From Isoetes taiwanensis (taxonomy: Eukaryota > Streptophyta > Lycopodiopsida > Isoetales > Isoetaceae), in NCBI GenBank assembly GCA_021234155.1, contig JAJEKV010000101.1, forward strand, positions 2,833,089-2,897,088: a DNA stretch of 64,000 nt, read 5' to 3'. This document shows positions 1 through 64,000 of the stretch, piece by piece (positions within the stretch are counted from its first letter, which is position 1; the number at the start of each line of letters is the position of its first letter). Position numbers and translations under genes: made by a program. Under the pieces are notes generated by a model, which saw nothing but the letters and a program-made list of their open reading frames with translations, had not been told where the DNA came from and ran no database searches.

Positions 1-490
1 AATCACAAAAAAAGGCTCAAACATGTGCTCTCAAGAATTCTTTGAAGGTTACTGTGTCCAGTCCAGTATGCAGACCAAGAACTGGTTCACATAACCCAGT
101 CATACTTGAAAAATAACAACACAATCAGGTTGATTGTAAATAACTTCAAATTTCAAACACAATACAAATTCAATAGCCTCTATTGGAGAAAATTATTTAA
201 AAGGTAATAGTAGGGATGTTGATGCACATTTTATGGTTTAGTACCAAATAATGTTATGCTATTGTGCTTTGAAAAGTTTTTAAAAATACACCTCGTTTGT
301 TTCATTCATCTCTTTCAATTCCTAAATAGAGACATTACAAATGGTTGGTGTGTTTGCAGCAGAAAATACAAAAAGGAACAAGTACACAAATTTTTGGAAG
401 TAGAACTGTTTTGGAGACCAATTTTGGTCCATAGTATACAAAATATAAAAGGCATTCATTTAGTTAGTTTTTTAGTCCATGCAAACAATG
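1..490. other. Gene-free AT-rich flank
   Basis: No convincing coding frame, tRNA or known repeat is seen here. The open frame around 256-516 has no recognisable motif, and its composition matches the AT-rich surroundings. The stretch lies downstream of the piggyBac-type gene and could hold an untranslated region or intron of it. Confidence 0.4.
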
Positions 491-788
491 ATTTGAGTTG
501 TCTACAAAGTGAATAGAGAGTGAAAAATCAGATTGCATATAGAGTCTGAAAATTTAGCCTTATTGGCAATCTAAACCTGCAATAAAAGGAAAGCATGCCA
601 ATTTTTGAAGCAGACAGAAATAGAACAGCAAAAAGGCTGACTTGAGTTGCCTACAAAGTGGATAGAGAATGAGAAATCGGATTGCATTTAGAGTCCAAAA
701 ATACAGCCTTGTTTGCAATCTAAATCTGCAATGAAAGGAAAGCATGCTAAGTTTTGAAACATGACAGAAATACAACAGCAAAAAGGAT
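491..788. repeat. Two tandem copies of a 149-bp unit
   Basis: The segments 491-639 and 640-788 are diverged direct copies; both contain gagttg.ctacaaagtg near the start and agcaaaaagg near the end. On the minus strand each copy carries a good splice-acceptor-like site, a pyrimidine tract followed by TTGCAG ending at 726 and at 577. A consensus donor lies at 986-981, so the copies may hold alternative 3' exons of the piggyBac-type gene. The peptide such exons would give is short, hydrophobic and featureless, so the exon reading is weak while the tandem duplication is plain. Confidence 0.7.
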
Positions 789-882
789 GGTTTACCTTTG
801 CAAAATGAACGAGCAACCTGCATGCTATCATGCAATTGTAATTTCAGTGCAAGGTCTGCCATGCATCCTGCATTCAAACATT

Positions 883-923
883 CAAAGTATATCACAAAAA
901 AGCTATCAAAGTATATCACAAAA
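883..923. repeat. Short direct repeat, period 24
   Basis: The string caaagtatatcacaaaa occurs at 883 and again at 907, with a shorter related copy (aaagtatatca) near 962. It lies in the putative intron between the consensus donor at 986 and the acceptor-like sites to the left. No function is apparent. Confidence 0.6.
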
Positions 924-982
924 TTCAAAGTATTCAAAGCTATAAAAAACATTCAAACAAGAAAGTATATCAGAAATTACAC

Positions 983-2620
983 TTACCTGCTTGCTCTTTC
1001 AGATTTCCTCATGGCATTGTCCGCTTTCTTGGCATCCTCTTGCAGGGGACTCCACATCTCTGAATGGTATACAACATCACATGCTCCTGGGCAAATATAA
1101 ACCTTACATATTGGACAATAAAACTTTGTTCTTCGTGCACGAGCGGTCTCATGCACAACACCAGCTTCTTTTTCTATAATCCTATTGGCAGCACATACTA
1201 CACATGTTCTATGCTGCCCCTCAGATTTATAGTAAGTAGCATGCCTTGTGGAAGTGTGCAAATAGTTCTCCCTCGTCAAATTGGCTCCATCAAGGTCATT
1301 AGCTATCAATTCTTTCTGTAATAAAGAAAGAAAATCATAATGTGTTACTTCTGGATTCCAATGCTTATAAATAATGTAAGCGTTAGTCAAAACAGAATCG
1401 AGCATTCCCCAAAAGAGAGAATGCCACCATTTCCAAGAAACTTGCTCCCTCTCCAAGCTATAGTTTGAAGCCAAGCACATTTTGTTGTGCACATCACACC
1501 CGGCCTTGTGTTCATTGTATGCTACTGCAATCTCTGGAGCAGCAACCTCTTGACGGTTGCCTCTCTCCACCAAACGCATGACCGTAGACATATCTACACC
1601 GTGCACATTAGAAGCAAACAGAATTGCTTCTTTATCCTGCCATGCACTAACGACAATGCCGGTTTCTTTACTAAATGCAAATTTATTAGTCCCCTTTGGG
1701 ACCTCTTTCTTTTTTCCATCAAATTTCAGCAGCTTTATGGGAAACATTTTGGTCTTATTAGGGTTGATAGTACCTGTACCACCTTGCTTTCTCTTTGATA
1801 ACCATTGGAGCAGCTTGATACTTGTAAAATAACGGTCAAAAAAGACATTATGGCCTGGTGGAAGCTTCTTCACTAGGGCTGATACCGCATGAAATCCCAA
1901 TCCCTCTTCTCGTTTGAGCTTGTCATAGATCTCAAATTGTAGACAATATCCAGAAGCCGAATCACATAAAGTCCAAAGCTGAATACCAAATTTATGAGGC
2001 TTCTTTGGATTGTAAATACGTAAGGGATTCATGGCATTTCTCGATGGAATAATCCTCTCATATACAGTCACCTGTTTACCTGGTGTATACAAGTCAATAA
2101 ACTTTTTGTTCCATTCTTTCTCAACATTCTGAACTTGGAAAATTCTACACTCTCTTGTATTCTTATCATGAGGCCGCAAATGATTGTCTCTCAAGTGAAA
2201 GAATCTTTTAATCTGTTGAGCTCTTTTGAGGGACATAAATCTGCCAAAGTTTGGCCAATTCACTGCTCCAACTTCACCTGATTTCCAATAAGATTGAACT
2301 TTATTGTATGGATTTAGTGCCATGGCCACAATCAGACCCAAAAACCTGAACATGGTACTCACATCGACAGCAGACCAGCTCCTAATATTCTGAAATTTTT
2401 GTCTTGCTTTATTTCTCGCTTCATCTGCATACCTATTAGTTTGACAGATCTGAGACATCAATGTATGTGAGAAGAAGCATGTGAACAACTGAAATGGAGA
2501 CATTCTTTTTGTTCTTGTAGCTGGTCCTCTCTCAAGGTCATAAGAAGGAAGCTTGTGCAGCAAATTATGAGGTAAAGAATCCTCACCAAGGGTCCATGTG
2601 GCAATTGTGGGCTTAGCAAT
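983..2620 (-). pseudogene. piggyBac-type transposase, DDE domain and Cys-rich tail
   Basis: This frame encodes a DDE_Tnp_1_7 (piggyBac/PGBD) domain. It opens with SPFQLFTCFF and TNRYA, then shows RIYNPKKPHKFG, the second acidic site in FFDRYFTS, HGVDMSTVMR, and the third in YNEHKAGCD. It ends with CVVC, YCPIC, YIC and PGAC plus His, like the piggyBac C-terminal zinc-binding domain. In active piggyBac proteins the first catalytic Asp sits in a VDE or IDE motif; here that motif reads TVYER, a single G-to-T change, so transposition activity is unlikely. The frame is open from 2620 but has no ATG near the domain start; the N-terminal half lies in another frame upstream. The stop at 983-985 falls inside a perfect donor (CAG/GTAAGT), so the real protein may continue into another exon. 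It is either a decaying transposon or a relic of a domesticated PGBD-like gene. Confidence 0.85.
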
Positions 2621-3891
2621 TCATCCTCGTCCACATCTTCACGCAATGTTGGACCCTCTCTCTCAAGCTGTAAATCATCTCTTTCATGCAATTCCTCTTC
2701 CTCATCACTGGATATACAATCACCCTCGGGCGTATCTTCTCTCATACCAGAAGTAGATGCCACATTGCTTGCATCCTCTTCACTAATAGATCTTGATCTA
2801 TTAGGGGGTTGTGTTTCAACATCAAAGGATTTACGTGGACGACCACGACCCCTACTACCTTCCTTCTTCAAAGGTTGCAATTTCCTTTTCTTTGGTCTTC
2901 CTCGCTTACGAGTAGTAGCAACAACCTGCTCTTCATCAGATATGTGCTCACCATGTGGCTGATAATCAGCATCCTCGATCACATCCTCCACATCATCAAT
3001 CTCATCTTCAATATCTTGCCCTTCACTCATAGCATCAAGTAACTCTTCTTCTACAATTTTTGGAGGCATTACATTCAAAGGTTCTATGAAAGAAATCTCT
3101 TCAACTATAGTTTTGGAGATAAGAGTTTCTGCTTCAGATTTGGAAGAAAGAGGTGGCGAATTCAATACATCAGAAGGGGCTACAACAAATGGTAGAACTG
3201 GTTTTACAATAATTTGTGGTTCAGGGACGATATTTTCTGGAATTTGAGGAACTGGTTCAATTATATCAGGGCTTTTAGTTACAGGTGTTGAAGGTGTTGA
3301 AGCTTCGGCATGATAAAGAGCATGTTTAGAAGGAGAGAAATGTCTCTGGTCAGAGTATAAGAAACATCTCTGATCATTTGCATCAAAAGCCTCTCTTCTA
3401 TTCTCAAATTTCATAAAGGAAGGAGTAGAAGAAGGCCATTGTATGGTCTTACTTTTTGGAGTGAAGAGGGAACCAATTGGTACATTGTCTTCATCCGGTT
3501 CTTCTTCTTCCAAATCTGTCTCCAAATCTTCAGTAGGCAGCTTCTTCTTCTCATTTGCGTTACTTTTGGAGGGACTTGCACCGAGAATTTCATTGTTCTT
3601 CTCAGATTTTTCAAGGTTTGCATGGCTGTCTTCTGCTTCTGGCACCAAAAATCTCTCTATTTGGCCCCAATTTAACTTTTTATCTCCATTTGCTTCGAAA
3701 TACACCTCAAATAACTTCTTCTTGCTGTCATAAGAACAAATTTTCCCTACAAGAGTCGCTTCTTCTGCAAATTCCAAGTATCTTTCCCTTGCCCATTCTT
3801 CACCAAATTCAAGCGCAGGTACCAAGATCATACGTCCCTCTAAACCCTTGAAAAAAACATCACCATGTAGCCTCTTCTGTTGGTGTTTCAT
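2458..3891 (-). pseudogene. N-terminal half of the piggyBac-type gene: Tudor-like fold, acidic linker, AT-hooks
   Basis: I take the start as the ATG at 3891 (MKHQQKRLHGDVFF); no upstream ATG in frame is better. Residues about 45-90 (LVGKICSYDSKKKLFEVYF then LNWGQIERFLV) have the strand pattern of the plant PTM/DIR17-type Tudor-like domain. A long acidic Ser/Pro-rich linker follows. Then come KRGRPKKRK and RGRGRPRKS, two AT-hook DNA-binding motifs. The frame then runs out of register: the DDE domain lies in a second frame, which is open from 2620, so one small indel near 2600-2620 separates the halves. The layout suggests a chromatin-binding module ahead of a transposase domain. The AT-hooks are clear; the Tudor assignment is by pattern only. 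Repairing the frame would give a protein of roughly 950 residues, longer than typical piggyBac transposases of about 600. Confidence 0.7.
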
Positions 3892-4377
3892 TGCGACCAG
3901 AATCAAGAAAAATGGTGGAGTATAGCTTTAGAAAGAAAGGGAAGATCAGAGATGGGTCGTTCCTCCTCCAAAGCTCTGTTTCACAGAGCCAATTTTGGGG
4001 GAGAAACGGATCTTTTGGGGCTTCTCTCCCATCCGTCGATGAAGTCGACGTGGCGTCCGGGACGCCGTCCGATAAAAAAATGAGGGCTTCATCTTCATTC
4101 GCGCCAATCTAATGATGGCGGTACTTCCTCTTTTTGCTTTTTTGGGAAAAGTTCATAGCTAACTGCGGGAATTATTTTTAACGGACGCATGGAGTTGAGG
4201 GAAAAAAGGGGTAAAATTGCCCAATTTCAAATGATTATAACTTTAGTAATCATTGTCCAAATGTTATGAAATTTTATAGAAGCATTCGAAATCCAGTTGA
4301 GAACCATGTTTAGTTTTTAAAATCCAAAATTGGTATTTACATTATGAGAATTATGGGTTTATGTGCTAGGGGGTCAG
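3892..4377. other. Upstream region of the piggyBac-type gene
   Basis: This is non-coding sequence between the start of the piggyBac-type gene and the palindrome at 4378. It has a GC-rich stretch near 4020-4080 and turns AT-rich beyond 4200. It would hold promoter and 5' leader if the gene was expressed. I could not find a convincing TTAA-flanked terminal inverted repeat pair for a piggyBac element. Confidence 0.35.
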
Positions 4378-4415
4378 GGGGACCAATTCTGGTCCATGGA
4401 TCCAGAATGGTCCCC
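4378..4415. repeat. 38-bp near-palindrome
   Basis: The arms GGGGACCAATTCTGG and CCAGAATGGTCCCC face each other around TCCATGGAT, with single-base bulges. It sits about 25 bp beyond the point where the outer gypsy integrase stops matching its relative at 8600. It may be the end of a foldback element or mark the rearrangement that truncated the gypsy copy. No protein role is implied. Confidence 0.6.
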
Positions 4416-4441
4416 GGGACAACTCTAGTGTTAAAGGTTTT

Positions 4442-6361
4442 TGTCTTAAGACATTTGTCATGCAAGGATTTCTGCAACTGTTGTCCATGAAGAACACGAA
4501 TGTAAGCGTCTCGCCTAAGTTCATCCAATTGTTCCAATTGATAAACCCGTTCCTTGAGGGCAGCAGGTGGATTATGTGCTGTAGCAAGTTGGAAACAGAG
4601 AGTCGAAAGAATATATTCAAAAGGCATGAGAGCTTCTTGACCATAAACTAGTTTGAAAGGAGTGTGGCCAGTAGCAATTTTGAAACTGGTGTTGTAAGCC
4701 CAAAGAACAGTAGGCAACTTGTCTTGCCAATCTGTACGAGAAGCGTCACAAATTTTCTTGAGAACAGTGATGAGAGTTTTGTTGGTGCTTTCAGCCAAGC
4801 CATTTCCTTGAGGATAGTAAGGTGTACTCTTCCTGTGCTGTATGTGAAGATAGTCCGTCAGCTCCTTGACGATATGATTAACAAAATGCACGCCACGATC
4901 ACTAACAAGTTCCGTGGGACAACCAAAACGTGTGATGATGTGCGTGTAGAGAACCTTGGCGGTGCTGGCAGCAGTGTTGTCTGAAAGTGCACAAGCTTCC
5001 GCCCATTTGGTAGCATAATCTGTGATGACCAGAATATAGCGGGCACGGGTGTGCCGCACCGGTGGGTCCATGGGCCCCACAAAGTCCATTCTCCATTTGC
5101 GGAAGGGAAGTGGCGTGGCGACCGGCGTCAATGGAAGAGCGTCACGGGCCGTGGGCTTCCCCACACGCTGACAGACGTCACACGTGCGAGCATAAGCATG
5201 GGCATCTTTGAAGAGCGTGGGCCAGAAGTATCCTGCCAAAAGAATTTTGCGTGCCGTGGCGTCACCACTAAAATGACCACCACCAAGCCCATCATGAGCT
5301 TGTCGAACAATATCGGGCACCTCATGAGGGAGGACACAACGACGGAGGACCATGTCTTTACCGCGTTTGTATAGATGGCCTGCAACCATGGTGTAATCAC
5401 GGACCTCTCTGAGAAACTGACGGCGGCGTGAGCGAAGCTTTTCTGGAGAGAGCGTCGGATCGTCGGGAGGAAGAGCACCAGTGAGAAGATATTGCTGAAA
5501 GTTGTGAAACCAATGGGGCGTGGCCGTGACCAAGAACAATTGAGCGTCTGGAAAGGTATCAGAAACACCCGTGGAGGGATCATCTGTGTGGATGCGCGAA
5601 AGATAATCAGACACCACATGAGACTTGCCTGCCTTATGAACAATTTCAAAAGGAGCGAATTCTTGCAGAAGAAGGACCCAACGAGCAATTCTACCCGTGG
5701 GCGTGGCTTTGTTGATTAAATAAAGAAGAGCTTGATGATCAACAAAGAACTTGATCTGGCTTCCCAACAAATAATGACAGAAACGTTGGACACAGAAGAC
5801 TAAGCCCAAGGCTTCCCGTTCCGTGGCAGAGTAATTGCGCTCAGCAGGATTGAGTTTCCGGCTGGCATAGCGGATGGGTTTATCCGTGTGCTCATCATAG
5901 GCCTGAGAAAGAACAACACCAATGACAAAAGCAGAGACATCAACATGAACGTGGAAGGGCTTGTCCCATTGAGGAGGAACAAGTACCGGGGCCTGAGTAA
6001 GTAACAGCTTCAACTTTTGAAAAGCAGTTTCCGCTTGGGGATTCCAACCCCAAGTGGATTCATCACCCGTGAGTTTATGAATGGGATCAGCTATAGCTGC
6101 AAGTCCAGGGATGAAGGTGGAATAGTAATTAACCTTACCCAGAAAGGAACATGTCTCTTTGATATTGGAGGGTGCTTGAGCCTTCAGTACACAACTTATT
6201 TTAGCAGGATCCATGGTGATGCCATCTTTACTTACCACATGACCCAAAAGAACGCCTGAGGTGACACAGAAAGTGCACTTCTCAGGGTTGAGACTAATGC
6301 CAGATTCATCACATTTTTGAAAGACAAGCTCTAACTTCTCCAAGTGATCATCCATGGAGCT
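4442..6361 (-). pseudogene. pol: Outer gypsy pol, 3' half: end of RT, RNase H, integrase
   Basis: The frame begins right after the RT catalytic motif (MDDHLEKLELVF) and runs through the RT thumb, then RNase H (VDVSAFVIGVVLSQ, ATEREALGLVF, FVDHQALLYL, DYLSRI). The integrase follows with its H2C2 zinc site (HxxxH ... CDVCQ) and core. The core shows MDFVGP, ITDYATKWAEA, VSDRGVHFVN and the catalytic Glu in PQGNGLAES. These are the D, D, E residues of retroviral-type integrase. The frame is uninterrupted for about 640 residues. After KSLHDKCLKTKTF it leaves the alignment with the inner copy and reads unrelated sequence, so the integrase C-terminus is lost. It has no promoter of its own and its 5' half lies at 13.4-17.0 kb. 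Confidence 0.93.
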
Positions 6362-6366
6362 GTAGG
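6362..6366. repeat. Left target-site duplication (GTAGG)
   Basis: GTAGG directly precedes the left LTR and recurs directly after the right LTR at 13391-13395. Five bases is the usual duplication made by Ty3/gypsy integrase. It shows that the inner element is a single intact insertion. Confidence 0.95.
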
Positions 6367-6946
6367 TGTTAGTCCTGTGCCTCCTGGTACAAGACTATTC
6401 ATGCATACGACGGACCAGGTCAGGTCCAAGGATCCACAGTTAGGCACGGGTCAGTCGTCAAACGCCCAGCAGAAGACCAAGCAGTCAAAGCCTGGGTCTG
6501 CTACCAAGAGGCGCCGCTCAGACAAGTGACGGCCCGTCACCGCCCGCGTCAGCGTCAGCGTGATTTCAGGCTTTTCAAGAGGCACCGCCAGCATTCCTGC
6601 AAATCAGGCCTCCTTCCAGGAGTCGGCACCGAAATCAGTCAGAGTGTCTATATTGGGCCAAAGGCCATTGTACTATATATATGAGTAGAGCTAGCACATG
6701 AGTTTTTTTAGATGAGTTTTGAGTCTTGTCTCACTTCAGTTTTCTCTCGGTTTCGAGAACTCATGTTTCATCATCATTGATATCAAGGAAGCTTATCATT
6801 GTTGTCTCATTGTTCTTTGTTTTCTTTCCCCTTTCCTTTGTTTTCTTGCAAATCCCGCGTGATATAGTCCCCGGATCCTCCTGTTAGATCCAAGGGTCCT
6901 CACAGAGGGCTGTCTTGCAGGAGTTCCCGAACCCAGACCCCAAACA
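6367..6946 (+). repeat. 5' LTR of the inner element
   Basis: The 580-bp LTR runs from TGTTAGTC to CCCAAACA. A TATA box (CTATATATATGAG, about 6673) would drive the element's transcript. Downstream is a T/C-rich leader. The GC-rich patch near 6500-6560 differs from the right LTR. Confidence 0.95.
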
Positions 6947-6947
6947 C

Positions 6948-6965
6948 TGTCGCCGCTGCCGGGTC
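6948..6965 (+). other. Primer-binding site, tRNA-Asp-like
   Basis: TGTCGCCGCTGCCGGGTC starts one base after the LTR. It matches 14 of 18 positions of the site complementary to tRNA-Asp used by Athila-type gypsy elements (TGGCGCCGTTGCCGGGGA, from memory of the family). The second position pair (GT for GG) is unusual. The location makes the call likely. Confidence 0.6.
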
Positions 6966-6993
6966 TGATTCGATTTTCCCTTTTTCTGTCGCC

Positions 6994-8165
6994 ATGTCTG
7001 CCCGAAACTTCACGCCAGAAGAACTCCTTTCCCAGACGGCGTCTCGCTTGGAGCGCCATCATCGAAGGGAAGCTGTTCGCGACATGTATGGATCTGCTTA
7101 TGACATTGAGGGAGGCCACATTCGGTCTAGGGCTCAGTCGGCGCCACCCACCCCTCGTGTCATGTCTCGTCCCAGTTCCCCGCCTCAAGCGTGCAAACAT
7201 TGCTCACAGCCTCAGTCACCTCATCATTATCAGGAGCCCTATCAGGCTCAACCTTCTCAACCTTATTTTCATACCCCCGAACATGCCTACATCCATCCTT
7301 CTTCTGGCCATACGCCTCTGCCTTCACAACCATCATCTCCTCCGGGTGGACAGGGATATCCACATGTCTCTTTTGCTCGTCCCCAGGAATTTCCCTTCCC
7401 TACATTTTCCACCGCTCTTCCTGTTTACAACCTTACCGACCTCAAAACCAATGATCACGTACCTCCAGTACCTCCCCCTCAGTCACCCCTTCATCAGGGT
7501 CTTTCCGGCACCATGCCACCTCCAACTCCACCTCAATATAATCCCTATCCCGTTCCTGTCCAGCCAAGCACTTTCACCTCTACCTTTCAGACCCTTAAGC
7601 TGACTTATCCAACCTTTGGCAACACGAAAGGCAAACCATTAGACCAAAGTGCTCAGGCCCACATGGAAGAATTTGAGGCTCTGGCTGTTCTAAATGGTCA
7701 TGCACAACCTCAACTGAAATTCCATATCTTTTCCACCACACTGCGTGGCTCTCCTCACCAATGGCTTATGTCCAATAAAAGCCACTGGAAACAAGATTGG
7801 TCAGAAATGAAAACTGCTTTTCTTTCTCACTATGGAACCACGGATGATGATCAACTTCATCTCAAGCAACTCAATGACCTTCAACAAGAGCCCACGGAGT
7901 CCGCCAGGGATTTTGCGGATCGACTTCACATCCCTTTCGGCAAACTCAAAGAGTAGAACCGCGAGCGGATCTTGGTCTGGTTTCTTTAAGGACTTCTTCC
8001 AGCTATCCGACTCATGACTGAATACCTGCGCCCGAAGACTTTGGAGCAGGCTATCGACCTTGTCAATCACTCCGTCAATGTTTCCTCCCGTGGCGTGGTT
8101 CTTCAGGAGCTCCCTTTCATTCCACCAGTCATGGTTCCACATACTGCTGTCCATCCATTTTATCA
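6994..8165 (+). pseudogene. gag: Inner gypsy gag
   Basis: The ATG at 6994 begins MSARNFTPEELL. A Pro/Gln-rich N-terminal half follows, with a CKHCSQPQSP motif shared with the outer copy. Then comes the Retrotrans_gag core (KLTYPTFGNTKGKPLDQSA, HMEEFEALAVLNGH, SARDFADRLH). The frame stops at 7956 after 320 residues. The next 200 bp still encode gag (MTEYLRPKTLEQAIDLVNH) in a shifted frame with further stops. The zinc knuckles present in the outer gag are gone because of the deletion that joins this gene to integrase. It probably made a truncated capsid protein at best. Confidence 0.85.
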
Positions 8166-8863
8166 ATCATACCATAAAGGAGCTAACGGATTATCTACTG
8201 ATCCATCATCACAAGAGCACACCTTACTATCCTCAAGGGAACGGTTTGGCTGAAAGCACCAACAAAACTCTGGTCACAATTCTCAAGAAACTTTGTGACG
8301 CTTCTCGCACTGACTGGCAAAACAAGCTTCCTACTGTTCTTTGGGCTTACAATACTTGTTTCAAAATAGCTACTGGTCACACTCCTTTCAAATTGGTTTA
8401 TGGTCAAGAAGCTCTAATGCCCTTTGAATACATTCTTCCAACTCTCTGTTTTCAACTAGCTACAGCCCATAATCTGCCTGCTGCACTCAAAGAAAGGGTT
8501 TATCAGTTGGAACAGTTGGATGAACTTAGGCGTGATGCTTATATTCGTGTTCTTCATGGACAACGGTTGCAGAAATCATTGCATGACAAAAGACTTAAGA
8601 CAAAAAGATTCAAAGAAGGCGATTTGGTTCTTCTTTATGATTCTCGTTACAAAAATTTTCCGGGCAAGTTAAAGTTTCGCTGGCTTGGCCCTTATCAAAT
8701 TGTTCAAGTGGTACAACCCAGCGTTTTCAAGCTGGCTGAATTAGATGGAACTCCATTACCTACACTAGTTAATGGCTTTTGCCTCAAACCATTTCATACA
8801 ACAGAAAGTGACAATCATACAACAGCTGCTGTTCAAGACAAAGACACAACAGATAGTGACTAA
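8166..8863 (+). pseudogene. pol: Inner gypsy integrase, C-terminal third
   Basis: From about 8166 the sequence encodes INHTIKELTDYL, then PYYPQGNGLAES with the third catalytic residue of integrase, and continues to a complete C-terminus. It includes KEGDLVLLYDSRY and FRWLGPYQIVQVV, the GPF/Y-type module that closes Ty3/gypsy integrases. No chromodomain follows. The open frame reaches back to 8060, but its first 35 residues are gag DNA read out of frame. The first two catalytic Asp residues are deleted, so the protein cannot integrate DNA. The junction lies in a shared catttt(g/a)t(t/c)aatcat string, suggesting microhomology or template switching. Confidence 0.88.
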
Positions 8864-9003
8864 CTAGCGGCATATTTATATTATATAGGTGGAATTTTTT
8901 TACAAAATGTGGGCAGAGCCCATCTATTTCCGCTATGGGCAGCGCCCTATTTACAAAAACGGGCTCAGAGCCCTATCCACTAAGTCCTAAGGAGAAAACT
9001 CCT

Positions 9004-9270
9004 CTACTCCGGGTTGGGAGCAGAGGTGATACGCAGGATGTGGTAGTAATTCTGCTCCGGATCCCAGCGCAGGTGAATCACCACCTCCATCCCGTTGGTA
9101 AGGGGGTCGGGATGCTCAGCCATCCCGGCACACCACCCGTCCATGGCAATGCCACGATTGTGGCACCGCCAGAGGTCCAGGCAGTCCATTTTACAAGTAA
9201 TCCACTCCAGACAGTTGGAAGGCATAGTGCACTTATCGTGCAGACCAGCAGCAGACATACTGAGCGCCAT
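9004..9270 (-). CDS. Antisense 88-residue Cys-rich ORF in the extra region
   Basis: An ATG-started frame on the minus strand encodes a small protein with a spaced Cys/His pattern (CTMPSNCLEW, CKMDCLDLWRCH, DGWCAG) ending in VVIHLRWDPEQNYYHIL. A TATA box (CTATATAAG, about 9301-9309) stands some 30-40 bp upstream of the start in the same orientation, a normal core-promoter distance. Extra ORFs in sense or antisense orientation are known from Tat-type plant elements; this one is unidentified. The composition looks coding rather than a mirror of the plus strand, which has no competing long gene here. It could be a captured host gene or an element-encoded regulator. Confidence 0.5.
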   Translation of the reverse strand: MALSMSAAGLHDKCTMPSNCLEWITCKMDCLDLWRCHNRGIAMDGWCAGMAEHPDPLTNGMEVVIHLRWDPEQNYYHILRITSAPNPE

Positions 9271-9300
9271 CGGATGTATCCGCTTCGCTCCCTGTTCGTC

Positions 9301-9309
9301 TTATATAGC
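9301..9309 (-). promoter_or_regulatory. TATA box for the antisense ORF
   Basis: On the minus strand GGCTATATAAGACG precedes the ATG at 9270 by about 30-40 bases. The position and sequence fit an RNA polymerase II TATA element. Expression is not demonstrated. Confidence 0.5.
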
Positions 9310-9803
9310 CAACCGAGGACCTTCCTGTCGACGTGGACCAATCAGAAAATTTGCCAACGTGTTTGCAATGCAAGGCTGTTTCTAAATGGGGAATCTTTTC
9401 TCCCGCCGCATATCTAGCCATGGTACCTTCTGACACCTTCGTTTTAATGATATCTCACTTCGAGTTGCCAGCATTCAATGCCATTCCTTCTTTTCACGCC
9501 CGTCGAACATTAATGTGCGTCCTTTCGCCAGCTGTCACATCCGATCATTCTCTTACGTCTCATCACCACCGTTCACTGCTTCTCCCTTTACTGTTTGGGG
9601 ACTTAGCCAAAATTTTGCCTCTCAATCGCCTACTTCGCATCTGTCGCCACCTGGCATCATCAACGGTTGCCGGTTCGCCCTCATCATGCCCCTTCGCCTA
9701 CACTTGCGCGCCCTAAAACCTTTTCGTCTATCTGCGCCTTCGTCTTCTGTTCTCTGCTCTCCGCCTCCTCCAGACAGTTCCTTCTGTTCCGACGCTCTTC
9801 GCC

Positions 9804-10901
9804 ATGGCTGCGCCCAAATTTCCTACCCTTCAAGCTTCTGCTCCAAGGGATCCGGCTCTTTTCGAGTCTGTATCTTTTTTGACGCCCACCTTTCGTGAAG
9901 CCCTCGTTGGCCCAAATCGTGAAGTCGCGGAACGCCAAAAGCTTTATGAATTCTCGCAAATGGAACTCCTGGCCCCAAATCCAGAACAATTGAAGCAGTT
10001 CATCGCTCACATCGTCAACAGCCCGAATGGATACGCTACTGTGGTCGATGGCACCACCATTTTGCTTACCCAGCCCTTGATTTCTGAGGTATTCCGTGTT
10101 CCTTTGCAAACACCTTGTTTATCTTGGGCTGCCTTACAGGATATAGATGTCACTGAATTCGGCGCTCCTGCTTATCAAGCAAATATGCATCGCCTCACCA
10201 ATATTGCAAAGTCACATGACACTTTTGTGAAGTTTCTGTGGCGCAAATTGCTTGGGTATTCTATCAAGAACACCCACATCAATAAGCCGTTCTATAATAT
10301 GGTAATCACAACCATCTGCTCTAACCACCACATTGATTGGCCCCAGCTGTTGTTCTACCGCCTTCTTCAAGAAGTTGACCGTATTCGGGCTACCCCCTCC
10401 TCTGTTTCTGAAGTTTCAGTGGGTGGCCACCTTCAAGCCATCATCCGTCGTTACCTTCCTCCATCACCTTCTGTTTCTCATGATTCCACTCAGCAGTCCT
10501 TTCATTCCCTTCCTCAAAATCAACCAGTTGGCACTTCACGCCCTTCTTCTTCTGGTCATGTCCAGCATAACACCACGCATGTCACTGTCTCCTCTTCCTC
10601 TACAGAAACGAGGCCCTCCAGTTCTCATCATGTCTCACAAACGTCACAAACACGGCGGCCCGGGCCCCTCGCCTCCACATCCTCGCCCTTCAGTATCAAT
10701 ACCCGGCGGGATGTTCAAGTTCGCCGCTGCTCTAAAGTTACAAGAATCGAGGATGCTCTCATGAATGGGGTTCAAGCGTCCTGGAGGCCTCGGACGCCGG
10801 TTCACCGAGACCTTCCGCAGCTGCTACCACGCAAGTTCACACTCACCGGAGACCCGGCTCAAGCAAAGCACGAGGCTCTTTTACAGCCCGTGAGGATCTA
10901 A
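9804..10901 (+). CDS. Extra sense ORF of the inner gypsy element, plant-transposon-protein-like
   Basis: The ATG at 9804 gives a 365-residue frame. Residues about 60-180 (FSQMELLAPNPEQLKQFIAH, YATVVDGTTILLTQPLISEV, HDTFVKFLWRKLLGY, INKPFYNMVITTI) form an alpha/beta pattern like the putative plant transposon protein domain found in extra ORFs of Tat-type retroelements. A Ser/Thr/Pro-rich tail follows. After 10901 coding continues in other frames with a coiled coil (TARDAQIASLEAQLSTLT) near 11070-11160, so the original protein was longer and is now broken. The role of such extra ORFs is unknown. The family assignment is by eye and moderate. Confidence 0.6.
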   Translation: MAAPKFPTLQASAPRDPALFESVSFLTPTFREALVGPNREVAERQKLYEFSQMELLAPNPEQLKQFIAHIVNSPNGYATVVDGTTILLTQPLISEVFRVPLQTPCLSWAALQDIDVTEFGAPAYQANMHRLTNIAKSHDTFVKFLWRKLLGYSIKNTHINKPFYNMVITTICSNHHIDWPQLLFYRLLQEVDRIRATPSSVSEVSVGGHLQAIIRRYLPPSPSVSHDSTQQSFHSLPQNQPVGTSRPSSSGHVQHNTTHVTVSSSSTETRPSSSHHVSQTSQTRRPGPLASTSSPFSINTRRDVQVRRCSKVTRIEDALMNGVQASWRPRTPVHRDLPQLLPRKFTLTGDPAQAKHEALLQPVRI

Positions 10902-12757
10902 AGGCTGCCCAAGATCAAAGATAGTGCGCTTGGCGATCAACAGCTCAATTGCAAACCACCATTCGGGAATTGTTGGAGCAGGTCAAGGCAAGGGAGACTC
11001 TCTTGGTTGACAAGGATAAGAACATTGCCAAGCTGGACCGCCAGATATCTGAGCTCTCGGCATTACAACACTCAAGCCCAAGACCTTACAGCGCGTGACG
11101 CTCAAATTGCCTCTTTAGAAGCACAGCTTTCCACGCTGACCTCTAAGCTCACGCCTATCCAAGATCAGCTTACGGAGGCTCGTAAAACGAAAAATTATTG
11201 ATGACGCCGAGATTGCCACGCCCTGACTCAATGTTCCCGGCAATCTTCTTCATATGCCACTTCTCGAAACGGGTTCGTGATCGGATCCGCTATACGGTAA
11301 AAAGGAGAACCGCATCCGTGACCTTGAACAACAGCTACTGACAAGCTATTTATTCACCACCGGATGAGGCCTGCACCAAACAGGAAGGCTACATTACCAT
11401 CGCCCTCAACATCTCTGTTGACTTCCCTATTCCTTCCAGTTATCTCGATTATGTGGTTGCCCGCCGCCACCTCTTTCTTCTGAAGTGGTATGCGGCTGAT
11501 GGTCCAGTTGATGTCCACCTGCGCACGGAGGATTTTCTTCGGATCTGGCCAGACCTCTCCATTGAAGACAAAGGTTTACTCTGCGCCCTTTTAGTCTTTG
11601 ACCTCATTCACCGCGGAAGATCAGGATATGATCACCTTCTGCGTTGTTCAGCCGATGGCGTACATTTTCCATGATTTCTATCTGGCTGATACACAGGATA
11701 AATTTCGAGATGGGCCACATCAGAACTTTCAGGGTGACTCAACAGTTCAATGGTTGCTTTTGGATAGCAACCCCTACCTGTCTGATCATGATAAGACACA
11801 CGCTCTTCATCAAGAGTACATGCCTGAGCTTGCTCATCATTTACCTCTATGGTGAAGTCTTTGAGTGAGATACGGAAGAATCTTGGACATCCTGAGGATC
11901 TTCCCTTTGCCCAAGTCTATATGCAAAAGACTTGGCGGTTACAATCAACTGCGTGCTCTTCTGGATAGCAAGACAGTTCCCACGGGTTGGGATAGCCCTC
12001 CTGTATACTCTCAGCTCCCTGCTTCTGCTTGGGACCATTGGTGCAAAGCTCTTGATCCCGACCTTGTCCATGACTTCGAGGAGCGGGCTCGGCCACCCCA
12101 CGGGCATGGCCCCCTCTCCATATGCTTCCCTGGGTGTCCCTCCACGCCCTCGGTTCCTCACCTCTGATTGACGTCTCCCCTTTTGGACCAAGGTCATGGA
12201 TGGCCACGCTGGATCGACTCCGCCTCAGATCTCGACGGATCTCCGGTGGGATCCCAGATTTGTCAGACGTTCAAATTGGGAGGATAATGCCACCTTGGAC
12301 ACTACTGAAACTTGGATCTATATTGCAAACGAGCGTGGTTGGCAATGACCCGCTGATGCTATTCATGGCCTCGACACCTTCTTGCAGAATGCTGCCACCT
12401 CACCAGACCCTTCAGTACACCGTCAGGCTGGTTTCTGTGCTGCTCTCAAATGCATCCTGGTCAGCTCCTTAAATCGGCAGCGTCCCATCTTTTATCGCAA
12501 CCCGGACGTAAGCGTCGATTGCCTTCGTCTGACACTGCCTACTCATGGAGTGTCAGTTTGTTTCTTCTGAAGCCCATGCTGCCCTTGAAGACATGGTGCA
12601 CTCTCATTTCCTCCTTGATGCTGATCCTGCCCTTGGGATCAACACTCCTGCTGCTCTTCAAATCCGTCCCGGATCTCATAGGCACTTTACCATAATGGTG
12701 CCCGGCCCTCATTCCCCGCGGAGGATCACTTTCGACATCACGGTTTCCGCCCTCTAA
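10902..12757 (+). pseudogene. Decayed continuation of the extra ORF
   Basis: Coding-like pieces occur in changing plus-strand frames: a coiled coil around 11040-11170, then VDFPIPSSYLDYVVARRHLF and DFLRIWPDLSIEDKGLLCAL at 11410-11650, PPVYSQLPASAWDHWCKAL near 12000-12060, and LEDMVHSHFLLDADPALG at 12580-12640. Frameshifts separate them. Together with the ORF at 9804 they suggest one long ancestral protein of about 900 residues. Nothing identifies its function. Confidence 0.5.
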
Positions 12758-12792
12758 ACACTTCCTCCTTTTCTTCAGACTGAGTGTCGTTT

Positions 12793-12804
12793 GGTAGAGG
12801 GGAG
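12793..12804 (+). other. Polypurine tract
   Basis: GGTAGAGGGGAG abuts the 3' LTR and is where plus-strand DNA synthesis of an LTR element would start. It is interrupted by a single T. Confidence 0.75.
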
Positions 12805-13390
12805 TGTTAGTCATGTGCCTCCTGGTACAGGACTATTCATGCATACGACGGACCAGGTCAGGTCCAAGGATCCACAGTCAGGCACGGGTCAGTCGTCAAA
12901 AGCCCAAATAGAAGACCAGAAGCCGGACCCACGATCAAAGCCCGGGTCTGCTATCAAGAGCCCGCTCGGCACAAGTGGCCCGTCACACCGCGTCGGCGTC
13001 CAGCGTGATTTCAGGCTTTTCAAGAGGCACCGCCAGCATTCCTGCAAATCAGGCCTCCTTCCAGGAGTCGGCACCGAAATCAGTCAGAGTGTCTATATTG
13101 GGCCAAAGGCCATTGTACTATATATATGAGTAGAGCTAGCACATGAGTTTTTTAGATGAGTTTTGAGTCTTGTCTCACTTCAGTTTTCTCTCGGTTTCGA
13201 GAACTCATGTTTCATCATCATTGATATCAAGGAAGCTTATCATTGTTGTCTCATTGTTCTTTGTTTTCTTTCCCCTTTTCTTTGTTTTCTTGCAAATCCC
13301 GCGTGACATAGTCCCCGGATCCTCCTGTTAGATCTAAGGGTCCTCACAGAGGGCTGTCTTGCAGGAGTTCCCGAACCCAGACCCCAAACA
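12805..13390 (+). repeat. 3' LTR of the inner element
   Basis: This 586-bp copy matches the left LTR from TGTTAGTC to CCCAAACA and has the same TATATATATGAG box. Differences cluster between 12890 and 13010. The rest differs by only a few bases. Confidence 0.95.
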
Positions 13391-13395
13391 GTAGG
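13391..13395. repeat. Right target-site duplication (GTAGG)
   Basis: This is the partner of 6362-6366. Deleting 6367-13395 rejoins the outer RT frame across the catalytic motif as QDDFSAYSSMDDH. Confidence 0.95.
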
Positions 13396-13870
13396 CTGAA
13401 AAATCATCTTGAAAGATCTGGAGAAAAGGTTTTTCCTTCATATAGTCTTGAAAGACAGAGAGCATGATGCGCTGAAAGATTGAAAGAGAGTTTGATAGAC
13501 CAAAAGGGACTACCTTGTAGGCAAAAGTGCCCCACGGGGTGGTGAAGGTAGTTTTCAGTTGATCTTCTTTCTTGATAGAAATTTGATTGTACCCAGAGAA
13601 ACTATCCATGAAAGAGTACATCTCATGACCAGCAACTTCTTCAAGAACCTGGTCTGTGAAGGGAAGCGGAAAGTGATCACGCTCCGTAGCTTGATTGAGT
13701 TTTCTGTAGTCCACGCAAACGCGGATCTTACCATTGTGTTTGAGAGCTATGACGATGGGGCTCACCCATTCCAAGTGTTTGACCTCATAAATCAGGCCAG
13801 CAGCTAAGAGTTTGTCAATTTCGGCCTTGATGCGGTCACGGTAATTTGGGTTGAGCCTGTACTATCGTTG
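13396..13870 (-). pseudogene. pol: Outer gypsy reverse transcriptase, N-terminal half
   Basis: The frame shows WVSPIVIALKHNGKIRVCVD, YRKLNQAT, FPLPFTDQVLEEVAG, FSGYNQI, TPWGTFAYKVVPFGL and ends at the catalytic motif FQDDF, where most Ty3/gypsy enzymes have YLDD or YVDD. The nested element was inserted three codons later. A stop at 13871 and a non-ATG start near 13774 separate this part from the protease frame, so the polyprotein is broken here as well. Confidence 0.9.
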
Positions 13871-14992
13871 CTAGATTGGGCGTGCATCAGGCTTGGTAGG
13901 AATGGTGAGTTCCCCCAACTCTGTTTTGATACCTCGAAGGTCTTTGTAACTCCAAGCAAAAATATGTTTGAACTTCTTGAACAGCGTCACCGCGCGTGCT
14001 CTATAGGTGGATGGAAGATGAGCAGCTAATCGGACCGTTTGATTGTTACCAATGTCGACGATTTCCACTTCTGGAGTTTGAATATGAGGAACGACCTCCG
14101 TGTCCTTAACCTGATGAGCAGGAGGTTGAAGCATGATAGGAGGAGCAGTATTTTGAGTAGTGAAGAAAAAAGGCTGCTGAGTGTCATCAAGCAAGGGTTG
14201 CTTCATGACGTCATTAACATCAACAGTCTCCGAAGAAGGGGTACTGTCTGAAAAATGATCAAGACGTTGAATGCAGTTGCAGGAAGCCAGGTATGGGTCC
14301 AAAAGAGCAGCCACAGCCTGGTCCTGATCCAGCATCATCTCCCCCCAAGGATCAGCGTACTCCGGGTAGGAGGAAAGAGGCAGACCCGCGGGTGGAGCTT
14401 GAACATGATAAATATTTTGTGCTTCCTCCGAGTCAGTGTCTGAGATGGAAGGTTCTGCATTCTCGACAGAGATCAATTTGCCAGTTTCCAGATCCATTGT
14501 GGCATTGAGATGTCCATCAGTGATAACAAGTTGGTCCGTGGCCCAGTAATGAATACTCTTAGCCTGGCGGAGAAAAGGTCGTCCAACCAGCATTTCATAA
14601 TCACCAGGATCTTCTCCAGCTTTCCAAACACCAAATTCCAATGGGAATTTGAGATCACCAATGCTGATATGGAGAAGAGGGGTGACACCTTGAGGGCGCG
14701 TGATATGGCCATTTGCCAACTTGATGTCATAAGGAGCACGGTATAATTGTTTGATACCCAATTGCTTCCGGAGTTTATCAGTAATAAGATTGACGGAACT
14801 ACCACCATCAATTTGGACATGATTGATGTGCTGATTGCCCACCGTGGCGTGCACCGTGGGTGTTGAGGTCGCAACAGCTCCAACCAGAACCGTGGGAAGA
14901 GGTAACTGATCTTTGAGAGCCGGACAGAGTTTCAAAATGGTGGCCAGGCTCAAAGGAATCTTGATCTTGGCGAGTTCTTCCTGAAGTTCCAA
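13871..14992 (-). pseudogene. pol: Outer gypsy protease and RT leader
   Basis: The frame encodes an aspartic protease of retropepsin type with VQIDGGSSVNLIT at the active site; DGGS in place of DTG/DSG is common in plant Tat and Athila elements. ANGHITRPQGV and DYEMLVGRPFLRQ follow, the latter carrying the psi-loop ILG-type motif. A linker of about 180 residues leads to FAWSYKDLRGI, the usual start of the RT domain. It lies between gag (upstream, shifted near 15005) and RT (downstream, after a stop). Confidence 0.88.
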
Positions 14993-15764
14993 AGGAACAT
15001 CGCAGGGTCCAGTGGAGCTAGAGTCTGTAGTAAAGAAGCGGAGACTTCTTTGAGAAGCTCTACCTCAGCAGCAATATTTGGATACGGTTGAGAGCATGTG
15101 CCAGTAGATGATGACGGCGCTGTCTGACGCTGCTGAGCTCTGGTGGTCGCGTGAACATTTGCCAGTGTGCGACCTTTCGCAGCCTGCATGAGTTTCAGAA
15201 TACTTTGTCTCACTTTAGGCATGACGTGAGGCATGAGTTTGTCAAGATCAGGCACGAAGTGAACTTTTTTATCATCGTCATGAGGGACTGTTTCCACAGC
15301 AAAAGCAAGTTGCGTATCGTGAGGAATGATAGTCAAAGGGCGTGAAGCCCGTGTGTGACGTGAGACGAGATCAACCCAATTTGACTGCTATACTGGAGGG
15401 TTCAGTGCCTGATAAATCTCCTCTTGGGCTTGCTGATCCATGGGATTGGAGGTAGTTGCAGCTTGCTGAGGTCGCTGTTGTTGAGGCGGCCGTGGTGGCT
15501 TCCTCAAAACAGGACGGGGGCCTTGTTTACCGTTGGCCACCCAGAGTTGATAAGCCTGAGACGTACTGAAGCTGGTTGATTTGAACCTGGAAGTTGGACT
15601 TGAACTTAAGGAAGTTGAGGACACGCCGTGGTGGTGTGACCCCATTCATGACAATGATAACATTGAGCCTTGGAAGGATCAAAGGGAGGACGGTTGCCTT
15701 GTCCCCGTGGCTACTGAGTTTGCTGCGTTTGTTTATACTGCTGCGGTTGTTGAATTTGATATTG
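14993..15764 (-). pseudogene. Outer gypsy gag-protease connector
   Basis: A frame with Pro/Gln-rich sequence (PPRPPQQQRPQQAATT) ends in a TAG at 15388-15390 and then continues in the same frame (HDTQLAFAVETVPHDDDKK, HVMPKVRQSILKLMQAAKG). It then shifts into the protease frame near 15005. It has no recognised domain and is the usual variable linker between nucleocapsid and protease. The single internal TAG fits a CAG-to-TAG change. Confidence 0.7.
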
Positions 15765-16996
15765 CTAAGGCTGATATGATTGTTGTTGTTGAGGCGTGGT
15801 CTGGACTTGAAAAACCATTTTGTTCCTGAAGGGTGTAGGATGAGAACGAGTGCATTCCTCCGTGGCGTGATTACACATATTGCACCTTTTGCAGTGAGGA
15901 GGTCCATTGGAGGAGTTGCATTCATTTGCCAGATGGCCTGGGTGTTTACAAATATGACACCAGATCTGTGAGTGTTGTGGATTTGTTTGCTGAGGTTGAA
16001 CAGAATTCTGTGGAACCATGACGGGCGGCATGAAAGGGAGTTCCGTGAGAGCAACACCTCTAGAAGAAACATTGACCGAGTGATTGACCAATTCAATGGC
16101 CTGCTCCAAAGACTTTGGACGCAGGTATTCTGTCATGAGTCGAATGGCAGGAGGAAGGCCCTGCAGAAACCAGACAAGAATCTGGCTTTGCGTGGGGTAC
16201 TCCTGAAGTTTGCTGATCAGGATGTGAAGACGATCCGCAAAGTCCCTTGCTGACTCCGTGGGCTCTTGCTGAAGGTCATTGAGTTGCTTGAGAAGAAGTT
16301 GATCATCATCGGTGGTACCATAATGAGAAAGGAATGCGGTTTTCATTTCATTCCAACTTTGTTTCCAGTGACTTTTGTTGGCCATTAACCACTGATGAGG
16401 GGCGCCTCTGAGCGTGGTCGAAAAGATGTGAAATTTGAGTTGTGGTTGCGCATGACCATTCAGAATGGCCAAGGCTTCAAATTCCTCCATGTGGGCTTGA
16501 GCACTCTGATCCAGAGGTTTGCCTTTAGTGTTGCCAAAAGTGGGATAAGTCAGCTTCAAATTATGAGTGGGAGATGAAGGTGGAATGTGAGCATAGACGG
16601 GTGGATTTGGTGGAGGATATGCAGAAGCATAGAGAGGTGGAACAGCCTGGGACTGAGAGCAAGGGGTTGGAACTGAAAAACCCGGTGGTCCATAGAAAGT
16701 AGCATCAGGTGGGGAAGGGTCATGAGAGCCCTCCCCATTAGGCTTGAGATCGGTGGTTTGGTAAACAGGAAGGGCGTGCTGAAAGGATGGAAAAGACTAA
16801 AATTCGTGAACGTGGGGAGGGCCAAAGGACACTTGATGGTAGCCCATCCCACCAGGAGGTGAAGAAGGTTGCGACGGCTGAGGGGTGTGGCCGGAAGGTA
16901 TATGAATGTGGGTGTGTCAGGAGTCTGGAAATAGTGAGGCGTGGGCTGAACAGGTGTATGTTGTGGGGATTGAGGTTGAGAGCAATGCCTGCACAT
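15765..16996 (-). pseudogene. gag: Outer gypsy gag with two CCHC zinc knuckles
   Basis: From CRHCSQPQSPQ near 16990 the protein runs Pro-rich, with a frameshift and one TAG between 16900 and 16600. It then enters the Retrotrans_gag core (KLTYPTFGNTKGKPLDQSA at 16559) and continues for 264 residues without a stop. Two zinc knuckles follow: CHICKHPGHLANEC and CKRCNMCNHATEEC, each C-x2-C-x4-H-x4-C. This is the capsid-nucleocapsid protein that packages element RNA. The first about 60 residues seen in the inner copy are missing because the element is truncated at about 17010. Confidence 0.88.
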
Positions 16997-17014
16997 AGGG
17001 GAACCATGCCCAAA

Positions 17015-18900
17015 CTTGCAATGAGACCATCATCCATCACTTTATGGAGCAGCTGTGAGAGTCCCTCGACTACAATAGTGAAGAGAAACGGGGCAAGCAG
17101 CCTAATGCTTCTTTTCACTGTGAAGAACTGTGACGGATGCACTTGAAAAAGCACTGCTGCTTTAGCAGACATCAATAGCTTCTAGACAATAGAGGATAAA
17201 GAAGGAACAAAACCTAGCCTGTCCAAAATATGACGGAGGAATGAGGAGGAATGACCAGGAGATACTATCATAAGTTTCATAAATCCAATTTGAGGTACAC
17301 TACCTGACCAGTTTTCCTTGCCTAATATATGCCCTCATACGCTATAGCTACGTTATCCAAAATATGTCTGCCAAGCAAAAAACCAGTTTGTTCTTCATCA
17401 ATTGAGATGGCCAAAAATCTTCTTCAGCTTCCTTAGGGGTAAGGGCAATAAGACCTGTGTTAAATATGCTTGAACATCCACATATGCTCGAATATAGATA
17501 ACACTGTAACAGATCTTGATATGCTTGCCACATAAGCTTGAACATCCACTCCCAACTAGACTGAAAGAAAATGGGTATACCATCCATGTCTGGGCACTTT
17601 GTCTTAGCCATCAAGAATATCGCAGACTCCAAATCTACTTCGTGAGAGGAGCCTCGAGTTCCTGACATTGCATAGGAGAAATAATAGGCGAAACTTTTGA
17701 AAGTACAACATCCATTGCCTCCTCTTGGAAAGGAAGTGTTTTCCTCTGAAAATGGAGATGAAGTAGGAGACAAGAAACTGCTTTACTTGCTCAGGAGCGG
17801 AAATGGGTCCATTCCTCTCTCCGAATAGAAGTGAGAGTTGAGCTTTGACATTGCAACCAGGCGGATGAGAAAATGGACTTCGTGCACCTATCACCTTCCC
17901 TCAGCCACGAAAGGCCTGCTTTCACTTTGTCTGCTTTGATACTTTTGGACTCAAGTTCACCGATCTCTCTGACCAACTCGTCTTCCCTGGCATGAGGATC
18001 TCCCTGATTCTAACATGTTCGAGGTCACTGTATTTCTGGCTCAGAAGGCATCATTCCCGCTACAGAAGTCCCTACCCCACTGCTTGGAGAAAGTTTTAAG
18101 ACTTGCGAGCGCATTCATAAGTCTCCTCATTGGACTCGGATCAAGGGGCAGTGGACTCATACACCTGACGATACTCAGCCAGGAAATCCTGGTTCATTAA
18201 GTGCTGAACATTCAGTTTGAACACAATCTTACTAAGAGCCCGAGACGAGAGATCCATTGAACTAATAATCTGAGGATGATGGTTAGAGACAATCTGAAAA
18301 ATATGGTTCTTCTGATGCAATCCATGTAGTGCATGTCGAACGTGCATGTTAGCATAGCACCTATCATGCCTAAGCAGCACGTGCGCCCCCCTGAGCGCCA
18401 TTGCACTAAGTGAAGGCCTGACCGTTTGCAATCTCCAAAAAGCCATGTTCAAACAAGAACTTATCCCATTGCTCCTCCTCAAAACTTGAAATGGTCTCAC
18501 CACCACCAAGCCTGTCAACATTGTCCTCAACCATGTTGAAGTCTCCCAAAAGCAGCCATGTTGTATCATCACCCATTTTTTCATTTATTCCTCAAAGTAG
18601 CACACATGGCCACTTGCTGCCTAGGCACATTGGAAGCATAAACATTTATGATGTTCCACGCCTTCTCATCCTGCTTCCACTTGATGGCCGACCACCTGTC
18701 CCACTTATCCTTTGTAGTAAAGATCACTTTAGTGTCCAACCACCATGAAATGAAGGACCTCATCCTGTATCTGTTTTTCCGTCCATTATCCTTGTTGGGA
18801 TGGTGGCTGCTTCATTGGAACTGCTTGATGGGTCAATTGTGATCCTTTTCTTTTTTGTCATTGCCTTGGTGCTTACACTCTTTTCTTTATTGTGGGAATG
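17015..18900 (-). mobile_element. LINE remnant 1 (endonuclease to mid-RT)
   Basis: Read on the minus strand, an AP-endonuclease end (KWDRWSAIKWKQDEKAWNII, VYASNVPRQQVAM) lies at about 18760-18580. A linker follows (SWLREGDRCTK, near 17920), then RT (AIFLMAKTKCPDMDGIPIFF, FNTGLIALTPKE at 17650-17430; APFLFTIVVEGLSQLLHK at about 17095-17040). Domain order and motifs fit plant L1-like non-LTR retrotransposons. There are many frameshifts. The RT stops before the YADD motif, exactly where the outer gypsy gag begins, so the two relics are fused at about 17010. Confidence 0.85.
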
Positions 18901-20130
18901 TCCGCATCGTTGTCAAGCCAAGATCTAGTGTGGGCCATCTTCTCCCAAATTCAAATTCAGAAGCAAAGACATGCTCTGCATTGAATAATCTAGACATCTG
19001 TTTGGCCTCAGCCTAGTTTTGGGCCCACCATAGTTAGAAGTTAGTAGTTAGCTAACGCCTAACGTATAATAATGTCTAACTAGCTATTCTCAAACATACT
19101 AACGCTGTTAGTTTTAGCACAAAAAAATAAATAAATCAGATTTTGCAAATTTACTATATCAACTAGACTAATTTCGGCACGTAAATTACGAATTTGCAAT
19201 AAAAACAACTAAAATTATACTCTATCTTATTCGAATCACAGTTGTAATGTTAATATAAACCTGTCACAGTTGCAATTTGGAACAAAAACCATACACTTAG
19301 TTCATTCTTAAAAGTAAAACATAATTGTCAAGTTCATTCTTAAGCATGCAATAGCTTATGGCATGCATGTCATTATAACGCAAGACCTCCAATCATTATA
19401 AACGTAATCCAAATGGTCTGATCTGATACAAGCTGATACATGCTACAAAATGGCTAGCATCCATATTAAGATGTAGAGAATATGACTTGATCAATGCAAA
19501 ATTTCGTAAATTAGAGTAGGGAATTCTGCAATCCAGCTTGACGAGGATGAGGTCTCGCAGGCTATGATGCAAAATCTGGCCAAAGCTGCAGAGTTGTTCT
19601 ATAGCGATCAAATCAAGAAGGGAAGAAAGAACTAGAAGATTTCTTCAAAAATCTGGATGCAAGCAAATGGCGATGGTAAGATGATTGTCAAGGAGCTGAG
19701 AACACCCGGCCAACATGAAATTGTATGAGCATTCAGTTATCAGTTCTTCGTAATATCTGTTTTATCGGTTCTTTATCCGAATCAATGGCATTGGCTTGGC
19801 AGCAACATAATGATTGACAATCGAACAAAGAGACAACAAAAAACCCTTACCTCTATTTTGAGATAGTCTGAGACGAATCAAATCAATAGAACTAAGAAGG
19901 ATAACAGAGACTTCCATAGCTCTTCCACGATGTTGGGCAGGATTCGCCCCTCTGGCCGCCAAAACAACCACACCACAATCTTCGGGAGGGAAAACCAACA
20001 CAGGGTTTTTTTTTATTTTTTATTTTTTAATTATAAATGGACATCTGTAAAATCTGGGCAAAACTAACCTTGTTAGTATTAGGTTAACATTTAGTAAGTT
20101 ATTTTTAACGCGTTATGTTCTAACCATGGC
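18901..20130. other. AT-rich stretch, possible MITE carrying gene-like fragments
   Basis: The left side near 19030 (CCATAGTTAGAAGTTAG) and the right side near 20128 read inward (CCATGGTTAGAACATAAC) are similar, suggesting terminal inverted repeats of a 1.1-kb element. A target duplication was not found. Inside, the minus strand has exon-like pieces: VFPPEDCGVVVLAARGANPA near 19980-19920 and LIAIEQLCSFGQILHHSLRD near 19610-19550. They could be captured host-gene exons, but I do not recognise them. Confidence 0.3.
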
Positions 20131-20610
20131 CAACACACAATTTGGAGTTCTAAATAATGGTCAAGACCTCCAGAAAGGTTTGAAGGGCACAATTCAAGCC
20201 TTTGTGCAAAGCAATAAATGCAAACGTAATGACATACACGACAAAAAATTGACTATGCTAGAAACTGGCACGGCCAAATCAGGAGTTATTTTTCTCGCAC
20301 AGCACATGTCTTTAAACCACTAGCCTACTTGTTTCAAGACGATTTTGACAAAGAATCCCACGATTTTGGTTTTGGCAGTATATGATCTTGAATTTGATGT
20401 ATCTGATCCACCAAATCCAACTATTATAGACAATTAAATAGACACAAGACCTATGGCAACGGAATATAACAAGAGCAGACAAAATCTCTCAACTCAATAT
20501 TCAAAATTTATAAAAGATATAATAAGAATTTATGGCATCATGACAAAGCTGTGCAAGCTATCCCCTTGCAATCGGCCTGTGTGTTCTTGTGATCTGATTC
20601 CCCCTTATAG
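20131..20610. other. No feature recognised
   Basis: AT-rich sequence between the possible MITE and the LINE tail. I see no coding frame, repeat or RNA gene that I can support. Confidence 0.4.
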
Positions 20611-20675
20611 AATAGAATAGAATAGAATAGAATAGAATAGAATAGAATAGAATAGAATAGAATAGAATAGAATAG
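20611..20675. repeat. (AATAG)13 microsatellite, LINE 3' tail
   Basis: Thirteen perfect pentamers end in a T-run at 20676. On the minus strand it reads (CTATT)n and follows LINE 3'-end sequence, so it is the tail of LINE remnant 2. Confidence 0.95.
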
Positions 20676-22340
20676 TTTTTTTTTAAAGTCCACGGAGACC
20701 AATAGGTCATGGGACCCACCCATACAATGGGCTAGTACAATCATTACTACTAGGAGTAAAAAACCCCTGCCTCGAAAGGTTTTCAAGGGAAAAACCTTTG
20801 CAGTAATGATGATAGTAGACAAACGGAGATATTGACTACTGAGGGCTCAGTAATTGCAGATGTTTATCTAGAACCTCAAGTATGTATAATGCCAAGTCAT
20901 GCACAGATGGTGCTCTGAGAAGTTGTGGAAGCGTGGGAATGGAATGCTAAGGTCAAAAATGATTGGGACTATCTCAAAAGCGTGGCAACTCAGAAGAGTA
21001 TGGCATCTTCAATAACCTTGGAATCGAAAACAGCACATAGTCTCGCTTCCACGCAATTGCGCCGGCTCCCATCTACTGTCTCAATCAACAGTAGCATTGT
21101 GGGACCTCGCGGCGAATTGATGCAATAGCTACAAGCTTGTTCCTGGACAATGAAGCAAGCAAATAAGCTTGGGGCCCCGTGCCAAGGTGGGATTTATGTG
21201 TGCATGATAATGACCCGGTTTTCACTTGGGCCAAAGTAATCTGCGCCCCATATCTTTTGAGAAAAACGATCATTGAGATATTGTTGCAAAAGCTCGGGAT
21301 CGAATCGCAAGCATCATGCAAAGGTTTCAGTTGTAATGACCAACGGGCAAACCATGTAGTGCAATGCTCTTTCTAACATCGTTTCAAACGCCGAGGAGAT
21401 TCAGCCATGGCAAGTGCAAGAACGGGATACCTAACATCATCCATGTGGTGCACCTTTGATATAGTGGAGATGGCGCTTCATGGCAGAATGTTGAAGAGGC
21501 CAAAACCCGTCTCTTGTAAAATAATAGCATAGGGCACCGTTGTTTTAACTCCGAGGTCGTAAGTGAGAAAGGACTTTTGCACCCGCTCCAAGCTCTCCCA
21601 AGCACTAGCACTAATGGCAGCCCCCACACTTGAGTAACCATACAAGAAAACATGCTCTACCAAAGCCCCAAAACAAGTGGGCTTTTCCGTGGCTAATCAA
21701 ATTTCTCTAGCGAAAACAATTGTTTTGCATTGCATAGAGTGCTCTCCATCCAGCAGCCCACCGCTTGGTAATACAATCGCTCCCAAAGTGTGTTCTTACA
21801 GAATTCTACACCAAGATACTTGTAGCTACTTCACGGCTATCATAATGCATAGGGGGAACATTGTGATGAGAAGATTGAACTACCAAAAGCTTGGTCTTTT
21901 GGAGATTAACACGCTTGAGACTGTTGTTCTCACAAAAACCGTCAAGCGAGCATGTAAATGTCATTTTGCATACTAGCGGCGGTATGTGCGGAAGTGAAAC
22001 ATCATCAGCATACATAAGTTGCCTAATGATATAGTGTGCCAAATGTGGACCTCTGCCGCCATGATTATCAAGCCATTCTTCCAATTGATCAATGTACAAG
22101 CCAAAGAGTGTAGGAGATAAAGGGCAACCCTAATGAACTCCAATATTGCTAGTGATTTGAGTACCTGATGCTGGAAATTTAGCAAAAACCCTTTCATAGA
22201 GCCGATAAACTGCATTTTGAAGATCTTGTGGAACCCCAAGTGCCTGCAAGCGCTGCCAAAGAAGCTCGCGTGGTACTGTATCAAAAACCGACTCCAGAAT
22301 TTAGAAGGCTTGCACCAAAAACCGACTCCAGAATTTTTGT
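20611..22340 (-). mobile_element. LINE remnant 2 (RT to 3' tail)
   Basis: On the minus strand the RT reads FDTVPRELLWQRLQALGVP, YERVFAKFPASG, GCPLSPTLFGLYIDQLEEWL, then LMYADDVSL with the catalytic YADD, FCENNSL and LQKTKLLVV. The codon before GCPLSP is TAG at 22130-22132, where the family has Gln. A C-terminal region (YGSSVWGAAISASAWESLER near 21640) and a 3' end with TGGGTCCCATGACC at about 20720 lead to the (CTATT)n tail. A 34-bp duplication sits at 22283-22336. The copy is 5'-truncated. Confidence 0.88.
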
Positions 22341-25045
<2,705 letters not shown>

Positions 25046-25930
25046 ATGCGTTTTAAAATTATTTTTGGATAAGGCCAATGACAGTTTACAGCAGCAGAAG
25101 GAAGAATTGGAAAGGAAAGTGAAATTGGTTGAAGAAATTGAGGCTAACTCTTTAGCAGTAAAGAGCAGATGTAAATACATAAATGTAATGGATAAAGGGA
25201 ATTCAAGCTTCTTTTTAAGAACAGCTAAGAGCAGAATGGTTAATAATGGTATTGTTCAAGTCAAAAGAGCAGCAAGTGCACTACTTGAAAAGCAGCAAGA
25301 AATTGAAGACTTCTTTCATATGGAATATGGAACAAAGTTTGGAGCAATACTTTGAAATGATTCCAATGGAGCCTCAAACTCATGAGGATAATGATCTACT
25401 GAAGATCCCTGATGAGAAGGAAATATGAGAGACAATTAGGTCTATGGCTAAAGGTAAAAGTTCTGGGCCTGATGGCTTTCAACCTGAATTTTATGAAGAA
25501 TTTTGGGATATTCTTAAAGATGACATGATCACTTTTATCCAAGGGGCTTGGAAAGCTAAGAAATTGAATCCTGCTATCAATGCTGAACATATCACGCTGA
25601 TTTCTAAAGTGCAGAATCCAATGCATTTGGCTGATTGGAGACCTATTTCATTAGCAAATACAACATATAAAATTCTGGCCAAGATTCTTGCAAATAGATT
25701 GAAACCGGGACTTCATAAGCTTATTAGCCCGTGTCAAACAACTTTTTTTGCAACAAAGAAATATCTTGGAGAACTACATTGGGATAGCAGAGGGATTACA
25801 TTGGAATGAACTATCAGGCCAAAGATGTATGTTACTTAAATTGGATTTTCAAAGGGCGTATGACACAATAAATTGGCAGTTTTTGGAAAGGGCTATGAAA
25901 CACTTGGGATTCCATGAAGATGTTTATTAG
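25046..25930 (+). mobile_element. LINE remnant 3 (linker and N-terminal RT)
   Basis: Plus-strand frames read AKEELE-type coiled sequence (QQKEELERKVKLVEEIEA) and GNSSFFLRTAKSR, then the RT N-terminus GKSSGPDGFQPEFYEEFW, ADWRPISLANTTYKILAKIL, NRLKPGLHKLISPCQT and LKLDFQRAYDTINW, with frame changes. This is the canonical plant L1 RT order. The copy ends just after the first catalytic Asp region, so the YADD part is missing. Stops at 25353, 25426 and later show decay. Confidence 0.88.
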
Positions 25931-26523
25931 AAAATATGGAGTTTGAATTGTACAACATCTTCAGCTCTAATTATTAAGCACGATTTAATTAATTAGAGAA
26001 TTTCGGAATTCTCGTTGAGCATGAAATAGGTTCTTGGTTGTCTATAAAACACCGCAAGTGGTTGCAGTAGAGTAAAAGTTGACGGTTTTTTCGCTGTTTT
26101 TTGGTCACAACCAGTGATGTATCCGACTTTGACATGTATAAGGCTATCCCAAGCTCCTTTGTGAGTAAGAGCAGTCCACAAGAAAGAGTAAAAATACTCA
26201 GCAGGATCGCGATGGCGAAGATTTGAAGCTGCCTAGCTAGCCCATAGATATAATATCACAAGTCCGTTAAGGTCTACACATGGATAAAAAGAAATCAAAG
26301 TGATAATGAGGATCGTGGTGGCGAACATTTTGAGCTGTTAAGGTACCCAATAATTCTGCCAATAATTCTAAGAAAGTGCTAGCAAATATCGAGTGAAGGA
26401 AAGTTTAGACAAGAAACAAAACTCAAACAATAAGAAAACTCAAAGATGTGGAAAACTTCAAAGCATTGTAAGTTATATTCCTCAAACATTTCAATGTACA
26501 TTACTTTGCCAGAGGGGCAGAAA
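25931..26523. other. Intergenic, no gene recognised
   Basis: AT-rich sequence between LINE remnant 3 and the end of locus A. A small palindrome GAGAATTTCGGAATTCTC lies near 25995. It may include the 3' untranslated region of locus A. Confidence 0.4.
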
Positions 26524-29503
26524 TTAGTCCATCTGGGTTTCTGATACTGACTCAGGTACAACACCTATCTCAGCAGCTATCCTAGCAACATGTTCCTGCC
26601 CCCTTTGTATAACCTCTGCTGTGTCCATCTCACTATAGCCTGTTACATCTGGGATGTCTACAGACATGGCCTGTGCAAGGACTTGGATATGTGGATCCGG
26701 TCCTTCAGTCTCAGTATCCATAGCGCTGCCTTCGACCGCTGCGCCACTCTGCACAGCACAGGCGATATCGGGTGCATGGAAGAGCTTCTGTTTCTTGGCT
26801 GGAACCTGATGCTCTTGTGTACCTGATGGCTCACCCTCTTGATCCGCAGGGTCCACGTCCATGCCTACGTATTCGAAACTCGACCCGCCTGTCAAGAAAG
26901 GCATGTAGGCATCAAATTTTTTGTTTAAAGCCCCCAATTTTTGAAACACGGGCTCTAGCGCAATAATACCTTTCTCAGTAGACTCCAGAAGTCTTTTCGT
27001 TTCCTGCATCCTTTCCTCATAGCTTTTCTCATCCATTTGATCCAAGATTTCATCAATTTTAGATATATCTGTTTTCTGGGTAATGTTTAAATTGATCTTG
27101 TCAGGATCATTTACAGGCTCTGCCTTCTCCTCTTCAACTGTCTCCCCAGTGCCCTGGCCAACCATTTTTTCGAGCTTATCCAGGAAAGCCCTCAAAAATC
27201 AGCATACTTTACCCTGGCTTTCGAAAGAAATACTTTTCTTTCTCTGCATTAAGGCGACACGGGAAGCAGTACCTGCTGAGAAGAAATCAAGGACACAACC
27301 ATCCTTGGGCACAAGCTTGTCAACTATGTAGTAAGCATATGATGTCTTCAACTGGCACTTCAGCACGTGATCACCTTCCATTCCGACAAACTTGTACCTG
27401 GGTTTACCCGTGAAGTAAGTCTGCCATTTTTTCTTCATTTTCTCATCAGTTTCTTCGTTACCAGTGACAGGCATTGGTGGCAAGGGGGTGTTCTTTGGTG
27501 CAGTGCTCACCTGTGTGAAATGAAGCTCCAGCTCCGGCATTATCGAGTTGACCCTGGAGTCGCTTCTGTTAATACACATATGGGTGATGTAATACTGATA
27601 TTCCTTCATCCTTTTCTTGTTCACCCATCCTGGCTCGTCCGATGTGCCTACTGAAATATGGGACCCGCTTTGAATCTGTTTTTGGCTGTACAAGCAATCT
27701 GGCAAGTTCACAGACCGCATCAGAATCACCAGGTGATAAATGTTAGCAGTTGTCATGCTGGATATTCTTGTGAAGAGTTCCATGTATTTTTTGCACGTCC
27801 ATAATGCAGAGAATCCTCTAATGTCTATGAACACCAAAGTTGCATTCTCAGATACTGGAGTGGAGGTAGGAATCCCTTCCTTTGTCACAGCATGTACAAC
27901 ATTTTTCTTCTCCTTGATTTTGATAGCCTCTTCAGGCTTCAAAATCGATCTAATGGGTTCTAGAAATGCAACGGGCAAATTACCCACAACATGATCCTTA
28001 TTATAATTGGCTTTCACGTACTCTGTATCCGAATCAGATATATCCAGAATCCGCTGTTCCGTGAAAGCAGGAAATTCAGAAAGCAATTCTTCCCAAAAAG
28101 TGTATTCTTTCTGAAGCAAGGTGGAAGCGTATGACAAAATCTCTTTCCGCATGAAAATCAAGCTTCTAATATCAATGGCGCACTGCTTGCAATCAAACCT
28201 GCCATGATATCCGGCTTGCACCTTAATGTATGTCTTTCCTTCCAAAATCTCATCAAGAAGTTGAGAAACCTCTGCATTAGACATGCCTCGAAGGTATCTT
28301 AACCAGGTTTTGTTGAAGAACTCCTTCGAGGGCTTATCAGGAAAATCTCCATGCTCATCACAGATTTTTTTGTTGACCCATTTGTTGGCCACTTCCATTA
28401 ATTTTCTGAAGACCCGCTCCTCCATAAAAATAAATTGTTTTTCGTCTTTTAGCTCCTTCACCTTCAATGTTGTGGTAGCTATCTCGTGGAAGTCCTACAA
28501 AACAAATGGTCAGGAAAATCGCGGCCGCGATGTTCATGAGCTAAGATAAGAAAAATACCTTCCATGCTGAGGTTGTAGCAGTACCAATGGGACCTTGCGG
28601 AGGACATCCATACGCCTTATGTTGATGCCGCAGCTGTTGAAGCTTCTCTAACAATGGCTCTCTATATACAGTGCTAGCAATGACTTCATTGCACTGAATG
28701 CTCAATTCAATATATTCTCTATCTGTCAAGTTTCTATTAAGCACTCTTGTTCTTCTCCTGGCGTAGGCTTTAGCAAACTCTAGCCGTTGTTCCAGCTCTC
28801 CAACAATACCGCAGAGCAATTGAGCTGCACATATACTGTGGTTACCAGATATTATCCAAAATTTCTTGCCCTTCAAATCAGCTTCTGTGCTCCACGTGAT
28901 CTTTTTCCTGAAATAATGTGCACTTATAAGTTAGGAAGCCACAAACCAGAAATGATGGACAATAACAATCACCTGGTAATGGGATCGAAGGGGACAACAT
29001 CGGCCGGTGTGAGCACCTCCGTAGGATATGTCTTGAAACTCTTCACGAGAGTCTGCACATGGTCGTTTGAACGCATTCGATGCGTGAGGTTAGCAGGAGC
29101 TGGCTCGCAATCAAAGATAGAGACTTTCATAAACCAGTTCACACCAAGCGGATAGAACCGTTTGAATTGTTCAAGCTTCTGTGCAGTTTGTTCTGCCAAT
29201 TTGCGTTCTTCCTCAGGATTGAATTTAAGCTCGGTCGGCAGTTCAGAAACGACGGGCCATATTAAGCTCTTCGACGATGAAACACCTGAGACGGAAGGGG
29301 GTGTGCGGGAAGAAGAAGGTTCTCCTGTCAGAAGTAGTCAGTTTGCGGAGGTTGATCGTGAACTTAGATATCTTACTTGGGACAGTAGTATGTGTCATCA
29401 CAATAGGGGGAGCACAAATAGCCAAAGGCTGAGTAGGAATAATAGCAGAAGGTTGGGCAGTGGCAACCAGCTCCAGACAGGGCTCTGGTGTGGGTAGAGT
29501 CCT
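26524..29503 (-). pseudogene. Locus A: spliced ParB-like / amino-methyltransferase-like protein
   Basis: Four exons join in frame with GT-AG introns of 52, 65 and 64 bp: 29503-29377, 29324-28973, 28907-28559, 28494-26524. A Pro/Ser-rich lead precedes a ParB-like segment (WFMKVSIFDCEP, VQTLVKSFKTYPTEVL, then FWIISGNHSICAAQLL in the place of the GxHR..A box). A helical middle with a CxxC pair (FDCKQC) follows. Next is a permuted methyltransferase-like domain: ATLVFIDIRGF at the motif IV position (about 27825) and VLDFFSAGTASRVAL like AdoMet motif I (about 27290). The tail is acidic and coiled. The DPPY-type tetrad is replaced by DIRG, so catalysis is doubtful. An in-frame TGA at 27199-27201 splits the tail from the rest. 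The first exon begins at an acceptor and upstream exons are missing where the repeat at 29575 starts. Family assignment is by motif pattern; the splice joints are strong evidence of a real gene. Confidence 0.65.
28518..28531. repeat. 14-bp GC-core palindrome in a locus A intron
   Basis: ATCGCGGCCGCGAT is a perfect palindrome inside the 64-bp intron 28495-28558. It is the same length as the palindrome in locus B introns but has a different core. Confidence 0.7.
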
Positions 29504-29574
29504 CTGCTAAAGAAACGGGCTTTACATGCTTTTTCTTCGCCTGAGCTCTTAACCAGTTAGTGTTCATTACCGAA

Positions 29575-30005
29575 TATGGCTGCCATTTTTTTTTTATAAG
29601 TTATTAGTACTGTCATCATATTGGAACAGGTCCATTTGGTTCAAAAAGCATGATAGAGCATGTATGGCTGCCATTTTTAATAAGTTATTAGCATTGTCAT
29701 CAGATAAGTGGAGCATGGAACAGGTCCATTTGGCTCAACTTTTTATCAACTTAAAGCTCCGTCTACATCTTTTATATCATTTTGTGTGATTCTTATCGTA
29801 AGTATATCAAGCAGATTCTTTATTGTTTCATTCAATTTTGAGATTTCACTTTCTTAAGAATGGCTATGTTCCTTAGGCCAGATGCAAGTATATGTGAGAT
29901 TTTTGTTCATATAAAATTTACCTCATCCATTTCCTTTTTCTAGGTCGCCATAATGTTTCTGGTGTACACCTTTGGGACATCTAGCAATTCGCTTCATGAG
30001 TATCA
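29575..30005. repeat. Direct repeat, copy 1
   Basis: About 430 bp closely matching 35616-36042, from atggctgcc through the shared ttaggccagatgcaagtata to catgagtatca. Inside, a unit of about 95 bp (taataagttattag, gtccatttgg) is itself duplicated. A TTTTTCTAGGTCGCC acceptor-like site suggests an old exon boundary. The repeat cuts off the 5' side of locus A. Confidence 0.85.
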
Positions 30006-30011
30006 ACTCTC

Positions 30012-30520
30012 CAAGATGATGACACTTTACTGGGATCATAAACGATATCATAAATTAGTTAAAAAAAAAAAAAAAAAAAAAAAAACTAGAAATCACTCTG
30101 TTTTTTCAGCACCCCATTGACGACATCCTCACCATGTACATGATTGCTCTATTAGTGCATTCTTTGACATGGCGGCAGTTATAATACATTACATGCACAA
30201 AGTGCAAAGCCATATTTTATAGCACAAAGCCAGCTCGGCAGAAAGATTTACTATTCAAAAGATTTGCTATTCAAGAGAGCGAGAACTAATGCTCCAGTGC
30301 TGGATTCAATCGATGCACAAGAATTAAGCAGTAAACTACAAACTCAGAGTAAAAGGTAAGCATATTTCCTAAAATATATTGAAAGCATATTTAGAATTTG
30401 TCCACTCATAAATATACTTATAAATCATAAATATACTTATAAATAAAACATATTTATTTTATTCTAAAATAAATATACTTATTTATAAGTATATTTATGA
30501 GTATACTTATTTAAATTCTT
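30012..30520. repeat. Long inverted repeat, left arm
   Basis: This 509-bp arm matches the reverse complement of 34797-35321, starting caagatgatga.actttactggg and including ttcagcaccccattga and ctccagtgctggattcaa. It contains a run of about 25 A at 30060, where the right arm has only 7. The inner end is a TATACTTATAA-rich tract. Confidence 0.9.
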
Positions 30521-33500
30521 GTTTACACTTTATTTCTAAAAATATTTAGAATTCTTATTTATACTTTATTTAGAATTTTTATTTATACTTTATTTATCTA
30601 CACATATATAATCGAGACACACCAAGATTCGATTCCCAGATTCCTCAGATTCCTGGGTGGGGGAAAAAATCGTGAGGGAAAAATATACCTGCAAAAATTT
30701 CGAATGATGCCACGTTTTTGTCCTTATCCGGTTCGGAGAAATCCGCTCCGTCAATTCCGGTCATTTTTGGTAGGGAGGGCAACATCGCAGCAGATTAGAA
30801 GACTTCTGAGAACAAAAGGCAGGCCGCCAGCAGGGTTTTTCACCCTAATTCTCACAGTAACTCATACTGATTGTTTGGGTTAGAAGCATTCTCATTGCAA
30901 ATAGCTGGGCTTGGTTAGTTGATCGTTCTTAGTGTGCTGCAAGGTACTGTTTATTTTGCCTTTGATCTTGGTACCGGGCTTTGGATTGTGGCATTTCATT
31001 TGACACTCTTTATTTATATGCAGATTATGGGTCTCCTTGCAAAAATCGCTGGGCTCAGGGGCTGTTCTTTGTCCCCTGCTTTGGCCCCTTTTCTAGAAAT
31101 GCCCTGTTGGTCTGTTCCACAGTTCAGGGGGCACAGAAGTGGTCCGCATTCTTCCGCAGGTAAACTGTTGTTGAATGTGGCCGTAAAGTTGAATGATAAT
31201 CTTATTTCCTGCATGTGATCCAACACGGCAATGATAGTGCATCATTTATTCATGTCGGAACTGGCTATGGCGGTCTGCAGCAGAGAATGAAGAAGAAAAA
31301 ATGAGCAGTCAGATGTTCTGTTGGCCTGTTCTATTCGTTCACGACTATAAATTCATGGCAAATAGCTCCTCTGGATCAACTGCATGGTATACAAGATGAT
31401 TGCTGCTGCTGCAAGCAATCATCGGTCTATTATCAAGTATCTACTTCCTATCACAACGCGCGACAATGTAGAGCTATGGCCAAAGGCTTACCCCATTAAA
31501 CCTGCACGGCTTGGCCTCAGATATGAAGATACCCTTGCTTACCCGAAATTGGTTTATGTGCGGTGATTAGGGTATGAGCAAGGGTTACCCCATTACACAC
31601 CGCACGGCTTGGCCTCGGATATGAAGATGTTTGGTTGCATCTTTGAAGATGGTGTCCGGTCGCACCTGGTTTTTGGTTCGTCAAAAATGCAGACCCCAGG
31701 TCCAAGGTTAGATTTTTTTTTTTCTCGGTGCTGTAGAAGGGCAGTCCACCAAATCGGGCGATGCAAGAACAAAGGCGCAAGCCTTTGGCCTCTGATTTCA
31801 GGATAAACCAATTTCTCCTGGAAGGTTCTGAAGCGAGAACTACACAAGTAAAAGCAAGGCCACTGACGCCATAGATCAGCCCATTGATCCAATTTCCGAT
31901 CTCCATAGCCGAGGAAGCAAGAGCAGAGGGCTATTAAATCGATGTGCCAGCCGGCAGCCATGGCTGCGCCAATGGCAATGCTGATAACGGGTCCCGTAAT
32001 GCCCATCGGGCTATGTAACAAAAGTTTTGACAAATTTCTATTCTGTTTTCAACCAGCAAGTCTTTAATTTTCATGCTTTATATGTTGGGTTTAGCACATA
32101 GAGATGCATATTATAGTTCTGTTGCTTTATTGAAATCTGTCATGTCCTTTTCCACAGATTGTAAAAATCGATACACATGTAATACATAAATATTTTCTTT
32201 CTTTTATATTATTTTTAAAATGACTTATATGATATAGGTGCACATTATATCCTTCTAGAGTAGAATATTTGCTAGCTTAAGTAGATACATTGCCCTGGCC
32301 TATCTTCAGCACACATGTCCTAGAAGGCCTTGCCCTTACTTCTAATGTGATATTGGCAAGCCGAGGTGCATATCCCCATCCCCAAGATAATAATTAAAAC
32401 TTATGGAAGGGGATATCAAACGAGGCGTTCCTTTCATGATGTGAATGATAATTGAATGACTTTTCTCTCTACGTTATGAGACAACATATTTGCGTTCTAA
32501 CTTTTCACTACTTTGTCATTTCTGGGTTGAGGCTCAAAATAGGAAAACAAACTTGGAAGTCATGGCCCTCTAAATGGGCCATAGTGAATCAAAATTTCTT
32601 TGCGTGTCATAAATATGCAACCTCTATGTCATAAATATGTTAGGTAGTTGTGGTCCTTTCCGTTGAAGAGAAATGTTCGCGGCGGCCTTGGCCGCCGCGA
32701 TAAATTTCTTGTAGGTATAAATTATACTTATTTAAGTATAAACTATATTTATTTATACTTACAATTTTTTGCCAATTATTTTTCTATTCCTAATTTTTTT
32801 CCCCACTCAGTAATCTAATGCATCGAATCTTAGGAATCTAGCAAAAATGATTTATATAAGAGTAGAAAAGGCTACCGCGGCAAAAATTCGAGAACGAAGA
32901 GCAGAGCTATGGCTCGAGGTTATGGTTATCGCGCATCATTTTTCATCAATTGCGCTCAACCAGGTAACCCGTCTAACTCCTCCAAAATCGTTTGTATGAG
33001 GAATCAGACCGTGACACAGGACCTTGCAACTGTAGCAATTTTTGGTGATGAACAATCTGTTTGTCTTTTGCAAAGTAATATTAGATGCTTTCTACATTAC
33101 ATGGTAAGCATTTTTTAAGCTTAAAACAATAGACTCTGTGGAATGATGAAAAAGATGTAGATCTGATCTTTGCACAATTTTGGATCCAAGAATGTGTGCT
33201 AGATGGCATGAGATTTTCCAGTTCTTTGACCTTACTTATATTCACAATTTGACTGGTAGATTAAATTGGAATGTACACCCCATTTTTTATCTTCAGAATG
33301 TGCAACACTAGAATATATTTTGCATTGCGGAGTGCTAAATTAATATATACATCATATAATCATCCTTCTCTGATGTGTTCCCAAAGCCATCTCTACATGC
33401 TGCAGCCATTGTAATGCTTTACACATTGTAACATTAGATAATTAATGAAGTAAAACAAGGTTCAGCACATTTGCAATTCAAGATTCAACACATTTGCAAT

Positions 33501-33597
33501 TCAAGCATTGATCTCTGTTGCTCTTCTGCTCTCTTCCATAGTTTCTTTATACATGTCCATAGTCAGCCTATGTTGTTTCTCTTCCTGTATTTGCCAC
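30521..33597. other. Interior of the inverted-repeat element, exon-like fragments only
   Basis: A plus-strand exon-like piece lies between an acceptor (TTTATATGCAG, about 31023) and a donor (CGCAG/GTAAAC, about 31160), encoding RWAQGLFFVPCFGPFSRNAL and QGAQKWSAFFRR. On the minus strand near 32000-31840 hydrophobic sequence (GITGPVISIAIGAAMAAGWH, NWINGLIYGVSGLAF) occurs in two frames. About 46 bp around 31487 recur at 31581. None matches a family I know. These may be captured host-gene pieces. Confidence 0.35.
32677..32700. repeat. GC-rich perfect inverted repeat
   Basis: TCGCGGCGGCC and GGCCGCCGCGA flank TT, with weaker pairing continuing outward (AGAAAT / ATTTCT). It stands out sharply in AT-rich DNA. 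It may be the abutting ends of an element or an extrudable hairpin. Confidence 0.8.
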
Positions 33598-33872
33598 CTT
33601 TCTTTCTTTCTTTCTACAAGTAAAAATATAAACTTATAATTATAAATTATAAGATTTATAAGTATAATTTATACTTAAAATATAAGTATATACTTATAAA
33701 TAAAGTATAAATTTATACTTTATACTTAAATAAGTATAAATTTATAATTTATACTTAAATAAATTTGTATTTGTAATTTATACTTATAAATAAAGTATAA
33801 ATAAGTATAATTTATACTTAAATAAGTATAATCTATACTTAAATAAATTTATACTTATAAATAAAATATAAA
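33598..33872. repeat. AT-only self-complementary tract
   Basis: After a (TTTC)n run at 33598-33614, overlapping TATACTTATAA, AAATAAGTATAA and TTATACTTAAA strings fill the stretch. The same vocabulary occurs at 30410-30600, 32715-32770 and 34797-34900. It can fold extensively on itself. Confidence 0.75.
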
Positions 33873-33875
33873 TAA

Positions 33876-34795
33876 GGGTAGTTTCCCACTCGTAATTAGG
33901 TTAGGTTAACTTAACCAGTTGGTTATCTCTTAACTTAATGGAAAGTAGGTTGTGATTTCCCATTAAAGTCATCAAGTTAAGACTAACTTAAAGGATTGTG
34001 AAAATATGCATTCGCACTATACCATTTATGGACCACTTAGGTTAAGCTCATGAAATCAACTTAACCTAACCTTTATAATAAGCTTGTGCTTCACACTAGT
34101 AGTTAAGAAGTTTTGTTAGGTTAGAGATAAATGTGTTCGTTTCTCACTTCAGTTAAAAGATACGGTTAAGTTAAATGGAGGATATGACTTTTTTTGTCGA
34201 GTTACTATTTTTGTGAATTGTTTGACTACCTAGTAAAATCTAGTAAAGTGGTTGACTCTCTAGTCAATGAGTTGACTTTTTGTTAACTTAGACAATTTCT
34301 CGCCAATAAATTGTCTTGTAGTCAACTCTTTCCATTTTAATACTTTCTAGTCAAGTACTACGTGACCAGTTAATCAATCGTAGAATTCTTAAAACCCACC
34401 TCCCATTTTAATGTTTTTTATTCAATCTATCAAACTAATAAGACACTTGGTCAACTAGCTGGCATCCTTGTTAAAATTATGATTTAAGAGTCTAACCTAA
34501 CTGGAACTATTTCTCACTCATAGTTAAGTTAGCTTAATGCTTAACCAAAAAGTTAGAAGTTAAGTGGACCTTGCTTAGGTCACTTAACTTTTGCACTAGT
34601 TGGTTAAATATTTTAAAATTTGGTTAAAAAAATAACTTAACTTTTTCTAGTGAGAAGGATGCTCAGTTAAGTTAACGAACAGTTAAAAATTAACTGGAAT
34701 TAACTTAACTGGTATTAACTTAAGGGTCAGTGGGAAAGCAAGTTCCAGTTATTTTCCCTATTTAACTTAACTTAATGGCAAGTGGGAAATGATCC
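33876..34795. mobile_element. Tourist-like MITE, 920 bp
   Basis: The ends read inward GGGTAGTTTCCCACT and GGATCATTTCCCACT, then ATTAGGTTAGGTTAA and ATTAAGTTAAGTTAA. TAA flanks both sides (33873-33875, 34796-34798), the TWA-type duplication of PIF/Harbinger and Tourist elements. The interior is full of GTTAAG and CTTAAC strings and codes for nothing. It inserted at the inner edge of the right inverted-repeat arm. Confidence 0.75.
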
Positions 34796-34796
34796 T

Positions 34797-35321
34797 AAGA
34801 ATTCTAAATAGATATACTCATAAATATACTTATAAATAAGTATATTTATTTTAGAATAAAATGAATATGCTTTATTTATAATTTATAAGTATGTTTATTA
34901 GTGGACAAATTCTAAATATGCTTTCAGTATATTTTAGGAAATATGGTTACCCTTTTCTGTACTCTGAGTTTGTCGTTCACTACTTAATTCTCGTGCATCG
35001 ATTGAATCCAGCACTGGAGCAATAGTACTCGCTCTCTTGAATAACTCTCTTGAATAGCAAATCTTTTGAATAGTAAATCTTTCTGCCGACCCATGGCTCC
35101 ACATTTTTTATAAAATATGGTTTTGTGCTATAAAATATTGCTTTGTTCTTTGTGCATGTAATGTATTATAGCTGCGGCCGTGTCAAAGAACGCACTAATA
35201 GAGCAATCATGTACACGTTGAGGATGTCTTCAATGGGGTGCTGAAAAAACAGAGTGATTTCTAGTTTTTTTTAACTAATTTATGATATCCTTTATGATCC
35301 CAGTAAAGTATCATCATCTTG
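34797..35321. repeat. Long inverted repeat, right arm
   Basis: Partner of 30012-30520 in opposite orientation; differences are scattered substitutions and short indels, including a duplicated ataactctcttgaat near 35040. With the left arm it encloses about 4.3 kb, including the MITE. Confidence 0.9.
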
Positions 35322-35615
35322 AAGAGGCCATAAAATCAGTAATCCTTTATTGCCAGGAATTGTGCACCAAAAGCTTGTTAGTCCTGCAGTTAGAAAGCAC
35401 ATAATGCAAGTTGTAAGAGAGGTTCATGGGCTTCATCAGAAGGATTGTGTGAGATCTTTGATAAAGATCATGGTGTGATAGGCCCAAAACCAAAGGTAAA
35501 CAAGATTTATTTTCATTTACTTTTAAGTCATATTATCCCTTTCAGTGGCGAGGAACACATTTCTTTTGTTTTAGGTCACATGTGGTTCCAGCAATAAAGA
35601 GCATGATAGAGCATG
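35322..35615 (+). other. Exon-like stretch beside the inverted repeat
   Basis: A plus-strand frame near 35350-35480 reads PLLPGIVHQKLVSPAVRKH and VVREVHGLHQKDCVRSLI, then stops, and a GGTAAAC donor-like site follows at about 35495. TTTTGTTTTAG ends near 35575 like an acceptor. It looks like part of a spliced gene, but I cannot name it. Confidence 0.35.
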
Positions 35616-36042
35616 TATGGATGCCGTTTTTAATAAGTTATTAGTACTATCATCAGATTGGAACAAGTCCATTTGGCTCAAAGAGCATAATAGAGCATGT
35701 ATGGCTGCCATTTTTAATAAGTTATTAGTACTGTCATCAGATAAGTGGAGCATGGAACATGTCCATTTGGCTCAACTTTTCATCAACTTAAAGCTCCGTC
35801 TCAACCTTTTATATCATTTTGTGTGATTCTTATTGTAAGTATATCAAGCAGATTCTTTATTGTTTGATTCAATTTTGAGATTTCACTTTCTTAAGAATGG
35901 CTATGTTCCTTAGGCCAGATGCAAGTATATGTGAGTTTTTTGTTCATATAAAATTTACCTCATCCATTTCCTTTTCCTAGGTTGCCATAATGTTTCTGGT
36001 GTACACCTTTGGGACATTCAGCAGTTCACTTCATGAGTATCA
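35616..36042. repeat. Direct repeat, copy 2
   Basis: Second copy of 29575-30005, ending catgagtatca at 36042. Here the sequence runs on into catggagcagaac, whereas copy 1 is cut by the inverted-repeat element. Copy 2 therefore preserves the original continuation. Confidence 0.85.
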
Positions 36043-36317
36043 TGGAGCAGAACATTTATTTAACAATGTTTTTTTTAAGTTTCTTGGATATGTTCATGAA
36101 AAATACTGTGCTGATATATTGCATCCTAATCACTATTCAATTTTATACTATCCATTTCACAATGCTAATCACATCTGTCCCTCTGGATTTAGTCTATGCC
36201 CTCAAATGGGGGACATGGTAAACCACACATGGCTATGGGATACATTACCTGGAAAATGATTTACAAATGCCTCATGATGATGTTGATGAAGATAACAAAG
36301 CCATAACAAGAATGCCA

Positions 36318-36345
36318 CGGTTCTATTGCGATAGCAATAGAACCG
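36318..36345. repeat. Perfect 12-bp hairpin
   Basis: CGGTTCTATTGC and GCAATAGAACCG enclose the loop GATA. There is no gene on either side for which it would be a known terminator. It may be an element end or a small-RNA hairpin. Confidence 0.8.
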
Positions 36346-39300
36346 ACATTCCTTGGATGGGGACGTCTCTCCTCACATCGCCTATTTATTTCGACTTTTC
36401 TTTCATTTTCATTCATCGGCGTTCTCTTGAGCTAGTTTTTCTCCTCCTCCTTTATCCTACCAGTTTCCCTCACCATCACCATTCTGCTAATTTGTTTCGG
36501 GTGATGCCCTACCAGATCTTAACCTTGTTCTTCATCCCTTACCCTGTGGGGTTTTGTTTCTGGGTGTTTCCTTCCGGCTCCTTGTGTCTTAGCGCTATCG
36601 GAACTCTGGCCAGACCGATTGAGTCGAATCACTGGAAAGGTACCTGAGGCTTGTTGGCAAGAGTGTCGGCATGGCTTTCACAACTGGAGCGATTTTTCCA
36701 GATAAGTACTATGAACTGAGTTTTTCTTCTGTATTTTTTCTTTCCTTGCCTTTTTTGGGGCCTAAGTTTTCTGTGAAACAGAATGCCTTAACGCTGATTG
36801 TCTTTAACGATGCCTTTTTTCCATGATTGGGGTTCTGGGTTATATGCTCACGAAGCCAAAACCCTGATTGCTTGGTTGTTTTGCAGTTCAAATGCATTCT
36901 TGGCGATTTAGGTAGCTCAAATAGCTGGATCGGTGCCAGATTGAGTTCTTATTTGGTCGGATTGCAGTTAACTTAGATTGGTCTGCCTTCTATCGTTCAG
37001 ATTTCGATTCCGGACCTCTTCTTCACTAGATAATGACCGCTCTAAATCTGCTCTAAATGGAAGGGGATAAGATACAACTTCAAGGACAGTTGGGCCTTTT
37101 TTGAGTCGGATTTTTGCACCATTCGAGTGACATTCGATCGATCCGCCATGATTTGGTTCTACATCGATCGACCTGCGATGCTTCTAGATCGGCGCCGAAA
37201 TAAGGAAGCGGTGCTTTCTGGTTCCAGCAAATCCCTGTTAGGCGGCAAGTTGACCGCCACATGTATGCAATCGGCAGAGTTTCGACCTGTAAGTTCTTTT
37301 TCTTGATTTGAGTATGGGATACCAGGTTGTGGTATTCCTTCCCTTGCTTTTACGACCTGGTTCTTGGTAGTATTGTCTAGTTGTTTTTAATTTGTGCAGT
37401 AGTCTCGTACCCACCACTTTTTCCTTATGTATTTCATGTTCGTGTCCAATCATGTGCAGATCAATTGTTTTGGGCTAGGTAGTTTGATCCAGTTCTTTTT
37501 TCTTTTGTTTGCTTGCATTCTCGGTGCAACGGTTTCAATTGCTCCAGTTATAGGCGGGACGTCTATGCAATGTGGTCCTTTTTTCTAAAGTCTTGCAAGG
37601 TGTTGTTTGGTTCAGTACACAGAGATTCCGCCGAGCTTGCACATCCATTAAAGCAAGTGGTCGCTTCGTCATGTTCCTTGAAACGAGTATCTTTCTCTTA
37701 TGGTTATTGGCGTTTTTTGTATATGACTTAATTAATTATGCTTGTTCTACTTGTGCTCTTGAGGTCTATACTCCCCCTTGTTGCCCTTTGCTCCATGGTT
37801 TGTTTCCATCTAGTGCATTTATCCCTGTAGAGTCATTTTTCCTCTCCGTCATTTTCACTCTCGTGCATTGAATTTTCATGGGCCGAGCCCAGTTCTGACT
37901 GCGTCTAGACTGAGCTTTTAATTTTCACCATTTTTTCTTCCCTTCTTACTTCAAGCGATTTTTTGATTTGTCTAGTTCATTTCCATTGTGTCTCTGCGGG
38001 GATACTTATTTGGGAATCCCCCTTGCTAATTGGGGCCATTCTCAATATTCTCCCTTTCTTTTCTATACGTCTGGCTTTGGGAATAGGTTTTCCCTTTGGA
38101 ATGTACAGATGGAGGTTTTGATATTTCCATTGGACATGTCGGGATGGAGGTCGTTTCAGGTAAATATTAGACAATTTTATATTTATGGCTATTTGGTTGT
38201 TTCGAGTATTCTTTAGTACCTTAAAGGTCATTTCAATTTCATGAAACCTTTGTAACGGGTTCTCTTCTCTTTTTTCCATATCGCTTTGAGTGTTTTACGG
38301 TTCTTTATGTTTTCTTTGTCCGCAAAGATAGTTTCCACATTAAGCTTTTTCATAGAAACATAGTGATGTCACGTTTGCATTTTTTGCTGCTAATCGGGTT
38401 CTTTCTAGCGGTTTATTTTCTCTGTTTGGTTGGTTGGACTCCTCTTTGTCTTCTTCTTGGAGGTTATTGCCATGTTTTGGTGCTAGTATTTGGCATGGTT
38501 GTTTTTCATTCCATTCTAGCTTTGCTGGTCATCTCCCATATTTACATGCAGTTTGTTTGTAGATCCGATTTGCTATGCATTTGGTGCTGACATTTTGGCG
38601 TAGTATTTTAACACCTTTAATATGTCAACTACAGGTCTTGCCCCATAGACGGTTGTTTGTCATTTTCCAATTTTTTCAGATTTCATAGTGTGATTCCATT
38701 TGTTGATTTCGTTGGAAGTATTGAAGAGCCTAGTGCTTTTGCAATTTCCCTATACGTTATGAACTTTTATTTATATTCTTATTCGTCTTGGCCACTCATG
38801 GTACATCTTGATGATTAGTTCTTCCACGTATTCATGGTGGGTTGGTCGGCCACATTTGGTCACCCATACTTGGTAGATGTTGTTCCATTGTTAGACATTC
38901 TTCATGATTTCATTTAATGCGTGCATTTGGCTATGTTGGTTTTGCTCTTGGACATTACATCCTTGTTTCTCTAGTTCATATTTTCGATTGGTTGTGAGTA
39001 CTTTCCATTGTCCAAGTTCCATTGTTCCTTCCATTATTCTAGTTCAAGATTGTTTTTTGATTGTCCTATTCTTTATTGTTTGATATGTTATGTAGCGTTG
39101 TTTCCTAGTTCCCGTAATGGGCTGGATGTTTGACTATGTGTTTGTTGGCCATGTTTCCTGCTCCATTTTTTATGCTCACGTTCTTCCTCCTTTGCTCCAC
39201 TTTATGTTTGTTAGGCCACTTTGTCTAATCATTATCGTGATGAGAAGCTAGCAAGCGAATCCTATCTCCGTCAAGATAATGATTCTCGTCATTCTCATTA

Positions 39301-40420
39301 TTTGGTTGTCTTTTCACACTTTGTCATTTAGCCTTTCTGAGGACTGCATCCACCACTGCATCTGGTCCCATTTTTGTTCTGGTCTTTATTGTGGATATTG
39401 ATTATTTCTTCATTTTTACATGTTGGCCTATTATTGCACTGACGTTCTTGTTGTGTTCGCTTTGCAGACGTTGTTTGATGATCTGTATTAGGCACATGGT
39501 TCACTTTATTGTTGCATATTGGCCTATTATTGCACTGACGTTCTTGTTGTGTTCGCTCTGCAGACGTTGTTTGATGATCTGTATTAGGCACATGGTTCAC
39601 TTTGTTGTTGCATATATTTCACGTTCTCCAGCATGAAATGATGCATTTTGGATTTTGGTAATCTTGGCATTCTGGTTGCATCTTGGGTTTGCAAACTTTA
39701 ATCTTTGTTTTAGCTTTTTGTTGCTCGCTACTTGAACTTTTCGGATTTCTCTAGGGAATTGAATTTAATTTGTGCACCTTTTGGGCTATTATGCATCGTA
39801 GAGGATATCTTTGCTTCCATTGGCTTATCTCAGCCCGTGGTATTTCCTTTAGTTATTTTTTTCTACTATCTTGGCTCTTCTCTTTCTTAGTGTTCTATTA
39901 TTGCATTTGCACCTCCAAGATCTTTAGTTCCAGTTGGCTCCTTTAGGTCTTTGCCACATTAGTCCTTTCCCTCTGTTCCTCTCTATCTTCTTGGTTTTTT
40001 GTACTTCATTCATTCCCTTCCTTCTATTATTGTTTTATTTTCATTGCTTCTTGTGGTCCATTTTATATTCTATTAGCCCTTCGCTTCCCACTGTTTCTTT
40101 CTACTAACATGTTTATTGCAGCTGCTCCTTCTATCTTGTTTATGAGAGCTATCGGATGGGCATATTTGCCCTTTATTCTAAGATCTGGACCGTACATAGC
40201 GATCCTCGTTTGTGGGGTATGCATGTACAAGTTTTTGTATACTGTATATTAAGGTTTGCAAAATACTATAAGGTTTGAGAGAATGTACTTAATGGTGTTA
40301 ATTTTGTACGTGTATTGTAAATTTTTTGAGGCTCTCGCTGCCCTACGTAACCCCCCGTGTGAATATGCACCCAAACCAAAGGGGGTTTAAGGGGGATTTT
40401 AATTTAAATGTGTCAAATGC
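36346..40420 (+). other. T-rich non-coding stretch, possible long leader or intron
   Basis: The plus strand is strongly T-rich and A-poor for about 4 kb, with many pyrimidine tracts. No frame carries a recognisable domain; long hydrophobic frames are the product of composition. The start near 36360-36700 (CGCCTATTTATTTCGAC, then ATGGCTTTCACAACTGG near 36672) could be a promoter and leader. Plus-strand T-richness would fit introns of a plus-strand gene, perhaps leading to locus B. This is inference only. Confidence 0.3.
39423..39614. repeat. 96-bp tandem duplication
   Basis: Two nearly identical copies begin TTGGCCTATTATTGCACTG at 39423 and 39519. They differ at only a few bases, so the duplication is recent. 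Confidence 0.9.
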
Positions 40421-43100
40421 AATGGTTTGTGTTAATAATGTTAGTTGTGTGTTAATGGTTTGTGTTAACTAAAAAAAATTTTGGCCCCTTCGGGGCATAA
40501 GGATGGTGTAGGGGATGTTAGCTGTGTGTTAATAGTTTGTGTTGGTAGCATGTTCGGGGAATAAGGATGGTGTAGGGGATGTTAGTTGTGTTGTGTTGGT
40601 AGCATGTAATAATAGAATTTATTAATAATGAACAAACAGTTAAATCCTCGTTGTTTTTTCTCCAAGTTATTCCTTCACATATATCGTACAAAATATAACA
40701 AGTATACGTTCAAAATACATAATTGTATTATTATTATATTCCAACCAAAAAACACTTGCTTAATAACAAATGAAGTTGAGGTGTTTCACCACTGAGCATT
40801 TCTATATGAGAGTCCGCTTATTGTTAGATTTCATGATTTGATGAAAAAGATATGAAGAGAAGCTGCAAAACAATACTTGGTATTTTAGGAAATCATTGCT
40901 TGGAGAGGAAGAGATTCAATATTTGTGGGCTCCCTATGTCAAAGAACATCATGAAATTAATATTTCATACAAATAACTAAGAACATCATGAAATCATTAT
41001 TTCATACAAATAACTTGCAGAAAAATGGCAAATACCTGGAATGCAATACATGAATCTAGTACCCAAGTGTTGGTGCTGAATATGTCATCATTGCAAGAAA
41101 CGGGCTTAATCCTTGACGTAAACAACTTTCATGCGACCCCTTTCAATGTTTAGAGTGTTTCGTCGATGCACTTACATTTCAAAGATAAACTTGCACATGT
41201 TTTCTTTTCCGAGTTTGTAAATGAGAACCATGCATGAATGCTTCAAAGTGACCACAAACAAAAGTTATCATGGTTCTTATTTGTGCTACAATAAAGCTTA
41301 AGAAAGCAAATGCAAAGAATCCCTGCTATGACAGCCGGAATTCACAGAATTCCAGCTGCAATAAGACATAGAGATATGCTAACACATTTGCAGAGCAAGT
41401 TTAGAAAGGACCAAAGCATAAGAAGACATGTTTTTTTCACCCTTGCAAGTCGTTTTGTCTATTGTGCATGTTAAATTCACATTGCATGTTGAATTCATGC
41501 TTCAATTCTTCTCGCAACAACACGCTTTGATGGAGCAAGCAACTAAATCGGGCGATTCACTAGAAAAGCCAAAGCTGCCGGTGTAGCCAACATAAAAAAA
41601 TTAACCCGGCTATTTCTAGATTCCAGAGAGATATATTGTGTATTTGTGCACTATTCATGCAAAATTAGAGAGTCTTAGGAACATGTTACCTCTTTCCATA
41701 GCTTCCGCCAACAATCCTTGCCACACCATATTTTATAAAGTCCGGTCCCTGTTCATTCTTGCAAACCTTTACTCAGATTCACTTTCGGGGAGAAGGAAAA
41801 CATGACGAACTTGGCTATGATGCCGTGAGTCTCATGACTTCCATCTCAGAAGACAAGCCACTCCTCCCATGAAGTTTACATTTCCCTGAATTTTCCCCTG
41901 TTCATCACCTCTCCTAGTATCCTTTCCGGACTTTCGAAATGAATAAGTAGCTCATTAGCATTCTTAGGGCAGAGTTACTTAATTTTAGTACACTAGCCGC
42001 ATCTTGCTCATAAGCCAATTGAAGCCCGGCCCCGAAAGTGCCAGTCTACATCTACTTTTTGTTTCGGTGTGCTCTATCACTTTACCTTACAATCTGCATA
42101 ACAAGTCTACTTAAGATCTTGGCTTGCCTTTATTATGCAAAGAATAATAAAGGCATAATAAAGGCTTCATCCTATTGTCTTGCATCATTGCAAAAATAAT
42201 TGATGCAATGGCTATGGCTCGTGGAGCTCGGCCAGACCGCAATTTTGTTCCCCGAAAGGTGTAAGGTAGCGGATGTCAAAAGTGTGCTTCTCCTATTGCA
42301 AGATATTTCTATTATTCAGCCTACTCTGGAGGCCCTTGTTTTTCAGAGAAGCAACCAAAGGCATCGCTTAGATTCTGTTGGTTTCCAAAGGTTTCTAGAG
42401 ATAGCATGCTGCTTGCATACGAGTATTGAGATATAAGGGAAAGAATTTAAATCATATGCTTTAGATAACAAGTTTGCTGAGGAACATTTTTAGAAAACTT
42501 GGGATGCTTACTTACCATTTGAAGACTCAAAGAGGAGAGAATTGGCGGATCGAGGAGATGAGCTCCACGCCTACCTGAAGCCCTATGGCTACTCCAATGA
42601 TTTGAAAATACTTGCTTTCTTTCTCCAACGCGTTTCTTACGCAACCTAGGGCCTTGTCCATGATCTGGAACCTTCTGAAGGGCCATCAACGCAAAACTCG
42701 GGAGGTAGGGTTTTCCGGAACAGAGAAAACTGGGGAGGTTTTTGGCAAGGCTTTTCCGGAACGCCTAATCCCTTTAAATTTTGCGAAAAGCAGGGTCTAT
42801 TAAGTAAATAGTACAACAACGCTTTTTTTTGGGGGGACATAACACTCCACCCAATAAAATTTAGAGGACAATTCACAGGAAAAAGCAATAAGAAATTTCA
42901 TGCACAAGACATGCCAAATCTGTTGTGAACATGCAAGGAAGTACAATCATGACCACATGATTTACTTTTGATAAAAAAATCAACGGTCGAGAAAGAGTGC
43001 ACTCTAGAAATACTATTCAGTACACTTGCACGAATACAACCACCAAATCATAGGAAAACCATATGAAAAAACGTATAAAAACTTAAAAACAACCCCCTGT
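40421..43100. other. AT-rich stretch, no secure gene
   Basis: A 64-bp direct repeat (ataaggatggtgtagggg) occurs at 40497 and 40561. A plus frame at 42196-42436 (VELGQTAILFPERCKVADVK, LDSVGFQRFLEIACCL) and a 44-codon minus frame from an ATG near 42663 (MDKALGCVRNALEKESKYFQ) look somewhat coding but have no family. A consensus donor GTAAGTAAG lies on the minus strand near 42518. Nothing else can be supported. Confidence 0.3.
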
Positions 43101-45038
43101 TATTATGCTAGATATTTCCATTTGCTTTATGGGCCATATTTGTACTCAATTTTGTTCTTCTGGTTTGTTTATTTGCACCCTTGGCCTGTTTACGCCTAAT
43201 TTGCTGGAGTCTTATCTTCTCCCTTTTTTGCTTCATACGGCTCGCTTTTAGTGTCTAGTTAGTTTCGTCAGCATTTTAGCATCTAGCTATTTTTGTAAGT
43301 AGTTGTCTTGCTTTCTCCCATTTTTCTTCTGTTCCTACTCGCTCTAGTTACTTGGTCATTTCATGAATTTTTTCATATCTATCTAGGTTTTAGTTAGCTT
43401 TTTATTTCATGAGTTCCATCCCTTCTTGAGCTTTTCTTATCCAGGACTGTCTCATCCACGACTCTCCTTTCTTGGGCACCTTTTAGTCATGCTTAATATC
43501 CTTGAGAGGTTCTGCTTTTAAATTAATTCTTTGTTGGGGGGACGCATTGGTTGCCGTTGTACGCAGTTAGATGATTGTTTTTGTCTAGCGATACGATTGT
43601 CTTGCCTCTATTTTTGCTCGTCCTTCAGTTGTTTGGATGTGCTTTATATTCAGTTTGCTTCTATTGGCCTTGATGCTCTCATTTAATATGCATTATTTGG
43701 CATTTTTTTTATAGCTATGATTCATCTAGCACATATTATTGCTGTCCTTACAAGTTAGATGTAGCTCTTTATTCATGTGTGCTTGATTTTAGCTATAGTA
43801 GCAGTTGTTATTGTCATTTTTGGTGTTGCAGTCATTGGTTATCATTATTTTTTGCCTTATAAGGTTAATATTTTTGTCGGTTTTCTCTGTTGTCGTCTCA
43901 TCATCTCTTGCGACCTCATTTCTTACTGCATTATTTTTCATCTTATGGGTTCCTTTTGTTTCAGGTGTTCTATCGGTTGGCCATTTAGTTTCAATTGACC
44001 CATTTGCTCAATCTAACCTTTGCCTCGTTACTTTTTATGTTTTATTCTCCATCTCAATTCTCCCTGGAGCCCCATTGACTTCTATATTTTCATCCTCCAT
44101 TCCACTAATCCCTTTGGCTTCTATCCTTTATATTTTAGAGCCCCTCTTCATTGCATCCATTCTATCTTAGTGTTTACATCTTTCTTCTCCTTTCATTCTG
44201 TTATTCTTGGTGCTCTTTGGTTTCATAGTTGATTATTAGTTATGCTTTGTTGCTTTGTGGTCTTATCTCATGTAACTTGGCTCCGTCAAGTTTATACTCA
44301 GTTTGTTCTGTCATTATTCGTTTGCGAGGTTTTTCTCATTGCCTTGGTAACCCTTTAGCTTTCTTGCTCAGTCCATCCTGTTTGCCATGCTCCATCCAAG
44401 TTCGTCTTGTCGGTTTTTGGTCCAAATTTGTCCCTTTAGCCTCCTATTGCTTTAGCACTTTAGCTTGTTCTTTATCCCACTTAGTTTTGGTCATAGCTTC
44501 AGTTTATCTCATTTGCCCTTTAGGCTGTGTCTTTTTTCTTCGCATCTTGTCCCCTGTTCTTCATTTCCTTTTTCTTATTTGCTCCTTTAATCTATTCTCT
44601 GTTTTTCTCTATTACCCCCTTTTATTCTCTTCGTTTTGTCTTTTAGGACGACATCATAGTCGCATCGTTTTTCTCCATTCATTCCTTTTATTCTTTGGCG
44701 CTCTTTCGTTTGTATGGTTGGTTGCCAGATATGCTTTGGGGTCTTATCTCATGTGAGTTGGCTTTGTTAGGTTATATTCAATCTACTTTGTCCTTATTTG
44801 TTTAGTTTGTCTGCGACGTTTTCATTGCCTCGGTAACCCGTTAGCTTTCTTACTCAGTTCAACTTGTTTGACATGTTTGATCCGAGTTTTTCTTGTCATT
44901 TTTTGTTTCAAATTTGTACCATCAACTCCCTTTTGCTTTAGCATTTCTTGTCGGTCTTAATCTTTCGTCCCACTTATTTTATGTTTCTACTTTGTGTATT
45001 TGGTTTGTTCAGTCGTGTTTTCTCCTTTTCTCTCACGT
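43101..45038 (+). other. T-rich stretch with a diverged duplication, upstream of locus B
   Basis: Composition is like 36.7-40.3 kb. Sequence around 44205-44475 and 44690-44960 is recognisably duplicated (ggtcttatctcatgt, gttttcattgcc, cggtaaccc, gctttcttgctcag variants), spacing about 487 bp. Open frames here read as strings of hydrophobic residues and lack membrane-protein features such as charged loops. I treat them as non-coding. Confidence 0.45.
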
Positions 45039-45270
45039 ATGTCACGTAAATCTTTGTCTTCACTGCTTTGTATGGGTATGCTGAACCCGCCTCGAGGCAA
45101 TAATGAAAGATTCGCAGACGGAGATAAAAAACTTTTTCTTGAGTGGCTGCCGTCCATGCTGCAAATGGACAAAGACCTGTACTCAGAAACAGACATGCAC
45201 CACACCTACTGTGCATGTACTAAGTAAGGAAGTACACTAACTAATTAAAATAGTATTAGTAGCAGCTTGC

Positions 45271-45325
45271 CTATGAGCGCATAGCCCGGGTGTAAGATGA
45301 ACTCTTATTGCCCATGCGCGCATAG
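45271..45325. repeat. Palindrome pair at 41-bp spacing
   Basis: CTATGAGCGCATAG at 45271 and CCATGCGCGCATAG at 45312 each differ by one base from CTATGCGCGCATAG. The 27 bases between them are unrelated to the spacers elsewhere. Confidence 0.85.
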
Positions 45326-45940
45326 ACAAGATGTCATAAATTACTGTGAGAGATAAGCCTGTTACCTACTTGAGCACAGGGAAGACGTAATAATAAAGTC
45401 TATAGCTCAAGCGACGGAAGACAAGATAAGATAAACAACTGTAAAGGAAGAGCGGGAAATACGAAGAGACTTTGTGTGGGCTTGACACTCCATAAAGGAT
45501 CGCATGAAATGACACGCTACACTCTTCGTGTATAATCTCATAGAAAATATCCAAGTACTAACGTAGACAATAAATAGGGAAAAAGGGCGCACATTTCTGC
45601 ATACAGACCGAAGCTCCTGGGCGCTCGACCTCCGCCTTCACACTCAGTCCGCTTTTTTTACATATCGAAGTCTATAAGAAGCTGCATAGACTCGCGGCAA
45701 ATGGCAGGTGGAAGGTACATCAAGATCTTAGCTGCTAGTTAATTAGCTCACCCTTTTTTTTTTGTGCATTATTTGCTTAATTAGGCTGCCTCCAAAACGA
45801 TTAAAAATGTCAATTTCTTAAGTATTTCTGGCCTTCTTCCTGTATTCTAGATATGTTTTGTTTGTTTTAGGTCATTTTGTGATTGGGTTTGTCTATGCGT
45901 GCATGAGAACAATGGTGTTTTTAGTGCTTGTCCTTTTAGC

Positions 45941-46187
45941 CTATGCGCGCATAGACACAAATCTTTTTTCTTAAGCTTAGCCTATGCGCGCATAGACACA
46001 AATCTTTTTTCGTAAGCTTTGCCTATGCGCGCATAGACACAAAGCTTTTTTTCTCAAGCTTGACTATGCGCGCATGGGCTTCAGCCTTTTTTTTAATCTG
46101 ATCCTATGCGCGCATGGGCATAACACTTTTACTAAAGGTCGCCTATGGGGATAAGATTTTCTGAATTGGTTGGCTATGCGCGCAAAG
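45941..46187. repeat. Palindrome array, 41-bp period, in intron 1 of locus B
   Basis: CTATGCGCGCATAG is exact at 45941, 45982 and 46023. One-mismatch copies lie at 46064, 46104 and 46174, and a weak copy at 46143. Spacings are 41, 41, 41 and 40, then shorter. The first three spacers are variants of one T-rich sequence. A partial copy precedes at 45893. Confidence 0.95.
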
Positions 46188-46716
46188 TTTTAATACCTTA
46201 CTATTTTTAATATTTCAGTAAGAAGAGAAACCTTGCACGGGGTAGCCAGGATGATGAAGGTGGATCCTCCCAGAAGGCAGCCAGGAAGAGGAGGACGACG
46301 AAGGACAAGAGTCAGGATGCAGTTCTGGCTCCAAGTCAGCAACAATTTCAGGAGGCCGAAGATGGCTCCCATTTTTGTAAGGATCAACAGTGGTTGCTTG
46401 TCAGGGGTACCGGTGATCTAGCAACTGCGCATTTTTTGTATTTGTACATTTGTTCTGAGACCGGCAAGCAAACACAAGACCTGGAAAGCTTCAGAAGATG
46501 TGACAGGCTCGTGGATGTTGGTCTGTTTGGTATGTTCCACATCAAGTGCACAACCACCACCAAGGGCAGTGAACATGTATATTCCGTGGATAGTTCATTT
46601 TTTAAGCTGAGTTTGTCTTCTCTAGAAGATATGCAAGGCTACATTCAGGCAAGAATGAAGAGTAAAATTGTAAGTGTTATTTTCCTGCACGAGAAGACTT
46701 TACCAACGTGTTTGGT

Positions 46717-46730
46717 CTATGACATCATAG
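46717..46730. repeat. Palindrome arms with altered core in intron 2 of locus B
   Basis: CTATGACATCATAG keeps the CTATG and CATAG arms of the locus B palindrome but replaces the CGCG core. It lies in intron 46670-46743. Confidence 0.5.
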
Positions 46731-47801
46731 GTTTTATTTGCAGGATCTTCTTTCTATACTAAAGGATCTTCTTTTGAACAAGGATGCTCTGTTAAGTTCT
46801 AGCGCACCTCCTGCTAAGCTGCTGGGATGCCATGCCTCAAGTTGCCAAGCTAATCATCCCCAGAATCTCAGAAACTGTTGAGGTGGCAACATTGGATGAA
46901 GATGAACCTTCGGATCCCGAATCTGAAGAGGAAGAGTTTGAGGTTGAAGTGGTGGAGAGGCCAAAAAAAAAGAAAGCCAAAAGAAATTATTACAAGGCAG
47001 GCCTGGTGACTGACACTGCTCCACCAACTAGCAAGGCATCAAGAAAAGCCACTAAGGTAGTTTTGCCTCCAGCACCGGGTACAAGGATTGCCAGTAAGGA
47101 AAAAGACATGGCTTCTAGGAAGCTCGAAGAAATTGAGCTGAGATGTCGTGTGCCTGGGATCATGCACCTGCAGGTTGATTGTGTTAAGTTGTGCCCAAAG
47201 GATGAGTCTGGTGAGAGACCTTTGCAGGTGAGGAAAATTTACTCTGGTCATTTGTTTGCTCTTAAGGAACGTATAAGGGACAGACCAAATGCAGCTACAG
47301 CACCGGACATTTGCATTGTTGACCCTTCCCAGTGCACGGAAAGGGATTTGTTTGTAAAGGAAGAGGATGAAAGCTACATGTAGTTTGTTTTGGGTGGCAT
47401 TCACAGCTTTAAGGCGAGGAGGCAGCTTTTTAAAGAAACTAAAGAACACTGCTTCTCTCAAATATTTGCATTTGTTTACGTGGGTGTCACTGACTCTGAA
47501 GCCAAGTTGCTTGCCATGAGCCACAATGTGGACAATGAATATCGGATGAGCATGAGCTTCACTGACAAAATTAAGTTTATGCATAAGGAATACGAGCTTT
47601 TTAGGTCGGAGCATAAGGGTGACAAAGGTATAAAGGATGATCAAAACCTTTATCTGGCTCTTAAAGAGCAGTGTGCTACAGAGTGCTGCTTAACATACAA
47701 CTCCACTGATGCCAGAGCATCTCTTGTGAAGTACGACAACTACTTCCAACTAGCTTTTAGGCATGGACGTGTAAGATAACTTTCTTCTCCAAGTTCTTTG
47801 A

Positions 47802-47815
47802 CCATGCGCGCATAG
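47802..47815. repeat. Single palindrome in intron 3 of locus B
   Basis: CCATGCGCGCATAG, one mismatch, in the middle of the 89-bp intron 47771-47859. Confidence 0.85.
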
Positions 47816-48359
47816 CTGTTCAGTTTTCTTACCTTTATTTCTTTCTTGTTCCTTTTTAGGTCTGGGAGCTTCAAGAAAAAAAATTTGATATGTTTGCTGA
47901 GGGTACACTAAAATCCAAAGGAAAGGTGAAGGATCCAAAAAGAAAAAAAACTGAACCTGCAAAACAGAATGACATGGGTATCATGGTCTGGAGGGAAATG
48001 CAGGGTTTAGAAAATACAGAAAAAGTTTGTGAGGTGCTACAGAAGGTGGTCAATGGCCACTTTACCTTGGAGGAGATGCAGGGTGAATTCAAACAGTAAG
48101 TTAAATTCCTGATCCAAAACACTAGCCAGTTCTTGTTGGTAGTTTACGTTCTAGAGTTTTTTAAGACTCCTTACTTTTGCAGCCAAAAGGATTGTGCACT
48201 CTGTCAGCAGCAACTCATGGTCCACCTTAACTGTGACACATTGGAAAAAGTTAAAGAATTATACCCTACTTGGTCGTCGGATGAAAAGATAAACCAATAC
48301 GCTTCGAATTTCACGAACTGGGTAAAATTTGTTGTTCCCCTACTTATCTTGTTGTGTGC

Positions 48360-48528
48360 CTATGCGCGCATAGCACTACAAGAAGTCCGTTACTGTGGTG
48401 CTATGCGCGCATAGGCTGACACTCGGAACTTTTGTTTTCTTCTTCTTACTAAAGCTGTTTTCTTGTTGTGTGGCTATGTGCGCATAGCACCACAAGAAGT
48501 CCGTTACTGTGTTGCTATGCGCGCATAG
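48360..48528. repeat. Two palindrome pairs in intron 5 of locus B
   Basis: Exact copies at 48360, 48401 and 48515, and CTATGTGCGCATAG at 48474. Both pairs are spaced 41 bp. The second pair is a 114-bp-shifted duplicate of the first, including the spacer agaagtccgttactgt. This spacer is unrelated to those in intron 1. Confidence 0.95.
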
Positions 48529-49037
48529 GAAGAAACTTTGCACTTTCGTCTTCTTGTTCTTACTAAAGCTGTGTTCTGTGGTTTTAGAAAAATAAGGACC
48601 CGATGACGCCAGGGTTTCTTAACATGGTTAGACTTGCTAAGGAAGAGCGCGCCAAGCTAAAGAAGAAGGAAGAAGCTGAGCAAAGTTTTGTACCAACAGA
48701 ATTTGAAAGGTTTGACATGTTTGGTCAGAATTGTTTATACCAAATATATCATGGAAATTGTGTCAAACTTGACCATACATTGAAATCTGGCAATTATTCG
48801 TTGTGTATTGCTGATATTCCTTATGGGTTCAAGCTACCTGATAGTCGAGGAGATGATTCTCCATTTACTTATGCTGAATTTGATTCTTTCTTGAGTCGTT
48901 TCGTCAAAATAAATACTGCACCGCTTTGGAGGATAATAGTTTTTCATTCAAGTAATCAGGCAGGTGGTACAAGCTGCAATGAGAGAGCACTGCAAAGCTG
49001 GTTACAAGCCAGCCATTTGGTAAGTTATTTCTTTTTG

Positions 49038-49051
49038 CTATGCGCGCATAG
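49038..49051. repeat. Single palindrome in intron 6 of locus B
   Basis: An exact CTATGCGCGCATAG in the 62-bp intron 49020-49081. A half-site (GTGCGCGCATAG) remains downstream of the gene at about 49774. Confidence 0.9.
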
Positions 49052-49584
49052 CACACAATAACTCATTGGTTGCGGTTGCAGGTTGAAGACGAATGTAAGA
49101 GGAAATGGCGGTGGTGCAAGGCTTATAAATGTTTGGGAACGGATGCACATTGGTTACCACATCATTGCGAGAAGCATTTTGCACTATAATCGGGCTTTGG
49201 AATGGATTTCACGCGCGTTTCAATTCCCCAGCCATTCAGAAATTAATGTAGACCAGTACACCGTGGTCGTGATAGTCAATCCCTATCAAAAGCCTCAATG
49301 ACTTATTAATACCCTTTTAGAGATGTTTTCACGGCCGGTGGCCGGGTCGTCGATGCCTTTCGTGGTCGGGGACCACCTTGGCGTGTGCTTTAAAAAAAGG
49401 GTCGCGAAGCGCCTTTGTAATTGATTTTGATAAGGATTACGTGGTTTATATAAAATCGAATAAGTTCTCGACGACCTCCCCGGATGAGCGAACCAGGAGG
49501 TTGGCCTTAAGGATAAGGATGGTAATCCATGCCTTCAAGCTCGAGCCTTTGCCGCCACTCAACGGGAACACCAACGATCCGTAG

Positions 49585-50489
49585 GAATTTCGCCGAAAGC
49601 TTGTTCCTGTAGAAGAGCTTCAAAGGTTGTGGAAGAGAAGGATGCCTCGGACGAGGGAAGTTAATCTCGACAACTCTACTAAGGTTCCCTCTCCTCCGTT
49701 CCGATGACTAACTTGTTCACAAGGATCCTCCTCTTGATATTTAATGTGTGCTAAAAAAAGGACATTTTTTTAAGTGCGCGCATAGACATTCTTCCTTCCT
49801 TTTGTATTTTTGTGTCGTAAGAAAGTGCATCTTCTTAGTGTGTCTTAACACAAAATCTGTCGCTCGCTTTTAGAATTGGCCATATTTGGAATGCAACTTT
49901 ATTTTTTGGTATTTGTTTTTTTTTAAATGGTCAAAACCGCCGAATTTCGTTTTTGAAAAGGAATGCACGCAATTGCACCTGTGAGGTCATTAGTGCGTTT
50001 GCACCGTCACCTTGTTTGATCCCAAAAGGTCAACCAATGTCTACCCATTTTCCTCAGTGCCTCCACAGTATTCTTGATGTTCTGGAGTTCCATGTTGACC
50101 AAATACCAACTCGAAATAACCTAAATGCCTCATCTAGCATCTCCTTCAAGTGCGGTCGTGGATAGATCCACTTGGAATTTGATTCTACTGGTGTCTGGTG
50201 AAACTGATCTGGAGCCACTTTATTTTTTGGAAAAGTCCTACAAAGAACTCCATTTAGGTCAAATACGTCAACCTTCTTAGAAACACAAGGGAAGCTGAAA
50301 CATCAAACATGTATCTGGTCAGCAAGATATGATTAATATGCACACCCTTATATTATACATTGCAATAATACAAACGCCCCAGACATGATTTGTATTAGGC
50401 TTAACCAAATCGCACTCGACGTGATTTAGTCTAACAATGAAATGTAATCAAAGCACGTTTGGCGCGATTTAATTCAAACTGAAGATAAA
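49585..50489. other. Intergenic stretch after locus B
   Basis: No coding frame recognised. It holds the palindrome half-site at about 49774. Near 50400-50500 short variants of gcgcgattta / gacgtgattta recur (acgtgatttagtc, gcgcgatttaattc, gacgcgatttcatc). Confidence 0.4.
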
Positions 50490-51164
50490 CTAAATCATGT
50501 GTGACGCGATTTCATCTGCAAGGCGAGCAATACTAAGTACATACAATGAGCGTCCTGCCATACCTATCATCTTCAGTTTCGCTGTCGTCGTCGGGACCTG
50601 TCTCCCCTTCGCCATCCTTATCTTCTGACTGTTAAAATTGTTATTTTCTATTAGTTCGTTTACGTCCTTCACAATTGACATTATTTTAGTGTTGATTTGG
50701 CAAATCCCAGAATCACTAAGGTCGCTTGGGTTATCAATGGCCCCTTCTCTCTCGGTTGCCTTATCAATTAAATCCTTGTTAAACTGTGAATCTATTGTAT
50801 TGTTGGTTGCATCACCCGCAAGGGAGGCAAGGATATCCCTCATGTTCTGCATTATCACACTACTTTGAGCAGCCAGTTTAGCAGCTAGTTGCTCATTACT
50901 TTCCTTATCAGGCTGCGGATTACTAGTTCGCTCACCAGAACCATCGTCCATTTTTGAGTTGGACAAGTCCACGAGGCTTTTGATTGCTAAAGATTTCAGG
51001 TTGCCATAAGGGCATTTAGGAGATTTGGCAAGTACAAGCATGATGAATGGTTTAAGACAGTCTTTTGTCTTCTCATCACTCACAAAACAATGACATCTTC
51101 TAACACCCATTAGAGCCTCGGGCAATATAATCTCCAACATGAAGCTCCAAGCACGTTGTGTCAA
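50490..51164 (-). pseudogene. Unidentified gene relic, 3' part
   Basis: A minus frame of 224 codons looks coding: LPEALMGVRRCHCFVSDEKT, KPFIMLVLAKSPKCPYGNLK, a Gln/Asn-rich helix (NEQLAAKLAAQSSVIMQNMR) and NELIENNNFN. At about 50635 an acceptor-like TTTTAACAG would shift into a more natural acidic tail (EDKDGEGETGPDDDSETEDD) that ends YGRTLIVCT. I recognise no family. Coding-like blocks continue upstream at 51.4-52.3 kb on the same strand, so this is the end of a longer, spliced, decayed gene. Confidence 0.45.
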
Positions 51165-51270
51165 TTAGGATTTTTATTTAAGGGGCACTTCTCCTTAGTT
51201 AGTAGCCCGTACTTGATCTCACCACTTAGGAGAGGGTCCCGATCCTCATCCTCTTCTGATTCATCCTCAT

Positions 51271-51336
51271 CCCCGATCCCGGATCCCCGATCCGATCCCC
51301 GATCCCCGATCCTCGATCCCGATCCCGATCGATCGA
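51271..51336. repeat. GATCCCC-type simple repeat
   Basis: Variants of CCGATCC/GATCCCC recur about nine times, ending in GATCGATCGATG. It lies between coding-like blocks of the unidentified minus-strand gene and may be intronic. Confidence 0.75.
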
Positions 51337-51392
51337 TGTCACGTATGATAGAATATAGTTGTTAAGTCTGGATCATCTAGAAGAAAACATTT

Positions 51393-52275
51393 TCATGCAC
51401 TGCTTTTGTCACTCTTGGCTTTAGCATTATCATATTCCTCATTTGACAGCATAGATATCATAATGAAGATCACATATGCCATCTCCAGTGCTCTTCGCAG
51501 CTCATTATCCCTAACATCAGATACAGGGCATCCCTCCCTAATAACTTTGAGGCACTCGGATCATGAAGCGTGAGATAGTGCATGTAGATGTGAGTCACTG
51601 AAGGACAAGCGATGACAATAGTAAAGGACCTCATTTATCAATCCTTCTGGCTAGTAAAAGATGATATAGTCCTTACGGTTCATCTCCATGTCTCCTCTCC
51701 TACCTCTCTGTCCAATACAAAGAGTGATATGTTTCTAAAGGCAAAGTAGTTGATTTACGGCAAAGAGACCTTTGTACCCAATGGAGACCCTTTGGACTGA
51801 TTGTCTTCTTCTCCAATAATCTTCTTCATACTTTTTCTTCTCCAACCTCGACCGAAGATCTTAGGGGTGAGTCTCTTTATGTTTTTACATTTTAGCCTTC
51901 CAATTCTTTGGGGAAGTCCTTAACCAAAAATACAAACTTCTTAATGTCATCATTACTGACCTTGTACTTGTCCAAAGAATCCAAATTCGGATAATGCAAC
52001 ATCCATCAATAGCCTTTATAATTCGGTTCCTATAGTTGTCTTGTACGCATATCCTTCACATGGGCGGCGGCACTCATGAGCGAAGGACATCCTATCCTTT
52101 AAAAGCACTCTTCTTGTACAAGGCTTCCTTTTTGAGAACCGGTTTTAAAACCCAAATGGTGCCCCGATTGTCGTCTAGCCCTTTGAGAGAGTCATTTTTC
52201 ATCTCACCCATTACATTCAAGTCAAAGATGCTTTACATCAGCATTATCAAAGACTCCAGCTTCTTTTGTGCATAA
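51393..52275 (-). pseudogene. Unidentified gene relic, 5' exons with internal stops
   Basis: Three minus-strand blocks read as protein. 52275-52090: EMKNDSLKGLDDNRGTIWVL, KKEALYKKSAFKG. 52020-51892: WMLHYPNLDSLDKYKVSNDD, IKKFVFLVKDFPKELEG. 51689-51393: MEMNRKDYIIFY, PEGLINEVLYYCHRLSFSDS, VIREGCPVSDVRDNELRRAL. Each contains isolated stops (TGA, TAG or TAA) inside an otherwise good frame. The blocks are likely exons of one gene with 50490-51164. No domain is recognised. It may be a host gene relic or the second gene of a transposon. Confidence 0.4.
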
Positions 52276-52845
52276 GCGTCCGCGGGGAATTCATTCCACG
52301 CCATACTACCTCCTTAAAAAGGCAATCTTATACGAAGTTCACTGTTGGACTTGACATGCTAGATGTGTTATCGGAAGGATGCATTGTCATCACTACCTTT
52401 TTTTTCTTGATTTTCTTGCGGTCTTTTTTAGATCTCTGTATAATTATGCGGCGACGGACTCCGCTCAGCGGCTTGAATGCCTCGGACTTTGACCGCCTTT
52501 TCACCGTGGGTAATGGGCAGCCATATTCCATCCATTCTTGCGGGCATGGCAGGATTACTCGGCATATGGACTACAATAGTACTGAAATTGGATCGGTATC
52601 TTAGAAGCGAACCGCCCTTAGCTTAATTGAATTGATTTAAAAGCCTTTGTTAACACAATTCATGTCGGTGATTGTCCTCATCAACGCCAATTAAATTGCG
52701 GGCGTGCTGCGCTATGTAGAAAGTATGCAGATGCGGGTGAATTGATCAACATAGAAGCTGCGCTGGCGTGGGTAATTGAATTAACCGCGCCTATTAGCAA
52801 TTCACGCCCATTTCCGGGCTTTTGATACCACAAATCAAGGTCTAA
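52276..52845. other. No gene recognised
   Basis: Sequence between the unidentified relic and the transposon end. It contains several gcgtg- and aattaaattg-rich strings that recur outside the right end at 60510-60610, perhaps from related element ends. Confidence 0.35.
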
Positions 52846-53149
52846 GTTAGATATTGGGGTACAAAAAGCACCCGGTCAGGGGCCTTTTTCGTGCTTGATC
52901 GGGCGTGTGTTTGGGGGTGCTTGGAGAGCGGGAACCACGATGATCCGTTTTAGCAAATTGCTTAGGATCGATGATGACATGGCTGCTCAGAAAATCAAAT
53001 CAAATTGGTTCTAAATGATCCGGGCGCGGTCTTTTGAGATGGCTGGTTTCTTGAATTTTTTGTGGCGGGAATGATCATTCAAATTTTGTACCTAAACAAA
53101 ACTGTTCTTTGTAGATCGGTTTCCTGCATCTTTGCAAAATTCTCTTTGT

Positions 53150-56100
53150 ACATCACGATCCTCAATGGATCAATCAGTTTCTGATTTGGATGAGGAAAAG
53201 AGACTCAAAGTTTTAAAGGGAAATTCAAGCCGAGGAGAGAAGAAGGCAATCAAGACAAAAGCGAAAAGAGAAAAAAGAGAGAGAGAAAGAAAAACTTGCA
53301 CCTCGAAGGTCTGAACGAGGCCCGAGTGTGAGAAGGCTTCAGAAGAATTGTCCAAAAAAATGGGCGATTATTTCAACGAAATCTAAAAGCCTTTGAAAGA
53401 AGGGGATAAAGCAATGGTGGTGCCAGTTTTTGTGAAGAGAGTGAAGGCTTTAAATTACCCTTTGGAAGTGGATTTTGTTGATCATGATCAAAGCAAGATC
53501 ATGAAGAATGTGACTAAAAATGTTCGGGAGACACTCAATGAACAAAAGAAATTAAGGAAGAGGCGGATGTATTGCAAAAAAGAAAGTCTACTTTGCAAAT
53601 GGTATCTTCATCGAAAAAATCCATCAACCAACTGGTGCCACATCGCGTCTCCTTCATATATCTAGAAAATCATTTATTTCTTTTAACCCGCAGGAAAGAA
53701 GAATAATGGCGGGACCAAGAATGTGGTCCGTGGTCAATGTTTTTCAAGGAAAAAAAGAGGTGTGATACATTGAGTGGCAGGGTTAGGAATTGTGTTTACA
53801 AGTTCTCGACAGAAAAACACACGAGTTTCACCATCTGGAAGCATGTGAGAAAGTTTATTCTGGCCGAGATGGCGATAAAATTGATCATCAATACAATTGC
53901 TTGAAATATCTCAGGTGATTTCCACACTTAGTAGTATGTTTCTTATTTGCATATATCTGTTTCTATGTAGATCTTCTTTGTTTGCGGTTGCAATTTTACA
54001 TGAACTTCAAGAAGGAATATAATGACATTAAGATTACCTAAAGTACATTTGAATTCTTTGAAGCCATCATTTGTGAGAAGCTTAAATGAAAGAAGAAACT
54101 TTTGCTTTCGCCAATATCACATGCACTTTGAATATGTGATGCAAGCACTCAACAAAATCGGAAGCAGTCAAATGGAAATTGCATAAAGATTGCAAATTTG
54201 TACTTGTGTTTGTTTGTGGTGATGGTAACTTTTGTGCAGACCAAGAACCATGTTTATAAATCCACTACTAGTGATTTTTGGAGGCAAATGATACGCCCTA
54301 AGGGATGAAGATGAAAGCGTGGGTACAAAACATAATTGTTACATGATGGTGGCATGCAAGGATTGTGGATTGAAAAAGGTACTCTTTTTTTTAATGTTAA
54401 GATGTTTGAACATTCTATTTTGAGTTGTTAAGATGATTGATGCAACATCTTACAAACAAATTTCACGTATTGGTATTACAAGCGGGTTGCCAATATGTCC
54501 AAAGGGAAGGAGGAGTCGATTACAAAGTGGAGTGGAAAGCAGTTTGAAAAGGTAGTGTATTTGGCATTTGTGCTTAAATGATTTTTGTGCTTGTGATTGT
54601 TGTGCTTTTTTGTAAACTTACTGGTGATCTTTTTTTCAAAAAAGCGACAAGAGGTTGGTTACATGAAGGAGACCACCAAGAAAAAATGGCGGGGGAAAGA
54701 AACGGCCAAAGGTAACTAGACTTGCATACAAGAAGAGCCTGCCCCAATTCCGGCAGCATGCTTCAAGACACCGGTACAATTCATCCCACACAATTATAAT
54801 TTGCTGCTTGGCGGCAAAGCAAAGCAATTGGGGAAGTGCTTGGATACTTTTTAAGGTGCGCTTTGTCTCTGGTTATTGATTTTGCTGAAAATTCTGATTT
54901 TAAAAAATTGAGAAGAGGCACAATCTTACCCTTTCGGGCGCACCAGTCGGCATCAATTTTTGGTTCATATCACATATAGACATGCAACACGGGATGAGAT
55001 AGAAGATATGGGAAGCTAAGAGGCGAGAGAGAAGGAACTAGAGAAGGAAAAGCAGCAAAGAAAGAGGAAGACAACCTTCGTGAGATCATCGGCAGTGAAT
55101 GAGGAGAATCATAAAGGAAGTTTTTTTATATTTCAGATGATAGAGATCATAGCGGTGAGTTTGTACAACATTGCTTGAAAGTTCATGCGGTGGCTGGAGT
55201 ACAAAATATTTTGTACAACAAACATATTTTTGGAGTGATGGTTTGCAACCCACGGGTTCAAAAGGAGCAAGACCTTTTTGGTATTTAGGAAGGAACTATG
55301 TCAATATTTGAAGGAATTGAGTATGAATGGAATTTTTTTTGCTCTCATGGGAAAGGAGAACATGATGGACAAGGTGCAATCCTAAAAGGATTTTGGCAAG
55401 AGAACAATTGAAGTATGATTCACGGAAATTGGGCGTGCCAAAGGCGTTGTGGATTTCATGAATTGGTATATGATGAACAACCCACGGGACCCAAATATAA
55501 GAAGGTAAATTCAATAAGTACCATTGCATTCTTCTTCATTTGAGGTGACATTTTTACGTTCTATATTGCGAGGTTTTTTGGCATATTGAACCGAAAATGT
55601 AGACAATCAAAAAAGGGAATGGAGATCACTTTGTGGGAGCTCTAAACTTCATTCCATCGGACCATGTGATAAAAGCAAATCCCCGCAAAAGTTGCCCCTG
55701 GTGCCTCTCTTGTTTTACTGTCCCTTTTTTTGCTTTCATGGGAAATGGGATGATTGCATGAACAAAGCTTGATTGGGAGCTTGGTCCACAAAGCAGGCGA
55801 AGTTGAAGAAATCTACGTAAAAAACAATCAGCCAACAAAAGCGATTCAAGATGAAGATGAGGATGAGGATGAAGAAGAGGATGATGATGAGGCTAATGAA
55901 TACCCCGATTACGTTCTAGAAGTTGGAGATAACTTTCTTTGTAAATCACGAGATCGAGGAGGATGATTAAGAGGAGTTGACTTTTATGTTCTTAGGTGTC
56001 TGAGAGACTAAAAATACATTGTTAGATGCATATGAAGACTCATGGGGTTACGCATTTGGTGTGGGAGAAGTCATAGTTTAAGCCTACTACAAGCGTGAGC

Positions 56101-56230
56101 AGATGCACTCAACTTTGAGTTATTAGTGGACAAGCCGGGTTGCTGGGTATTATGTGTACAATCACCTTATTAGACAAGTGAAATTTGATATGAGAGTCTT
56201 GGCAACAACAAGTTCAAGATGAGTGAAGAG
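53150..56230 (+). pseudogene. Transposase-like gene with SDDR, WSDG and SHGKGEHDG signatures
   Basis: Exon-like blocks in changing frames, often ending in donor-like sites, read: KEGDKAMVVPVFVKRVKALN (53400), HEFHHLEACEKVYSGRDGDK (53820), YMMVACKDCGLKK (54340), YKRVANMSKGKEESITKWSG (54480), PAACFKTPVQFIPHNYNLLL (54750). The core follows: SDDRDHSGEFVQHC (55135), YFWSDGLQPTGSKGARPFWY (55225), WNFFCSHGKGEHDGQGAILK (55330), GRAKGVVDFMNWYMMN (55430). An acidic stretch (EDEDEDEEEDDDEANE) lies near 55860 and more coding-like sequence near 56050-56210. The SDD / WSDG / HGKG-DG series is one I associate with an uncharacterised class of eukaryotic transposon proteins with DDE-like spacing. Several stops and frameshifts show it is dead. 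Confidence 0.6.
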
Positions 56231-57299
56231 ACATGCCAAAAAGTGATGGCATCCCTTCACGTAAGCAATGCTGCTGCTAGCGCCAGTTTTTTATACGCCG
56301 AGAAGAAGGCGAAGCACATCATCTCACATGTAAAGTGGCTCATTGCTGCTACATTGTTTCTAACAAACCTATCAATGGAAGCTAACAAATTCTTTTATTT
56401 GCACGTAAATTTGTAGTCTGGCCCGACTTGTGCAATGTCTGCTTCTTTGGTGCTTTATACCATTTTACCTTTTGTCTGTTGGCAATGCTAATTGTTTTGA
56501 GTTTATGCTTAAGCATGCATCCCTTGATTTGGTCCTTGAAACAAATGGTGGGAAACTTTCTGCAAGTGTTCAATTGGGGAATTTTACTCAAGACAATGCA
56601 CAAAGTAAATACTCTAAACCCTTTTACATGTATATGTTCAAAGATTGGCTTCATATCTGAGTTTGTTTGTTTAACCAATTAGGATTTGGACTTCATCTTT
56701 TGGATCTGAGGAACAAGCATAGGAGAAAACCATTACATTCAAATATAAAAACTGGGACAACAATAATTTTGCAAGTAGAAACTTCTGCAAGTAAGTGCAA
56801 AATATTATTATTCATTAGATACAAAATTGTTACAATATATGTACAAAAGTATTAAACAACTCACTTGTTGTTTTATTCTGATTACATCTGAGCTAAGTTA
56901 TATAAATATTGAAAAGAATCTATAGACTCTTATTCTATACATGAGAATTCTGTTCTTTGCATCATTTGGAAGTGCGGTGTCGGCCAATAAGAGTAGTATC
57001 GTGTGTTTTATCTTCTCTTACGGGCTCTTCATCATTCATTGACAAAAAATCATTATTATTACCCCGGGATTGTTGTTATTATTATCTTCATGTACTTTTA
57101 TCTCCCACCTGCATCAAAGATATGTTTATACTTATATCATCTATGAAGCCTTGTAGCTTAGACATCTCCACGGCTACCAACTTGGCCTTACTCGTTTCTA
57201 TTTTCTCCAAAACATGCTCCATGTGAACACATTTGTTTATCTGTTTCTATGTTGCTATCATTTTTTATTATGAGTTGATGCAGCGATAGTTACCTCAAT
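56231..57299. other. Transposon interior, no secure gene
   Basis: AT-rich sequence with hydrophobic open frames near 56430-56680 on both strands, none with a recognisable motif. It probably held the 3' end of the transposase-like gene. Confidence 0.35.
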
Positions 57300-58800
57300 T
57301 GCTTCCTCGAGTAATCAGCAACTTCTAAGGTTCTGTCAAAACCAAGTAATTCAAATCAAACAACATACAAAAATGCAACTAAATGAATTGAAAGCAATGA
57401 CATTACTACAATCACTTCAATAGCATAACAACACGCTAAATGAAATTAAACAACATACCTTAACAATTTCCTTCTTCATTAACTCAATGCTTTTTAGAAT
57501 AATAGCCACTTTCCACCTCGGCCGCAAGCTCTACTTGGATGGTTGGCCCGAAGCCTAAGTATATCGATGTCCTCTTCTTGAACTTTATCTTCAACATATC
57601 TTTGCTCGTGCAACCACTTTGAGGATTCTTGGCATGGAGCCAAGTTTGCGAGGGGTCTGACTAAGAAATTGAAACCTTTGTCATTGATGTCATTATCAAA
57701 TTTTTCAATTATGAAGCAAGAAGTGTCTTATTGGGGACAAAGAAAGTCTTGTACAATGAGTCATCAAACTAGCACTAGCTCCCTACATCCTCAAAAGCCT
57801 CATACACTTTTAACAATTGGCTTCATAAAGCGGCTTGTTAGGATTCTGGAAAATTGAAAGGCATCACGCGCTCTTTCGACCCCAAATGAACTTGAACCTT
57901 CCTATAAAGGAAGGTGGCACTATAACATTTAGGATTTCTATGATGTTGTGCTTCATCATAGAAGACCATATGGCTACCTCAAATCAAAGCACCTTCTAAA
58001 AAACTTTATCACTACAGTGCGCACACCACCACTTTCCCCAAAGCATAATGCTTCTTCATTTCTGTTTGAATTTTAATTTGGTTCTTTTTGGAATGTGCTC
58101 ACGAACTCCATTTAAGTCTAGGATGACAAGTTTTTTCTTTTCTAAGGGTCTCAAGTGCGCATACATTCCATAAAACAAAACTCAAACATCAATAATTCGA
58201 CATCAATTTACTTGATCTTAAATTCAATTTCAACAATTGGGGAACATCAACAATTCAGTCTTAAATTTAACATCAACAATTGACATCAATTTATGTTGAG
58301 TCCTAACATCAATTACGACATCAATTTACTTGAGTTATTTCAAGTTTTTTAGGAACTCGCATCTTGAACACGGACTGGCGACCCGATTAACATTTTGTAA
58401 AATAACATCCCGATGATCACCTTTTTTGGAGGTTGTGTTGGCATCTTCTTAGGGGCCTATCCTTCTTCTTCTTCTCCCACTGCGAGTGCTTGTACTTGTT
58501 CTTGTTCTTCTTCTACATTCTTCCCTTATCGCTCAGTGACATTTGTTTGCAATGTGATCCAGCACCACCGGCTTCGCCCATATCTACAACTTCATCAACC
58601 CCCGAAAAACCTCTGCCGATTTCTACTCCCTCAACCTCCTCGACTTTATGGATTGCTCACAATCGCTATAAGGATGCATTAGCTCTTCTTCTTCATCAGT
58701 CTTGCCAACCACTAGTGCACGCTTTTACTCTCTTTGGGCTTTCCTTAGCGATACAGAATGATGAGGAAACTAGTTAGAATAGACATGAAATAAAGTTTAC
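57300..58800 (-). pseudogene. Coding-like blocks on the minus strand of the transposon
   Basis: Near 57660-57530 the minus strand reads SSKWLHEQRYVEDKVQEEDI and DILRLRANHPSRACGRGGKW. Near 58680-58400 it reads acidic sequence followed by a Lys-rich patch (KKNKNKYKHSQWEKKKDR). These could be a second transposon protein, for example a DNA-binding partner, but no domain is recognised. Short AT-rich strings (acatcaattta, caacaattga) recur at 58195-58345. Confidence 0.3.
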
Positions 58801-60471
58801 AAAACAAAACACATAAAACAATCCAAATGGTTACCTTTTTTAATGCTTCAAACTACTTTGTTGTAACGAGGACTTAGTGATGCCTGACTTTTGTAATGAG
58901 GTTTTGGTGATGCCACGGTTGCTAGAGTATAATCGAGGAACTAATGGAGACTCAAGAACAAAAATTGTAGTGAAGAATTTGACATTTGTAGGGTGAAAAA
59001 AAAGCACTACTAGTGCCTGCTCCAAAACCCACTTACATGGCTACCTCGGCTCCATCTTCACTCAACTTCTAAAACCAAGTTCCACAAACAAATCCAGGGA
59101 ACTTCCTTTAAGCACACGAAGCATGCCTTCTTTTCATCTCGAAGCATGCAAATATGCCAAGTGATGAGGCATGTTCACATGGCAACTTCATACTCAAAAG
59201 TATATTGTGGATTGAATACCAATCCACATCAGCATATGAGTTCTCCATAAAACGGCAATCCTCTTCATGGGTCATGATAGAGATTCCCTGGATGTGTCTG
59301 CATCAACCGCCTAGCGGCTTCTAAAACGACCTCCCCTCTTGAAGTCTCAGATTCTAAAGAGGCTTTTAGCCTCGGGCTTCTTCTCCCTTTCGCCTACCGC
59401 TTCCAACACTTACCTTTGGAAGGCAAGCTTCCGGTTGGGAGCGAGAATAAAAGCTCTCACTTATTTTATGCTTCAAATGCGCAACTGGGTCAAATTCATG
59501 CGTTTATCTCGCTTTGTCATTCAAAAGCGTATAATTCGATCCCCGTAGTCTACTCACCTCCGGTCTTTTAACTATATATCAATCATTACTTGCTCAGTGC
59601 TAGTTAGAGTTGTTTGTCAACCTCAATCTTACTAATAATCTTAGCCAAATCTCGTTTGTGATTATCTAACTCATTTCCAACTTCTTTACTTCCTCGTAAA
59701 TCAAAGAAATATTGAAAACTACAATTGCAAACGTAAAATTCATTTTGGCTGACCCTGATTTCGCTTTTAATTCCATCCGGGGTGTTCTTACACTTTGAAA
59801 GGTAAGGGTGTGCTTTGGCCCCGAAGGATGGATATTCCGTTTTCATTTTTTAACATCTTTCTTTACATCCATATCATCCTTAGTTTTTCTCCGACCAAAT
59901 AGTAACCCAGCTGCGGACTTGTATATCCCAATTTATCTTATGACTTCATGATCTTGCTCAAGACGACCACAATGCTCCCAAGCAAATGCCAAACGAGGTT
60001 TCCTCAACGTTGTTTGGTAATCCCGCCGGGATACGGGAACTCGACCAAGTCCTCAATTGTCGCTTCAGATGAGTGCGGACAAAATAAATTTTATTTTGCC
60101 TTTTTTCTTTAAAAGGATTCGGAATGGTTCTCATTCCATACAATCATTTCAATCTTCTTGATCCACGGTATCCTCAAGACCGCCGGTCGCCGAGAATAAT
60201 CCCTTCCGGCCATCGCAGCAGCGGTGAATTAACCAAAGAGCAAGGTATGAAGCAAGCGGAAGGAAAAAATCTCCAAAGCGAGGGTACAATTCCTGAATCT
60301 GTAAAGTAGGGTATAATCCGCTGTCTGGCCAGATCAGTATCGATTTGGTGACGAATGATTCACGCGTCGACAGCCGCATCATTGTTTAAATGGCGAATGA
60401 AAGCCTTGAGGAAAGTGTGCGGCGAAGAAGCCGCTTCCCGGCGTGCTTAATCTCGCCTCCCGCCGCTTGTC
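58801..60471. other. Transposon right-hand non-coding part
   Basis: I find no coding block that I can support. The GC-rich final 100 bp before the inverted terminal block contain many gcgtgc and cgccgc strings. Confidence 0.35.
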
Positions 60472-60495
60472 GCTTTTTGTACCCCAATATCTAAC

Positions 60496-61754
60496 AGACC
60501 CTCAAAGGCAATTGGCGTTAGGTGCTTTACGTACTGGTAGAAAAGCACGCCAAGGCGGAATTCAAATTGAAGTGATTTAAAAAGCACGCGGAATTAAATT
60601 GATTTAAAACACGGGCTGAATATTAAAAATGATAACATTTTCTGTAGTTAATTACCTTTTTGTATAGAAACATTTTTCCATTTCGTTTGGTTAATCTTAG
60701 CCATATCTGCTTGGTGGAAGTAATTAGCATCAGAATCACATCTCCTATCACGCTTATAGTGATTGTAGAACATTGTTTGGCATTTTGTTCTACCTCAAGC
60801 ATAATAAGGGGCCTTTTTATTGCCTCAACTAAATGCCTGCCATGCATGATGAGCCAATTTAATCTCATCATTTCTAATAACTCCTCCCATTTAGAGCCAC
60901 CACACACACAGTTTGTTCAGCGTCCAATCCCAATTACATCTGTGCTGGCGTAGGCATTTGACCTCGATTACTAATCATGCTCTAAACAATCTCCATGGCA
61001 TAAAAGGAATCATATATTCCGCTAACATAAAATGGAGCTTGGTGAACTAATGAGGTGTTTCTACATATATAGAGCTGAAAATTGTCTTAAGACCACATGG
61101 ATAATGGTAGTAGTACTTTATTGACTTGTTTTATGGCCCTCCATTTGCTTCATACCTATTCTATCTTATTCTTTCTCTCAAACAGGAAGCCTCTATGCCC
61201 TCATTAACCCGCGGGTTGAACATCCTTCCCCTTGATCCGGGACCCTCCTAAACTCCCAGTCAGCCTAGTTCTCTTAGCTTCTCACTGCAATTAGTGACTT
61301 TTGGTGTCAGTTATATTGAACATACCTCTACTCACATTTTGTAACCCGCGGGAATAAAATATTGGTGTAATCAACTACATTAGTGGGCCAACCATACTTA
61401 AAACATGTCTCACCGATTTCACATCCGGCTCTCATGAAAGTATCTTTGTATCGCAAAGAGGCTCTACAATGAGTAAGTGACGGGATCTTTCTTCGCTATG
61501 TGTCACCCTCAAGAGCAATTTGCGATTGTGATCGCCCCTCTTCCTCACAAGACATTGCTGATCCCTTGTTTGGTCATTTTATCCTGCTTCCTTTTTTTCC
61601 GAGAAGGGGTGTTAACTTTCGGCTTGCCATTTGTCTTGGCGAGGTCAGCGAACCACTCGGCACTTTCATCTATTTCCTCTTGGGAGGGGTGGTGGTTGCT
61701 TCATCATCTAAGGTGAGATCATATGGTATTACATGCGTAACGCGTTCTAACAAA
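60496..61754 (-). pseudogene. Short unidentified coding relic and flank
   Basis: Between about 60870 and 60650 a minus frame reads NDEIKLAHHAWQAF, GNKKAPYYA, KCQTMFYNHYKRDRRCDSDA, NYFHQADMAKINQTKWKN, with two TGA codons where CGA would fit. It looks like a fragment of a DNA-binding or transposon protein. The rest, 60950-61750, holds no supported feature. Confidence 0.3.
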
Positions 61755-62213
61755 CATGCGCAACAACTAACCGGGCAAAACGTCTAGACGCGTTTATGAG
61801 TATAAGCTTCTACCCATTTATACGGTGTCACCGGGAACGCCTACGCAAAAGTACGTTCAAGGTTCGAATGCTGAAGGCGGTCTACCGTGGGCCGTTACGG
61901 TCTCTCCTACTAAGACTATGCTCGGCCTCGAGCATCCGCTATACCATGTCTATGTCATACCACATCACAATGATTACCAAGTCTTTGCAAATTACCCATG
62001 CATATAGGCACCCATGGAGACTCGAACTTCGAGACACAAGCTTTCGATATCGATCGTAACGTTCCTAACCGGCACATGCGCTTAACCAGCTGGGCAAAAC
62101 CGTCTAGGCGTTTATGAGTAGTCGCTTCTACCCATTTTATGTGTGTCTCGGGGCATACGTGCACAACATTCCAAGGTTAGAATACTTTCGGCGGTCTACC
62201 ATGGGCGTTACAA
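61755..62213. repeat. Two direct copies of a dispersed repeat, offset 320 bp
   Basis: Copies at about 61755-61900 and 62075-62213 share catgcg, ggcaaaac.gtctag.cg, gtttatgagta, cttctacccattt, aaggtt.gaat and cggtctacc.tggg. On the minus strand the second copy includes TGCCCAGCTGGTTAAGCGC, like an RNA polymerase III A box, and downstream GAAGTTCGAGTCTC, like a B box. A tRNA-derived SINE is possible, but no cloverleaf forms. The repeat itself is clear. Confidence 0.5.
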
Positions 62214-64000
62214 TGGGTCAGTCACCCTTGGCTTCTACCGTGAATAGATCCCATTATTAGGGGGTCGTCTTCCTCTTTAGTCTTCAAAAGAAAAATGAAC
62301 ATGATTTAGGAAAACTTTTCAACCACGAGATCATGCTTAGCGTGAATTTAAAGCTAAACTAGTATAATTCAATTTTGGCATATTTCTAGCTCCTATTATA
62401 GATCCCTTTATCCATCCATATTTTACACTCACGTATCCTTATTGAAGACTACTATCTCTAATTGTCAAACCTCCGGTTCATCATGTACCCCTCTGATTTA
62501 AAACTACTAAGAACTATGTTCTAAAAAAATCGAAACAAAAATTATATTTCTAAGTAGAATCCCGAGCATTAAAAGAAGGTGGTAGTATAGGTAATGATTG
62601 TAAGGAAAGTACTCAAATTCATGCAAAGCATATCCTTTCTACTACAGTCCGTATTTTGTGGTGAAAAGGCAGATTAAATACCTTGAATAGGTCCTGATCA
62701 ACGTCCTAAAAACTTCTGAGAAGAGCCGGTTTTGAGTTTCCTCGGCCACCCCTCCACCTCGGCCCGTCAGCCTGGGCCACCTATCGTTTTTAAGACATCT
62801 CAAATCTCCTAGTGTAACAGAAGCCGGAAGGTCGCTTGGATAACCGCTCGGGCTGCTTGAAAAAAAAGAGCCGCTAAAAATATTCTACACCGCATGAAAA
62901 ATTGAATTTCAAGAGAACCCAATATGTGATTTGAAATATTCTTGACCTAAAAATAATAATGATGAAGATTCACTTTAAAAAAAAGAACCCTCCGGCCCTG
63001 GACTTCTTTCATTGAGTTTTTAAATACCAATCTACCGAAGTTCTTTCTATTGATTATTTTTATCCGTTGTTGTGTATTTTATCTTGACTAATTTTGCATG
63101 ATGTGCTTAAATTGATGAAATCGTGCATAAATTGAGAACAATATGGGTGTAAATGTGGAGACCCATATGTGCAAAACAAAGAGCTAAGACTAAGAAAAAA
63201 AATAAATTTTGTTTGATCTTACTCACAAATCTATGATTTCATTTACGCCATATATTGTGCTTTTTTGCATTTAAGTTTTGCCCCCTTGGACACCTTGCCG
63301 CTTGACACGGAAAAAGTTGTTTTGTGCCTATAGCACTATAAAACACATTGATGACATTTTTTCTTTTCCTCAATTTATCGCCATGATATATATAATCTTA
63401 CCCACCGCCCCCGCTTGCATAAAGCATGCTCTTATCATGATCAAATTAAAAGAAGCCAATCTGCATGCCTTCTTGCCCTTTTAGTTTCATTCTTTTTATT
63501 TCTAACCTTTTTCTTCCATATTCTATCCATCTTTTTCTCGGGCCATGAATCATTCCCGCCCGTAATCGAGAAGAAGCTTTTGCCATTCTTTGTGCCTTTA
63601 CTATTTGGCGGTAAAATGACAGGAGAAAAGGGAAGGAGCAAGTGAAGGCTAATGTTTGAATTCCTCCAATATTTGAAGGCATCAAAAAGAAATTGCACAA
63701 GTTTTTTCTTTTTTATTTAAAATGATTATGGATGGTATGATGGATGTCTTGACAGCCTAGAAAGGCGCAAAGCAGATCCCATGAACTATATAAAAAGTGA
63801 TGAAAAAAGTATAAGTGATGTGAAAGGGATAGAGCGCCGCCATACGGCCAGGTAGGCGAGGGTGCCACCGACACGGATGGGACTTGCCACCCTCTATAAT
63901 TGATGAAGATGAAGTGATGTTAGAAGTTTTTAGTATTTTTTCCTTTTGGAAGACTTCTAAGGTATTTTTTGAAGACTTGAAGACATTTTGAAATTGGATT
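62214..64000. other. No gene recognised
   Basis: AT-rich sequence with only short, featureless open frames on both strands. I see no repeat, RNA gene or element end that I can support. Confidence 0.45.

Follow-up and report, generated by a model that had tools for sequence, protein, structure and literature searches.

The palindrome repeated in the introns of locus B is part of a DNA transposon. It is confined to the noncoding DNA of this element, it is replaced by other palindromes in divergent subfamilies, it has diverged together with the element's own proteins, and its copies tend to be spaced by whole turns of the DNA helix. It is likely, with a rough probability of 0.6, that the palindromes are self-recognition sites of an element-encoded dimer, most likely the ParB-like/methyltransferase protein M, for self-marking or anti-silencing. 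The prediction that an element-encoded protein recognises the palindromes is well supported. That M is the binder, that methylation is the output, and that anti-silencing or self-marking is the purpose is what I infer.

Results

The palindrome array at locus B

The window is the whole 64-kb stretch of DNA that was analysed. The original prediction had claimed about 14 copies of the 14-mer palindrome with at most one mismatch, seven of them exact, in 3.8 kb of locus B. The same seven coordinates were recovered, together with seven copies with one mismatch. When both strands of the window were searched with up to three mismatches, 16 matches were found (seven exact, seven with one mismatch, and two with three mismatches at 45893 and 49772), while dinucleotide shuffles of the window gave a mean of 1.02 and at most 4 matches, and 16 was reached in 0/100 shuffles. 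The 14 sites that are exact or have one mismatch all fall inside 45271-49051 and, as had been claimed, in introns 1, 3, 5, and 6 of an exon model based on reading the window sequence and on tblastn to relatives. The palindrome had been said to be absent elsewhere in the window, and the sole match beyond 45271-49051 has decayed to three mismatches and lies at 49772-49785, in the noncoding terminal DNA of this element. No palindrome array was found at locus A, a divergent gene in the same window with a ParB-like box recognised by eye, which counts against the reading favoured here.

The M gene of locus B lies on the plus strand. Exon 1 (45075..45224), whose coding start is not fixed, is 94% identical over 50 amino acids to a copy on C38 (L036:21-170) and is followed by a GT donor. 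Intron 1 (45225..46219) has sites at 45271, 45312, 45893 (decayed), 45941, 45982, 46023, 46064, 46104, and 46174, and TRF detected a 41-bp array at 45936-46115; this spacing of about 41 bp had not been part of the original prediction. Exon 2 (46220..46672; tblastn to relatives) has no palindrome. Intron 2 has the variant that had been described as having the same arms and another core; it is CTATGACATCATAG at 46717..46730, read from the sequence. Exon 3 (46745..47770), also without the palindrome, encodes the ParB-like domain (VLGGxHSFKARRQL ... VTDSEAKLLAMSHNVDNEYR), for which relatives give weak ParB profile matches; its frame is broken in this copy by one shift and one in-frame stop. A single one-mismatch site (47802-47815) was found by the window search in intron 3 (47771..47859), whose orthologous intron was compared across subfamilies. 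Exons 4 (47860..48095), 5 (48183..48321), and 6 (48588..49019, with methyltransferase motif IV, ADIPYGF) were placed by similarity to relatives. Intron 4 has no palindrome match with up to three mismatches in the window search, while the sites of intron 5 (48322..48587) at 48360, 48401, 48474, and 48515 lie inside a 114-bp tandem duplication (TRF), and intron 6 (49020..49081) has a site at 49038-49051. Exon 7 (49082..49745, end approximate), placed by similarity and split over two frames, encodes the SAM-binding part of the methyltransferase. The terminal noncoding DNA on the plus strand (49746..50016) contains the decayed site and ends with the right transposon terminus, AACAAGGTGACGGTGCAAACGCACTAAT in minus-strand reading (49989..50016), of which an identical 28 bp is found at L036:4959 and versions with three mismatches in L037-L039.

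A two-gene transposon encoding a putative ParB-like methyltransferase

Locus B derives from a high-copy DNA transposon with two genes. This copy is broken, retains one terminus, and is without the T gene. Full elements are about 9 kb long and have two divergent genes, T for a DUF7869 protein and M for a ParB-like/N6-N4 DNA-methyltransferase. Two full copies of the sub1b subfamily have matching inverted termini (C1026:14528801-14538013 and C1104:127520-136790). These are flanked by 4-bp target site duplications, ACTT and CGCC, in 2/2 full copies with both termini, which I take to fit the Sola superfamily. No terminal repeats were found in the 12.5 kb searched around a sub2 element on C1030. There are 2246 candidate M exons genome-wide (150 matches scored) and 9902 candidate DUF7869 exons, with 150/150 of the scored ones over the cut-off. 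The T protein is probably the transposase. The terminal repeat itself is without the palindrome, and thus the transposase presumably has another site.

M is, as judged from its sequence, a ParB-like domain joined to a putative beta-class N6-adenine/N4-cytosine DNA methyltransferase. Pfam N6_N4_Mtase matches exon 7 of the intact copy L036 (L036:3955-4653) with 47.6 bits and an exon of L040 with 50.5 bits (cut-off 26.7), while exon 6 and part of exon 7 of locus B gave no Pfam methyltransferase match. The order of the motifs is the permuted one of the beta class, with motif IV (ADIPYGF, exon 6) before motif I (DAFSGLGTT, exon 7) in L036. The ParB-like assignment is plausible. The ParB profile matches are weak (PHROG ParB, E 0.00086 in 2/6 members and 0.058 in 3/6; NCBIfam ParB, 0.017), the only Pfam match to this part is DUF6551 (0.016, 4/6 members), and unrelated families match at similar strength, such as IgA0_D2 with 0.004 in one member. 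Sequence and profile searches of solved structures (PDB) gave no ParB match for this part, and a single-sequence structure model of the locus B domain was uninformative (pLDDT 36). Viral contigs yielded no relative of the ParB-like domain that could be confirmed, and no phage record matched the ParB-like ORF; 354 phage records matched the methyltransferase part at E 0.01.

Confinement to noncoding DNA

The exact 14-mer of locus B occurs 1551 times in 1.658 Gb, while the reversed control, also a palindrome and of equal composition, occurs 0 times. It is not an evenly spread satellite, and it recurs in introns of homologous genes, being present in 30/30 copies (the best-scoring 30 of 150). In these copies, 0/253 sites lie in mapped coding DNA, even though 63,765 of 101,658 bp are coding, where exons were mapped by similarity. 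The corresponding numbers are 0/23, 0/32, and 0/48 for three other locus sets, and 0/9, 0/11, and 0/8 for L059, L061, and L060, respectively. In relatives, the motif occurs in introns, between the T and M genes, and in subterminal DNA. A sub2 intron of L040 with a motif B variant is open in frame without a stop and was called an intron by homology; a strict open-frame reading would place this one site in coding DNA. With exons placed by similarity and this one intron by homology, the pattern is that of the VANC systems, namely a family-specific motif restricted to the noncoding DNA of its element.

It had been proposed that the palindromes serve either self-recognition or autoregulation of the gene by its ParB-like domain. 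Autoregulation at locus B is unsupported, because this copy is decayed and the sites are also found in intergenic and subterminal DNA. Self-recognition is supported by the motif in all of the 30 best copies, by its absence from their mapped coding DNA (0/253 sites), and by other palindromes in divergent subfamilies. The ParB-like domain is a candidate binder next to the DUF7869 protein, since T co-diverges too.

Palindromes specific to subfamilies

Relatives with 48-56% identity in the ParB-like part bear different palindromes, GTATTCCGGAATAC, GTATGAATTCATAC, and GTATAAATTTATAC. The exact genome counts of the locus B palindrome and these three are 1551, 3720, 64, and 12,556, against 0, 0, 11, and 17 for the reversed controls, which are also palindromic. 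All share a plan of constant TAT/ATA arms and a variable 6-bp core. In a cross-table of 16 loci, 13 of which were picked by M or T similarity with the motif not known beforehand, motif A was found alone in 7, B alone in 4, D alone in 4, and the remaining locus had C together with some D variants. At one orthologous intron, sub1 and sub1b have A, sub2 and a variant have B, and sub3 has C, in every case exact or changed at 1-2 positions. Distance in the motif goes with distance in M: ParB-like identity of 67-69% goes with the same motif or 1/7 half-site changes, and identity of 47-56% with 3-4/7, in a comparison of five M sequences with half-site changes counted by hand (rows M2_C1043 and M2_C1030, cut out of frame, were left out).

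Could these be functionless minisatellites expanded by chance in introns? Arrays with 41-bp and 114-bp units are present, and arrays do evolve through duplication. However, the palindrome persists while the spacers form many unrelated groups, single sites are kept in the orthologous intron, sub1 and sub1b share the same 14-mer at a coding DNA identity of just 68-69%, and the same places in other subfamilies are occupied by other palindromes. Chance expansion is thus very improbable. A host factor that recognises the palindromes for silencing or activation, with subfamilies diverging to escape or exploit it, is improbable as well. An arms race also predicts family-specific divergence, but it would be odd for a harmful target to be kept in as many as 16 exact copies within 1.7 kb, and a single host factor would not be expected to track a motif whose changes go along with those of the proteins that the element encodes.

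As the motif diverges, so do T and M alike, and thus covariation does not choose between them as the binder. A disagreement between T and M trees that had pointed to M was dropped, as DNA alignment revealed it to be an artefact of T frameshifts in sub1b copies. The DUF7869 protein, or another product of its gene, might bind the palindromes as internal and subterminal sites of a transposase or regulator, in the manner of TnpA of En/Spm, with M as a separate accessory. Apart from the equal co-divergence, this reading is favoured by some subterminal sites, which in the two full elements lie about 340-560 bp in from either end. However, most sites in these elements lie deep inside, in introns or between T and M, and the terminal repeat has none. 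Moreover, the DUF7869 core is equally similar in DNA between subfamilies with different motifs (64-67%) and with the same motif (65-67%), whereas the upstream T exon differs (47-51% between different-motif and 62-66% between same-motif subfamilies). I regard binding by the DUF7869 protein as unlikely, and M as the better candidate.

Spacing of the sites

Site spacing favours a period of about 10.4 bp at every grouping level tried. Hand-compiled spacings gave R 0.57 (n = 33), and R 0.41 (n = 21, jitter p 0.007) without the 39-43 class. Automatic spacings up to 130 bp gave R 0.60 (30 groups), and R 0.58 without 38-44 bp (25 groups, 1/3000 jittered sets), where spacings of 83, 84, and 124-127 cannot count as independent because they are multiples of 41-42. 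Automatic spacings up to 75 bp gave R 0.89 in 17 groups from 249 pairs and R 0.87 in 11 groups without 38-44 bp (equally good jittered sets, 0/20,000), the 75-bp limit having been picked after other spacing runs. When the grouping threshold was then varied on the same 249 pairs, 43, 71, and 115 groups gave R 0.60-0.65 at 10.3-10.4 bp. With 38-44 bp set aside, the 23, 39, and 56 groups had R 0.42-0.46 for a period of 10.2-10.3 bp (p 0.0074, 0.0012, and 0/5000). The 38 distinct distances outside 38-44 bp had R 0.28, and off-phase distances are present (26, 35, 47-50, and 57). The period is real but partial, a tendency corrected only in part for common descent of the arrays.

This tendency points to double-stranded DNA and bears on the idea that the palindromes form RNA hairpins aiding intron splicing. 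Palindromes can form hairpins in RNA, and many sites are intronic. However, sites also occur in T-M intergenic and subterminal DNA, intron 4 of locus B is free of them, and the cores vary between subfamilies; a splicing role is scarcely credible.

Discussion

In the proposed mechanism, a two-fold symmetric element protein, most likely M, would bind the palindromes in the noncoding DNA of the element, with its ParB-like part acting as a dimer. As the distance between sites is often about 2, 3, 4, 5, or more turns of the helix, neighbouring dimers might line up along one face of the DNA. M may then act on the element that encodes it, marking or remodelling it by methylation or by antagonism of host silencing, and would leave the host genome and other subfamilies untouched, much as VANC proteins act on VANDAL elements. 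The 6-bp core would have changed along with the protein, while the TAT/ATA arms remained constant. A broader proposal, tentative and somewhat short of even odds, is a large transposon superfamily in a land plant in which the ParB-methyltransferase of each subfamily reads a private palindrome, at sites that tend towards helical phase, and places a base modification of bacterial type on the noncoding DNA of its element, a prokaryote-derived, protein-coded self-marking against host silencing that would keep subfamilies apart.

Bacterial ParB dimers bind short palindromes (parS), often several per replicon. In contrast, no segregation role is expected here, the domain is fused to a methyltransferase, and the profile similarity is weak. 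The En/Spm protein TnpA is an element product that binds a repeated short motif and also affects methylation; its sites are subterminal, whereas those described here are palindromic and mostly intronic and intergenic. VANC proteins are not known to contain a ParB-like or a methyltransferase domain.

In Arabidopsis, VANC proteins of VANDAL elements are reported to bind short tandemly repeated motifs in introns, between genes, and in noncoding terminal DNA of the family that encodes them, with other motifs in other families and co-evolution of motif and protein; the VANC21 motif, YAGTATTAY, is not palindromic (PMC5735166; PMC10398659). The present system is alike in its family-specific short motifs restricted to noncoding DNA of the element, in their arrays, and in the co-divergence of motif and protein. 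It differs in the transposon type (VANDAL elements are Mutator-like), in the palindromic motif, and in that binding is predicted here. If M is the binder, VANC-type self-recognition would have evolved again, from prokaryote-like parts.

The closest counterpart in domains is Sola1-1 of Ectocarpus, which has a gene for a ParB-like and N4/N6 methyltransferase protein opposite to the transposase, and the ParB-methyltransferase proteins of algal transposons were suggested to bind and modify their own transposon (PMC12477816). Both the domains and the divergent arrangement are shared. In contrast to the algal case, the host here is a land plant and the companion gene encodes DUF7869; no target sequence is given in the available text of PMC12477816, whereas here there are target-like palindromes that differ by subfamily. 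Self-binding and modification had thus already been proposed, and what the present sequences suggest anew is named candidate targets for transposon ParB-methyltransferases. With four palindromes differing by subfamily, thousands of natural sites, and matching proteins, the idea is directly testable, and the exact motifs can be looked up in long-read modification calls. The pairs of palindrome and protein also offer a natural series on how a ParB-like domain changes its DNA specificity.

Palindromes in the noncoding DNA of locus B and its relatives

In the window, the palindrome CTATGCGCGCATAG (motif A) occurs between 45271 and 49051 in seven exact copies and seven copies with one mismatch, as the original prediction had described. 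These 14 sites are confined to introns 1, 3, 5, and 6 of the plus-strand spliced gene of locus B (the M gene, for a ParB-like/N6-N4 methyltransferase). Shuffles of the window gave about one match to motif A with up to three mismatches allowed. A frequent step between neighbouring sites, unremarked in that prediction, is 41 bp, and the intervening DNA varies among arrays.

Locus B proved to be a copy of a transposon. On contig C38, a relative has two divergent genes, M and a companion gene T, whose product, a putative transposase, contains Pfam DUF7869 (E 2.3e-36 in L002, a copy on contig C9). Two full-length relatives of about 9.2 kb, at C1026:14528801-14538013 and C1104:127520-136790, have AACAAGGTGACGG at start and end and lie between 4-bp duplications (ACTT for one element, CGCC for the other). 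The right terminus is still present in the window copy, at 50016. Similarity to the C38 copy runs from 45055 onward, which is the edge of the C38 piece compared, and the adjoining C38 piece (L035) gave no match to the window copy. No T exon was found in the window, and exons 3 and 7 of M have a disrupted reading frame; locus B thus represents an old, incomplete copy. T in the C38 copy is split by about 7 kb of other DNA containing repeated open frames (L035, C38:70500-80499). One locus B exon has 2246 genomic candidates, of which the 150 that were scored are matches; of the 9902 candidates for T, the 150 scored were all above the Pfam cut-off, and T had no match among 14 control genomes.

The 30 copies ranking highest in exon similarity (L005-L034, of which the first is the window copy) all have motif A. 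With exons mapped by tblastn from queries trimmed by hand at splice sites, 253 motif A sites (two or fewer mismatches) lay outside coding DNA and none inside it, the coding share of these copies being 63,765 of 101,658 bp. Similarly, coding DNA held none of the 23 palindrome sites in three other loci of sub1, the window copy's own subfamily, none of the 32 in three loci of subfamily sub1b, and none of the 48 own-motif sites in three sub2 loci; in the sub2 locus L040, one intron with a variant of the sub2 motif is open in frame, with no stop, and was assigned as intronic from its homology to sub1. One copy (L007) sits within the C38 piece L036 and is counted in both locus sets. Sites also occur in a T intron of L002, in the region between T and M, and 340-560 bp inward from both ends of full elements. 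The claim that the palindrome is restricted to introns thus holds for the 14 sites of locus B but is too narrow for its relatives.

Palindromes differ between subfamilies

Copies of sub1b, at 67-71% identity to locus B, retain motif A. Copies at 54-57% identity (sub2) lack it and have motif B, GTATTCCGGAATAC, instead (three of three fetched). A third subfamily, seen at one locus, has motif C, GTATGAATTCATAC, together with the intermediates GTATGAATTTATAC and GTATAAATTCATAC, and a fourth has motif D, GTATAAATTTATAC, exact at 10 of 11 sites in the locus L061 and 16 of 16 in L062 (sites with at most one mismatch). In the assembly of 1,658,258,908 bases in 1110 sequences, exact copies of A, B, C, and D number 1551, 3720, 64, and 12,556, against 0, 0, 11, and 17 for reversed controls (the same letters read backwards, themselves palindromic), the excess of motif C being modest. 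The abundance of motif D suggests recent amplification. When 16 loci were cross-tabulated, the motif classes were exclusive, except that D-like variants also occur in the C locus; 13 of the 16 had been picked by M or T similarity alone, while the window copy and two C38 pieces were already known carriers of motif A. Among loci drawn by motif, which were the first places listed and not a random sample, the clusters at C9:305 kb, on C1, and both on C3 adjoin T or M exons, that on C2 matches an M exon weakly, and L001 has only an element-like terminus.

Many of the exact sites in L062 (C1076:6830800-6832499) are spaced 30-34 bp apart. The piece L059 has C/D hybrid sites at 2073-2734, possibly a snapshot of one palindrome turning into another. 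In the window, an AT-rich tandem repeat at 33683-33831 has one exact motif D (33705) with similar palindromes adjoining, and may be a remnant of an element of the fourth subfamily.

Five in-frame M sequences were compared, with half-site changes counted by hand. The pair sharing motif A is 67% identical in the ParB-like core, the C/D pair 69% (one of seven half-site positions changed), and pairs differing at three or four of the seven 47-56%. The intron after the ParB-like exon carries motif A with one change in sub1 and sub1b, a motif B altered at one or two positions in sub2 and a sub2 variant, and exact motif C in the third subfamily, where the splice sites are provisional. T divergence keeps pace with that of M and the motif, so co-divergence does not indicate which of the two is the binder. 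An apparent conflict between T and M trees was rejected as a frameshift artefact.

Spacing of the sites

Adjacent sites were grouped by spacer similarity. The 17 groups at 75 bp or less (19, 21, 21, 29, 31, 32, 41, 41, 41, 42, 42, 42, 51, 51, 62, 72, and 73 bp) gave a peak period of 10.4 bp (R 0.89), and the 11 groups remaining without the 38-44 bp class gave R 0.87, with 0 of 20,000 jittered sets as good. Finer grouping weakened the claim of phasing: the period was 10.2-10.4 bp, with R 0.60-0.65 overall and 0.42-0.46 without the 38-44 bp class (p 0.0074 or less). The 38 distinct distances outside that class gave R of only 0.28, and further runs 0.41-0.60. The tendency toward about 10.4 bp suits a protein binding one face of double-stranded DNA better than an RNA hairpin.

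Domains of the M protein and other features of the window

Pfam N6_N4_Mtase is above its cut-off in the methyltransferase part of two M relatives (47.6 and 50.5 bits versus 26.7), while the window's own M exons gave no match to it. This part, in which motif IV precedes motif I, also matches NCBIfam CcrM at 4.9e-10, under that model's own cut-off. The upstream part has GGxHSxKARR and then TDxEA...HNxDNEYR, which I take to resemble the ParB pattern. Some of the six M members compared match two PHROG ParB families (best 0.00086 and 0.058), NCBIfam ParB gives 0.017, and Pfam only DUF6551 (0.016); in the same profile comparison, an unrelated Pfam family reached 0.004 in one member. With such weak profile support, the upstream domain would best be termed ParB-like.

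Elsewhere in the window, locus A (26527-29337, minus strand) is a divergent gene with long open frames, a visually recognized ParB-like box, and N6_N4_Mtase similarity below threshold (0.017); no palindrome array was found near it. A 545-aa open frame at 986-2620 (minus strand) encodes a transposase (DDE_Tnp_1_7, E 2.7e-54), presumably of the piggyBac type. Open frames at 4337-6394 and 13334-15064 look by eye like fragments of Gypsy-type LTR retrotransposons.

Probable self-recognition and known systems

The palindromes would be sites retained for a dimeric DNA-binding protein encoded by the element. I put the probability of such self-recognition at roughly 85%, unchanged by the weaker phasing, since it rests mainly on subfamily specificity and confinement to noncoding DNA. 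I favour M as the candidate binder, with fair likelihood: palindromes are what a ParB-like fold would bind, a transposase has to work at the termini, where the palindrome is lacking, and the sites are scattered across noncoding DNA rather than clustered at the ends. The methyltransferase of M suggests that its output might be marking of its own element's DNA or interference with silencing, a purpose to which I give even odds.

Among the literature found, mostly outside subscription journals, none names DUF7869, and the portions available give no target palindromes for ParB-like/methyltransferase proteins. Transposon self-recognition is known: according to two reports, Arabidopsis VANC21 binds YAGTATTAY, arranged as tandem repeats, in VANDAL21 introns, intergenic regions, and noncoding ends, whereas different motifs occur in the sequences that VANC6 affects (PMC5735166; PMC10398659). 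ParB-methyltransferases in transposons are also known; Ectocarpus Sola1-1 has a ParB-like/methyltransferase gene opposite the transposase, and its authors already propose that proteins of this kind attach to and modify the transposon encoding them (PMC12477816). What appears new, judging from this literature, is a palindromic address code that differs among subfamilies of a land-plant transposon.
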